Below, one piece after another: positions 1 to 46,462 of a stretch of 46,462 bases of DNA. The stretch is from an uncultured bacterium (GTDB lineage Bacteria > Planctomycetota > Phycisphaerae > Phycisphaerales > SM1A02). The notes below the pieces were generated by a model. The model searched no databases. It saw nothing but the letters and a program-made list of their open reading frames with translations, and was not told the DNA's origin. How positions within the stretch are numbered: position 1 is the stretch's first letter; every line of letters begins with the position of its first letter. The position numbers were made by a program, and so were the translations under genes. The stretch covers positions 1 through 46,462 of the forward strand of contig CAITDI010000007.1 of assembly GCA_903891095.1 (NCBI GenBank). The letters run 5' to 3'.

Positions 1-104
1 CCTTCAGTCTTCGGGGTGTGTCGAGAGGACGCGTGGCGCGCATGGTACGCAGGGGGCTGTGCACGAAGGCGGGTTGAAAGTCGATGGATTTGTCAGGCGC
101 CCTG

Positions 105-110
105 TAGGAT
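105..110 (+). promoter_or_regulatory. -10 box TAGGAT, probable leaderless promoter
   Basis: TAGGAT ends 7 nt before the ATG at 118, so transcription would begin at or next to the start codon. No Shine-Dalgarno sequence is present. The inference rests on the same arrangement recurring throughout the window. Confidence 0.55.
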
Positions 111-117
111 CCCCGCC

Positions 118-1029
118 ATGAACCTCGCAACCCGCGCCTCGATCGTCGCATTCGTGCTCGCACTCTCGCCGCTGGCGGCGGCGCTCGCGTTCTCGACAAA
201 CTGGGCGCAAACGCCGCCCGCCGCGCCCGCGCCTGCGGTTTCGTGGCCGAGCGACAGCGCCGGCCTGACCGCGCTCGGCACCAAGCTGGTCAACGCGTGG
301 TACGCGAAGGTCACCGCGCAGGACGCCGACGGCGCGAAGGCGCTGATGCAGGACGGCTTTCAGTGGATGAACTACCAAGGCGCGCTCGATCGCACGGGGA
401 CGCTCGCCGCGATCAAGGCGGGCAGCACGGCATCGGCGAGCGTGAGCGACCTCGTCGCCACGCGCGTGGGCGACGCGCTGGTCGTGAGCTGCCAGGTCAG
501 CGCAAAGGAAACGATCGGCGGCGTCACGCTGCCGACCGCCGCCGCGCCGCGCCTGAGCGTGTGGCAGTGGGTCGACGGCGCGTGGCGCATGGCCGCGCTC
601 GGCTCGATGAACATGCCTTCGCCGCGGCCTGCGTCGGGCTTGCCGGGCTTCGCAGGCGAGCGCGCGGTCAACGAGAGCGGACTTGCGCTGCTCAAGCCGT
701 TCATCGTTGCGCAGGTCTCCAAGGACTTCGACAAGTACGACGCGATGCTCGCCGAGGGCATGCAGTCGGTGAACTTCAAGGGACAGAAGGTTCGCGCGGA
801 TCTCATCAAGGGCGCGCACTACACGAAGTCTCCGACGCCGGCGGCGTTTACCGAAGTTCGTGCGACCACATGCGGCGGGCTGACCGTCGTGACGTGCTCG
901 ATGGCGCTCGCGGTGTCGGTCGGTTGGAGCTCGCTGCCCGCGGATCCCGCGCCGTTCATGGTGGTGTTCCAGGGCAGCGGCGATGCGGCGAAGGTCATCG
1001 CGACGGTGAACACGAACCAGCCGAAGTGA
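118..1029 (+). CDS. Secreted protein with two NTF2-like (SnoaL/DUF4440-type) domains
   Basis: 303 aa. Residues 1-30 form a signal peptide (short basic start, long Ala/Leu/Val core, AFSTNWAQ near the likely cleavage site), followed by a Pro/Ala-rich spacer. Two similar alpha+beta units follow, roughly residues 55-165 and 190-300; each has a helix of the type 'LVNAWYAKVTAQDADGAKAL' or 'VSKDFDKYDAML', then strands, as in cone-shaped NTF2-like folds. This family includes ligand-binding and catalytic members, so no reaction can be assigned. The ATG at 118 is chosen because the signal peptide starts there and a TAGGAT box ends 7 nt upstream; the longer open frame from 16 adds only low-complexity residues. 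Family assignment is moderate; reality of the gene is high. Confidence 0.75.
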   Translation: MNLATRASIVAFVLALSPLAAALAFSTNWAQTPPAAPAPAVSWPSDSAGLTALGTKLVNAWYAKVTAQDADGAKALMQDGFQWMNYQGALDRTGTLAAIKAGSTASASVSDLVATRVGDALVVSCQVSAKETIGGVTLPTAAAPRLSVWQWVDGAWRMAALGSMNMPSPRPASGLPGFAGERAVNESGLALLKPFIVAQVSKDFDKYDAMLAEGMQSVNFKGQKVRADLIKGAHYTKSPTPAAFTEVRATTCGGLTVVTCSMALAVSVGWSSLPADPAPFMVVFQGSGDAAKVIATVNTNQPK

Positions 1030-1086
1030 GTTGTGCGTGGGCCTTCGTTCCCGTGGGCTGCCCTCCCACGAGCGACCTGCTTTGGG

Positions 1087-1092
1087 TACCGT
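1087..1092 (+). promoter_or_regulatory. -10 box TACCGT before gldA
   Basis: TACCGT ends 7 nt before the gldA ATG (1100). No Shine-Dalgarno sequence lies in between, consistent with a leaderless mRNA. Confidence 0.45.
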
Positions 1093-1099
1093 TCGGAGC

Positions 1100-2230
1100 A
1101 TGCTCAACGGCGCACGAAATCAAGTCTTTGCTTGCCCGCTTCGCTACACGCAGGGGCCTGATGCGACCAAGGTGCTCGGCGCGGAGATCGCGGGGCTCGG
1201 CCTGCGCGGGCCTGTGTTCGTGCTCGCAGGGCGCGCGGCGACCGCGGCGTTGGCGCAGACTTGGTCCGAGACGTTCGCTGCAGCGGGCATGGTGTTCACC
1301 ACGCACGCCTTTGGCGGCGAGTGCTCGCGCGCCGAGATCGCGCGCGGTCGTGCGGCGGCAGCGGCATTCGGCGCGCGCGTGATCGTCGCGGCAGGCGGCG
1401 GCAAGGCGCTCGACGCGGGGCGCGCGATCGCGGATGAGCTCGGCCTTCCGGCCGTGTGCTGCCCGACCATCGCGTCGACCGACGCGCCGTGCAGCGCGCT
1501 CTCGGTCATCTACACCGAAGGCGGCGTGGTCGAGGCGATCCAGCAGTACCACCACAATCCCGAGCTCGTGCTGGTCGACTCGGCCGTGATCATGCGCGCG
1601 CCGTTGCGGCTGCTGATCGCGGGCATGGGCGACGCGCTCTCGACCTGGTTCGAAGCGCGTGCGTGCTTTCGCAGCGGCGCGCCGAACGTGCGCGGCGGTC
1701 GCGCGACGCGCACCGCGATGGCGATCGCCGAGTGCTGCTGGCGCTCGCTGCAGGACGACGGACTCGCGGCGATCGCGGCGATGAAGTCGTCCGCGGCCGT
1801 TCCGCCGCCGGAACTCGAGCGCATCATCGAGACCAACACGCTCATCTCAGGGCTCGGCTTCGAGTCGGCAGGCCTCGCGGGCGCGCACGCGATCCACAAC
1901 GGCATCACCGTCGCCGAGGGTTCGCACGCGTACTTCCACGGCGAGAAGGTCGCGTTCGGCACGCTCGCGCAGCTCGTGCTCGAGCAGGCGCCCAAGGCCG
2001 AGCTCGACGGCGTCCTCGACTTCTGCGTGTCGACGGGGCTGCCTGTGACGCTCGGACAGATCGGACTTGCGGGCGCGAGCGATGAACTCATCTCGCGCAT
2101 CGCGCATCGCGCGGTGATTCCGGGCGAGTCGATCCATCATGAGCCGTTCGCGGTGACGGCGGCAGCGGTGGCAGAGGCGATTCGCGGCGCCGACGCGGTC
2201 GGCCGCGCGCGACTCGCTGCGCGTGCCTGA
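1100..2230 (+). CDS. gldA: Glycerol dehydrogenase (iron-type alcohol dehydrogenase family)
   Basis: 376 aa, close to the usual 365-370. It would oxidise glycerol to dihydroxyacetone with NAD+ in the cytoplasm. The N-terminal half carries the nucleotide-binding GGGK (99-102) and the family motif ASTDAPCSALSVIY (from 125). The metal ligands are in place: Asp178 in GMGDALSTWFEA, His263 in AHAIHNG and His280 in HGEKVAFG, with the two histidines 17 apart as in the E. coli enzyme. The start at 1100 gives the expected N-terminus and sits 7 nt after a TACCGT box. No glycerol kinase or dihydroxyacetone kinase gene is adjacent, so the physiological substrate is not fixed by context. It converges on the GNAT gene, 18 bp apart. 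Confidence 0.92.
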   Translation: MLNGARNQVFACPLRYTQGPDATKVLGAEIAGLGLRGPVFVLAGRAATAALAQTWSETFAAAGMVFTTHAFGGECSRAEIARGRAAAAAFGARVIVAAGGGKALDAGRAIADELGLPAVCCPTIASTDAPCSALSVIYTEGGVVEAIQQYHHNPELVLVDSAVIMRAPLRLLIAGMGDALSTWFEARACFRSGAPNVRGGRATRTAMAIAECCWRSLQDDGLAAIAAMKSSAAVPPPELERIIETNTLISGLGFESAGLAGAHAIHNGITVAEGSHAYFHGEKVAFGTLAQLVLEQAPKAELDGVLDFCVSTGLPVTLGQIGLAGASDELISRIAHRAVIPGESIHHEPFAVTAAAVAEAIRGADAVGRARLAARA

Positions 2231-2248
2231 TCGCGCGCACCCGCGCGT

Positions 2249-2737
2249 TCACGCCAGCCAGCGCTCGAACTCGATCTCGTCGCGCACCTGGATGCCGTCG
2301 AACCCAAGCAGCGGGATCTCCGGGATCACCTTGCGCACGCGGTCGACGATGCCCTTGTGCAGCGCCGCGAATTGCCAGCCGCGCCGCTGGTAGAAGCGGA
2401 TCGCGTGCGTGTTGTCGTTGGTCGTCGTGAGGTAGATCCGCCCGCAGTCGTGCGCGCGCGCGAACTCCTCGGCCGCCGCGAGCAGCGCGCCGCCCACGCC
2501 ATGCTGCGGCGAGCGGCTGCTGAGCGTGATGACCTCGCACTGCCACGCGCCTGGATCGAGGTTGATGGTGACGAGCCCCGCGAACGCGCCGTCGATCTCC
2601 GCGATGAACCCCGGCAGCGCGTCGGCCTGGTGGCAGCGGCCGAGCGACCAGATCTCGTTCGAATGCCAGTGGGTGTCGAGCTCGGCGCGGATCTCGTCGA
2701 GGTCGTGCGCTGCGATGGGGCGGACGGTGAGGGGCAT
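2249..2737 (-). CDS. GNAT family N-acetyltransferase
   Basis: 162 aa, a single full-length GNAT domain. An N-terminal strand-helix (LTVRPIAAHDLDEI) leads to the acetyl-CoA pyrophosphate-binding segment SPQHGVGGALLAAAEEFA, a variant of the Q/RxxGxG/A loop, and to the C-terminal FYQRRGWQ strand typical of the fold. It transfers an acetyl group from acetyl-CoA to an unknown amine. The reverse-strand ATG at 2737 is preceded by TAGTCT with a 6-nt gap and has no ribosome-binding site. The gene faces gldA tail to tail and is transcribed alone. Confidence 0.88.
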   Translation of the reverse strand: MPLTVRPIAAHDLDEIRAELDTHWHSNEIWSLGRCHQADALPGFIAEIDGAFAGLVTINLDPGAWQCEVITLSSRSPQHGVGGALLAAAEEFARAHDCGRIYLTTTNDNTHAIRFYQRRGWQFAALHKGIVDRVRKVIPEIPLLGFDGIQVRDEIEFERWLA

Positions 2738-2743
2738 CGGGTC

Positions 2744-2749
2744 AGACTA
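2744..2749 (-). promoter_or_regulatory. -10 box TAGTCT before the GNAT gene
   Basis: Read on the minus strand, TAGTCT ends 6 nt before the ATG at 2737. It is one of the clearest examples of the leaderless arrangement. Confidence 0.6.
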
Positions 2750-2945
2750 GCCGCAGCGGAGGGTGCGGTCGGAAGCGATGCCCGCCGCCGATCCGATGGG
2801 GTCAACGCCCCAAGCAGCCTGATGTGGGGGTTTTTCTCGGGCGATGTGTATTTGCGGACTTTCTGCGGGTTCTTGCCTGTCGCGGGGTGTGACGCCCCGT
2901 GCCGCACGCGGTGCCGTGCGGCAACTTGGACCACCAGAGGACGAC

Positions 2946-3983
2946 ATGCACATTTCTCACCACGACCGGATCGTGGCTGCGTCGATCGCAGCTGTTTTGC
3001 CCGCACTCCCGCTTGCAGCGCTGCCGTTCGCGCTTTGCACCGCCAGCGCGCGGGGCGACATCGCCACCGTTCCCACCACGAACACGACGTCGCTCGGCGC
3101 GGCGCTCCACCCGACGGGCCTCACGATCAAGAACGTGCGGATCCGCAACGGCGCCGACGCTCAGTTCGGCACCTACTCGAACTTCTCCGTCGCGCCCGTG
3201 ACCATCGGAGACGGTCTCGTGCTCGGCACCGGCGACATCTCGTCGATCGGTCCGATTCCCGAGGCGCAGAGCCCAGACTATGTGCCCTCGTCGCCGCCGT
3301 CGCGGCTCATCAACGCGATGAACTCGGGCCGCACGCCCGAGTTCAACTCCTACGGCCTCACCACGGGCGCGATCACGAACTTCAACGCAGCCGAGGATGT
3401 CGCGTCGCTCGAGGTGACGATCACGCTCGCCGTCGACTCCAATGTCAAGTTCGACTACATCTTCGGATCGGTCGAGTTTCCCGTGTGGACGAACTCCTAC
3501 ACCGACGCGTTCCTCGTGTTTCTCGACGTGCGGCAGCCGGAGAACCAGATCTGCTTCGACTCGCAGGGCAGCGCGATCCAGGTCGGGCAGTCGTTTGCCG
3601 ATCTCGTCACGACGGGCGATCTCAACACCGCCTTCGCGTATCCGCACGGAATGATCCAGAGCCTGACCACCACGACGATCGCGCTGCCTGCAGGCGATCA
3701 CAAGCTGTGGTTCGAGGTCGGCGACGTGAACGATCAGATCCTCGACAGCGCGGTGTTCATCACCAATCTGCGCGCCGAAGCGGGCGACGCGGGCACGAAC
3801 CCGACGCATCCCCACGACAACTGCCCGGGAGATTTCGACGGCGACGGCGTCGTCGGCGGATCGGATCTCGCGCAGCTGCTCACGGCCTGGGGCACGCAGT
3901 CGCCCAAGGACCTCACCCACGACGACGTGATCGACGGATCCGATCTCGCGATCATGCTCTCGTCGTGGGGCGCGTGCCCGTAA
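2946..3983 (+). CDS. Choice-of-anchor L domain protein with C-terminal GC-type dockerin
   Basis: 345 aa, exported. A signal peptide covers about residues 1-37 (HHDR then an Ala/Leu-rich core ending ASARGD). Residues about 40-275 match the choice-of-anchor L pattern: TTSLGAALHP, then GLVLGTGDIS, then VKFDYIFGSVEFP. The last 55 residues form the dockerin-like module: CPGDFDGDGVVGGSDL with a calcium-type Asp ladder, then LLTAWG, and a weaker second half ending MLSSWGACP. Cysteines bracket the module at its start and end. The start at 2946 has AGAGG 6 nt upstream, so this gene uses a Shine-Dalgarno sequence, unlike many neighbours. The last 32 bp overlap the convergent desaturase gene. Binding partner unknown; no cohesin is encoded here. 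Confidence 0.85.
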   Translation: MHISHHDRIVAASIAAVLPALPLAALPFALCTASARGDIATVPTTNTTSLGAALHPTGLTIKNVRIRNGADAQFGTYSNFSVAPVTIGDGLVLGTGDISSIGPIPEAQSPDYVPSSPPSRLINAMNSGRTPEFNSYGLTTGAITNFNAAEDVASLEVTITLAVDSNVKFDYIFGSVEFPVWTNSYTDAFLVFLDVRQPENQICFDSQGSAIQVGQSFADLVTTGDLNTAFAYPHGMIQSLTTTTIALPAGDHKLWFEVGDVNDQILDSAVFITNLRAEAGDAGTNPTHPHDNCPGDFDGDGVVGGSDLAQLLTAWGTQSPKDLTHDDVIDGSDLAIMLSSWGACP

Positions 3984-4977
3984 GCGGGCGCGTGAGCGAG
4001 GCGTAATCCCGCGGTGGAGCGATCCACTGCGGTCCCACCTTCGGATCGAGCATCCACGGCGCCATGTCGACGACCGCGCGCAGGTGGTTCGGGAACACCC
4101 GGCCACCGCGCGCGGTCTCGCTTCCTTCGGCGTAGAGGATCTCGGTCGCCTCGGGCAGCGCGTAGTGCGGAATGCGCGCATGACGGTGATGCGTCGCGTG
4201 ATGGTCGACATGCCGCTGGCTCGCCGACGCAGCGCGCCCGAGCGGACCGCGGTAGATGACCATGCGCGTCATCGACACGATGGTGTCGCCGAACATGCCG
4301 AGATGCTCGGTGAACTTGCGCACCGTCTGCATCGAGCCCGCGAGCCACGCGGGCACGAGATGGATCACGATGAACCACTCCCACCAGCCGTTGGCGTGGA
4401 TGATCGCGAGCAGTGCGCACCAGAACGCCGCAAATCCGAGCCATTCCGCGACCAGCCGCCGGCGCTGCGCGCGCGCGATCACGCGCCACGACGCGGCGGT
4501 GCGCAGCGAGTAGAGCGCGGGCGTGAGGATCCAGCCGAAGGCGAGCTCCGCCCACGCATACGCGACGCGCCACGCGCGCCGCGCGCGAACATCGTTGTAC
4601 GGCCAGAACTCGGGATCGCCCTCGCGGCCGAGGCACGCGTGGTGCCGCGCGTGGACAAAGCGGTAGACGCTGAGCGGCGTGAGCGCGAGCGTTCCGATCA
4701 CGATGCCGTGGAGTTCGTTGAGCCAGCGGCGCCGCGCGAGCGTGCCGTGCGCGGCTTCATGCAGGCGCGCGAGCGCGGCGTGGTCGAGCCACGCGAGTGC
4801 GCACCACGCGAGCGCGGTCGCGGGCCACCAGCCGTGCGCCCAGGTCCACGCGGTCGCGAGCGAGAGGGCGAAGTGCCCGAGCGTAGCCGCGGTGTTGGCG
4901 GTTTCGCCGCGGATCGGCAGCGCCCGCATCGCGCGCAACTCGGCGGATGCAGCGGGGGAGTCGGCTTGCAGTGTCAC
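3952..4977 (-). CDS. Fatty acid desaturase family membrane protein
   Basis: 341 aa, integral membrane di-iron oxygenase/desaturase. The three His clusters are visible: HEAAH near residue 73, HARHH near residue 109 and HVDHHATHH near residue 260. The segments between them are strongly hydrophobic (ATAWTWAHGWWPATALAWCA, and AFWCALLAIIHANGWWEWF). It would introduce a double bond or hydroxyl into an acyl chain, carotenoid-like or other lipid substrate; the exact substrate cannot be read. The start is GTG at 4977, supported by TAGGAT 6 nt upstream. The 3' end overlaps the dockerin gene on the other strand by 32 bp. The gene is divergent from the DUF3891 gene, 91 bp apart. Confidence 0.9.
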   Translation of the reverse strand: MTLQADSPAASAELRAMRALPIRGETANTAATLGHFALSLATAWTWAHGWWPATALAWCALAWLDHAALARLHEAAHGTLARRRWLNELHGIVIGTLALTPLSVYRFVHARHHACLGREGDPEFWPYNDVRARRAWRVAYAWAELAFGWILTPALYSLRTAASWRVIARAQRRRLVAEWLGFAAFWCALLAIIHANGWWEWFIVIHLVPAWLAGSMQTVRKFTEHLGMFGDTIVSMTRMVIYRGPLGRAASASQRHVDHHATHHRHARIPHYALPEATEILYAEGSETARGGRVFPNHLRAVVDMAPWMLDPKVGPQWIAPPRDYASLTRPLTGTRPTTRA

Positions 4978-4983
4978 GCGGCA

Positions 4984-4989
4984 ATCCTA
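4984..4989 (-). promoter_or_regulatory. -10 box TAGGAT before the desaturase GTG start
   Basis: On the minus strand TAGGAT ends 6 nt before the GTG at 4977. It helps to fix a non-ATG start as a leaderless one. Confidence 0.55.
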
Positions 4990-5027
4990 GTGCGCCGCGC
5001 CGCGGATTCGCGCGGCGTGGCATGGGG

Positions 5028-5033
5028 TAGCAT
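5028..5033 (+). promoter_or_regulatory. -10 box TAGCAT, leadered promoter of the DUF3891 gene
   Basis: GGTAGCAT lies 35 nt before the ATG at 5069, leaving room for a 5' leader of about 28 nt that contains GAAGG as a weak ribosome-binding site. It contrasts with the leaderless genes around it. Confidence 0.4.
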
Positions 5034-5068
5034 CCGCCTTTCGCAACGAACCACGCACGAAGGTCCCC

Positions 5069-5986
5069 ATGCTCAAGACCACGCAAGCCAACAAGCTCTG
5101 GATGGTCAGCCAGCCCGATCACAGCCAGCTCGCGGGGTACTTCGCCGCGCACTGGGGCAACGGCGCGTTCGCGCAGCCTGGGTCGTTCGCCACGCCCGTG
5201 CCCGTCGTCGATCCCGCGCGCCTGCGCGACGAGGCCGTGCTCGCGATCGCCGAGCACGACGACGGCTGGTGGGAGTGGGAGGCGATTCCCGATCTCTCCG
5301 TCGACGATGGATTTCCCGCGAGCCTGAGCGAGGTGCTCAAGAACCAGCAGGCGGGCATGGACCGCTGGCGCAACGGACTGCGGCGCTTCCCGCGCAATCC
5401 GATGGTGAACCTGCTCATCTCGAGCCACGCGTACGCGCTCTACGCCGCGCGCGCGCTCGCGCAACCCGATCCTGCGTTCACGCATCCGCTCTTCTGGAAG
5501 GGCGCGCCGGAAAAGCTCTACCCCGGCACCGTCGAGGGCCCGCTCGCGTTCATGGCCGACCTCGAGCAGCAGCAGCAGGGCTGGATCGGCCAGCTCCGCG
5601 CCGATCCCGCGACGGCCGCGTGGGTCGAGCCAGCGACGCTCGCGCCGCTCAAGCGGCTCATCCAGCTGTGCGACGGCATCTCGCTGTGGATGTGCAGTTC
5701 GCTGATTGCGCCGGTCGCCGGCGCCGCGCGCGGCATCGGCGAGGACGCGATCGAGCTCCGCGATGTGCCGCTCCGCGCGTGGACCGACCGCTGCACGATC
5801 ACCGTCACGCCGCTCGGCGGACGCCGCGTGAAGTTCGATCCGTATCCGTTCGATGTCGATCCGCTGCCGGTCGCGATGCCCGCGCGCATCATCGATTTGC
5901 CCGTGGAAAGGCCCGCGAACTTCCAGACCTGGTGGCACTCGCGCGCGCCGCAGCGCGTGGAGTTCACCATCGTGTCGGGGAAGTAG
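5069..5986 (+). CDS. DUF3891 family protein
   Basis: 305 aa, predicted soluble. The N-terminal part has the features of DUF3891: QPDHSQLAGYFAAHWG at about 15-30 and a metal-site-like AEHDDGWWEWE at about 61-71. Further conserved His/Asp/Trp positions follow in the helical core (HAYALYAARALAQPD, LCDGISLWMC). The fold is probably an all-helical HD-like or heme-oxygenase-like bundle, but that is inference. No biochemical role is established for the family. The start is supported by a GAAGG element and a TAGCAT box. There is no obvious operon partner. Confidence 0.82.
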   Translation: MLKTTQANKLWMVSQPDHSQLAGYFAAHWGNGAFAQPGSFATPVPVVDPARLRDEAVLAIAEHDDGWWEWEAIPDLSVDDGFPASLSEVLKNQQAGMDRWRNGLRRFPRNPMVNLLISSHAYALYAARALAQPDPAFTHPLFWKGAPEKLYPGTVEGPLAFMADLEQQQQGWIGQLRADPATAAWVEPATLAPLKRLIQLCDGISLWMCSSLIAPVAGAARGIGEDAIELRDVPLRAWTDRCTITVTPLGGRRVKFDPYPFDVDPLPVAMPARIIDLPVERPANFQTWWHSRAPQRVEFTIVSGK

Positions 5987-6060
5987 CCGCGGTGTGCGGG
6001 CGCGCGCGTGCGTGCGCATCCGCGGAATCTTGCGGCCTCGAACCGATCGACGCGTCGCTC

Positions 6061-6066
6061 TAGACT
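6061..6066 (+). promoter_or_regulatory. -10 box TAGACT before patatin 1
   Basis: TAGACT ends 5 nt before the ATG at 6072. No Shine-Dalgarno sequence is present. The paralogue at 8746 has the same box in the same position. Confidence 0.5.
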
Positions 6067-6071
6067 CGGCG

Positions 6072-7274
6072 ATGAGCAGATTCCGTGCATGCGTTCTCCT
6101 CGCGTCGACGCTGGCCGTCGCGACGCTCCCGCAAGCGTGCGGACGCGTGCGCGCGACCGCCGACGAAGCCGAACTCGCGCAGCAGCGCAAGACGCGCGCC
6201 GTGGAGTTCCGCAGCGAAACGAAGGAATCCTTCGAAGGCCTGCTCGAGCGCATGGCCAAGCACGCGGAGTCGGGCCGCCCGCTCGACATCCTCGTGCTCT
6301 CGGGCGGCGGCGACTACGGCGCGTTCGGCGCGGGCGTGCTCAACGGCTGGCGCAGCGCGACGGGAGAATTCGCGCTGCCCGAGTTCGACGCGATCAGCGG
6401 CGTGAGCGCGGGCGCGTTGATCGCGCCGTTCGCGTTCCTCGGTACGGCGGCTGCTGGTCCGGGCGTTGCCGCGACGGCCGACGATCTCGGCCAGCTCGAG
6501 GCGCTCTTCCGCAACCCGAAGCCCGACTGGATCCGCTCGCGCGGCGTGCTTGGATTTCTGCCCGACAACGAGAGCCTCGCGGAGATCCCAGGGCTCGAGC
6601 GCGAGCTGCGCAACGCGCTGGATGCCGATCACATCCGCCGCATCGCCGCCGAAGGCGTGAAGGGCCGCCGCCTCTATGTGAACACCACCGACCTCGATCT
6701 CGGCGCCGCGCGTCCGTTCGAGATGACCAGCGCCGCGCGGCTCGCGATCGACACCGGCGAAGCGGGGCGGTTCCACAACATCCTGCTCGCATCCGCGGGG
6801 ATTCCCGGGGCGTTTCCGTCGCGCGAGATCGACGGCGCGCTCTATGTCGACGGCGGCGTGAGCTCGAACATCATCTACGGCGCGTGGAACTCGCGCGAGA
6901 ACTCGTTCCCCGCGCTGTTTCGCGCGCGCTATCCCAAGCTGCCCACGCCGCGCATCCGCTACTGGGTGATCGTCAACAACCAGGTGCAGACGCCCGCGCG
7001 GACCGTGCAGCCCGGCTGGATCAGCGTGGTGCAGCGCAGCGTCGAGGTCGCGATCCGGGCTTCGACGGTCACATCGCTGCGTCACCTGCTGTCGTTTGCG
7101 CAGACGATCTCGCTGCGGGGCGACGCCGATGTCGAGGTCCGCTGGATCGCGATCCCCGAGGAATGGCGTCCGCCGGTGGAAGGCGTCTTCGTCAAGGAAA
7201 CGATGAACGATCTCGTCGACCTCGGGCGCAAGCTCGGCGCGGATCCGTCGAGCTGGCGGCGCGGCGATCCGTGA
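6072..7274 (+). CDS. Patatin-like phospholipase (paralogue 1)
   Basis: 400 aa, exported by an N-terminal signal (RACVLLASTLAVATLPQACG); Cys23 could be lipidated, but PQAC is a poor lipobox. The patatin catalytic elements are all present: the oxyanion-hole loop SGGGDYGAFG at 77-86, nucleophile Ser112 in GVSAG, and Asp260 in the DGG motif. It should cleave acyl chains from phospholipids or other lipids in the envelope. It is closely related over its whole length to the protein at 8746-9915, differing mainly by an insertion after AFLG (residues about 124-135). The ATG at 6072 is chosen from the signal peptide and the TAGACT box; an open frame from 5853 extends back into the DUF3891 gene and is not credible. 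Confidence 0.9.
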   Translation: MSRFRACVLLASTLAVATLPQACGRVRATADEAELAQQRKTRAVEFRSETKESFEGLLERMAKHAESGRPLDILVLSGGGDYGAFGAGVLNGWRSATGEFALPEFDAISGVSAGALIAPFAFLGTAAAGPGVAATADDLGQLEALFRNPKPDWIRSRGVLGFLPDNESLAEIPGLERELRNALDADHIRRIAAEGVKGRRLYVNTTDLDLGAARPFEMTSAARLAIDTGEAGRFHNILLASAGIPGAFPSREIDGALYVDGGVSSNIIYGAWNSRENSFPALFRARYPKLPTPRIRYWVIVNNQVQTPARTVQPGWISVVQRSVEVAIRASTVTSLRHLLSFAQTISLRGDADVEVRWIAIPEEWRPPVEGVFVKETMNDLVDLGRKLGADPSSWRRGDP

Positions 7275-7277
7275 CCG

Positions 7278-7317
7278 CTGTGCCTGTGCCTGCGCCTGCG
7301 CCTTCGCCTGCGCCTGC
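7278..7317 (+). repeat. Hexanucleotide tandem repeat after patatin 1
   Basis: Six and a half copies of CTGYGC (CTGTGC, CTGTGC, CTGCGC, CTGCGC, CTTCGC, CTGCGC, partial) begin 3 nt after the patatin 1 stop codon. It looks like a slippage product; no function is suggested by the sequence. Confidence 0.85.
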
Positions 7318-7447
7318 AAGGCGCGGACCGAGCGCGTGCCGCCTATAAGCGCGCCGCGCGCGCGGCGATTCTCGAAAGCCGCGGCCATCCGTTCGATTCC
7401 GTCGCGTTCGCAAGTAGGATCCGTTGTCCACTACGATCACGGCTCTC

Positions 7448-8707
7448 ATGCATCGCCCTCGCACACGGCTTCTTTGCTCGCTCGCCGCAGCCACTTCGAT
7501 GGCTGCGCTCGCCGCCGATTCCGCGCACGCCTCGGAACTCTTCCTCCTCGGCGCCGTGCCGCAGTCGTGGGGCGAGGACTGCAGCTCCGATGGCACCGTG
7601 GTCGTCGGCCGCGATCTCAGCGGGCCGTGGTACTGGACGCGCGAGTCGTGGGTCGTGCCGCTCAATTCCGTCGCGATTCCCGCGGGCGGACAGGCGCGCG
7701 TGACCGCCGATGGACACACGCTGCTCTGCCAGGCGTTCGATCCCGGCACCGCGCGCACCGAGGTCATGCTCCTCGACATCCCGACGCTTTCGGTGAGCCC
7801 CGTCGGCAGCTGCGGCGTCAACTGCGACATCCGCCCGAGCACCGCGTGGGACATGACGCGCGACGCGAGCACCGTCGTCGGTCTCGGCAGCGGCAACGGC
7901 GGCTCGTATGCGTTCGGCTGGAGCGCGCCCGCGGCGAGCCCTCGAAATCTCGGCACGCTCTACTTCTACAAGCCGTCGCGCGCGAACGCCGTCAACGACG
8001 ACGCGAGCGTGATCGTCGGGTGGAACGACGACTACAGCGGCTTCCGCCAAGGCGCCGTCTGGCGCCGCAACGCGAAGGGCGCGTACACGCAGCAGAATCT
8101 CACGACGATCGTGAGCGGCGCCACCGTCAAGCTCCGCGAGGCGATGGCGGTGAGCGGCGACGGCGCGTGGGTGTACGGCATCGGCCGCGATGTCGTCGAC
8201 TCGGGCGCGCCGTGGCGCTGGAGCGTGGCCACCGGCTACCAGCCGATCCTGCCCAATCCGATGGGTTCCGCGATCGGCGCAGTCACCGCGGCCAACCACG
8301 ACGGCTCGATGCTGATCGCGTTCTTCGGCGCGGGCGCCGCGCTCGGCGAAGGCTATGTGTGGCTCGCCAACCGCGGCTGGCTCACGCTCGAGAGCTTCGC
8401 GACCGAGCGCGGCGTCGTGATCCCAGCTGGCGTGCATCTCGCGCTGCCGCTCAACATGAGCGAGGACGGCCTCACCATCGTCGGCACCGCGCGCGGGGAC
8501 TTCGGCATGTCGCCGTTCGTGCTCGACCTGCGCATCGGCGCGAACTGCGCCGCCGACATCAATCACGACGGGCTCGTCAGCGCGCCCGACATGGCCGCGC
8601 TCCTCAGCGACTGGGGCCTCGACACGCCCGCGGATCTCACGGGCGACCACACGGTCAACGCCGCCGATATCGCCGCGTTGCTGAGCGCGTGGGGCGCGTG
8701 TCCGTAA
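7448..8707 (+). CDS. Secreted HAF-repeat-like beta-propeller protein with GC-type dockerin
   Basis: 419 aa. The signal peptide is HRPRTRLLCSLAAATSMAAL... ending near SAHASEL. The body contains repeats of the extracellular HAF type, in which a Gly/Val strand is followed by an AxxW-like turn: DGTVVVGRDL, DASTVVGLGS with YAFGW and NLGTL, DASVIVGWND, and EDGLTIVGTA. Such repeats probably form a propeller on the cell surface. The last 55 residues are the dockerin-like module (CAADINHDGLVSAPDM, ALLSDWG, then NAADIAALLSAWGACP). The ATG at 7448 is preferred; an in-frame TTG at 7424 adds eight residues. A TACGAT box ends 10 nt before the ATG. The gene sits between the two patatin paralogues, so it may have been captured during or before their duplication. 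Confidence 0.8.
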   Translation: MHRPRTRLLCSLAAATSMAALAADSAHASELFLLGAVPQSWGEDCSSDGTVVVGRDLSGPWYWTRESWVVPLNSVAIPAGGQARVTADGHTLLCQAFDPGTARTEVMLLDIPTLSVSPVGSCGVNCDIRPSTAWDMTRDASTVVGLGSGNGGSYAFGWSAPAASPRNLGTLYFYKPSRANAVNDDASVIVGWNDDYSGFRQGAVWRRNAKGAYTQQNLTTIVSGATVKLREAMAVSGDGAWVYGIGRDVVDSGAPWRWSVATGYQPILPNPMGSAIGAVTAANHDGSMLIAFFGAGAALGEGYVWLANRGWLTLESFATERGVVIPAGVHLALPLNMSEDGLTIVGTARGDFGMSPFVLDLRIGANCAADINHDGLVSAPDMAALLSDWGLDTPADLTGDHTVNAADIAALLSAWGACP

Positions 8708-8733
8708 GGAACCCGTTGCTGCGTGCGTTTCGT

Positions 8734-8739
8734 TAGACT
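8734..8739 (+). promoter_or_regulatory. -10 box TAGACT before patatin 2
   Basis: TAGACT ends 6 nt before the ATG at 8746. It is nearly the same promoter-start context as at patatin 1, so the duplication seems to have included the promoter. Confidence 0.55.
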
Positions 8740-8745
8740 TGGCGA

Positions 8746-9915
8746 ATGATCCAGATCCGATCGTTCGTCGTCCTCGCGCTCGTCGCGTCCACCGCGCTGC
8801 TCGCCTCCTGCGGGCGATCCCGCAAGGCGGCCACCGACGCCGAACTGGCCAAGGTGCGCGAGGAGCGCCTGGTGGAGGCGCGCGCCGATGCGAAGGCCTC
8901 GCTCATGGGTCTCATGCAGCGCACCGCGCTGGGCGCCCAAGCCGACGGCACGCTCGATGTGCTCGTCCTCTCCGGCGGCGGCGACTACGGCGCGTTCGGC
9001 GCGGGCGTGCTCGCTGGCTGGTCCGAGGTCACGGGCGAAGGCGCGATGCCGCAGTTCGACGTCGTGACGGGCGTGAGCGCTGGCGCGCTGATCGCGCCGT
9101 TCGCATTCCTCGGCGAGAAGCAGGACCTCGCGGAGCTCGAGACGCTCTTCCGCAATCCCAAGCCCGACTGGATCAAGCCGCGCGGGCTGATCGCGTTCCT
9201 CCCCGACAACGAGAGCCTCGCCGAGCTGCCCGGCCTCGAGCGCGAGCTCAAGACCGCGATCAACGAAGACCGCGTCCGCCGCATCGCCGCGGAAGGTCCG
9301 AAGGGGCGCCGCTTCTTCGTCAACGCCACCGACCTCGATCTCGGCGCATCGCATCCTTTCGAACTCACCGCCGCGGCTGAACAGGCGACGAAGTCGGGCA
9401 GCTCCGATCGTCTGCACAACATCCTGCTCGCGTCCGCGGGAATTCCCGGCGCGTTCCCGTCGCGCGAGATCGACGGCGTGCTCTACGTCGACGGCGGCGT
9501 GAGCTCGAACATCCTCTTCGGCGCGTGGGGAACGCGCGAGGATTCGTTCGCCTTCCAGTTCCGCAAGCGATTTCCCAGCATCCCCAAGCCGCGCGTCCGC
9601 TACTGGGTGATCCTCAACAACCAGGCGCAGACTCCCGCCAAGACGTCGCAGCCAGGCTGGATCTCGGTGGTCGGACGCAGCGTCGAGGTCGCGATCCGCA
9701 CGTCGACGATCACCTCTCTTCGCCATCTCTTCACATTCACTGAACTCGTCACCCTGCGCGGCGACGCCGACATCGAGGTCAACTGGATCGCGATCCCCAA
9801 CGACTGGCGCCCGCCGGTCGAGGGTGTGTTCAAGAAGGAAACCATGAACAACCTCGCCGACCTCGGCCGCAAGCTCGGTGCGGAACGCTCGAGCTGGAGC
9901 CAGAAGGCGCCGTAA
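8746..9915 (+). CDS. Patatin-like phospholipase lipoprotein (paralogue 2)
   Basis: 389 aa. A good lipobox (LLASC, Cys22) follows a hydrophobic signal, so this copy is probably a lipoprotein. Catalytic elements match those of paralogue 1: SGGGDYGAFG at 76-85, Ser111 in GVSAG and Asp249 in VDGG. The two proteins share long identical stretches such as NPKPDWI, FLPDNESLAE and ILLASAGIPGAFPSREIDG, so this is a recent-looking duplication within the genome. The arsenate reductase gene starts 27 bp after the stop, so the two may be cotranscribed. Substrate and envelope location (inner or outer membrane) cannot be read from the sequence. Confidence 0.92.
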   Translation: MIQIRSFVVLALVASTALLASCGRSRKAATDAELAKVREERLVEARADAKASLMGLMQRTALGAQADGTLDVLVLSGGGDYGAFGAGVLAGWSEVTGEGAMPQFDVVTGVSAGALIAPFAFLGEKQDLAELETLFRNPKPDWIKPRGLIAFLPDNESLAELPGLERELKTAINEDRVRRIAAEGPKGRRFFVNATDLDLGASHPFELTAAAEQATKSGSSDRLHNILLASAGIPGAFPSREIDGVLYVDGGVSSNILFGAWGTREDSFAFQFRKRFPSIPKPRVRYWVILNNQAQTPAKTSQPGWISVVGRSVEVAIRTSTITSLRHLFTFTELVTLRGDADIEVNWIAIPNDWRPPVEGVFKKETMNNLADLGRKLGAERSSWSQKAP

Positions 9916-9942
9916 TCGGCCGACCGCAACCGCAAGGAAATC

Positions 9943-10386
9943 ATGCACGCTGATCGCAACGACAAGCTCCGCGTCCTCTTCCTCTGCACCGGCAACTCGT
10001 GCCGCAGCCAGATGGCCGAAGGCTGGGCGCGCGCGCTCAGGTCCGACTGCATCGAGGCGTATTCCGCGGGAACCGATCCGCATGGCATGAACCGCCTCGC
10101 GATCCGCGCGATGGCCGAGGCGGGCGTCGACATCTCGATGCACTCGTCCAAGCGGCCCGAGCAGATCGGCGTGGAGTTCGATGTGGTGGTGACGGTGTGC
10201 GATTCCGCGCATGAATCCTGCCCGTATTTCGCGGGCGCGCGCGTGGTGCACGTCGGTTTCGACGATCCGCCGCGGCTCGCCAAGGGCGCCGCCAGCGACG
10301 ATGAGGCGATGCCGCACTATCGCCGGGTTCGTGACGAAATCAGGCAGTTTGTCGAGCGACTTCCGGACGCGGTCAGGGCAAGATAG
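9943..10386 (+). CDS. arsC: Arsenate reductase, thioredoxin-dependent ArsC type
   Basis: 147 aa with a low-molecular-weight phosphatase fold. It reduces arsenate to arsenite in the cytoplasm. The P-loop CTGNSCR holds nucleophile Cys15 and Arg21, and the general acid Asp is in DDPP (107-110). The two resolving cysteines are Cys86 and Cys93 in VCDSAHESCPYF, 7 apart as in the Bacillus enzyme (Cys82/Cys89), which identifies the thioredoxin-coupled type rather than the glutaredoxin type. AAGGA lies about 5 nt before the ATG, a proper ribosome-binding site that fits an internal operon position. It is followed 35 bp later by the arsenite methyltransferase gene; together they form a reduction-methylation pathway. 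No ArsR or arsenite efflux gene is in the window. Confidence 0.94.
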   Translation: MHADRNDKLRVLFLCTGNSCRSQMAEGWARALRSDCIEAYSAGTDPHGMNRLAIRAMAEAGVDISMHSSKRPEQIGVEFDVVVTVCDSAHESCPYFAGARVVHVGFDDPPRLAKGAASDDEAMPHYRRVRDEIRQFVERLPDAVRAR

Positions 10387-10409
10387 ATCAAGATCGCGCG
10401 ATTCCCGCG

Positions 10410-10415
10410 TAGGAC
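10410..10415 (+). promoter_or_regulatory. -10-like TAGGAC before arsM
   Basis: TAGGAC ends 6 nt before the arsM ATG at 10422. The last base is C rather than T, so this is a weaker example; arsM may also be read through from arsC. Confidence 0.35.
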
Positions 10416-10421
10416 CACCAC

Positions 10422-11402
10422 ATGAACACCAAGACCGACACCATCGCTGCTCCCGATTCCGCCGCTGCGCTCGACGCGATCCGCGGGCAAGTCCGCGAGG
10501 GCTACGCGCGCATCGCGCAGACTGGCTCGTGGTCGGCGTTGCAGCAGGACGCCTCATCTTCGAGTTCGTCCGGTTCGAGTTCCTCCGCTTCGAGTTCGTC
10601 CTCTTCCGCCTGCGCAGGCGGCGGCTGCTGCGGTCCCGCGACCTTCACGCCCGAGCAGCTCGCGACCGCGATCGGCTACTCGCAGGGCGAGATCGCGCTC
10701 ACGCCCGAAGGCGCGAACATGGGCCTTTCCTGCGGCAATCCCACGGCGATCGCGTCGCTGCGTCCAGGCGAGGTCGTGCTCGACCTCGGCGCGGGCGGCG
10801 GTTTCGACTGCTTCATCGCGGGCGCCAAGGTCGGCGCGACCGGCAAGGTGATCGGCGTCGACATGACGCCCGAGATGATCAGCAAGGCGCGCCGCAACAT
10901 CGCGTCGTACTCGTCGCGCACGCGGCTCGCGAACGTCGAGTTCCGTCTCGGCGAGATCGAGCATCTTCCCGTCGCCGACGCGAGCGTCGATGTCGTGATC
11001 TCGAACTGCGTGCTCAACCTCTCGCCCGACAAGCAGCAGGTCTGGCAGGAGATCGCGCGCGTGCTCAAGCCGGGCGGCCGCGTCGCGGTGTCCGATCTCG
11101 CGCTGCTCAAGCCGCTGCCTGAGGCGGTCTCGGCGGATCTCGAGGCGCTCGTCGGCTGCGTCGCGGGCGCCGTGCTCGTCAGCGAGACGCGCGCGCAGGC
11201 CGCGGCCGCGGGCCTCGCCGGCATCGAGCTCAAGTCCAAGCCCGAGTACATCGACGCGATGACCAACTGGGAAGACCCGCTCTATCGCAAGATCGTCGAG
11301 GCGCTTCCCGCGGGCAGCAAGCCGAGCGACTACATCACAAGTCTCGATGTGACCGCGTCCAAGCCCGGCGCGTGCTGCTGCGGTCCCTCGGGCTGCTGCT
11401 GA
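10422..11402 (+). CDS. arsM: Arsenite S-adenosylmethionine methyltransferase
   Basis: 326 aa. It methylates As(III), giving volatile or less retained methylarsenicals. The SAM site is DLGAGGGFDC (121-130), followed by GVDMTPEMI. Cys196 (ISNCVLNL) and Cys246 (VGCVAG) are 50 apart, as are the two As-binding cysteines Cys174/Cys224 of the algal ArsM; Cys69/70 and Cys104 are candidates for the N-terminal pair. Two features are unusual. A run of nearly pure Ser (residues 45-62) separates an N-terminal helix from the CAGGGCCGP motif, and the C-terminus is a Cys-rich tail (KPGACCCGPSGCC), similar in style to CCGP motifs near the N-terminus. The tail could hand As(III) to the active site or bind it. 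The gene lies directly after arsC. Confidence 0.93.
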   Translation: MNTKTDTIAAPDSAAALDAIRGQVREGYARIAQTGSWSALQQDASSSSSSGSSSSASSSSSSACAGGGCCGPATFTPEQLATAIGYSQGEIALTPEGANMGLSCGNPTAIASLRPGEVVLDLGAGGGFDCFIAGAKVGATGKVIGVDMTPEMISKARRNIASYSSRTRLANVEFRLGEIEHLPVADASVDVVISNCVLNLSPDKQQVWQEIARVLKPGGRVAVSDLALLKPLPEAVSADLEALVGCVAGAVLVSETRAQAAAAGLAGIELKSKPEYIDAMTNWEDPLYRKIVEALPAGSKPSDYITSLDVTASKPGACCCGPSGCC

Positions 11403-11473
11403 ATTGCGTCCGATTTCCCGTTGAAATATGCCAATCCGCGCGCGCCGCGGGTTGTGTCCGCGCGTCCGTCCAT

Positions 11474-11479
11474 TAGTCT
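11474..11479 (+). promoter_or_regulatory. Promoter of the amylase gene: TTGTGT / TAGTCT
   Basis: TAGTCT ends 6 nt before the ATG at 11486. A possible -35 TTGTGT at 11452-11457 lies 16 bp upstream, one of the few leaderless candidates here with a plausible -35. Confidence 0.5.
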
Positions 11480-11485
11480 CGGGGA

Positions 11486-14029
11486 ATGCCGATCTTTCCC
11501 ACGGTCCTGGTCGCCTCCGCGCTGTGCGCCGCGCAGCCGCCGATCGTCCGTGCGCCCGCCGACGAGGTCATCTACCAGATCATGCCGATCGCCTGGCGCG
11601 ACTCGAACCTCGACACGACGGGCGCGGTGCAGTCGCGCTTCGGCGATTTCGGCGGGCTCGCCGCGACGGAGAGCCTCGACTACCTGCAGTACCTCGGCGT
11701 GACGATGGTCTACCTGCAGCCGATCTTTCCGTCGGCCGCGTACCACGGCTACCAGCACGGTCCCGCCGACACGCTCAATCCGCGCTTCGGCACCGAGGCG
11801 CAGTTCCTCGCGTTCGTCAGCGCCGCGCACGCGCGCGGCATCAAGGTCATCCTCGACTTCGTCGCCTACGGCGTGAGCCAGAACGCGCCGTACTACCTCT
11901 CCGCCTACAACAATCCCGCGAGCCCGTACGACGCGTGGCTCGCGTTCACCAACGCCACGAACACGACCTACGTCGGCTCGGTCTACAACACGTGGAACGG
12001 CGCGCAGGTCGGCTTCATCCACTGGAACCTCGCCAATCCCGCCGCTGCGAACACCGTCACCAACTGGGCGCGCAAGTGGCTCGACCCGAACGGCGACGGC
12101 GACGTGTCCGACGGCGTCGACGGCTTCCGCCTCGATCACGCCTGGGCCTCGGGCGGCGAAGGCTGGGGCGCGGACATTCACTTCTGGGAATCCTGGTGCG
12201 CGTCGCTGCGCGCGCTGCGGCCCGATGTCTTCATCTTCTGCGAGCCGTCCGACTGGGGGAACTACGGCAGCGACCTGCTCACGGCGAACGCCTTCGACGC
12301 GGTGATCACCAAGCCGTGGGAATTCGCCGCGCGCGCCGCGGTGAGCAACCGCAACGCGTCGGGCCTCTACAGCACGATGGCCACGACCTACGCCGCGATT
12401 CCCGCGGGCAAGCTCGCCGTCGCGCAGACGAGCGACCACGACTCGAACCGCCTCGCGAGCGACTTCGCCAGCAACAACGCGCGGCACAAGGTCGCCGCCG
12501 CGGTGCTGTTCACGCAGCCGTTCCCGCCCAACATCTACTTCGGCGACGAGATCGGCATGAAGGGCACGAAGGCCGCGACCGGCACCGACGCCGACGACAT
12601 CCCCATGCGCGAGCCGTTCAAGTGGAAGGCCGTCGCGGGCGCGCCGATGTCGAACTATCCCGCGATCGTCGCGGGCACCGCGCCGCCGACCTACGCGGCC
12701 AACAACGACGGCCGCAGCGTCGAGGAGCAGAAGGGCGTCGCGGGCTCGATCCTCGAGACATACAAGTCGCTCATCGCCGTGCGCAGGAACTCGATCGCGC
12801 TGCGGCGCGGCGCGTACATCCCGGTGTCGTGCCCGAATGCGGGCGTCTACGCGTTCGTGCGCCACGATGCGGCCGAGACCGTGCTCGTCGCGATCAACCT
12901 CAACTCGACCACGACGGCGAGCACGCTCGATCTCAGTGGTTTCACGCTGCCCGCGGCGGGCACGACGCCCGTGAGCCTCGAGAACGGCGCGACGCTCGCC
13001 GCGATCACCGCGGCGAATCGCGCGGCGTATCCGATCTCGATCGGCGCGCGCGGCTGGTTCATCGCGCGCGCGTCGCTCACGCCGCCCGTCGTCGTCACGC
13101 ACGCCGACATCGACGGCCGCAACATCGCGTTCGACGCGGGCTCGCTCGCGCTGCGCGCAACGCAGGCGTGCACTTCGAGCTTCGGCGACAACGCAGGCGA
13201 GCTCGACCAGCTCTTCGCGCGCGCCGACGGCGACGCGCTGCGCATCTCGATCAGCGGCAATCTTCCGCAGGACGGCACTTCGCTCGATGTGTTCATCGAC
13301 GTCGACCCAGGCGCCGCGAACGGCCAGAACCGGCTCGCGACCGCGCATCTGCCGTCGCCGCCCGGCGGACTCGCGCCGCTCGACGGGATGCAGTTCGACG
13401 CGGGTTTCGCGCCCGACGCGCTGTACTACATCAACACCGTGAGCTCCCTCGTGTACGTCGACCGCGTCGCGCTGCCGTCGTCGCCCGCGCTCGCGACCAA
13501 GGACTACCGCGGCAACGGCACGCTCAACTCCGGCCGCGGCACGCTCGCGGGCGGCGCGAATCCCAGCAATCTCGAGGTCGCGTTCGACGACACGAACACC
13601 GCGGGCATCACCGCGTCGAGCGTCAAGCCCGCCGCGACCGCGACGACGGGCGTCGAGATGCGCGTGCCGTTCGCGGAGCTCGGCCTGCCGTCCGACTTCA
13701 AGGGCGCCGTCGCGATCGCCGCGTTCGTGCAGCGCACGACGGGCGCGGTGTCGAACCAGTGGCTTCCGCCCCTCGCCGCGGGAAGCGCCGATCCCGGCCT
13801 CGCGCCGAATCTCGTCGCGATCGCCGGCGTGCAGCACAAGACGCTCTATGTCGGTCTGCTCGGCGATGCCGACGGCGACGGCGTGATCGGCGGCTCCGAT
13901 CTCGCCGCCGTGCTCGGCGATTGGGGCGAATCCAGCGCGACCGCGGGCTACCTCGGCAGCGACCTCAACCGCGACGGCCTCGTCGATGCATCGGATCTCT
14001 CGATCGTGCTCGCGCAGTGGGGGCTGTAG
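11486..14029 (+). CDS. Secreted GH13 alpha-amylase family protein with C-terminal dockerin
   Basis: 847 aa. A short signal peptide (MPIFPTVLVASALCAAQ) precedes the GH13 (beta/alpha)8 barrel at about 25-480. The catalytic residues are visible: nucleophile Asp217 in DGFRLDHA, acid/base Glu253 in FIFCEPSDW and the transition-state Asp319 in TSDHDSNR. The start of the barrel, IYQIMPIAWRDS, is typical. A beta-sandwich C domain follows to about 550, then a domain (about 555-790) with a DVFIDVDPGAANG strand that resembles a carbohydrate-binding or glucodextranase-like domain. The protein ends in a dockerin-like module (DADGDGVIGGSDL, LGDWG, DLNRDGLVDASDL, LAQWGL) which lacks the bracketing cysteines of the other two dockerins here. 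It should hydrolyse alpha-glucans outside the cell. Its stop codon TAG forms part of the next gene's -10 box. Confidence 0.9.
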   Translation: MPIFPTVLVASALCAAQPPIVRAPADEVIYQIMPIAWRDSNLDTTGAVQSRFGDFGGLAATESLDYLQYLGVTMVYLQPIFPSAAYHGYQHGPADTLNPRFGTEAQFLAFVSAAHARGIKVILDFVAYGVSQNAPYYLSAYNNPASPYDAWLAFTNATNTTYVGSVYNTWNGAQVGFIHWNLANPAAANTVTNWARKWLDPNGDGDVSDGVDGFRLDHAWASGGEGWGADIHFWESWCASLRALRPDVFIFCEPSDWGNYGSDLLTANAFDAVITKPWEFAARAAVSNRNASGLYSTMATTYAAIPAGKLAVAQTSDHDSNRLASDFASNNARHKVAAAVLFTQPFPPNIYFGDEIGMKGTKAATGTDADDIPMREPFKWKAVAGAPMSNYPAIVAGTAPPTYAANNDGRSVEEQKGVAGSILETYKSLIAVRRNSIALRRGAYIPVSCPNAGVYAFVRHDAAETVLVAINLNSTTTASTLDLSGFTLPAAGTTPVSLENGATLAAITAANRAAYPISIGARGWFIARASLTPPVVVTHADIDGRNIAFDAGSLALRATQACTSSFGDNAGELDQLFARADGDALRISISGNLPQDGTSLDVFIDVDPGAANGQNRLATAHLPSPPGGLAPLDGMQFDAGFAPDALYYINTVSSLVYVDRVALPSSPALATKDYRGNGTLNSGRGTLAGGANPSNLEVAFDDTNTAGITASSVKPAATATTGVEMRVPFAELGLPSDFKGAVAIAAFVQRTTGAVSNQWLPPLAAGSADPGLAPNLVAIAGVQHKTLYVGLLGDADGDGVIGGSDLAAVLGDWGESSATAGYLGSDLNRDGLVDASDLSIVLAQWGL

Positions 14030-14032
14030 CAT
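14027..14032 (+). promoter_or_regulatory. -10 box TAGCAT overlapping the amylase stop codon
   Basis: TAGCAT begins with the amylase stop codon TAG (14027-14029) and ends 6 nt before the adenine deaminase ATG at 14039. One sequence would serve as both terminator codon and promoter box. Confidence 0.5.
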
Positions 14033-14038
14033 CCGCGC

Positions 14039-15697
14039 ATGGCGCAGGCCGTGCTTCATCATCTCGTTGCCGATGTCGTGAGCGGGACCGTCGTGCCCGC
14101 GACCGTCGTCGTCGGAGATGACGGGCGCATCGCGTCGATCGAGCCTGTGCGCGGGCCGCTTGCGGCAGGCGTGCTCGTCCCGGGTTTCGTCGATGCGCAC
14201 GTGCATGTCGAGAGCAGCATGCTTCCGCCGTGGGAGTTCGCGCGCGTCGCGATGCGCCACGGCACCGTCGCGAGCGTGAGCGATCCGCACGAGATCGCCA
14301 ATGTCCTCGGCGAAGAAGGCGTGCGCTTCATGCTCGACGACATCGCGGGCTCGCCGTTCACCTGCTGGTTCGGATGTCCGTCGTGCGTGCCCGCGACCGC
14401 GTTCGAGAGCGCGGGCGCGACGATCGACGCCGCGGCATGCGCGCGGCTCCTCGACGATCCGCGCGTCCCGTACCTCGCCGAGATGATGAACTGGCCCGGC
14501 GCGATCGCGGGCGACGCCGAAGTCCTCGCCAAGATCGCCGCCGCGCACGCGCGTGGCAAGCCCGTCGACGGCCACGCGCCCGGCCTGCGCGGCGAGCAGG
14601 CGCGCGCGTACTTTGCGCGCGGAATCACCACGGACCACGAGTGCTTCACGCTCGACGAAGCGCGCGACAAGGCCGCGCTCGGCGTGCGCATCCTCATCCG
14701 CGAAGGCAGCGCCGCGCGCAACTTCGAGGCGCTGTGGCCGCTGCTCCTCGAGCGTCCCGACGCGTGCATGTTCTCGACCGACGACGCGCATCCCGACGAC
14801 CTGCTCGCGGGGCACCTCGACCGCGTGCTCGCGCGCGCGGTCGCGCACGGCGTTCCCGCGATGTCCGCGCTGCGGGCCGCGACGCTGCATCCCGTGCGCC
14901 ACTACGGCCTCCCGTGCGGCTTGCTGCAGCAGGGCGATCGCGCGGACTTCGTGCTCGTCGACGATCTCGTGTCGTTTCGCCCGCAGCGCGTGTGGATCGC
15001 CGGCGAGCTCGTCGCCGAGAACGGCCGCACGCTTGTGCCCGCGCGCCGTTCCGCGACGCCGAACGCGTTCCGCGCTGCGCGTTTCGATGCGCGCGATTTC
15101 GCCGTCGCCGCGCCCGCGCCGCGTTGCGAGGTGCGCGCGATCGTCGCCGAGGACGGCCAGCTCGTCACCAAGTCGGCGACGGTCGCGATGACCGCGCGCG
15201 ACGGCATGCTCGAGGCCGATCCCGCGAGCGACACGCTGCTCATCGCGGTCGTCAACCGCTACACGGCCGCGCCGATCGCGACCGCGTTCATTCGCGGCAT
15301 CGGCCTCGGGCATGGCGCGATTGCGTCGAGCGTTGCACACGATTGCCACAATGTCGTCGCGGTCGGCGCATCGCGCGCGGCGCTTGCGGATGCGGTCAAC
15401 GCGGTGTTCGCTGCGCAGGGTGGGCTCGCGGTTGCTGGCGGCGAAGGCGTCCGCACGCTGGCGCTCCCGATCGCAGGGCTCATGAGCGACCGACCTGCCG
15501 AGGAAGTCGCGCTGCAGTACGCCGCGCTTTCCGCCGCCGCCAAGTCGCTCGGCTCGCCGCTGCGCGCGCCGTTCATGACGATCAGCTTCATGGCGCTGCT
15601 CGTGATTCCCGAACTCAAGCTCGGCGACCGCGGGCTGTTCGACGGCGTCCAGTTCCGCTTCACGCCATCGGTTCCGCCGCTTTCGCCGCACGCCTGA
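14039..15697 (+). CDS. ade: Adenine deaminase
   Basis: 552 aa, close to the 577-588 aa of characterised adenine deaminases. It is an amidohydrolase that converts adenine to hypoxanthine and ammonia in purine salvage. The N-terminal metal motif is PGFVDAHVHVESSM (His54, His56), followed by VASVSDPHEIANVLG, which is diagnostic for this family. Further motifs are VDGHAPGLRG, TTDHECFT and STDDAHPDDL, whose Asp completes the metal centre. The C-terminal domain contains GLGHGAIASSVAHDCHN, also typical of Ade. It starts 9 bp after the amylase gene with its own TAGCAT box. The DinB-like gene follows after 18 bp and could share its transcript. Confidence 0.95.
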   Translation: MAQAVLHHLVADVVSGTVVPATVVVGDDGRIASIEPVRGPLAAGVLVPGFVDAHVHVESSMLPPWEFARVAMRHGTVASVSDPHEIANVLGEEGVRFMLDDIAGSPFTCWFGCPSCVPATAFESAGATIDAAACARLLDDPRVPYLAEMMNWPGAIAGDAEVLAKIAAAHARGKPVDGHAPGLRGEQARAYFARGITTDHECFTLDEARDKAALGVRILIREGSAARNFEALWPLLLERPDACMFSTDDAHPDDLLAGHLDRVLARAVAHGVPAMSALRAATLHPVRHYGLPCGLLQQGDRADFVLVDDLVSFRPQRVWIAGELVAENGRTLVPARRSATPNAFRAARFDARDFAVAAPAPRCEVRAIVAEDGQLVTKSATVAMTARDGMLEADPASDTLLIAVVNRYTAAPIATAFIRGIGLGHGAIASSVAHDCHNVVAVGASRAALADAVNAVFAAQGGLAVAGGEGVRTLALPIAGLMSDRPAEEVALQYAALSAAAKSLGSPLRAPFMTISFMALLVIPELKLGDRGLFDGVQFRFTPSVPPLSPHA

Positions 15698-15715
15698 GAC
15701 AACGCGATTCCTCCT

Positions 15716-16216
15716 ATGAACACCAAGCGATACATCGAGATCACCCAGAGCCAGTTCGACGCCGCCCTCGACATGCTCGAGGAATGCCTGCGCAACTGTC
15801 CCGCCAAGCAGTGGAACGCGAAGGTCGCGAAGTACGAGTTCTGGCATGTCGCGTACCACGCGCTCTACTGCACCGATCTCTACACCGCCAGGACCGAGCA
15901 CGCGTGGGCGCCGCACAAGCGCTTCCATCCGAAGGGCCGCGACGAACTCGTCGGCGAGTACCCGAGCCGCGAGTTCAGCAAGCGCGAGCTGCTGGCGTAT
16001 CTCAAGCACACCCGCGCGCTCGTGCGCGATTCGCTTGCGCGCGAGACCTCGCGCACGCTCGCGGGACCTTCGGGGTTCTCGTGGGTTCCCGTCACGCGTG
16101 CGGAACTTCCGATCTACAGCATGCGCCACGTGCAGCATCACGCGGGCCAGCTCGGCGCGGTGCTGCGCCGCGCCAAGGTCAAGACCAAGTGGAAGATCCG
16201 CGGCGCCGCGAAGTGA
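15716..16216 (+). CDS. DinB superfamily protein (four-helix bundle)
   Basis: 166 aa. The DinB fold is indicated by metal-type histidines at the expected positions: His44 and His48 in FWHVAYHALYCTDLY, and His138, His141 and His142 in RHVQHHAGQL near the C-terminus. Members include damage-inducible proteins and metal-dependent thiol (bacillithiol/mycothiol) transferases; which type this is cannot be decided. There is no ribosome-binding site or -10 box at the normal distance from the ATG, so expression by read-through from ade, 18 bp upstream, is likely. It converges with the SRPBCC gene, 12 bp apart. Confidence 0.85.
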   Translation: MNTKRYIEITQSQFDAALDMLEECLRNCPAKQWNAKVAKYEFWHVAYHALYCTDLYTARTEHAWAPHKRFHPKGRDELVGEYPSREFSKRELLAYLKHTRALVRDSLARETSRTLAGPSGFSWVPVTRAELPIYSMRHVQHHAGQLGAVLRRAKVKTKWKIRGAAK

Positions 16217-16228
16217 GCGAACCGCCGC

Positions 16229-16663
16229 TCACGCAAGCACGCGTGCGAGCGCATCGAGCGTGTCGGCCCAGCCGCGCGCGTGCTCGGCGCGCGCGCTTTC
16301 GCTCGGGACGCCGGTGTGGGTGAACACGACGCGCGTTCCCGCGGGTTCCGCGTGAAACTCGACGCGCACGCGCTCCACTTCGGATTCGTAGCCCATCGGC
16401 GCGTCCCAGCGCACATCGTGCTCGATGCGACGCAACGGCTCGATCGCGGTGTACGCGCCGATGTACGCCCATCGCGCGCCATCCGGCCGCGCGGTTGTCA
16501 CGCGAAATCCGCCGCCAACGCGAAAGTCGACCTGCGCGCGCGCGTCCACGCCGATCGAGCCCCACGCCCAGCGCGCGAGCAGCAGGGGATCGCTCCAGGC
16601 GGCGAAGACCTGCGCGACGGGCGCGGGAAAGGTCCGCGAGAGCTGGATTGCGTCCGATGACAT
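16229..16663 (-). CDS. SRPBCC (AHSA1/START-like) domain protein
   Basis: 144 aa, a single SRPBCC domain. The N-terminus IQLSRTFPAPVAQVFAAWSD and the following LLARWAWG are characteristic of the Aha1/CalC-like branch, as is the C-terminal GWADTLDALARVL helix. The fold encloses a hydrophobic ligand pocket; the ligand is unknown. On the minus strand a TACGCT box ends 7 nt before the ATG. The upstream spacer, shared with the divergent zinc-ribbon gene, carries a 22-bp tandem duplication. Confidence 0.88.
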   Translation of the reverse strand: MSSDAIQLSRTFPAPVAQVFAAWSDPLLLARWAWGSIGVDARAQVDFRVGGGFRVTTARPDGARWAYIGAYTAIEPLRRIEHDVRWDAPMGYESEVERVRVEFHAEPAGTRVVFTHTGVPSESARAEHARGWADTLDALARVLA

Positions 16664-16670
16664 GGCCCGC

Positions 16671-16676
16671 AGCGTA
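16671..16676 (-). promoter_or_regulatory. -10 box TACGCT before the SRPBCC gene
   Basis: On the minus strand TACGCT ends 7 nt before the ATG at 16663. It overlaps the first unit of the 22-bp duplication. Confidence 0.4.
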
Positions 16677-16716
16677 CATGCCTGTCCCTTCAGGCGTACA
16701 TGCCTGTCCTTTCAGC
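16673..16716. repeat. 22-bp tandem duplication in a divergent promoter region
   Basis: Two copies of a 22-bp unit (16673-16694 and 16695-16716) that begins CGTACATGCCTGTCC; the copies differ at two positions. The region is the 72-bp spacer between the SRPBCC and zinc-ribbon genes, so an operator role is possible but not shown. Confidence 0.8.
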
Positions 16717-16723
16717 GATGGTC

Positions 16724-16729
16724 TACCAT
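16724..16729 (+). promoter_or_regulatory. -10 box TACCAT before the small zinc-ribbon gene
   Basis: TACCAT ends 6 nt before the ATG at 16736. It supports the reality of the short gene that follows. Confidence 0.5.
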
Positions 16730-16735
16730 CGCCCC

Positions 16736-16954
16736 ATGCCCCGACCCGCCTTCCTGCAGCGACTCCACGATGCAACCCAGCGCAACTGGGTCGCGCGCTG
16801 CCTCACGTGCGGCCTCGCGTTTCCGTTTCCCGGAATCCGAGTCGGCGCACGCGGCACATCGTGGAAGCTCCGCCCGTGTCCGCGCTGCAACCGATGGCGC
16901 TGCTGCCGAATCGAGCGCCGCGCGGCGCCCGCGTCCACTACCTTCCGCGCATGA
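16736..16954 (+). CDS. Small zinc-ribbon-like protein
   Basis: 72 aa, basic. Two CxxC pairs (Cys22/Cys25 in RCLTCG and Cys48/Cys51 in PCPRCNRW) are 22 residues apart, enough for a single zinc ribbon. The intervening segment is LAFPFPGIRVGARGTSWK. Three lines support it as real: the Cys pattern, the TACCAT box 6 nt before the ATG, and an ATGA overlap (16951-16954) with the start of the hydrolase gene, which suggests translational coupling. The family is not recognised; DNA/RNA binding or protein contact are both possible. Confidence 0.6.
   Translation: MPRPAFLQRLHDATQRNWVARCLTCGLAFPFPGIRVGARGTSWKLRPCPRCNRWRCCRIERRAAPASTTFRA
16939..16944 (+). promoter_or_regulatory. -10 box TACCTT inside the zinc-ribbon gene
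   Basis: TACCTT ends 6 nt before the hydrolase ATG at 16951, within the last codons of the zinc-ribbon gene. The hydrolase could therefore have its own leaderless transcript as well as read-through. Confidence 0.45.
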
Positions 16955-18825
16955 CCGCTCGTGCGATTTCGTTCCTTGCCAGCTCGCTCCTCGGCGCGGG
17001 TGCTTTGTGGGCTTGTTCCCACGCTTCCGCCGAAGTCGTGCGCTGGGAGCAGATCTCGCGCGAGGACATCGCCGACACCGGTCTCGAGCGCATCGTCGGC
17101 ATCGCGCATGGCGAGATCGATCCTGCCGACGCCCGCAACAGGCTGATCGCCGACATCGAGCACGCGCCGCGCAACAAGTCGGCGCGCGTCGAGTTCGCGT
17201 CCGATGTGTGCATCGTGCGCCACAAGGACGCCGCGAAGTCCAACGGCACGGCGTTCATCGAAGTCCCCAACCGCGGAGGCAGGCCGCTGATCGGCAACTT
17301 CAGCCTCGGCGCCGCCGCGAGGAGCGACGCCGATCAAGGCGATCGCTTCCTGCTCGCCATCGGCAAGGACGGGCAGGGCTTCGATCTCGCATGGATCGGC
17401 TGGGAGTTCGATGTTGCGCGCGGGCCCGACAAGCTCGGCATCTCGCTGCCATCCGCGCAGGGCGTCACCGCAATCGTGCGCGCCGACATGATTCCGTCCG
17501 AGCGCACCGCGAAGGCGACTTTCGGCGATCTCGCGGGGTACGAGCCGAGCGTCGACGCTTCCGCCGCCGCCGACTGCACGCTCACCGTGCGCGACGGCCA
17601 GTACGGCGAGCCGCAGGCGATCGACCGTGCGCGCTGGCATCTTGCGGGCAACGAGGTGGTGTTCAACGATGCGTCTGACTCGCAGTTCGAGCCCGGCCGC
17701 ATCTACACCCTCGCGTACCGCGCGAAATCGCTGCCGATCGCAGGCATCGGCCTCGCCGCCGTGCGTGACGTCGCCAGCTGGCTCAAGAACGCACCCGACG
17801 CGCCGCTTCACGCGCAGCGCACGCTCGCGTTCGGCTCGTCGCAAAGCGGGCGTTTCCTGCGCACGTTCCTGCGCGACGGCTTCAACCAGGACGAGCACGC
17901 GCGCAAGGTGTTCGACGGCGTCTGGGCGCACATCGCGGGTGCCGCGTACCTGAGCATCAACGAGCGCGGCGCGACGCCGACTTCGCTGAGTTCGTTCATC
18001 GCGACGCGTCCTCCGTTTGCGATCGACGCGATGCTCGCGGGCGATCGGGCGTTCCGCCCCAAGATGTGCTTCACCAACACCGCCTGCGAATACTGGTGCG
18101 GTGGGCGCAGCGCGGCGCTTGTGCATGTTGCGGCCGACGGCAGTGCGGATCTCGCGACGCCGCCCGACGCGCGCATCTACTTTCTCGCGGGCGCGCAGCA
18201 TGGCGCGGGCGCGTTTCCCGCCAAGCGCAGCAGCGGGGCGCAGCCCGACAATCCGCTCGAGACACGCTGGTCCATGCGCGCGCTCGCCGTTGCGATGGAC
18301 GCGTGGATCACCAACGACATCGCGCCGCCCGCGAGCCGCGTGCCGCGCCTCGACGACGGCACGCTCGTGCCGCTCGAATCGCTGGTGTTTCCCGCGATTC
18401 CAGGCGTGCGTTCGCCTGTGATCGCGCAGGCCGTCATGCTCGGCGCCCCCTCCGGCGAGCGCGCGTTGCCCTTCCTCGTCCCCGCCGTCGACGCCGACGG
18501 CAACGAGCGCGCGGGCGTCCGCACGCCTGAATCCAGCGTCCCGCTCGCGACCTACACCGGCTGGAACTTCCGCAATCCCGCGACCGGCGCCGAGCGCGCG
18601 TTCGCGCCCTTGCTCGGTTCGCGCATTCCGCTCCCGCCCGACGCTGGCGCGCGCGAACGCCGACGCGATCCCCGTCGATCCATCGAAGAGCGCTACACGA
18701 ACGAGACCGCGTACCTCATCCGCGCGCGCGATGCGGCCTCCGCGCTGATCGCCGACGGCCTTCTCCTCGAGCGCGACCTGCCGCATGTCCTTGCGCGCAT
18801 GAAGGCGCAGTGGACCGCGCGATAG
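16951..18825 (+). CDS. Secreted alpha/beta-hydrolase domain protein (Abhydrolase_10-like)
   Basis: 624 aa. The signal peptide is TARAISFLASSLLGAGALWACSHASA; cleavage after ASA is likely. The family pattern is that of the large 'alpha/beta hydrolase domain' proteins: FGSSQSGRFLRTFL (about 294-307) with the putative nucleophile serine, FDGVWAHIAGA downstream, the NTACEYWCGGRSAALVH segment, and a late His in AGAQHGAGAFP. The C-terminal region repeats the usual PPASRVPRLDDGTLVP and ERYTNETAYL motifs. It probably hydrolyses an ester, but no substrate is known for this group. The ATG at 16951 fits the signal peptide, the ATGA overlap and the TACCTT box; the much longer open frame from 16495 runs through the neighbouring genes. 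Confidence 0.82.
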   Translation: MTARAISFLASSLLGAGALWACSHASAEVVRWEQISREDIADTGLERIVGIAHGEIDPADARNRLIADIEHAPRNKSARVEFASDVCIVRHKDAAKSNGTAFIEVPNRGGRPLIGNFSLGAAARSDADQGDRFLLAIGKDGQGFDLAWIGWEFDVARGPDKLGISLPSAQGVTAIVRADMIPSERTAKATFGDLAGYEPSVDASAAADCTLTVRDGQYGEPQAIDRARWHLAGNEVVFNDASDSQFEPGRIYTLAYRAKSLPIAGIGLAAVRDVASWLKNAPDAPLHAQRTLAFGSSQSGRFLRTFLRDGFNQDEHARKVFDGVWAHIAGAAYLSINERGATPTSLSSFIATRPPFAIDAMLAGDRAFRPKMCFTNTACEYWCGGRSAALVHVAADGSADLATPPDARIYFLAGAQHGAGAFPAKRSSGAQPDNPLETRWSMRALAVAMDAWITNDIAPPASRVPRLDDGTLVPLESLVFPAIPGVRSPVIAQAVMLGAPSGERALPFLVPAVDADGNERAGVRTPESSVPLATYTGWNFRNPATGAERAFAPLLGSRIPLPPDAGARERRRDPRRSIEERYTNETAYLIRARDAASALIADGLLLERDLPHVLARMKAQWTAR

Positions 18826-18859
18826 CGGGGCGGTTGCGGCGGGCGTCGCGCCCGCTCGG

Positions 18860-18865
18860 TACCTT
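18860..18865 (+). promoter_or_regulatory. -10 box TACCTT before the zinc-ribbon membrane protein
   Basis: TACCTT ends 6 nt before the ATG at 18872; no Shine-Dalgarno sequence is present. Confidence 0.5.
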
Positions 18866-18871
18866 GCCCGA

Positions 18872-19597
18872 ATGTCCGAGCAGCCCGCTCCCATTCCCTC
18901 GCACGGCGAACTTCCATGCCCCGACTGCGGCTATCTCCGTCGCGGCGTGAACCACCGCGACAGGTGCCCCGAGTGCGGCGCGCGCGGTTTTGACGGCGAT
19001 TTCGTGCTCAGCGGCATGGGCACGATCCTCACGGGCGTCAACCGCGCGTTCGTGCGGCGATTCGTGCTCATCACATTCGTCGTGTTCGCGCTGCTGCTCG
19101 TGCCGCTCCTCCTCAGCTTCGCGAGCCCGATGATCGCCAAGTGGCGCGACACCATCGCGCCGTTCTACATGCCCGTGCTCACGCTGTCGTTCATCGCGTG
19201 CGTCGGGTCGAGTTCGCTGCTCGTCAAGTCGTGGCGCGCGCGCGAGGATCTCTCCGCCGAAAGCACCGTGTGGGAAGTCACGCCCTCCGGCGTCACCATC
19301 CGCGAACGCGGCGCAGCGCTGCTGCTCGTGCCGCGCGAGAAGATCTCGCACATCGAGGCCGCCACGGTCTTCGGAATCATGAGCCAGATCGCGCTCAAGG
19401 TGACCAGCACCGATCGCAAGGTGCGCAGCTTCTCGATCCACGATCCCGAGGCGGATCTCAAGCGACTTCAGGTCAGGATCAACGGCAGCGCCGACGCGCG
19501 CCAGCGCTGCATCGATGAAATCAGCCGCATTCTCGCGGTTTCGGTCACCAAGCCCGTGGTGCAGGCTTCGGGACCGACCGCGGCGAGTTGGGACTGA
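18872..19597 (+). CDS. Zinc-ribbon membrane protein of unknown function
   Basis: 241 aa. An N-terminal zinc ribbon has Cys16/Cys19 (CPDCGY) and Cys32/Cys35 (CPECGARGF). Two hydrophobic segments follow, at about 65-88 (VLITFVVFALLLVPLLLSF) and 100-120 (FYMPVLTLSFIACVGSSSLL). The remaining 110 residues look cytoplasmic and PH-like: WEVTPSGVTIRERGAALLLVPREKI, then strands and a C-terminal helix. That pattern resembles bacterial PH (bPH-like) membrane proteins, but this is an inference. The gene is not named. It ends 6 bp from the end of the convergent 566-aa gene. Confidence 0.75.
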   Translation: MSEQPAPIPSHGELPCPDCGYLRRGVNHRDRCPECGARGFDGDFVLSGMGTILTGVNRAFVRRFVLITFVVFALLLVPLLLSFASPMIAKWRDTIAPFYMPVLTLSFIACVGSSSLLVKSWRAREDLSAESTVWEVTPSGVTIRERGAALLLVPREKISHIEAATVFGIMSQIALKVTSTDRKVRSFSIHDPEADLKRLQVRINGSADARQRCIDEISRILAVSVTKPVVQASGPTAASWD

Positions 19598-19603
19598 GCG
19601 GAG

Positions 19604-21304
19604 TCATTTCTTGGACGCGGGCTTGTTCGGTGAGGGCGTGTTCGAAGAAGGAACGGTCGCGAGCTCCTGCCGCGTCGCGATCGGCACGTAGCCGATCTCA
19701 AGACCCTTCGGCGGCTCGACGATCTGCGCGGGGTCGAGGTTGGCAAGCGTGCCCACCGTCGGCGGCGCGAGATACTCGCGGTCCTTCTTCCACTCGCGGT
19801 GCATCTTCTCGACGAGGAGCTGCATGCGCTCGCGCTCTTCCTTCGAGAGATCCGCGTGCTGCAGCGCGGGCTGATCGGCAAAGCGATACCAGGAGTAGGT
19901 CACGACGCTTCCATCGCCGAGCTGCACTTGGAACGGACCCGCCGCGGGGCCAGGCACCTTCCACGCGCTCGTCGGGTCCTCAGGCGTGTCGTACGCAGGC
20001 TCGTTCGCCTCGCGCGGACGGCCGAAGTGCGCGCCCGCCAGCGCGGTTTCAGTCGGAACCTCGCTCGCAGCAGCAACGACCCACTGCGACTTCTTCTCGC
20101 CCTTCTGGAGCTTGAAGTACTCGGGGAGCAGCACGAGATCGCCCGTGGAATCGCCAGCATGCGACTCCACGCGCTGCACCGACTTCGCGTCCCACTCGTA
20201 GCCGTAGGTCGTCGGATCAAGCGCGATCGGCTTGCCGAACGACTTCCACGCGATGCCGTCCTTCTTCTCCTTCGGCGTGCCGTCGACAAAGATCCGCCAC
20301 GTCGAGCCGCCCTCGGAGCGGAACTTCTGCACGAACGCGCCCTCGGGATTCACTGCGCCGCTCGCGGGCGCGCCGCCGTCGAACCACGCCTTGACCGCGT
20401 CCCACATCGCCGACTTCTTGTAGCTCGTGAGCCGATGCAGCACCACGGTCTTGCCGTCCGCGCCCACGGGAAACCGCGTCGGCGCCACGCGCGCGAACGT
20501 GTCGCCCTTCGCGTCGCTCGCGATCATCGCGGGCACGTACTGCGTCTCCATCTGGAACGCCTTGTTCGGATCCGACGGCCGCGAATCGAGCAGCAGCCCC
20601 GCGTACTTCGCGTCGAGCTCCGCCGAATGCGACCAGAAGTACGGCGTGAAGAAGCACACCGGCCCCTTGAAGTTGCGCGTGTTGAGGAACAGCGTCCAGC
20701 AGTTGTCGCCGGTGGGGACGTCCTTGCCGCCCGTCGTCGCCTTGGCCGAAACCAGCGGCAGCGGCAGGTAGCCGTAGCCGAACAGATCGCCGCGCGTTCC
20801 CTGCGCGATGTTCAGCCCGTCGATCGGGAACAGCAGCCACGGCGACAGCTGCGCGACGCCGTAGAGGCCTGCGGGCTTCTTCCAGTTGCCCGCACCGTGC
20901 GCGGGACCATTCGCGATCTCCTTGAAGTTGACCGCGACGCCACCCATGATGAACTTCGGCGTCTCCGTCGGAAAGCGCGTGTCGCGCCACCAGCCGAGCC
21001 CGCCCTCGATGTCGGAGTAGAGGTCCTTCGGCGCCTCGCCCTCGTACTGGGCGTGCATCCACGTGCCAAAGAGCCCCGTCTGGAAGCGATGCCCCGGATA
21101 GTGCTCGAGCAGCGGCCACGCCGCCGCATACAGCGAGAAGCCCGCGTTGAACTCCTTCGGCACCTTGTCGCAGCCGACGAGCATGTAGCCCGACATTTCG
21201 GCGGCTTGCGGTTGCGTGGGTGCGGGTTTCGCCGCGTCAGCTTGCGCGGCTGCGGCGAGCGTGAAGGTCAGCGGGAGCAGTGCGGCGGTCGCGATGTGGG
21301 GCAT
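19604..21304 (-). CDS. Large secreted protein of unknown function
   Basis: 566 aa. Signal peptide MPHIATAALLPLTFTLAAAAQADA. The mature part is rich in Trp, Gly and Pro with no hydrophobic anchor: FGTWMHAQYEGEAPKDLY, GGLGWWRDTRFPTETPKF, TPYFWSHSAELDAKYAGL. The C-terminal region has a charged helix (DLSKEERERMQLLVEKMHRE) and a Ser/Pro/Lys-rich tail. I do not recognise the family; the pattern of strands suggests a large beta-rich fold. It follows the photolyase gene by 19 bp on the same strand, and a GATACT box lies in that gap, so it may be transcribed separately. Confidence 0.75.
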   Translation of the reverse strand: MPHIATAALLPLTFTLAAAAQADAAKPAPTQPQAAEMSGYMLVGCDKVPKEFNAGFSLYAAAWPLLEHYPGHRFQTGLFGTWMHAQYEGEAPKDLYSDIEGGLGWWRDTRFPTETPKFIMGGVAVNFKEIANGPAHGAGNWKKPAGLYGVAQLSPWLLFPIDGLNIAQGTRGDLFGYGYLPLPLVSAKATTGGKDVPTGDNCWTLFLNTRNFKGPVCFFTPYFWSHSAELDAKYAGLLLDSRPSDPNKAFQMETQYVPAMIASDAKGDTFARVAPTRFPVGADGKTVVLHRLTSYKKSAMWDAVKAWFDGGAPASGAVNPEGAFVQKFRSEGGSTWRIFVDGTPKEKKDGIAWKSFGKPIALDPTTYGYEWDAKSVQRVESHAGDSTGDLVLLPEYFKLQKGEKKSQWVVAAASEVPTETALAGAHFGRPREANEPAYDTPEDPTSAWKVPGPAAGPFQVQLGDGSVVTYSWYRFADQPALQHADLSKEERERMQLLVEKMHREWKKDREYLAPPTVGTLANLDPAQIVEPPKGLEIGYVPIATRQELATVPSSNTPSPNKPASKK

Positions 21305-21310
21305 GCGGCG

Positions 21311-21316
21311 AGTATC
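21311..21316 (-). promoter_or_regulatory. -10-like GATACT before the 566-aa gene
   Basis: On the minus strand GATACT ends 6 nt before the ATG at 21304, in the 19-bp gap after the photolyase gene. Confidence 0.4.
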
Positions 21317-21323
21317 GCACGGA

Positions 21324-22958
21324 TCACGGCGCCGCGCTGATGCCGAACTTCTTGCGGAGCAGGTCTGCGTCGAGCGTGATCTGCACGCGTGCCTGCGGCG
21401 CCAGCCGATCGACGTTCTTGAGGATCATCGCCATGCGCTGGTTGCTCGCGAGCCGTTCGCGCATGCGGATCAGGAAATCCCAGTAGAACACGGTGAACGG
21501 ACACGCCGACGCGCCGCTGCGCTCCGCGGGGTCGTAGCGGCACTGCGTGCAGTAGTTGCTCATGCGCTCGATGTACTTGCCGCTCGCGGCGTAGGGCTTC
21601 GTGCCGACGAGCCCCGTGACGCCCTTCGCCGCGTCGACGCGCTGATCCGCGTGCATGACCATGCCGAGCGCGTTGGGCAGCGTGACCCAGTCGATGCCGT
21701 CGATGAACATCCCGAGATACCAATCGCTCACCGCGCGCGGATGGACGCCGCTGATGAGCGCGAAGTTGCCCGTGACCATCAGCCGCTGGATGTGATGGCC
21801 AAAGCCCGTCTCGATGACCTGCCCGATGCACGCCTTCATGCACGCCATGTCGGTGTCGGCGTTCCAGTAGAAGCCCGGCAGCGCGCCGCGCTGGTCGAGC
21901 CCGTTGCGCTCCGCGTACGCGGCGCCCTCGAGCCAGTACACGCCGCGGATGAACTCGCGCCAGCCGATGATCTGGCGCACGAACGCCTCGGCCGACTGGA
22001 GCGGGGCGGTGCCCGCGTGATACGCCGCGACCGCGCGCTCGCAGCACTCGCGCGGATGGAGCAGCTTGAGGTTGAGCGCGCCCGAAAGCGTCGAGTGGTA
22101 CAGCGTCGGCTCGCCGGTCCACATCGCGTCCTCGTACGGTCCGAACGCTGCCAGCCGGTGCGTCACGAAGTCGTCGAGTGCCGCGAGCGCCTGCGCGCGC
22201 GTGACCGGCCAGGCGAACGACTCGGCGCGCCCGGGCAGCTCGGGCAGGACGCGCCGCATCGCCGCGAGAACGCTGTTGGTCGTCTCGTCGGGCGCGAACG
22301 AAAGCGGGGCGCGCGGCCGCGGATCGGGGCCCTTCTTGCCAAACGGCAGGCGGTTCTCCTTGTCGAGGTTCCACTCGCCGCCGACGGGTGTTGCCTTCTT
22401 GCCCGCGCCTTCCATCAGGTAGCCGGTCTTGCGCCGTTGCTCGCGATAGAAGAACTCCATCGTCAGCGCGCTGCGGCCATCGGCCCACGCGGCGAACTCC
22501 TCAGGCGTGGTGATGAAATGCTCGTCGGGCATCACCGTGAGCGGGATGCCGGTCGCGTCGCGGATGCGCTCGAGCATCTTCAGCACGCGCCACTCGCCGG
22601 GAAGGATGCACGCGATCTCGTTTGGATTGACCGCCGCGATCGCGCGGGCGATCTCCGACTCGAACGCGCCGGTGTTGGCGGCGTCGTCGAGCGCGATGTA
22701 GCGCACGCGGATCTTGCGCCGCGTGAGCTCCGCGGCAAAGTGCCGCATCGCCGTGAGGAACATCGCCGTGCGCTGCACATGGCTCGGGACATGCCGCGAT
22801 TCGCCCGCGACCTCCATCATGAGGACCGTGTCTTCGGGGCCGATCGTACGAACGAGCGCGGAGTCGAGATCCAGCTGGTCGCCGAACACGATCACGAGCC
22901 GCGGCTGCGCCGCCAGCTTGGGAAGTCGTCGCGAAGGATCGGCAGCGGCACGCGGCAT
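21324..22958 (-). CDS. FeS-cluster photolyase/cryptochrome (PhrB, CryPro class)
   Basis: 544 aa. This is the bacterial (6-4)-photolyase-like class first described in Agrobacterium PhrB, with FAD and a [4Fe-4S] cluster. The N-terminal antenna domain begins RLVIVFGDQLD. The FAD-binding region contains TLYHSTLSGALNLKLLHP, IIGWREFIRGVYW and MVTGNFALISGVHP. Cluster ligands fit well: Cys470 and Cys473 (YCTQC) and Cys486 have the spacing 3 and 13 known for PhrB (438, 441, 454), and Cys373 or Cys377 (MACMKACIG) supplies the fourth. It repairs UV-induced DNA lesions with light. The start at 22958 has TAGGAT 8 nt upstream; the open frame continues to 23201 only by translating a palindromic repeat. Confidence 0.93.
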   Translation of the reverse strand: MPRAAADPSRRLPKLAAQPRLVIVFGDQLDLDSALVRTIGPEDTVLMMEVAGESRHVPSHVQRTAMFLTAMRHFAAELTRRKIRVRYIALDDAANTGAFESEIARAIAAVNPNEIACILPGEWRVLKMLERIRDATGIPLTVMPDEHFITTPEEFAAWADGRSALTMEFFYREQRRKTGYLMEGAGKKATPVGGEWNLDKENRLPFGKKGPDPRPRAPLSFAPDETTNSVLAAMRRVLPELPGRAESFAWPVTRAQALAALDDFVTHRLAAFGPYEDAMWTGEPTLYHSTLSGALNLKLLHPRECCERAVAAYHAGTAPLQSAEAFVRQIIGWREFIRGVYWLEGAAYAERNGLDQRGALPGFYWNADTDMACMKACIGQVIETGFGHHIQRLMVTGNFALISGVHPRAVSDWYLGMFIDGIDWVTLPNALGMVMHADQRVDAAKGVTGLVGTKPYAASGKYIERMSNYCTQCRYDPAERSGASACPFTVFYWDFLIRMRERLASNQRMAMILKNVDRLAPQARVQITLDADLLRKKFGISAAP

Positions 22959-22966
22959 GGACGCAC

Positions 22967-22972
22967 ATCCTA
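22967..22972 (-). promoter_or_regulatory. -10 box TAGGAT before the photolyase gene
   Basis: On the minus strand TAGGAT ends 8 nt before the ATG at 22958. The palindromic repeat array starts 4 bp upstream and covers the -35 position. Confidence 0.5.
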
Positions 22973-22976
22973 CGAG

Positions 22977-23130
22977 TGCCTGGCACGTGCCACGCAGTGC
23001 CAGGCACAGCGCGGCACGTGCCGTGCACTCGGTCGCGACCCCCGCGCATCGCGCGATTCCGGCCCGCGCGGCTCCCAAGCCGTCCGCACGGCACGTGCCA
23101 GCCAGTGCCAGGCACAGGGCGGCACGTGCC
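22977..23130. repeat. Palindrome-rich direct repeat upstream of the photolyase gene
   Basis: Four copies of the perfect palindrome GGCACGTGCC (22982-22991, 23013-23022, 23090-23099, 23121-23130) form two pairs with nearly equal internal spacing of about 31 bp. A 10-bp inverted repeat, TGCCTGGCAC (22977-22986) and GTGCCAGGCA (22997-23006), encloses the first. The two halves are a near-identical direct repeat about 108 bp apart. It may be a dispersed intergenic repeat or a regulator site; the window has no other copy. Confidence 0.85.
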
Positions 23131-23167
23131 GTGCACGTCCTGGCGGTTGTCGCGCGCAAGGGGTGAG

Positions 23168-23173
23168 TAGACT
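23168..23173 (+). promoter_or_regulatory. -10 box TAGACT before the small membrane protein
   Basis: TAGACT lies 18 nt before the ATG at 23192. GGAAGG at 23179-23184 is a good Shine-Dalgarno sequence, so this gene would have a short leader. Confidence 0.4.
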
Positions 23174-23191
23174 CCCGCGGAAGGCGTCCTG

Positions 23192-23527
23192 ATGCATGCA
23201 ATGATCTACATCTCGCTGGCTCTCAACCTCGCGGTACTCATCCCCGTCTGCGGCGGGCTGCTAGCGAAAGCCGCGTGGACCGACAGCGCGTACGGAGGAC
23301 CGTCCGCAGCCAGGCAGATCCTGTTGTCCGTCTACCTCTCGATCGCGCTGATGTCGGTGTTGCTGCTGATCCGGCCGGATCCTCGAATGGTTGCGACCTT
23401 GCTGCTGGTGCAGGTGGTCTACAAACTGGCGACCCTGCTGCTGGTCGGCACCTTGCGGAACCCAGTCGTCTTGAGCAATCTCGGCATCAGCTTGGTGCAC
23501 GCGGTGACGCTGGCCGTCATCTGGTAA
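23192..23527 (+). CDS. Small integral membrane protein, unknown
   Basis: 111 aa with four hydrophobic segments: IYISLALNLAVLIPVCGGLL, ILLSVYLSIALMSVLLLI, VATLLLVQVVYKLATLLLV and LGISLVHAVTLAVIW. Few charged residues lie between them (PDPRM, TLRNP). No family is recognised. GGAAGG sits 7 nt before the ATG at 23192; a second in-frame ATG at 23201 is possible. It lies alone between the palindrome array and the initiator tRNA gene. Confidence 0.72.
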   Translation: MHAMIYISLALNLAVLIPVCGGLLAKAAWTDSAYGGPSAARQILLSVYLSIALMSVLLLIRPDPRMVATLLLVQVVYKLATLLLVGTLRNPVVLSNLGISLVHAVTLAVIW

Positions 23528-23559
23528 GCGACCAGTGGGTCGTCCATCGAACCGGGCGG

Positions 23560-23612
23560 TCCAAAGACAAAGACCCCACACAAAGACCCTAAACAAAGAC
23601 GCCAAACAAAAA
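23560..23612. repeat. Degenerate CAAAGAC repeats before the tRNA terminator
   Basis: At least four CAAAGAC-like units (CCAAAGACAAAGACCCC, CAAAGACCC, CAAAGACG, then CAAACAAAAAC) lie in 53 bp. Read from the minus strand it is a T-rich run after the tRNA terminator stem, so part of it works as the terminator tail. Confidence 0.6.
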
Positions 23613-23636
23613 CCCCCGAGTCTCGCGACTCGGGGG
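23613..23636 (-). terminator. Rho-independent terminator of the initiator tRNA
   Basis: A perfect 10-bp stem CCCCCGAGTC/GACTCGGGGG closes a 4-nt loop. On the minus strand it is followed by TTTTTGTTTGG. It lies 12 nt after the tRNA 3' end. The plus side has a weaker T-rich tail, so it may also stop transcripts from the membrane-protein gene. Confidence 0.85.
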
Positions 23637-23648
23637 TTCGTTCTGAAA

Positions 23649-23721
<73 letters not shown>

Positions 23722-23728
23722 GACTGCG

Positions 23729-23757
23729 AGGTTAGCAGAGACCGCGCCAAAAGGCAA
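23729..23757 (-). promoter_or_regulatory. Promoter of tRNA-fMet
   Basis: On the minus strand TTGCCT (23752-23757) and TAACCT (23729-23734) are separated by 17 bp. The -10 ends 7 nt before the mature tRNA 5' end, so transcription would begin close to nucleotide 1 with little or no 5' leader. It is the best -35/-10 pair in the window. Confidence 0.65.
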
Positions 23758-23817
23758 ACGCATGGACGATGCGCGCGCAACCGCGGGAAACACAGCGAAA
23801 ACTCGCGCGCCGCTCCG

Positions 23818-23823
23818 TAGGAT
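23818..23823 (+). promoter_or_regulatory. -10 box TAGGAT of ettA
   Basis: TAGGAT lies 61 nt before the ettA ATG, leaving a leader of about 55 nt that ends in GAAGGAAG, a good ribosome-binding site. Confidence 0.4.
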
Positions 23824-23884
23824 TCCCTTCCCGATTTCGGCAGCACGACAGACAGGAAGAGCAAGGAAGCCCGAAGGAAGCCCC

Positions 23885-25582
<1,698 letters not shown>

Positions 25583-25601
25583 GCGCGTGGTCGGGCCGAC
25601 T

Positions 25602-25626
25602 GCGGGGAATGGGGTGAATTCCCCGC
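25602..25626. terminator. Stem-loop after ettA
   Basis: A perfect 9-bp stem GCGGGGAAT/ATTCCCCGC with a 7-nt loop lies 20 bp after the ettA stop. No U-run follows, so it may be a 3'-end stabiliser or a factor-dependent terminator. The flanking GTGGTCGGGC is repeated on both sides. Confidence 0.5.
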
Positions 25627-25681
25627 CCGTGGTCGGGCAAAGTGGCGTCATGATTCCCGACCCGGTCGTCCCCGGGTCACG

Positions 25682-26215
25682 ATGTACACGCCCCTCGACC
25701 CAACTGCAGTGCTTGCCGCACTCATCTCCGGCAACCAACGTCACGTCGATCGACTTGCCGCCGGCCGTTCGCCGCAGCCTGCGCCCGTGCAGGAGCCTCC
25801 GCAGCCGTTCGTGGTGGTGGTCGAGGTCGACGCGCCGCTCGTTGCGCCGCTCGTTGCACCGTCGGAGCTCTTCGACATCGCGCCGGGCTGGATCGTGCTG
25901 GTCGCCTGGCGCGAATCCACGGCTGAGGTGACCGCGGAGGTCACCGCCGCGATCGAGTCCGCGGGCTGCGGCCTGGTCGTCGTGCTCGGACGCATGAAGA
26001 GCCGCTTTGGCGGCACGGAACTCGAGTTCCTGCGCGAGGAGCGCCGCTGCTTCGACATCGTCGCGGCGCTGCTCGGCGGAGGTGGGGCGACAGCCGCGGC
26101 GGTGCGAACCGGCAAGGCGCGCATCGTCGGCGCGATCGCCGACGACCGCGACGGCCGCGTCCACTGGCTCGGCGAGCATCCCGAGCAGAAGTCGCTTCTC
26201 GGCACGCGCAAGTAG
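25682..26215 (+). CDS. Beta-carbonic-anhydrase-like protein without zinc ligands
   Basis: 177 aa. The order of motifs follows beta-carbonic anhydrases: LAALISGNQRHVDRLAAGR at the N-terminus (family: LxxGNxRFVxG), a PFVVVVEVDAP strand at 42-52 where CxDSR should be, GWIVLVAWRES where FVxRxAGN is expected, GLVVVLGRMKS at 97-107 where VLGHxxC should be, and ARIVGAIADDRDGRVHWLG at 146-164 as in the final GAxYDxxTGxV strand. The Cys-His-Cys zinc ligands are all replaced (Glu48, Arg104, Ser107 by my alignment), so it should be catalytically dead. The role is unknown; binding or regulatory use of the fold is likely. Its TAG stop is part of the next gene's -10 box. Confidence 0.65.
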   Translation: MYTPLDPTAVLAALISGNQRHVDRLAAGRSPQPAPVQEPPQPFVVVVEVDAPLVAPLVAPSELFDIAPGWIVLVAWRESTAEVTAEVTAAIESAGCGLVVVLGRMKSRFGGTELEFLREERRCFDIVAALLGGGGATAAAVRTGKARIVGAIADDRDGRVHWLGEHPEQKSLLGTRK

Positions 26216-26218
26216 ACT
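26213..26218 (+). promoter_or_regulatory. -10 box TAGACT overlapping the upstream stop codon
   Basis: The TAG stop of the carbonic-anhydrase-like gene (26213-26215) is the first half of TAGACT, which ends 9 nt before the ATG at 26228. Confidence 0.45.
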
Positions 26219-26227
26219 GCGCCGCCC

Positions 26228-27388
26228 ATGTCGCACTCCAGCTCGAACACCGCAACCGTGATGGCGGGCATCCCCGCCGTGAATCTCTCGCTCTACCGCG
26301 CCATCCGCTTCAAGGTCGGCGACCCCGCGGCGTTGCTCACGCTGCCCACGGCAGCGGGCGGGACCGAGCGACTGCTGATCATCCGCGACATCGAGATGGA
26401 CCGCGCCAAGAAGCACGCGCGCGCCGACGCCGTGCACTGCCCGGCCGACTTCGAGCCCGCGGGTGGCCTCTCCGGCGACCGCGAGACCGCGACGGCCCAG
26501 TCGGTCGCGCAGTGCCTCGTTGCACGCGGCATCAAGAGCGTCCGCGCCGACCGCACGCTGCCGCTGATCTTCGCGCACTTCATCCAGAAGGCGGGCATCG
26601 CGCTTGAGTGCGATACCGAGCTCGGCGTCCTCGAGCGCCGCGCCAAGGACGCGCAGGAGCTCGCGTGGCTCCGCGACGCGCAGCGCGCGACCGAAGGCGC
26701 GATGCAGCTCGCCTGCGAGACCGTCGCCCGCGCCAAGGCCGCCGCCGACGGCACGCTGATGCACGACGGCGCCGCGCTCACCGCCGACCGTCTGCGCGCG
26801 ATCATCGACATCCATCTTCTGACCAACGGCTACGACAACCCGCAGTCGATCGTCGCGTGCGGCCCGCAGGGCTGGGATTGCCACGAGCACGGCCATGGAA
26901 CGCTCCGCACCGGCGAGCCGGTGATCGTCGACATCTTCCCGCGCAATCGCACCACGCTCTACAACGGCGACATGACGCGCACCGTCGTGCACGGCGCGAT
27001 CCCGCCCGCCGTCGCCAAGATGCACGCCGCCGTCGTCGATGCCAAGCGCGAGGCAACCGCCGCAGTGCGCGCAGGCGTGACAGGTCAGTCCGTGCATGAA
27101 GCAACGCTCGCGGGGCTGCGTCGCCACGGCTACGAGTTCGGTCAGCCGACGCAGCAGGGCGTCGCCGTGCTTGCGCATGGCACCGGCCACGGCATCGGCC
27201 TCGAAGTGCACGAGCCGCCGCTCCTCGCGATGAAGGGTCCCGCGCTCGTCGTCGGCGATGTGCTCACGATCGAGCCCGGTCTCTACGCGATCGGCATCGG
27301 CGGCGTCCGCGTCGAGGACATGGTCGCCGTCACGGCCACCGGCTGCGAGAGTTTCAACACGCTGCAGGAATCGCTGGTCTGGGCGTAA
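26228..27388 (+). CDS. M24 family metallopeptidase (Xaa-Pro peptidase type)
   Basis: 386 aa. The N-terminal 160 residues form the creatinase-like N domain and the rest the pita-bread domain. The five metal ligands can be placed: Asp235 (VIVDIFP), Asp248 (NGDMTRT), His321 (HGTGHGIG), Glu349 (TIEPGLY) and Glu363 (VRVEDM). The Asp-Asp spacing is 13 instead of the usual 11, a small insertion in the loop. It probably removes N-terminal residues before proline, in the cytoplasm. The gene begins 12 bp after the carbonic-anhydrase-like gene and converges with the 241-aa gene. Confidence 0.92.
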   Translation: MSHSSSNTATVMAGIPAVNLSLYRAIRFKVGDPAALLTLPTAAGGTERLLIIRDIEMDRAKKHARADAVHCPADFEPAGGLSGDRETATAQSVAQCLVARGIKSVRADRTLPLIFAHFIQKAGIALECDTELGVLERRAKDAQELAWLRDAQRATEGAMQLACETVARAKAAADGTLMHDGAALTADRLRAIIDIHLLTNGYDNPQSIVACGPQGWDCHEHGHGTLRTGEPVIVDIFPRNRTTLYNGDMTRTVVHGAIPPAVAKMHAAVVDAKREATAAVRAGVTGQSVHEATLAGLRRHGYEFGQPTQQGVAVLAHGTGHGIGLEVHEPPLLAMKGPALVVGDVLTIEPGLYAIGIGGVRVEDMVAVTATGCESFNTLQESLVWA

Positions 27389-27415
27389 GCCCGCCGCGGT
27401 TTCCTCATCCTCGGA

Positions 27416-28141
27416 TCACTCGTCGTCTTCTGGACCGATCGCAGCAGCCTGCTCGCCCGTGCGGATCTTGACCGCCGCGCGCGCTGGCACTGCGCCGCCG
27501 GCGTAGTGACGCGCGGCTTCCTTGCAGATCTCGGCGAGCGCCTGGTGCAGCTTCTCGTGATCGGGCATGGTGTCGAGCCGTTCGAGCAGCGCATCGACCT
27601 GACGCGCGGGCTCGGCGGTGCGGTCGATCGTGTCGATCGCGGCGTCGCCAAGCTGTTCGCACGCGGCGACGTACCACGCGAGGTCGGGCGTCTCCCACTT
27701 CTTGGGCGGATCGATGCGCGTGCGCACGGTCACCTGGCCGATCGCGACCACGGGGCAGAGCCCGAGCTGCGTCTTCGGCTCACGGCAGAGGAACATCGCA
27801 GGGATCTCGCGCTCAAGCGCGAGCAGCCTCAGGCGGCGCGCATCGGCACCGACGAGCGGTGGCTCGATCAGGTAGCACTTCGGCTCGAGCTGGCGCTCCT
27901 CGGGGAGGTGCTCCTGCACGATCACGATCTTCTTGGAGTCGAGCGCGATCTGCATGCGCTGGCGGCGCGCCTCCTGCAGCGGAAGCAGCACGCGGGCCAT
28001 GAGGTTGAAGTCGCCTTCGCCACGCGCCATGTCGAGCGCGCGCGCGCAGAGCCGCTCCGCCTCGAACCAATGGTTCCGGGTCAGCGCCTGCTGCGCCTTG
28101 GTCATCAGGCTGTTGACGGATGTGCTCTTCACGGTGGCCAT
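27416..28141 (-). CDS. Conserved protein of unknown function with TPR-like N-terminus
   Basis: 241 aa. Residues 1-75 are helical and TPR-like (LMTKAQQALTRNHWFEAERL, then CARALDMARGEGDFNLMARV). The middle is a beta-rich segment including KKIVIVQEHLPEERQLEPKC and CREPKTQLGLCPVVAIGQVT, the latter with a short Cys pair. The C-terminal third is again helical (QVDALLERLDTMPDHEKLHQ). The whole is not recognised. It is 30 bp downstream of the 213-aa gene on the same strand; a TAGGAC box ends 5 nt before its ATG, so it may have its own transcript. Confidence 0.75.
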   Translation of the reverse strand: MATVKSTSVNSLMTKAQQALTRNHWFEAERLCARALDMARGEGDFNLMARVLLPLQEARRQRMQIALDSKKIVIVQEHLPEERQLEPKCYLIEPPLVGADARRLRLLALEREIPAMFLCREPKTQLGLCPVVAIGQVTVRTRIDPPKKWETPDLAWYVAACEQLGDAAIDTIDRTAEPARQVDALLERLDTMPDHEKLHQALAEICKEAARHYAGGAVPARAAVKIRTGEQAAAIGPEDDE

Positions 28142-28146
28142 GGTCG

Positions 28147-28152
28147 GTCCTA
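28147..28152 (-). promoter_or_regulatory. -10-like TAGGAC before the 241-aa gene
   Basis: On the minus strand TAGGAC ends 5 nt before the ATG at 28141. The last base deviates from TANNNT. Confidence 0.35.
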
Positions 28153-28171
28153 GATCGGTCGATCGGGTCGT

Positions 28172-28813
28172 TCACTTCGGGCCGTTGTCGGACGCGGTCG
28201 ATTTCGCCGCGATCTTGGCCAAGGACGCTGCGATGCCCGCAAGGGTCTCGGCAAATCGCCTCGTCGTGGTTGGGAATTCGTAAAGCAGGCAGTCGCAGAC
28301 CGCCGCGGTGTCCTGCGAGGTCATGGCGGCCCGCAGGCTGCGGAGCTGTCCATCGAGCGCCAGGATCGCGCCATCGAGGTCGATGCCCTCGGCCGCGAGC
28401 TTCTCGCGCGAGACCACGCCAAGCTCGAGCCCGCGCGAAACCGCGGTCTGCACCGAGCCCCAGATCGCGAGCGCCTCGAGGAGCTGCTGCAGCCCCTCGC
28501 CCTCGCGGTTGGCCTGCATGAGCTTCGCCGCCGCACGCTGGATTTCCTCGGCGTTCAGCACGGCTTCGGTCGCATGGGTGAAGGTGTCGCGCAGCAGTTC
28601 CGCGGGGTGCGCGGTCTGCAGCCGGATCTCGCTCGCGCCGCGCTTGGAATGCTCGGGGCTCGCGAGGTCTTCCTCGCCCCAGGCGATGCCGTCGACCTCG
28701 ATCTCCACGATCATGCGCCCTGTGCGCTCGACCAGCGTCGCAGCCTCTTGCAGCGCGACACCGACCGTCTCAGCGCGGAGCGTGGTTTCGCGGTCATCGA
28801 GCAGGATTCGCAT
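28172..28813 (-). CDS. Conserved helical protein of unknown function
   Basis: 213 aa. After an N-terminal ubiquitin-like strand pattern (MRILLDDRETTLRAETVGVA, then TGRMIVEIEVDGIAWGEEDL), the rest is mostly amphipathic helix (EEIQRAAAKLMQANREGEGL, LDGQLRSLRAAMTSQDTAAV, RRFAETLAGIAASLAKIA). The arrangement resembles small scaffold or chaperone subunits, but I cannot name a family. An AAAGG element and an upstream TAGCAT box (28857-28862) give it a leader of about 37 nt. The 241-aa gene follows on the same strand. Confidence 0.72.
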   Translation of the reverse strand: MRILLDDRETTLRAETVGVALQEAATLVERTGRMIVEIEVDGIAWGEEDLASPEHSKRGASEIRLQTAHPAELLRDTFTHATEAVLNAEEIQRAAAKLMQANREGEGLQQLLEALAIWGSVQTAVSRGLELGVVSREKLAAEGIDLDGAILALDGQLRSLRAAMTSQDTAAVCDCLLYEFPTTTRRFAETLAGIAASLAKIAAKSTASDNGPK

Positions 28814-28856
28814 CGGGATCCGAGCCTTTCAACGGCCGGTTGGATCGGGCCGCGGG

Positions 28857-28862
28857 ATGCTA
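28857..28862 (-). promoter_or_regulatory. -10 box TAGCAT upstream of the 213-aa gene
   Basis: On the minus strand TAGCAT is preceded by GA and lies 43 nt before the ATG at 28813, giving a leadered transcript with AAAGG as ribosome-binding site. Confidence 0.4.
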
Positions 28863-28929
28863 TCGGCCTCCTGAGGGGCCCGATTGAGCGAATTGTCGGA
28901 TTTGCGCGGGCGGAGCCGAGAACCGGCGT

Positions 28930-28971
28930 GGGGTTAGGCCCTTGCTCTTCAGGCCTTGCCCGTCAGGCCTT
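28930..28971 (-). repeat. 14-bp tandem repeat spanning the lpxA stop codon
   Basis: On the minus strand AAGGCCTGACGGGC, AAGGCCTGAAGAGC and AAGGGCCTAACCCC follow each other with a period of 14 nt. The first TGA is the lpxA stop; the later units recreate a stop codon (TGA, then TAA) in other frames. Confidence 0.8.
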
Positions 28972-29817
28972 GGCGTCCTGAGGCTGCCACATCTTGGGCA
29001 CGGAGCGCTTGTCGTCGACGCGCTGCGACTCGAGCGCGCGGCCGTGCACGCCCAGCGCGCTTGCCGCGAGCGAGTCGCACAGTTCATGAACCTGCGGGAT
29101 CTCGGGGAACTCCGCGCGGAGTTCGTCGATGCGCACCTGCATCGCGCTCTGACGCTCGCAGAAGAGCCGGCGGTACGCGGTACGGACCGCGTCGATCGCG
29201 TCCTCGCTCATCCCGCGCCGCGTCATCTGGATGTGGTTGTGGCCACGGATGCGCGCGGGCGAACCCTCGACGATCAGGTACGGCGGCACGTCCTTCGCGA
29301 CGCGGGCGAGTCCGCCCACGAGCGAGTACGCGCCGATGGTGACAAAGTGATGGAACGCCGCATTGCCGCCGATCGTGGCGAAGTCGCCGACGTGGACGTG
29401 TCCCGCGAAGAGCACCGCGTTTGCCACGGTGATCTCGTTGCCGAGCTGGCAGTCATGCGCGACGTGCGCGCCGACCATCAGCAGGTTGCCGTTGCCGAGG
29501 CGCGTCGCGCCGCCGCCGGTGGAAGTGCCGCGATGGATGCTGACCTGCTCGCGGATGTGGTTCCGGTCGCCGATCTCGCACCAGGTTTCCTCGCCGCGGT
29601 ACTTGCGGTCCTGCGGCGTGCCGCCGACCACGCTAAACGGATGCAGCACGTTGTCCACGCCGAGCCGCGTGTGGCTCTCGATCACGACGTGGCTCTTGAG
29701 GATCGTGCCTGCGCCGATCGTGACCTTCGGGCCGACCACGCACCACGGGCCAATCACAACACCTTCCGCGATTTCCGCGGAGGGGTCGATGACGGCAGTG
29801 GGGTGGATGGAGGCCAT
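28963..29817 (-). CDS. lpxA: UDP-N-acetylglucosamine acyltransferase LpxA
   Basis: 284 aa (E. coli 262). It puts the first 3-hydroxyacyl chain from acyl-ACP onto UDP-GlcNAc. The N-terminal two thirds are hexapeptide repeats of the left-handed beta-helix (IHPTAVIDPSAEIAEGVVIG and many more). The catalytic base is His156 in GGNAAFHHF, equivalent to His125 in GGMTAVHQF of E. coli. A helical C-terminal domain follows and ends in an extra tail of about 20 residues (KRSVPKMWQPQDAKA). It lies 61 bp after the lpxC-fabZ fusion, with a 13-bp repeat between, and closes the lipid A gene cluster. No lpxB or lpxK follows. Confidence 0.96.
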   Translation of the reverse strand: MASIHPTAVIDPSAEIAEGVVIGPWCVVGPKVTIGAGTILKSHVVIESHTRLGVDNVLHPFSVVGGTPQDRKYRGEETWCEIGDRNHIREQVSIHRGTSTGGGATRLGNGNLLMVGAHVAHDCQLGNEITVANAVLFAGHVHVGDFATIGGNAAFHHFVTIGAYSLVGGLARVAKDVPPYLIVEGSPARIRGHNHIQMTRRGMSEDAIDAVRTAYRRLFCERQSAMQVRIDELRAEFPEIPQVHELCDSLAASALGVHGRALESQRVDDKRSVPKMWQPQDAKA

Positions 29818-29852
29818 TCGCGTCGGGTGCCTTACTTCGTTGCTCGCGTTCG

Positions 29853-29885
29853 TTACTCGCGATCTTTACTCGCGATCTTTACTCG
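29853..29885. repeat. 13-bp tandem repeat over the lpxC-fabZ stop codon
   Basis: TTACTCGCGATCT occurs twice in tandem (29853-29865, 29866-29878), and a third partial unit is the end of the gene itself. On the minus strand each unit carries GAGTAA, so the stop codon TAA is repeated three times in different frames. Confidence 0.85.
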
Positions 29886-31273
29886 ATGTCGGGGTCGACC
29901 ATCATAAACCTGAGCTCAGCCTCGGCTGCAACCTTGTCGCCGACAAGGGCGCGACACTTCAGGTGACCGGTGCGGGCCGTGGCGCGCACGTTCTCCGCCT
30001 CGAGCACGACCTGATCGCCAGGGACGACCGGCTTGCGGAGCTTCACGCGGTCGATCGAGAGCAGGATCGCGATCTTGCCCGTGTGCTCGAGCACGTTCGA
30101 GAGCAGGAGACCGCCGAGCTGCGCCATCGCCTCGACCAGCAGGACGCCCGGCATGATCGGGGTTCCCGGGTAGTGGCCCTGGAAGAACGGCTCGTTGATC
30201 GTGACGTTCTTGATGCCGACCGCGCGCCTGGCGCCGTCGACCTCGACCACGCGGTCGACGAGCAGCATCGGGTAGCGGTGGGGCATCAGCTTCTGGATGG
30301 CGCGGATGTCCATCACCTTGCCGTCGACGACCGTCTTGCGAAGGTCTGCGGCAAGCATCTGCTCGCGGATGCGCAGCGCGAGCTTGCGGTTGAGGCCGTG
30401 GCCCGAGCGCACGGCAAGCACGCGGCCCTGAATCGGCGCGCCGATCAGCGAAAGGTCGCCGATCACGTCGAGCACCTTGTGGCGCACGGGTTCGTCGTCA
30501 AAGCGGTAGGCGTTGTCGATCGGGTTGCCGTCGTCGCCGATCACGAGGATGTCGCGCGGCGTGAGGTGCTTGCACAGGCCGGCGGCCTGGAGCGCCTCGG
30601 CCTCCTCGCGCAGGCTGTAGGTGCGCGCGGGGGCGATCTCGCTGATGTAGTTGCCCTCGGCAACGTTGTACGAGAAGGTCTGGTGGCGAATGCGATGACC
30701 GCGCTGGCCGTAGTCGAGGTCGTAGACCACGCGCATGCCTTCCTGGTCGTAGGGCATGGCGGCGATCATGCCGTCGGGCTCCTCGATCACGATCGGCTCG
30801 CGGATCTTGAACACCTTGCGCGGCGCGTCCTGCTCGACGATGCCCGCCTCGAGGATCGGCTCTGCGAAGAGCGCAGCAGAACCATCGCCGCAGGGGAGTT
30901 CGGGTCCGTTGATCTCGATGGTCGCGTTGTCGATGCGCAGGCCCGCGATCGCGGACAGGCAGTGCTCGACGGTGTCGATCGTCACGTCGCCGGCCTTGAG
31001 CGTCGTGCGGCGCGGGCGCGGCGCGACATGGTCGGCGGTGGCGGGGATGCGCACCGGCGGATTCAGGTCGGTCCGCACGAACGCCACGCCGCTGTGCGGG
31101 GGCGCAGGTTGGATGACAACCGTGGCATCGGCGCCGAGCATCAGGCCCTTGCCACGGACCGTGACGGGCCGAGCAAGCGTGCGCTGACGCGGAGCTGCTG
31201 CGAGGGAGCTCGCATCGCCTTGCGGCGCGCGGGCGGTAGGAGTCAGCGCGCCATCGGCGCTTCGTCCGTTCAC
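29879..31273 (-). CDS. lpxC: LpxC-FabZ fusion: UDP-acyl-GlcNAc deacetylase and hydroxyacyl-ACP dehydratase
   Basis: 464 aa from the GTG at 31273. The N-terminal domain (about 28-310) is LpxC, the zinc deacetylase and committed step of lipid A synthesis: zinc ligands His104 (TVEHCLSA), His265 and Asp269 (HKVLD), with base His292 (SGHGLN). Spacings 4 and 27 equal those of E. coli. The C-terminal domain (about 325-464) is FabZ, with MPHRYPMLL and catalytic His367 (GHYPG) and Glu381 (LLVEAMAQ), 14 apart. The GTG overlaps the lpxD stop as GTGA, which suggests coupled translation; an alternative GTG at 31318 would give 479 aa. Fusion links lipid A and fatty acid synthesis in a fixed ratio. Such fusions are known in Bacteroidetes and some other phyla. 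Confidence 0.94.
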
Positions 31274-32340
31274 GGCGCCTTCGGCGCCTCGAGAAAGTGC
31301 TTCAGTTGGCGATGCCACTCGGGGAGTTTACGGATCAACGCGATCTCCCGCAAAGCCATTCGGATGTCTTGAGCAGGGAACCCGCCCCAAGTCGAGCCGT
31401 CGGGGATGTCGCTCATAACTCCCGAGCGAGCCGCGAGCGAGACGCCGCGGCCGATCGTGAGGTGGTCTGCGATGCCGCAACCGCCGCCGATGCGCGAGCC
31501 GTCGCCGATCTTGGTGCTGCCTGCGACGCCCGTCAGGCCGCTGATCACCACGCAGCGCCCGATCTCGACGTTGTGGCCGATCTGGCAGACGTTGTCGATC
31601 TTGGTGCCCGCGCCGATGCGCGTGGCGCCGAACTTGCCGCGGTCGACGCACGAGTTCGCGCCGATCTCGACATCGTCCTCGATCACGACCGTGCCGATGT
31701 GCGGGATCTTGGCGATGCCGCGTCCGTCCGGGCTCGGGCGGTAGCCAAAGCCGTCGGTGCCGATCGCCACGCCCGAAGCGAGGATCACGCGGTTGCCCAC
31801 CGAGCAGCGTTCGCGGATCACGACGTTGGCGTGGATCACGCAGTCGTCGCCCACGCGCGCGTCGCCGTACAGGCGGGCGCCTTCGAACAGCGCCGTACGC
31901 GCGCCGACGCTCGCGCCGGCCGCGACGGTCACGAACGGACCGATGCGCGCGCCCTCGCCGATCTTCGCGGTCGGATGCACGCGCGCGGTTGGATCGACGC
32001 CCACCGCGGGCAGCGCCTCGGGCGCGGCAAAGCGCTCGAGGATCGCGATCATCGCGTGGTCGGCGTTCTTCACGCGCAGGATCGCGCGGTTTCGCGCGCC
32101 CGCGCCGAGCTCGATGTCGGCGTTGACCACGGCGGCAAGCGCCTGGCTCGACTCGAGCAGCTTGGCGTACTTGCCGTTGCCCACGAAGGTCAGCGCGCGG
32201 GCTCCCGCACGGTCGACCATCTCAAGCGACTCGACGATGGCCGACGTGTCGAACCCAGCAGGGGCCTCGACGGTCGCGCCGACGAGTTCCGCGAGTGCTG
32301 CGATCGAGCGGCCTGCGTTGGCAGTGCCGCGATCAGCCAC
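31270..32340 (-). CDS. lpxD: UDP-3-O-acylglucosamine N-acyltransferase LpxD
   Basis: 356 aa (E. coli 341). It adds the N-linked acyl chain to UDP-3-O-acylglucosamine. The uridine-binding N-terminal domain (about 1-110) ends before the beta-helix of hexapeptides that begins [14 protein letters not shown]. The catalytic His is His256 in [12 protein letters not shown]-terminal helix ([20 protein letters not shown]) matches the family. The start is GTG at 32340, overlapping the end of the second OmpH gene by 8 bp; the stop overlaps the lpxC-fabZ GTG. Tight overlaps on both sides indicate an operon. Confidence 0.96.
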
Positions 32341-32989
32341 CCTTGCCAGCCTTCCACTCCTCGTTCATCATTCCGACAAGCTGCATGGTCACGTCGCGCT
32401 TGTTGCTCGCGAAGATGAACCGTCGCGCCGAGATCTGCGCCATCGTCTTCTGCGCGTTGGCCGGATCCATCTCGGGAACCGAGTCGTCGAGCATGATGTA
32501 GTCGTAGCCTTCCTTCTCGGCAAAGCGACGCGCGGCGTCCTTGATGGCGAGATAGGTGTCGCGCAGCGCGCGCGCGGCCTCGACCTCGCGCTTGGCGCCG
32601 ACGTACTGCTGGATCGCGCGCAGCTCGCCGACCGCGGCCTGGAGCTTGGCGATGGCGGCAGCCTGTGCATCGGAGCCGGCCTGGAAGCTGTCGAGTTCGC
32701 TCTGGAGGTCGCGGACCTTGGCGTCGGCGGTCTTGACCTGCTTCTCGAGGTCTTCGGCGAGCGTCTTGATCTTGGCCTGCGCCGCGGTGTAGCGCTCGAT
32801 CGAGTTGAACGTCTTCTCGAGGTCGATCGTGCCGACGCGGGACGGGGTGGCCTCGGCGGCGGCCTCCCGGGGGGGAAGACCGCGCGTGTCATGGCGCAGC
32901 GTGTACGCGCCGAACATCGCCGCAAACAGCGCCACAAGCAGGAACTCCGGGCGAAGCACGCGGGAAATCATCGAATTGGTGGTGGTCAT
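32333..32989 (-). CDS. OmpH/Skp family periplasmic chaperone (copy 2)
   Basis: 218 aa. A membrane-spanning signal ([17 protein letters not shown]) is followed by the OmpH signature [17 protein letters not shown] long coiled coil covers about 62-150 ([20 protein letters not shown]), and the C-terminal strand is [12 protein letters not shown]. The fold is the jellyfish-like Skp trimer that holds unfolded outer-membrane proteins. GGGAG sits 5 nt before its ATG. It is only distantly similar to copy 1 upstream, so the two may have different clients. No clear signal cleavage site is seen, so it may stay anchored. Confidence 0.88.
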
Positions 32990-33007
32990 GTGGTCTCCCG
33001 GTCTCGG

Positions 33008-33667
33008 TCAGCGCTTCGGAGTGGCGGCGGCGGGGGCCATGTTCGCGGTGTGCGCGTTGTTGATCTGGACGACGAGCTTCTCCGTCACGTCGAGCATGCG
33101 GCCCGCGTACAGCACGCGGAGCTGCGAAATCTGGCCCTTGGCCTGCGCCTCGAGCGGCGGCGCGTTCTTGTCGCGCTGGACCTGGATCTCGATCTTCGAG
33201 TCGTCGATCACGATCAGGTCGTACTTCTCGCTCTCGGCGAGCTTGGCGGCGCCTTCGCGCACCGAGCGGTAGACCGCCTGCCACTTGAGGCTGCGCTCGC
33301 GGTCGAGCTCGAGCTCCTTCATCACGCCCCATTGCTCGGCCTGCAGCTGCTTGAGGCGTGCGGAGTCGATCTTCGCCTCCTTCGCGGCGCCCTCGGGCAT
33401 GTCCTTGACTTCCTTCGAGAGGTCCTCGAGTTCGCGCTTGCGCGCCTTGAGCTCCTCGCCCACGCGGGCCTCGAGGCCCTTGATCTTGACGTCCCACTCG
33501 GCCGCCTCGGCGAGCTTGTCGAACACGACCGCCATGTTGACGGTGCCGACCGCGGTCGGCGGTGCGGCGAGGATGACGGGGCGACGGGCTTCCGCGTTTC
33601 CGGCGAAGAAGCCGATCGAAGCGATGGCGGCGCCGATGGCGAGGGCAGCGAGGGTGGAGCGGTTCAT
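33008..33667 (-). CDS. OmpH/Skp family periplasmic chaperone (copy 1)
   Basis: 219 aa from the ATG at 33667. The signal peptide is NRSTLAALAIGAAIASIGFFAG, cleaved near NAEA. Then comes VGTVNMAVVFDKLAEAAEWD, the OmpH start, and a long coiled coil (about 60-140: LEARVGEELKARKRELEDLS). The second half returns as strands (YDLIVIDDSKIEIQVQ). The tail is Ala-rich and basic. It has 128 bp of spacer after bamA and 18 bp before copy 2. A longer start at 33694 is possible, but the signal peptide begins at 33667. Confidence 0.88.
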   Translation of the reverse strand: MNRSTLAALAIGAAIASIGFFAGNAEARRPVILAAPPTAVGTVNMAVVFDKLAEAAEWDVKIKGLEARVGEELKARKRELEDLSKEVKDMPEGAAKEAKIDSARLKQLQAEQWGVMKELELDRERSLKWQAVYRSVREGAAKLAESEKYDLIVIDDSKIEIQVQRDKNAPPLEAQAKGQISQLRVLYAGRMLDVTEKLVVQINNAHTANMAPAAATPKR

Positions 33668-33795
33668 GCGTGAGCGATCCGTGTAGGGCAACATCGAGGT
33701 CCCGAGAGGCGCAGCGGCGACCTCCGAGGAAGGGGCGGATTGTACGGACACCCGCGCGGCGCGTCAGTATTCCTGCCTCCCGCGAGGAAATCCGC

Positions 33796-36366
33796 TCAGA
33801 AGGGGATTTCCGCGGAGAAGCTGAAGACCTGCGTCTCGTCGGTGTCTTCCTTCAGCAGCGGGATCGCGAAGTCGAACGCGAGGGGAGCGGGCCCGAACTG
33901 CGGGATGTGCAGGCGGATGCCCGCGCCGATCGACACGCGGTACTGACCGAGCGTGACGTCCTCGGTCACCGTGCCCGAGTCGATGAACACGACGCCGGAG
34001 AACGTGTTCTGGAACAGCGGCTGCTCGAGCTGCGAGCCGAGGAAGAACAGCCAGTTGCCGCCGATCGGATCGTTGGCGGGCGGAATGGTCGGATCGATCG
34101 ACGCGGTGGACTTGGGGCTGATCGTGCGGAAGTCGAAGCCGCGGAACGAGCGTCCGCCGAGGTAGAACTTCTCGTACACCGGCGCGTCGCCGCCAAAGAT
34201 GTAGCCCACGTCGCTGTTGAGCTTGAGCGTGGTGCGGCGTCCGATGAAATCCTCGGCCACCGTGAAGAACTGCGTGTAGCCCGTGCGCAGCACGGTGAAC
34301 GGCGAGCCGCCGCTGATCGACTCCCACTGCGTGAGCGAGAATTCCGCGTTGGAACCGCGGCTCGGCTGCATCGGGCGATCGACGTCGGTGCGCTTGACGA
34401 AGAAGCCGCCCGACGCGTAGGTCGCGGGACCGCGGTCCTCGTAGTCCTCGATCGGCGTGCTCGAGTCGAAGTCGCTGAGCTTGACCCAGGTCGCGGCCGT
34501 GGTGAGGCCGACGGTCCAGAAGTCGCCGAGCCTGCGCGACAGCGTGAGCGGAACCGTGCCCTTGGACTCGGTGTAGTCCTGGTAGAGGCGCAGGCGGTAG
34601 CTCGGCGCAAAGCGCAGCGCGTAGTCGGTCTCGAACAGATGCGGCTCGAGGATGTCGACGCCGATGGTCGAGACCTGGTCGCCGGGCGCGAGCGTCATCG
34701 AGAACTGCTGGCCTGCGCCGCGGAACGCGCGACCTGCCACGAGTTCGTCGAAGGACTCCGGCGTGTCGGCGATGTCGAAGTTCTTCTGGTTGACGCTGAG
34801 CTCGCCGAAGACGCCCGAGTCGGTGCCGAGTCCGAGACCGAAGTTCACGCTGCCGGTGTTGCGTTCCTTGACCTCGACGAGGATGTCGCGCACTTCGCTG
34901 CGGACGAGCGCGGCGCGGGTTTCGCCGGTCTTTTCGTCCGACTTCTTCTCGTCGGGCTTCGAGGCGTCGGTCTTCGAAGCATCGGGCTTCGCGCCCGACT
35001 TCGCGGCAGCGGCCTGTGCGGTGTCGGTATCGAGCGCGTCCTGCTCGTCGGCGCGCGGTCGCTGCACGGTGATGCGCACGTCGTTGAACAGCTGCGTCGC
35101 CTTCACGCGCTCGGTCGCGCGATCGAGCTCGCGGCCGTCGAGCACGCGGCCCGGCTGGATGCGCACGAGCCTGCGGACGATCTTGTCCTTGGTGAGGAAG
35201 TTGCCCTGGATGTTCAACAGGCCCGCGACGGTGCGCGGTCCTTCGCGGACGGCGAGCAGCAGGTCGACCTCGGCCTGCTCGCCCACGCGCACGGTGCGGT
35301 CGTTGACCTCGACGTCGACGTAGCCGAGCAGCAGGTACGTGTCGCGCACGCTCGCGATCGACTTGTCGAGCTTGAGCCGCGAGTAGATGTCGCCCGCGTG
35401 GATGTAGAGGAGATCGCTGATCTGCGTCGGATTGAGGACGAGCAGGGGCTTGACGCCTTCGGCGCCGATGCCCTCGACGACGACCGAGCGCAGGCGGTAG
35501 CGGCGTCCCTCGGAGATCACGAAGGAGACCTTCGCCTCCTTGGAGTCGGCCGAGATCTCGACGCGGCGGTCGACGCGCACGTCGACGAAGCCGCGGTCCT
35601 TGTAGTACTTGTCGAGCGACGCGACGTCGTCGATCAGGAGCTCCTCGTCGAGCTCGCCCTTGGTGAAGAGCGGCACGGACGTGCGGGTCTTGATCTCGCC
35701 CGCCAGCTCGGTCGCGTTGAGCGACGCGTTGCCGATGAACTCGATCTCCTTGATCTTGACGCGCGGGCCCTCGGCGATGCGCAGGATCAGGATGCCCGTG
35801 TCCTTGAGGCGGGACTCGTCGACGGTGACGTCGGCGAGGTAGTTGCCGCGCTTGCGGTAGAGGTCCTTGATGCGCGACACCGACTGCTCGAGCAGGAAGT
35901 CGTCGCGCGGTCCGCCCGCGTACAGCGGGATGACCTTGCGGAGCTCCTGGTCGGAGATCAGCTTGTTGCCGACGACCTGCAGGTCCTTGACGATCGGCTG
36001 CTCGATGAAGACGTAGGTCAGGTCGACCGTGCCGTCGGGCAGCACCGCGGCGACCGCGTTGATCGTGCCGAACTGACCCAGCCGGTAGAGCGTCGACACG
36101 TCGTTGCGCACCGACTTCGGGTCGAACGGCTGACCCGCGGCAACGCGGATGTTGTTGAGGATCTCGCGCTCGGTCACGCGCGACAGGCCCTTGAAGTTCA
36201 GCTTGGCGATGGGACGGTCGGCGAGCGTCTCGTCGTCGATCGACCTCGCGACCTGCGCGAATGCGGAACCGCAGATCGCGGCGGCCAACGCCGCAGCGGC
36301 GACGGCACGCGTCAGCGCGCCAGCGGGGCGGTGTCGGAGTTGCGAATCGCGTCCAGCAGGGGACAT
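33796..36366 (-). CDS. bamA: Outer membrane protein assembly factor BamA
   Basis: 856 aa. The signal peptide ends near SAFAQ. Five POTRA-type units follow from about 50 to 500 (IAKLNFKGLSRVTEREILN, VKDLQVVGNKLISDQELR, VKIKEIEFIGNASLNATELA, YRLRSVVVEGIGAEG, TVAGLLNIQGNFLTKDKI). The barrel contains the conserved lid-type motif GGRSFRGFD and ends in phenylalanine (AEIPF), as expected for a BAM substrate. The fifth POTRA holds a low-complexity Lys/Asp/Ser insertion (about residues 448-487). BamA folds beta-barrels into the outer membrane. A TATCCT box ends 7 nt before the ATG. Order bamA-ompH-ompH-lpxD-lpxC/fabZ-lpxA parallels the E. coli bamA-skp-lpxD-fabZ-lpxA block. Confidence 0.95.
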   Translation of the reverse strand: MSPAGRDSQLRHRPAGALTRAVAAAALAAAICGSAFAQVARSIDDETLADRPIAKLNFKGLSRVTEREILNNIRVAAGQPFDPKSVRNDVSTLYRLGQFGTINAVAAVLPDGTVDLTYVFIEQPIVKDLQVVGNKLISDQELRKVIPLYAGGPRDDFLLEQSVSRIKDLYRKRGNYLADVTVDESRLKDTGILILRIAEGPRVKIKEIEFIGNASLNATELAGEIKTRTSVPLFTKGELDEELLIDDVASLDKYYKDRGFVDVRVDRRVEISADSKEAKVSFVISEGRRYRLRSVVVEGIGAEGVKPLLVLNPTQISDLLYIHAGDIYSRLKLDKSIASVRDTYLLLGYVDVEVNDRTVRVGEQAEVDLLLAVREGPRTVAGLLNIQGNFLTKDKIVRRLVRIQPGRVLDGRELDRATERVKATQLFNDVRITVQRPRADEQDALDTDTAQAAAAKSGAKPDASKTDASKPDEKKSDEKTGETRAALVRSEVRDILVEVKERNTGSVNFGLGLGTDSGVFGELSVNQKNFDIADTPESFDELVAGRAFRGAGQQFSMTLAPGDQVSTIGVDILEPHLFETDYALRFAPSYRLRLYQDYTESKGTVPLTLSRRLGDFWTVGLTTAATWVKLSDFDSSTPIEDYEDRGPATYASGGFFVKRTDVDRPMQPSRGSNAEFSLTQWESISGGSPFTVLRTGYTQFFTVAEDFIGRRTTLKLNSDVGYIFGGDAPVYEKFYLGGRSFRGFDFRTISPKSTASIDPTIPPANDPIGGNWLFFLGSQLEQPLFQNTFSGVVFIDSGTVTEDVTLGQYRVSIGAGIRLHIPQFGPAPLAFDFAIPLLKEDTDETQVFSFSAEIPF

Positions 36367-36373
36367 TCGGCGC

Positions 36374-36379
36374 AGGATA
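36374..36379 (-). promoter_or_regulatory. -10 box TATCCT before bamA
   Basis: On the minus strand TATCCT ends 7 nt before the bamA ATG at 36366; no Shine-Dalgarno sequence. It would be the main promoter of the bam/lpx cluster. Confidence 0.5.
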
Positions 36380-36390
36380 GCGGTTCGCCC

Positions 36391-36485
36391 GTCGGCTGCG
36401 CGGCGCGTGGTCGGCTTCGCGGCGCGTGGTCGGCATCGCGGCGCGCGCTCGGCTTCGCGGCGCGCGCTCGGCTACGCGGTGCTGG
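36391..36485. repeat. 19-bp tandem repeat between bamA and gcvT
   Basis: Five units of 19 bp with consensus GTCGGCTTCGCGGCGCGTG (36391, 36410, 36429, 36448, 36467), 2-5 mismatches per unit. They fill the divergent promoter region and lie upstream of both -10 boxes. Confidence 0.85.
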
Positions 36486-36511
36486 GTCGGTAGCGGCGGC
36501 CGCGGGGTGCG

Positions 36512-36517
36512 GATACT
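36512..36517 (+). promoter_or_regulatory. -10-like GATACT before gcvT
   Basis: GATACT ends 11 nt before the gcvT ATG at 36529, leaving at most a few nucleotides of leader and no ribosome-binding site. No glycine riboswitch is recognisable. Confidence 0.4.
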
Positions 36518-36528
36518 CTTTCGGATCT

Positions 36529-37677
36529 ATGACCACCGCCGCCACCGAGACGCTCAAGCGCACGCCGTTCCACGCCCTCCACCTCGAGCACAAGGCCAAG
36601 ATGGTGGAGTTCGCCGGCTACGACATGCCGATCGCGTACGGCTCGATCATCGAGGAGCACAAGCAGTGCCGCGCGTCGGCGGGATTCTTCGACGTCTCCC
36701 ACATGGGCCGGCTCCGCTTCAGCGGCCGCCACGCGCGCCGATTCCTCGACCGCGTCTGCACGCGCCAGATCTTCGGCATGCAGCCGGGGATGATCCGCTA
36801 CTCGCTCATCTGCAACGCCCGCGGCGGCTGCCGCGACGACGTGCTCGTCTACTGCGTCGATGAAGACGAGTACCTGATGGTCTGCAACGCCTCGAACCGC
36901 CACAAGCTGCTCGGCCACTTTGCCGAGGTCAAGGGCGACATGGCCTTCAAGCTCGAGGACGAGACCGATTCGACCGCCATGGTCGCGATCCAGGGTCCGA
37001 AGGCGATGGACCTGGTTTCCAAGATGTCGAGCACGATCCCGACCATGAAGCGCTACCGCTTCATGATCAAGAACCTGGTGGTCATCAAGCTGCTCGTCTC
37101 GCGCACCGGCTACACGGGCGAGGACGGCGTCGAGGTGATCCTACCGTCGTCGATGGCCAAGCTCGCCCTTGGCATGGTGCTCAAGGACATGGGCTCCGAG
37201 ACCAGCGTGGTCAAGCCCGTCGGCCTCGGCGCGCGCGACACCCTCCGCATGGAGGCCGGCATGCCGCTCTACGGCCACGAGATCACCGAAGACATCGATC
37301 CGGTATCCGCGGGCCTCGAGTTCGCCATCAAGTTCGACAAGGGCATGACCGGCGGCCCGGATGACGAGCGCACCGGCACCTTCATCGGGCAGGAAGCGCT
37401 CCGCAAGATCAAGGCCGACGGCCCCGCGCGCAAGCTCGTCGGGCTCTTTGTCGAGGGTCGCCGTTCGCCGCGCCAGGGGATGAAGGTCCTCTCGGGCGGC
37501 AAGGAAGTCGGCGAACTCACCAGCGGCTGCATCTCGCCGTCGCTCGATCGCGGCATTGCGATGGCGTATGTCCCCGCGGCGATGGCCGTCGAGGGCGCTG
37601 CGTTCGAAGTCGATCTCGCCGGCAAGGGCACGACCCCCGCGGTCGCGACCAAGCTGCCGTTCCTCAACAACACCTGA
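36529..37677 (+). CDS. gcvT: Glycine cleavage system aminomethyltransferase (T protein)
   Basis: 382 aa. It transfers the methylene group of the aminomethyl-lipoyl H protein to tetrahydrofolate and releases ammonia. The sequence begins RTPFHALHLEHKAKMVEFAG and continues MPIAYGSIIEEHKQCR and FFDVSHMGRLRFSG, the canonical T-protein start. Folate-site elements GYTGEDGVEV and LGARDTLRMEAGMPLYGHE follow, with GFxE replaced by the expected DPVSAGLEFAIK. The family catalytic Asp (D101 in E. coli) region is NARGGCRDDVLVY. No gcvH or gcvP gene is adjacent in this window. The open frame continues upstream to 33670 only as antisense of bamA. Confidence 0.95.
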   Translation: MTTAATETLKRTPFHALHLEHKAKMVEFAGYDMPIAYGSIIEEHKQCRASAGFFDVSHMGRLRFSGRHARRFLDRVCTRQIFGMQPGMIRYSLICNARGGCRDDVLVYCVDEDEYLMVCNASNRHKLLGHFAEVKGDMAFKLEDETDSTAMVAIQGPKAMDLVSKMSSTIPTMKRYRFMIKNLVVIKLLVSRTGYTGEDGVEVILPSSMAKLALGMVLKDMGSETSVVKPVGLGARDTLRMEAGMPLYGHEITEDIDPVSAGLEFAIKFDKGMTGGPDDERTGTFIGQEALRKIKADGPARKLVGLFVEGRRSPRQGMKVLSGGKEVGELTSGCISPSLDRGIAMAYVPAAMAVEGAAFEVDLAGKGTTPAVATKLPFLNNT

Positions 37678-37685
37678 CCTGCTTG

Positions 37686-38055
37686 GAGCGATCGCAGCTG
37701 CGGCTGCTTCCCTCAGTGCCCTGATTCAGGGGTGCCCTCAGTCCGGCCAGTCGTGGGTCGTGCTTTCCCACGCCCACCGTCACGGCCGAAGACTGAGGGT
37801 GGGCGTGCGGCGACTCGTTGGCCGAGTCGACTCGGCTCCCTTTCGCGTGTCTCCGCAACGCGCGCGCCCGAAGTCGAGCGGTCGCAGCTGCGGCTGTTTC
37901 CCTCAGTGCCCTGATTCAGGGGTGCCCTCAGTCCGGCCAGTCGTGGGTCGTGCTTTCCCACGCCCACCGTCACGGCCGAAGACTGAGGGTGGGCGTGCGG
38001 CGACTCGTTGGCCGCGTCGACTCGGCTCCCTTTCGCGTGTCCCCGCAACGCGAGC
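37686..38055. repeat. Two tandem copies of a structured 190-bp element
   Basis: The 460 bp between gcvT and the sigma factor gene contain no gene. They hold two direct copies, 37686-37875 and 37876 to about 38055, with only a handful of differences. Each copy has CCCTG/CAGGG, a long stem made of CCCTCAGTC and CGGCC paired with GGCCG and GACTGAGGG (37735-37799 in copy 1), an inner GTGGG/CCCAC hairpin, a competing pair CACGCCCAC (37769-37777) with GTGGGCGTG (37799-37807), and a 16-bp palindrome GCCGAGTCGACTCGGC (37821-37836, one change in copy 2). Reading frames through it are side effects of its repeat nature. Confidence 0.88.
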
Positions 38056-38082
38056 GCGCGCACGGCGCGATCACGAAAACAC

Positions 38083-38112
38083 GACAACGCCCCGCAACCG
38101 CAGGGCGTTGTC
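38083..38112. terminator. Bidirectional terminator between gcvT and the sigma factor gene
   Basis: A perfect 10-bp stem GACAACGCCC/GGGCGTTGTC encloses a 10-nt loop. It is followed by CATCTTTCTCC on the plus strand and GTGTTTTCGTG on the minus strand. Its position between convergent genes fits. Confidence 0.7.
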
Positions 38113-38137
38113 CATCTTTCTCCGCTTCCGGAGTTTG

Positions 38138-39124
38138 TCAGCCGATGCGCGCGTCGCGGCGGCGGATCGGAATCGTGCGCGGCAGGGGCCGGCTTTCGTC
38201 GTTCGCGGCGGGCGCGGGGTCGCGGCGCGGCGCAAGCATCGAACGCTCGCCTTCCTCCAGCTGCTCCTGCATCATCTGGCGCAGGAAGCGCAGCGGACGC
38301 TCGTCGTTGATCTTCTGCTGCAGGCGGCGCAGCGCCTCGACCTCGATCTGGCGCACGCGCTCGCGCGTGAGGCCGACCTCATGGCCGATCTGCTTGAGCG
38401 TGAGCGGTTCCTTGCCCTCGAGGCCGTAGCGCAGGCGGATGACGCGCGCGTCGCGCTCGTCGATCTCCTCCAGCAGCTGGAGCACGAGGCGGAATTCCTC
38501 GCGGTTCGTGACCGATTCCTCGGGCTTGCCGTGGCGGTGATCCTCGAAGAACTCGTGGAGCTCGACGCCTTCGCCACCCTCGCCGCTCGGCGACTGGCTG
38601 GGCGCGTTGTAGGCGCGCACCGCGCGGCGCACGACGTTGAGCTTGCGGACCGGGATCTTGAGATCGTCGGCGAGTTCCTGCGTCGTCGCCTGGCGGCCGA
38701 ACTTCTCCTCGAGGCGGCGGGAAGCTTCCTTCCATCGCGCGATCAGGTCGACCATGTAGGCCGGGATATGGATCGGCTGCACGGCGTTGATCAGCGTGCG
38801 CTTGATCGCCTGCTTGATCCACCACGACGCGTACGTCGAGAAACGCGCACCCTGCGCGGGGTCGAAGCCCTCGACCGCGCGGATGAGACCGATGTTGCCT
38901 TCCTCGATCAGGTCCGCGAGCGAAAGGCCGCGGTTGACGTAGTTCTTGGAGATGGAGATCACCAGGCGCAGGTTCGCGCGGATCATCCGGTCCTTCGCAC
39001 CGCCGTCGGCGTCATTGATGATGCGCCAACCGAGAACCTTCTCCTCCTCCGCCGTGAGCAGGGGGACCTCGTTGATCTGCTTGAGGTAGAGATGTAGGTC
39101 TGACTGGAGTGACGAACGACCCAT
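38138..39124 (-). CDS. Sigma-70 family RNA polymerase sigma factor, RpoD/SigA type
   Basis: 328 aa. Region 1.2 is DLHLYLKQINEVPLLTAEEE (9-28); region 2 runs through NLRLVISISKNYVNRGLSLA, DLIEEGNIGLIRAVEGFD and RFSTYASWWIKQAIKR, the core-binding and -10-recognition segments. Region 3 follows, and region 4.2 is a helix-turn-helix (LTLKQIGHEVGLTRERVRQI, about 243-262). Region 1.1 and the long non-conserved insertion are missing, so it is either a short primary sigma or a group 2 sigma. The start at 39124 uses GAGG 6 nt upstream. The C-terminal tail is long, basic and unusual (about 40 residues). Divergent from the UVR gene by 408 bp. Confidence 0.93.
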   Translation of the reverse strand: MGRSSLQSDLHLYLKQINEVPLLTAEEEKVLGWRIINDADGGAKDRMIRANLRLVISISKNYVNRGLSLADLIEEGNIGLIRAVEGFDPAQGARFSTYASWWIKQAIKRTLINAVQPIHIPAYMVDLIARWKEASRRLEEKFGRQATTQELADDLKIPVRKLNVVRRAVRAYNAPSQSPSGEGGEGVELHEFFEDHRHGKPEESVTNREEFRLVLQLLEEIDERDARVIRLRYGLEGKEPLTLKQIGHEVGLTRERVRQIEVEALRRLQQKINDERPLRFLRQMMQEQLEEGERSMLAPRRDPAPAANDESRPLPRTIPIRRRDARIG

Positions 39125-39532
39125 GGACAACCTCGCTACCGGAGAGCGGACAACACATGACCGGGTCAACGCGCTACTTGTCGAGATGAGAACCGTGCCC
39201 TGTTCCTGATGTGACTGGCACGGGGAAGCGTCGTCGGGCCGTACGTGCACGGCAAGACGCAGGACGCGGCGCATCATGCGCTTCGTCCTTTTTCACTCCC
39301 TCGACGCCGCACTTCCGTGTGGGCGGGACTCTCCCTCGCCGGAGTTCTGGGCGCTGATGCGCCGCGAGCTCCGCGCGCTAACCTCGGAAAACAACCTCCG
39401 TACGCTGCAGTCGGCTCAGCCCTGCCGACGTCTGCAAGCATACACATCTACTTCTACGAGATGACGGTGGATCATCCCAAGTGGTCCGAACTTTCGGTTT
39501 GGGAAGGACGATGAATCGATTGAGAACCCGTG
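39125..39532. other. Intergenic region between divergent sigma factor and UVR-motif genes
   Basis: 408 bp without a convincing gene. It must contain the sigma factor promoter and the UVR gene promoter. A stem GTCGGC/GCCGAC (39410-39429) and a TACTTC that ends 6 nt before an ATG at 39461 are the only marks I see. That ATG opens an 18-codon frame ending at 39514 (17 aa), a possible leaderless small ORF, but unsupported. Confidence 0.5.
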
Positions 39533-40249
39533 ATGTCCTTTGACCTGACCAGCTTTCTATGCGAGTTCAAGTTCGAGGCCGGGCGCATCAACGCGCGCCT
39601 CGCGCGCGCCGACGACGGCCGCCAGCTGGTGCAGGTGCGGGTGGAACTCGGCGTGCTGCAGATGGAGTGCGATGGTCGCCCCGATGGCCTCGAGAGCGTG
39701 CTGCCTCGGGCCGAAGCCGAGGTGCGTTCTGCATTCGCAGCGCGTGGCGCGGGACTTTCTCCGACCACGGCGGCGCAGATCCGACTCGAGATGGTTCAGT
39801 TGCAACAGCGCGCCGTGGCGTTCCTTGCGGTCGGCGACCCGGCGCGCGCGCTGCGCGATGCCGACGCGGTGCTGCATGGGACAGGCATGATCATCGAGCA
39901 CGGCGCCGATGCCGATCGCGAGTGGGCGGAGGGCGCGCGGTTCTCGGTCGTTGTCTTGCGAACGCGATGCGCGGCTGCAGCGCTCGCCGCGTCAGGGCGT
40001 CAGCGCGAAGCCGGCGCCGCGATCGAGTCAGGCCTCCGCATGCTCCGCGAGGCTGCCGAGCGAATCAGCATTGGCGAGCACTTTGAAACGCTCAGCGACG
40101 TCACCGCATTGCGCGCGCTGCGTGACACGCTGGTGCCTCAGCTCCCGCCCGCGCAACGCTCCGAGCTCGAGGCGCGACTGCGCGCCGCGGTGCTCGCGGA
40201 GAACTTCGAGCTCGCCGCGATCCTGCGCGACGAGTTGCGGATGATGTAG
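39533..40249 (+). CDS. UVR-motif (UvrB/UvrC-like) protein of unknown function
   Basis: 238 aa. The last 35 residues form a UVR motif: RSELEARLRAAVLAENFELA followed by AILRDELRMM, the helical hairpin by which UvrB and UvrC meet. The N-terminal 70 residues are strand-rich and the middle is helical and TPR-like (LQQRAVAFLAVGDPARALRD, ALAASGRQREAGAAIESGLR). Proteins with an isolated C-terminal UVR motif also occur as McsA-like or unrelated adaptors, so repair is not implied. The ATG at 39533 is preferred to the GTG one codon earlier. Converges with the M28 gene. Confidence 0.78.
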   Translation: MSFDLTSFLCEFKFEAGRINARLARADDGRQLVQVRVELGVLQMECDGRPDGLESVLPRAEAEVRSAFAARGAGLSPTTAAQIRLEMVQLQQRAVAFLAVGDPARALRDADAVLHGTGMIIEHGADADREWAEGARFSVVVLRTRCAAAALAASGRQREAGAAIESGLRMLREAAERISIGEHFETLSDVTALRALRDTLVPQLPPAQRSELEARLRAAVLAENFELAAILRDELRMM

Positions 40250-40259
40250 CGGGCGACGA

Positions 40260-40280
40260 GACGCGCGACGCGCGACGCGT
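40260..40280. repeat. 7-bp tandem repeat at the end of the M28 peptidase gene
   Basis: GACGCGC occurs in three consecutive units (the last ending in T), finishing on the first base of the reverse-strand stop codon at 40280. Confidence 0.7.
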
Positions 40281-42250
40281 CAGGGCGTTTCCTTCGCAGC
40301 CTCGAGCGTGATGTAGACCGTCACTTCCTTGCCGTCGCGCAGCACGACGGCCTGGATCTTCGCGCCCGGCTCCTGCGCGCGCAGGTCATCCACGAAGCCC
40401 TGGCGGTCCTTGAGCTCGTGCTTGTTCCACTTGACGATCTTGTCGCCCTTCTTGAGGCCTGCCTTGTCGGCGCTGCCATCCTTGGTGACGTCGACGATCT
40501 CGATGCCGCTCGCGTCATCGGTGTCGCGCGTGCGGAGGCCGACGCGCACCTTCATCGGCTGCGCGCGCATCGGGCCGCTGGTCGAGTCGATCTCGAAACG
40601 ATCGGCGCGCTGCGTCATGCTCCACGCGAGCTCGTGCCAGAGGCGCACGGCCTTGACGGCTTCCTCGCGGTCGATCTTGTCGAGGGTGTCGCGCGAGGTG
40701 TGGTAGTCGTCGTGGAAGTCCGCGATGATCGCAAACAGAATCGGCACGCCCACCGACTGGAAGCTCGCGTGATCGCTGCCGCCGCCGCCACCGCCGCGGC
40801 TCACGGCCTCGACGACCTTGACCCCCGACTGCGCGTAGATCGGCTGGTACCACTCCTTGAAGCCCTTCACGCCGTCCGACGCGGTGACGCTCAGGCGGCT
40901 GTTCTTGATGCGGCCGATCATGTCGAAGTTCATCATCAGGACGGTGTCCTTGATGGGGTAGATCGGGTTGTCGACGTAGTGGCGGCTGCCGTTGAGGCCG
41001 CTCTCCTCGGCGCTAAAGCCAACGAAGAGGATCGAGCGCAGCGGGGTGCCGAGCGGGGCATCCTTGTACGCCTTGGTCAGGCTGTTCGCGAGCAGCATGA
41101 TGCCCGCCGCGCCCGACGCGTTGTCGTCGGCGCCTGGGTGCAGCTTGCCCGGGCCTTCGCGGCTGCCGAAGTCGCCCATGCCGAGGTGATCGAGGTGGCC
41201 GCCGATCACGATGACTTCCTTCGCGAGCGCGCCTTGGCCGGGGAGCACGCCGACGACGTTCTCCGCGCGCACGGGCTTCTCTTCGGAAACGCCCGCGACC
41301 GCGAGCGTGGAGCCATCCAGGTCAAAGCTCTGCGCGACACCCGCGGTGGGCGCGTCGGCGATCTTGCGGAGATCCATCAGCGAGCGTTTGCCGTCGCAGC
41401 GGCTCACGAGATCGCCCGCGGCTTCGGCGGACATCATGAACACGGGCACGTCGCACATCGCGCGACCGCCGCCAGCGTTGAGGCTGCTCACGCGCGGGTC
41501 ATTCGCTCCGGGCGTGTTGACCACGATGATCGCCGCCGGCTTGCGCTTGGCGACCGCCGCGATCTTGCCTTGGAATCCCGCCTGGCCCGACCAGCCGTCG
41601 CCGCCCGACCAGAGGCTCTTGCCGTTCGCGTCCATGGGCTCGAAGCGCAGCACGAGCGCGATCTTGCCCTCGAGCGAGTGGCCTTCGGCGAAGCTCGTGT
41701 ACTTCTTCTCCGCGTTCTCGAGGCCGTAGCCGACGAACGCGACCGGGCCTTCGACGGTGCCGTTCTTGCCGAGCGAGGTGAACTTGAAGTCCTTGCCCGC
41801 GACGAGCGCCTTCTCGGTGCCGCCGCACTTGACGACGATCGTCTCCTGCGTGACCTGACGCTGGCCGCCGAGCGAGAACGGCTGGCGGTAGGTCTTCGCG
41901 CTGCCGTCGGAGGGCTGGAACGCCGGCTCGAGGCCAGCCTTCTTGAACTGGTCCTCCATGTAGTTCATCGCGTACTCCATGCCGCGCGTGCCTGGGAGGC
42001 GACCTTCCATCCACGGGTTCGACAGGATCGTCACGTGGTCGTTGAAGGCCTGCACGTCGGCGTCGGACTGGGCGAGGATCTCGTGGATCCGAGGCTTGGC
42101 AGCGGCGGGAGCGGCCGGCGGCGTCGCGGGCTTGGCGGTGTCCTGTGCAAGCGCGCCGGGAGTTGCGAGAATGGCGGTCCATGCCAACGACCCAGCGACC
42201 AAGGCCGAGAGAAGCGTGCGCGAGGACATCGAGGCTGCGGTCGTCTGCAT
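40280..42250 (-). CDS. Secreted M28 family metallopeptidase with PDZ domain
   Basis: 656 aa. Signal peptide ends near PGALAQD; a Pro/Ala-rich linker follows. The M28 catalytic domain is split by a PA-like insertion (about 150-330). Zinc ligands and catalytic residues are seen in VIVIGGHLDHLG (His352), HPGADDNASG, FSAEESGLNGSRHY, NFDMIGR and DDYHTSRDT, so it is intact. The C-terminal 100 residues form a PDZ domain (IEIVDVTKDGSADKAGLKKG) that may bind substrate termini. It would act as an exported aminopeptidase. A SD sequence AGGAG lies 6 nt before the ATG, with a possible TAGACA box further upstream. Its first 70 bp overlap the divergent 476-aa gene, if that start is right. Confidence 0.92.
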   Translation of the reverse strand: MQTTAASMSSRTLLSALVAGSLAWTAILATPGALAQDTAKPATPPAAPAAAKPRIHEILAQSDADVQAFNDHVTILSNPWMEGRLPGTRGMEYAMNYMEDQFKKAGLEPAFQPSDGSAKTYRQPFSLGGQRQVTQETIVVKCGGTEKALVAGKDFKFTSLGKNGTVEGPVAFVGYGLENAEKKYTSFAEGHSLEGKIALVLRFEPMDANGKSLWSGGDGWSGQAGFQGKIAAVAKRKPAAIIVVNTPGANDPRVSSLNAGGGRAMCDVPVFMMSAEAAGDLVSRCDGKRSLMDLRKIADAPTAGVAQSFDLDGSTLAVAGVSEEKPVRAENVVGVLPGQGALAKEVIVIGGHLDHLGMGDFGSREGPGKLHPGADDNASGAAGIMLLANSLTKAYKDAPLGTPLRSILFVGFSAEESGLNGSRHYVDNPIYPIKDTVLMMNFDMIGRIKNSRLSVTASDGVKGFKEWYQPIYAQSGVKVVEAVSRGGGGGGSDHASFQSVGVPILFAIIADFHDDYHTSRDTLDKIDREEAVKAVRLWHELAWSMTQRADRFEIDSTSGPMRAQPMKVRVGLRTRDTDDASGIEIVDVTKDGSADKAGLKKGDKIVKWNKHELKDRQGFVDDLRAQEPGAKIQAVVLRDGKEVTVYITLEAAKETP

Positions 42251-43611
42251 GGTTGGCTCCTGCGTTCGCCGCGGTCATCGCGGCGGGGGGAGCATTGTCT
42301 ACCACGGCACGCGCCGACTGGTCGCGCCCGCACGGCGGAATCGCCGCGATTGCGCCGCTTTCGGCGCGCCATCCGCAGGACGGCCCGCATTGCGACCTGC
42401 GCTTTCGCGTCGAGCAGAGCGAGTTCGTCGCCGAGATCGCGATGAACCTCGTGATGATCGACTGGCTCATGGTCGTGCCGCGCGAGGATCCTGAGCGGAT
42501 CGACGCGAGCGAGCTCGCGGCGCTCGAGCCGCGGCTCAAGGAGTACTTCGGCGCGCAGATGCCCGTGACGATCGATGGCGTGCGCGTGGCGCCGCTGCTG
42601 CGCGACGTGTCGATCAACAACCCGGATGAGGCGCTGCTGCCGCTCTTTCCCGTGAGCGGTTGGCGCGGGCTTCGCAAGGTCTCGTTCAAGCTCGTGTTCC
42701 CGCTGAAATCAGCGCCGAACGAGATCTCGATCGTGTGGCCCGCGTATCCGCCGGATCTCCTCAGCGTGCTTGCCGCAAAGCCGCCGCTCGACATCGCGGC
42801 GGAGTGGACCGCGGACGGGCTTCGCTCGCAGATCCTGTTCACGCGCGCGGAACCTGGCTACACCTGGCATCGGCCGAAGGGCGGCGTCGCGGCGCGGCTT
42901 GAGTCGGTGCCTGTTCCGCCCGCGCCGCAGCCGCTCGTGCCCGCATGGGCGACGCTCGCGGCGATGGTCTTGGTGCTGGCGGTCCTGATCACGAAGGCAC
43001 GCGGCCGCTCGTGGACGAACGCACTCGTCCGCGGCGCGATCGGCGCAGCGCTCGTGGTGATCGTGCGTCCGGCGGGTCCGCCGTATCTCGCATTCGGCTC
43101 GCGCGCGGCGCCCAAGCTGACCGACGACGAGGCGTCGAAGGCCTTCGAGGCGCTGCACGCGAACCTCTATCGCGCCTTCGACTACGACGAGGAGCGCGCG
43201 GTCTACGACGCGCTTGCGCACAGCGTGGCAGGGCCGCTGCTCGAGGAAACGTATCTCTCCGTGCGCCGCGCGCTCGTCGTCGAGGACGAAGGCGGCGCGA
43301 TGAGCCGCGTCGTCGCGGTGCGTCCGCTCTCCACCAAGATCGCCTCGCAAGGCGAGATCGATGTGAACGGTCGCGCGACGCCCGCGTTCGTGATCGAGTC
43401 GACATGGCAGGTCGACGGCCGCGTGACGCACTGGGGTCACACGCACGACCGCACCAATGAGTACGACGGCCGTTTCGTCGTCGCCGCCGAAGGCGACGGC
43501 TGGCGCATCCACGACGCGGAAATCACGCGCCAGGAGCGCGTCGATGGTGGCGCGACAACGCCGCCGCCAACGACGAAGAAGCCGTCGGCACCTGAAGACG
43601 AAGAGCTCTAG
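42181..43611 (+). CDS. Membrane/exported protein of unknown function
   Basis: 476 aa from the ATG at 42181. A long basic n-region (PTTQRPRPREACARTSRLRS) precedes a hydrophobic stretch, AWLAPAFAAVIAAGGAL, ending at TTARADW, so export is likely. The first half is strand-rich (FRVEQSEFVAEIAMNLVMID), then two hydrophobic segments at about 260-285 (AWATLAAMVLVLAVLITKA) and 295-312 suggest a membrane anchor. The C-terminal part contains DDEASKAFEALHANLYRAFD and a beta-rich domain that recurs in planctomycete proteins. I know no named family. No ATG is available after 42250 in frame, so the start either overlaps the M28 gene or uses a rare codon. Confidence 0.7.
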   Translation: MPTTQRPRPREACARTSRLRSSAWLAPAFAAVIAAGGALSTTARADWSRPHGGIAAIAPLSARHPQDGPHCDLRFRVEQSEFVAEIAMNLVMIDWLMVVPREDPERIDASELAALEPRLKEYFGAQMPVTIDGVRVAPLLRDVSINNPDEALLPLFPVSGWRGLRKVSFKLVFPLKSAPNEISIVWPAYPPDLLSVLAAKPPLDIAAEWTADGLRSQILFTRAEPGYTWHRPKGGVAARLESVPVPPAPQPLVPAWATLAAMVLVLAVLITKARGRSWTNALVRGAIGAALVVIVRPAGPPYLAFGSRAAPKLTDDEASKAFEALHANLYRAFDYDEERAVYDALAHSVAGPLLEETYLSVRRALVVEDEGGAMSRVVAVRPLSTKIASQGEIDVNGRATPAFVIESTWQVDGRVTHWGHTHDRTNEYDGRFVVAAEGDGWRIHDAEITRQERVDGGATTPPPTTKKPSAPEDEEL

Positions 43612-43639
43612 GCCTTAGGACGCTCTAGGCCGCAGGACT
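43606..43639 (+). repeat. 17-bp tandem duplication over a stop codon
   Basis: CTCTAGGCCTTAGGACG (43606-43622) is followed by CTCTAGGCCGCAGGACT. The first unit contains the TAG stop of the 476-aa gene; the second repeats the TAG. Confidence 0.75.
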
Positions 43640-43664
43640 TTGGAGCAGCAGGCGGGTCACGCCG

Positions 43665-44066
43665 TTACGACACGCGCGAGCCGGCCTTGACCGGCTTCTG
43701 CACGCTGAGCACGACGACGTCGCGCTCGTCCGCGCCAGGCTTCGCTTCGCCGGATGGCGCAGCGCCCTCTGCGAGCGGCTTGAGGTCGCTCGCGGCGAGG
43801 ATCATGCCTTGGCTGACTTCGCCACGCAGCTGGCGCGGCTCGAGGTTGGCGACGATCACGACCTGCTTGCCGACCAGGCTCGCAGGGTCGTACCACGCAC
43901 GGATACCCGCGCAGACCTGACGGCCTTCGGGAGTGCCGTCGTCGAGACGGATCTTGAGCAGCTTGTCTGCGTTCGGATGCGGCTCCGCGGACAGGACCGT
44001 CGCGACGCGCAGGTCAAGCTTGGCGAAATCCTCAAACTTGATCGTGGGGATCGGCTCGGTGGTCAT
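43665..44066 (-). CDS. tRNA-binding domain protein (MetG-beta/CsaA-like)
   Basis: 133 aa. It is an OB-fold EMAP-type tRNA-binding domain: IKFEDFAKLDLRVATVLSAE, HPNADKLLKIRLDDG, VVIVANLEPRQLRGEVSQGM. This is the same module as the C-terminal part of methionyl-tRNA synthetase, in separate form (MetG beta or CsaA). The tail (ERDVVVLSVQKPVKAGSRVS) is extended. It probably binds tRNA or, in the CsaA case, has chaperone activity; I cannot separate the two. It follows the PpiD-like gene by 53 bp on the same strand. Confidence 0.85.
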   Translation of the reverse strand: MTTEPIPTIKFEDFAKLDLRVATVLSAEPHPNADKLLKIRLDDGTPEGRQVCAGIRAWYDPASLVGKQVVIVANLEPRQLRGEVSQGMILAASDLKPLAEGAAPSGEAKPGADERDVVVLSVQKPVKAGSRVS

Positions 44067-44119
44067 ATCTGGAGATCACAGCGGTGTGTCGTGTCTGTCG
44101 GTTGATGAACGGGCGCAGA

Positions 44120-46048
44120 TCAGGCGCCAGAGCCGGCGGGAGCGTCAGCTGCGCCGGGCTTCTTCTTGTCCGAGCGCGTGAGCTTGAAGTCGTAGCGCTT
44201 GGCCAACGCGTCGTAGCTGAAGAGTTCGCGCGGGTTGATGGCGAACTCGGGATCGCGCGTGACGTTCATGATCGCGGCGCCGTTGCTGGTCACGATTCCG
44301 CCAGAGAGCTCGGCGAAGCGTTCCTGCGTGACGGGCTGGACTTCGGCGACCTGGATCACGACGAGCGCGAGCTGCTCCGGCACGGCGACGGCGATCGTGC
44401 GCTGCGCCGCGGGAAGCGCCGCGATGTCGCCGATCATCGGGAGCTTCGCAGCCTTCTCGATGATCGCGGCAACGGCCTTCGGGCTGTCGCCCAGAGTCGG
44501 AAGCTGCGTACCCATGCGGATGCCGTAGCCAATGAACTGCGGATTCGCCTGGCGGATCGGCTCCTTCGGGAACTCGACCGCAACGCCGTACTTCTCAGCG
44601 ACGGGGCGGATGCCCTCGGCGGCAACGGCAGCGGCGATCGCATCCTTGTTGGCGTCGAGCCACTCGAAGCGCTCGAGCGCGAGGACATCCTTCTCGACCT
44701 GCTCGCGCACGGCGGCGAGGTCGGTGGCGGCCTTCGACGGCTCTGCCGCGATCACGCGGAAGAAGTAGACGTCGCCAGTGTCGGCGGTCATCGCCGGGCT
44801 GGGGATGTTCACCTGAAGCGGCGCAATGCCGTTCGGGGTCGAAAGTTCCTTCACGCCGGCAACGAGCTGCGTCATGCGCATCTTGGTGCCGAACTTCTCG
44901 GTGGTCGACTTGCCGAGACCTTCGAGGGCCTCGAGGTCGCTCGCGGAAAGCCACGCATCGCCGCTCGACTTGTAGGCCGGCGCGGTGATGCTGAAGTCCG
45001 CAGCGATCGTCTGCGCGAGCGCCTGGAGCGACGGCATCTGCGAGGTCCAGTCGGCGGGCAGCACGAAGTAGCCGTCCGACTTCTTGAGCGAGCGCTGCAC
45101 GAGGCCGAGCTGGTCGGACGTGAACTTCGCGATCTCGTCGAGGCGCGCCTTGACGAGTTCATCGGTGGCCTTGGTGCGAACCGCGGCTTCGAAAGCGGGG
45201 AAGTTGGCCACGTCGATCGCGGTGCCGCCGAACTTGGTCGGGTCCTGCGCGAAGCGCTTCTTGAGCGCGAGCGTGGTGAGTTCCGGCGAGTTCGCGACGC
45301 TGGCCGCGACGGCTGCCTTGGAGATCGCGAGCCACTCGAGCTTGACGCGGTCGGCGACCTTGTAGCCAAACTTGTCCTTGCCGATCGCGGTGGCCATGGG
45401 GCGCGCGACGTCGGCGAACTTCTTGAGCTGCTCGTTGAGCTTCTCGTCGGTCGGAGCGGCGGCGGCAACAGCAGTGTTGGTGCGCGCGTCGATCACGAAC
45501 ATGTCGCCGCTCACGCCGAGAAGCGTCGAGGCGATGGAGTGCTTGAGGCGAAGGTCGCTGACGCGGTCCACGGACATCGCAAGCGAGAGGAGGCGATGCA
45601 CGCCCTGGAGCTTGCCGAGCGTGGTGAGCACGACGTCGGGGTTGGTGCCGCTCATGCTCGCGAGCTGCTTCACCACGTCATTCGGTGAGAGCTTCGCGCT
45701 GCCCGCGATCTGCGCGGCATACGCCTCGCCGTCGCCCTGGCCGCCGACGAAGCCAGCGAGCTGCGCTTCGTGCACGAGGAGCCACCAGTACGCGGGCTCC
45801 TTGTCGGCGCCGAGGCCAACCATCATCTGGTCGCGGAGCAGCTCGACGACGCGCAGTTCCTTCTGCGCCTCCTCGAGTTGTCCGCCAGTGACCTCGCCGC
45901 CTCCGGCGTAGGTCGCCCACAGCGAGCCGCTTACAGCGTTTTGCTGCGCGCAGCTCTGGATTGCGGACGGCATAAGGAACGCGATGAGCAGCAGGGTGCC
46001 GCCCACCACGAGGATCCACTGGTTGTACTGTCGGAGCAGCTTGAGCAT
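44120..46048 (-). CDS. Membrane-anchored SurA-N/PpiD-like periplasmic protein
   Basis: 642 aa. The N-terminus is a single anchor (LKLLRQYNQWILVVGGTLLL, then IAFLMPSAIQSC) with the basic residues inside, as in PpiD. The rest is a large, mostly helical periplasmic domain with repeated short helices (QEAQKELRVVELLRDQMMV-like, and LVKARLDEIAKFTSDQLG). The layout resembles SurA N-terminal chaperone domains, but I see no clear parvulin (PPIase) motif, unlike E. coli PpiD (623 aa). It could assist outer-membrane protein folding with the Skp-like proteins. A TACCTT box lies 11 nt before the ATG at 46048. The open frame up to 46165 has no signal and includes a terminator. Confidence 0.75.
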   Translation of the reverse strand: MLKLLRQYNQWILVVGGTLLLIAFLMPSAIQSCAQQNAVSGSLWATYAGGGEVTGGQLEEAQKELRVVELLRDQMMVGLGADKEPAYWWLLVHEAQLAGFVGGQGDGEAYAAQIAGSAKLSPNDVVKQLASMSGTNPDVVLTTLGKLQGVHRLLSLAMSVDRVSDLRLKHSIASTLLGVSGDMFVIDARTNTAVAAAAPTDEKLNEQLKKFADVARPMATAIGKDKFGYKVADRVKLEWLAISKAAVAASVANSPELTTLALKKRFAQDPTKFGGTAIDVANFPAFEAAVRTKATDELVKARLDEIAKFTSDQLGLVQRSLKKSDGYFVLPADWTSQMPSLQALAQTIAADFSITAPAYKSSGDAWLSASDLEALEGLGKSTTEKFGTKMRMTQLVAGVKELSTPNGIAPLQVNIPSPAMTADTGDVYFFRVIAAEPSKAATDLAAVREQVEKDVLALERFEWLDANKDAIAAAVAAEGIRPVAEKYGVAVEFPKEPIRQANPQFIGYGIRMGTQLPTLGDSPKAVAAIIEKAAKLPMIGDIAALPAAQRTIAVAVPEQLALVVIQVAEVQPVTQERFAELSGGIVTSNGAAIMNVTRDPEFAINPRELFSYDALAKRYDFKLTRSDKKKPGAADAPAGSGA

Positions 46049-46137
46049 GGTCGTTCGGGAAGGTATCGGAAAGCCGTGGTCGTCGCGATACAAAGAAACG
46101 ACGGGAAGCAACGGAAATATTGATGTAGGAAAGAAAT

Positions 46138-46163
46138 GAGGCCGGAGCTTGCGCTCCGGCCTC
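46138..46163 (-). terminator. Rho-independent terminator of rpsD
   Basis: A perfect 11-bp stem GAGGCCGGAGC/GCTCCGGCCTC with a 4-nt loop, followed on the minus strand by ATTTCTTTCC. It lies about 40 nt after the rpsD stop codon. Confidence 0.88.
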
Positions 46164-46204
46164 ACGGTTGTGTTCCGGAGGGGTGCCGAAAGTCGGCGCG
46201 ACCT

Positions 46205-46462
46205 TTAGCGGTAGAACTCGACGATCAGGTTCGTGTTCACGTCGAAGGGGATCTGGTCCGAGGTCGGACGGGAGACGCACTTCGCCGAGAGTTCGGCCGG
46301 ATTGACGGCGATCCAACCCGGGACCTGGTGGCCCGGGATCGATTCCATCTGCTCGCGGCAGAGCTTCTGGATGCCCTCGCGGACGGTGACGACGTCACCG
46401 ACCGAGATGGAGTACGACGGGCGGTCGACCTTCTTGCCGTTCACGAGCACGTGACCGTGCAC
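46205..46462 (-). CDS. rpsD: 30S ribosomal protein S4, C-terminal part (cut by window edge)
   Basis: The last 85 residues of S4 are present. The S4 RNA-binding motif GHVLVNGKKVDRPSYSISVG opens the fragment, then DVVTVREG, QVPGWIAVNPAELSAKCVSR and the end LIVEFYR, typical of S4. The start lies beyond base 46462. S4 nucleates assembly of the 30S body. The stop is TAA at 46205-46207. A strong terminator follows, so this is the end of its operon. Confidence 0.95.
   Translation of the reverse strand: MHGHVLVNGKKVDRPSYSISVGDVVTVREGIQKLCREQMESIPGHQVPGWIAVNPAELSAKCVSRPTSDQIPFDVNTNLIVEFYR

Follow-up and report, generated by a model that had tools for sequence, protein, structure and literature searches.

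The region considered here lies in a window of 46,462 nt, by which I mean the whole stretch of DNA that was analysed, and is bounded by two converging genes. Upstream is gcvT (36529-37677, + strand, the start codon being my choice), which encodes the glycine cleavage T protein and matches the NCBIfam models TIGR00528 and PRK00389.1 above cut-off. Downstream is a gene for a sigma-70 family RNA polymerase sigma factor (38138-39277, - strand), identified by a match above cut-off to TIGR02937; its product also matches the equivalog models for RpoD and RpoS, below their cut-offs. Between the two lies a tandem duplication (37686-38065, + strand) of a compound unit of 190 bp, its copies (37686-37875 and 37876-38065) set head to tail. 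A preliminary description of the sequence had recognized two near-identical tandem units in this place, correctly: 37686-37870 repeats directly as 37876-38060, with 97% identity over 185 nt and a spacing of 190. The copies differ at 6 of the first 185 positions and at 10 over all 190, the last five positions being largely diverged. There is no mismatch at positions 50-114, which hold the big stem, and so the two copies in the window cannot by themselves yield covariation. Outside the repeat, still between the converging genes, an inverted repeat forms a terminator-like hairpin (38083-38112), and a hairpin resembling it is kept, as judged by eye, in 6 of 9 relatives.

The preliminary description also drew several structures within the unit. 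The stems are indeed present, in arms spanning 37735-37799 and 37925-37989, as are the pair CACGCCCAC/GTGGGCGTG and an extra CCCTCAGT. The role given to that 9-bp pair, as a competitor of the first fold or part of a pseudoknot, does not survive comparison among copies: it is kept in 75.5% of cells, against 75.9% in shuffled alignments, and is not conserved. The inner GTGGG/CCCAC hairpin gives a weak signal (pairing in 76.0% of cells and, in shuffles, 73.0%, the observed value being reached by 21 of the 500 shuffles; covariation 0.282 against 0.210). The 16-bp palindrome GCCGAGTCGACTCGGC is perfect in the first copy (37821-37836) and carries one change in the second (38011-38026). As RNA, the tandem pair folds strongly (z = -5.2). 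An Rfam scan of the window brought only a tRNA, located elsewhere, to its gathering score, and within 37600-38150 gave two weak hits, in copy 1 (23.4 of the required 50 bits) and at the end of gcvT (15.9 of 40 bits).

The unit is a compound of two repeat families, found at unit positions 1-26 and 45-151, as became apparent when it was compared by BLAST with 61 genomes. The genome to which the window belongs (hereafter the home genome) gave 37 matches, a count that includes overlapping matches on both strands, with up to 13 candidates scored per genome. Two of them are the window copies, and the other 35 lie within unit positions 41-155. Six other genomes match, all of the same genus and solely within unit positions 1-41. 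This division of the matches by part of the unit indicates that the joining of two separate repeats preceded the tandem duplication. The preliminary description had treated the unit as a single repeat.

The first family is a short hairpin repeat spread through the genus. Its first copy in the window (37686-37711, + strand) has the head GAGCGATC and a stem GCAGC (37694-37698) / GCTGC (37703-37707) around the loop TGCG; its second copy (37876-37901, + strand) has a change of C to T at one stem end. The family pattern may be written GAGCGGTCGC-N-GCTGCGGC-N'-GCT, and with up to 3 mismatches allowed it occurs in 15 of the 16 genomes examined from the genus, with no matches to the control patterns. 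When both variable stem positions are left free, the home genome has 68 matches. The positions N and N' are complementary in each of the 30 loci read from among these 68 (23 A-T, 6 C-G, 1 G-C), and a T-A pair also occurs among the matches in genus genomes; N and N' are not complementary in a few matches that bear mismatches. The 30 loci lie in gaps that are mostly convergent (22, with 6 co-directional and 2 divergent, according to my own gene caller and with clustered copies counted more than once). Unit positions 1-26 are thus a dispersed hairpin family of the REP type with compensatory changes in its stem, even though the 43 bases at 37686-37728 fold no better than shuffled sequences (z = -0.9). 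In three loci of relatives (L007 at about 1500-1580, L002 at about 1435-1525 and L070 at about 760-1150), this short repeat or pieces that look like it are found in tandem expansion, and in the relative represented by L070 it is different tandem repeats of its own that fill the same gap between gcvT and the sigma factor gene.

The second family supplies the core of the unit. Each window copy (37730-37836 and 37920-38026, both + strand) is what I will call an A half, consisting of the end GGGTGCCC, a side arm and half of a central palindromic arm; the first was delimited by BLAST, end-motif search and alignment, the second by the direct repeat together with the latter two. The side-arm hairpin of copy 1 (37735-37799, + strand) pairs CCCTCAGTCCGGCC with GGCCGAAGACTGAGGG and is marked by compensatory changes across copies; that of copy 2 (37925-37989, + strand) is identical to it over the aligned 79 nt. 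The 16-bp palindrome of copy 1, on the evidence of the inverted repeat and the alignment of elements, forms the tip of the central arm when the element is complete. In such an element, an A half faces a related, inverted B half around the shared central palindrome, and the whole is closed by GGGTGCCC/GGGCACCC.

The preliminary description had proposed a search for other copies by nucleotide and covariance models, and the core does recur within the home genome: besides the 37 BLAST matches, the end motif GGGTGCCCTYRGKCCG is matched 49 times when at most 1 mismatch is allowed, compared to once for the reversed-pattern control. From fetched stretches I read 25 ends of the A kind and 24 of the B kind by another rule, giving a set that is not exactly that of the 49 matches. 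They include 12 facing A/B pairs, of which 10 measure 194-196 bp and the others 170 and 221 bp. The 24-base reference ends of A and B differ at 3 positions, and the 10 elements of regular length, aligned with the 170- and 221-bp pairs left out, have a mean column identity of 88%. The window, which has A halves only, is not alone in carrying them in tandem, since contig C105 does so as well, with a spacing of 123. Elements are found at contig ends in the home genome (C28, C105 and C27; loci L061, L016 and L018), so the assembly seems to break at these repeats and the true copy number is probably higher than counted. By eye, the 20-base flanks of the 12 pairs, whose copies have diverged, show no evident target-site duplication. 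Within contigs there are no facing ends with the spacing of an insertion sequence and nothing between them, and assembly gaps could hide one.

How does the element fold? Folded as single-stranded DNA, 37730-37808 is more stable than its shuffles (z = -3.4). The consensus of the 10 aligned elements, obtained with RNAalifold, predicts a four-way junction with no unpaired bases at its branch point, composed of an 8-bp closing stem, side arms A and B and, between them, the central palindromic arm. The closing stem never varies, and covariation therefore has no bearing on it. The side arms do vary. In the A arms (22 of 25 A ends, 21 of them distinct, after dropping one truncated at a contig end and two lacking the 3' strand), 97.3% of cells are paired and 9 cells have changed on both sides, as against 2.7 in shuffles, with a covariation of 0.123 against 0.072. 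In the B arms (23 of 24 B ends, 22 of them distinct, after dropping one false end), the corresponding figures are 95.1% of cells paired, 4 changed on both sides against 0.4, and 0.062 against 0.030. When the partner is shifted by 1 to 3 columns, pairing falls below 60% in both arms. The compensation that the preliminary description proposed to look for in the stems is thus found across the copies in the genome, the two copies in the window giving none, and few columns carry it: the number of pairs changed on both sides is 1 in the A arms (0.9 in shuffles) and 2 in the B arms (0.3 in shuffles), and in complete elements 2 of 55 (shuffled mean 1.7).

Folding energy often favours another shape. 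By my reading of the predicted structures, 8 of the 12 elements fold as one long imperfect hairpin, 3 form the local arms and 1 folds otherwise. A long-hairpin fold of the complete element, written by hand, nonetheless breaks at columns 10-187, 11-186 and 65-134, where the local arms hold. The long hairpin, though often of lower energy, is disfavoured because changes in the A arm are compensated inside the A arm.

The element shows a preference for gaps between convergent genes. Such gaps account for 13 of the 20 that bear elements (5 are co-directional and 2 divergent), compared to 8 of 62 gaps without an element in the same stretches (Fisher p = 1.5e-5). The orientations come from my own codon-usage gene caller, which is rough, and the background gaps from the same loci; three further element sites do not lie between two called genes and were left out of the count. 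The 18 proteins flanking 10 element sites match everyday families in Pfam (urocanase, Sua5, FlgH, ScpB, a PurK-like protein and others), and one of them is a recombinase of the phage integrase family. A scan for terminators found them in 4 of the 13 element-bearing convergent gaps and 1 of the 8 others, with settings too strict to detect the hairpin at 38083-38112 in the window, which makes the comparison uninformative. The recombinase gene (L014, 2848-3933) adjoins a cluster of elements on contig C66.

Outside the home genome, no element came to light in any of the collections searched. Of 181 genomes of the family, 71 have at least one match to the end motif with up to 1 mismatch, the home genome accounting for 49 matches and the 180 others for 0 to 5 apiece, about the same level as the 0 to 7 matches to the reversed control in family genomes. 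A covariance model applied to 121 family genomes found the home genome only, under stricter filters that lose weak matches and with up to 21 candidates per genome. BLAST with one element against 400 genomes of the order (2 candidates scored per genome) gave matches in six others over 24-46 query bases; I rejected these loci as copies of the element, since by eye they read as coding sequence, in four cases what I take to be dockerin-like repeats. BLAST alone cannot prove absence, given the few candidates per genome and given that the search with the unit missed copies in the home genome that the end motif found. The exact 23-base pattern of the A end had no match in 84,980 species genomes nor in viral contigs, sets from which the home genome was possibly left out, and BLAST found no match in plasmids. 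At the corresponding locus, the gap between gcvT and the sigma factor gene is in view in 9 of 15 loci around the sigma gene in relatives from the genus, and the end motif, with up to 2 mismatches, occurs in none of the 15 loci, including the 9 gaps, two of which hold runs of N. As far as searched, then, the 195-bp element appears to be confined to the home genome.

The literature offers several classes of repeats for comparison. REPs, REPINs and BIMEs are described as hairpin repeats that form clusters and inverted pairs, the members of a pair being separated by a conserved spacer; they lie mostly 3' of genes and occur in Planctomycetes as well (PMC3733652, PMC3116915). REPs are placed between unidirectional and convergent genes (PMC3733652), and for REPINs, population sequencing is reported to have revealed putative intermediates of transposition (PMC3116915). 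The element resembles them in being a dispersed palindrome in inverted doublets (its facing pairs, nearly all of one length) and extragenic, with 13 convergent and 5 co-directional gaps against 2 divergent ones. The suggestion in the preliminary description that the region might be a dispersed, REP-like element is borne out by the many copies, the inverted pairs, the compensatory changes, the preference for convergent 3' gaps and the absence from the gap in relatives. It differs from REPs in detail. The hairpin arm in each half is about 65 nt long, in contrast to the 20-40 bp repeat of REPs; its ends read GGGTGCCC, with no GTAG or CGTC tag evident by eye beside the arms in the alignments, whereas REPs have one of these tags unpaired at one end (PMC3733652); and it has tens of copies, going by the 49 end matches, some possibly hidden by contig breaks, whereas REPs usually exceed 100 per genome (PMC2817692).

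MITEs such as ERIC, NEMIS, RUP and Nezha are described as 70-300 bp in length, mostly intergenic, with terminal inverted repeats and strong secondary structure (PMC3733652). By this description of the class the element, at 195 bp, intergenic, structured and bounded by GGGTGCCC/GGGCACCC, is similar; it differs in its two unequal side arms and in that neither a related insertion sequence nor a target-site duplication was found. The TIR repeats of TIR-associated tyrosine transposases (TIRtrons) form moderately abundant families of inverted repeats, often dimeric, and occur in genomes that also have RAYT-like genes (PMC3733652). They flank a transposase gene, and here no such gene was found with the ends of the element. 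The element would then work like REPINs and MITEs, while falling short of strict REPs in tag, copy number and RAYT association, and no transposon partner was found that would make it a proven MITE.

As to an enzyme, the search of the home genome found two genes of the Y1 type that resemble REP-associated tyrosine transposases (L019, 1465-2082, and L020, 1261-1962). Their products score 51.6 and 54.8 of the 80 bits demanded by the NCBIfam RAYT model, below its cut-off. Both genes have copies of a palindrome containing GGCACGTGCC on either side, L020 being cut by a contig end. The end motif of the element, with up to 2 mismatches, occurs in none of the 28 Y1-transposase loci of the genus, within 1.5 kb on each side, and thus no RAYT-like gene among them is flanked by the ends of the element, as would be expected of a REP. 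Spread of the element by the RAYT-like proteins is unsupported, as the palindrome flanking their genes is a different one. It may be mobilised in trans, or it may be a relic.

I consider it likely that the region is a tandem-duplicated compound of the genus-wide REP-like hairpin and the A half of a non-autonomous mobile repeat akin to REPINs and MITEs; the 195-bp element is best read as a new family of that kind, so far in one genome. The analysis shows that it is dispersed, that its side arms carry some compensatory changes, that it is biased towards convergent gaps and that relatives lack it in the corresponding gap; its mobility, the enzyme and any effect on RNA I infer. In the scheme I propose, a single strand of the complete element would fold as a four-way junction whose two side arms are hairpins; these would be recognised in single-stranded DNA by an enzyme, supplied in trans, that copies or moves the element; and selection against damage to promoters and genes would leave copies mainly in 3'-3' intergenic gaps, where their hairpins, once transcribed, may as a side effect hinder 3' exonucleases or lessen read-through between the convergent genes.

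The same location can be given a different meaning. If the elements were functional 3' elements, their hairpins, formed in RNA from either direction, would end or protect both convergent transcripts, and spread would be secondary. The bias towards convergent gaps, the near-palindromic sequence that reads alike on both strands and the strong RNA fold of the tandem pair are what one would then expect. Location alone does not show function, however, since a general tendency of REPs to be found mainly downstream of coding regions has been reported (PMC3733652); moreover, by eye, no run of T follows the arms, and the copies in the window adjoin a separate terminator-like hairpin, similar to one kept by relatives that lack the repeats. 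I regard this explanation as unlikely. A regulatory RNA specific to the locus, whether riboswitch, attenuator or small RNA pair, is very improbable, and with it the metabolite- or factor-sensing terminator of the preliminary description. Glycine riboswitches control gcv genes elsewhere, and the unit is structured and adjoins gcvT, but it lies downstream of that gene rather than upstream, matches nothing in Rfam at gathering score, was not found in the gap in relatives, has a competing pair that is not conserved and a core found also beside unrelated genes (those for urocanase and a PurK-like protein, flgH and scpB), and has the hairpin at 38083-38112 separate from it.

The small difference between the A and B ends and the near-constant length of the pairs would also suit a MITE that shares the ends GGGTGCCC... 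with a classical (DDE) insertion sequence, the transposase being lost or fallen into an assembly gap, and longer copies could be hidden where copies stop at contig ends. Against this stand the lack of facing ends with the appropriate spacing within any contig, the lack of an evident target-site duplication and the compensatory changes in the side-arm hairpins, which DDE transposases are not known to need. I consider such an origin quite improbable. A more adventurous proposal, unlikely but worth stating, is that the element is a device at the level of DNA: in single-stranded DNA it would fold into a Holliday-like four-way junction with two different side arms, on which a structure-specific enzyme other than the RAYT-like proteins of the genome would act. 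If true, this would define a class of repeats whose mobility or function requires a branched junction, a simple hairpin being insufficient.

On the preferred reading, that of a mobile repeat akin to REPINs and MITEs, a striking pattern of sequence finds its explanation in ordinary repeat biology. Two repeat families are added to those of Planctomycetota, neither of them found by keyword in the open-access literature, where the letters of a sequence are not searchable. The element offers a compact test case for the question of which enzyme, other than the RAYT-like ones of the genome, spreads palindromic repeats lacking a transposase of their own, and its unequal halves amount to a natural covariation experiment on the folded form.

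The palindromes that flank the RAYT-like genes constitute a third repeat family. Their type, GTGCCTGGCACGTGCC, has 207 matches in the home genome, compared to 13 for the control. Y1 genes of relatives (in loci L083, L085, L086 and L087) are flanked by similar palindromes, and the window itself has a cluster of the GTGCCTGGCACGTGCC type at 22976-23136, about 0.5 kb from the tRNA gene at 23649-23721.
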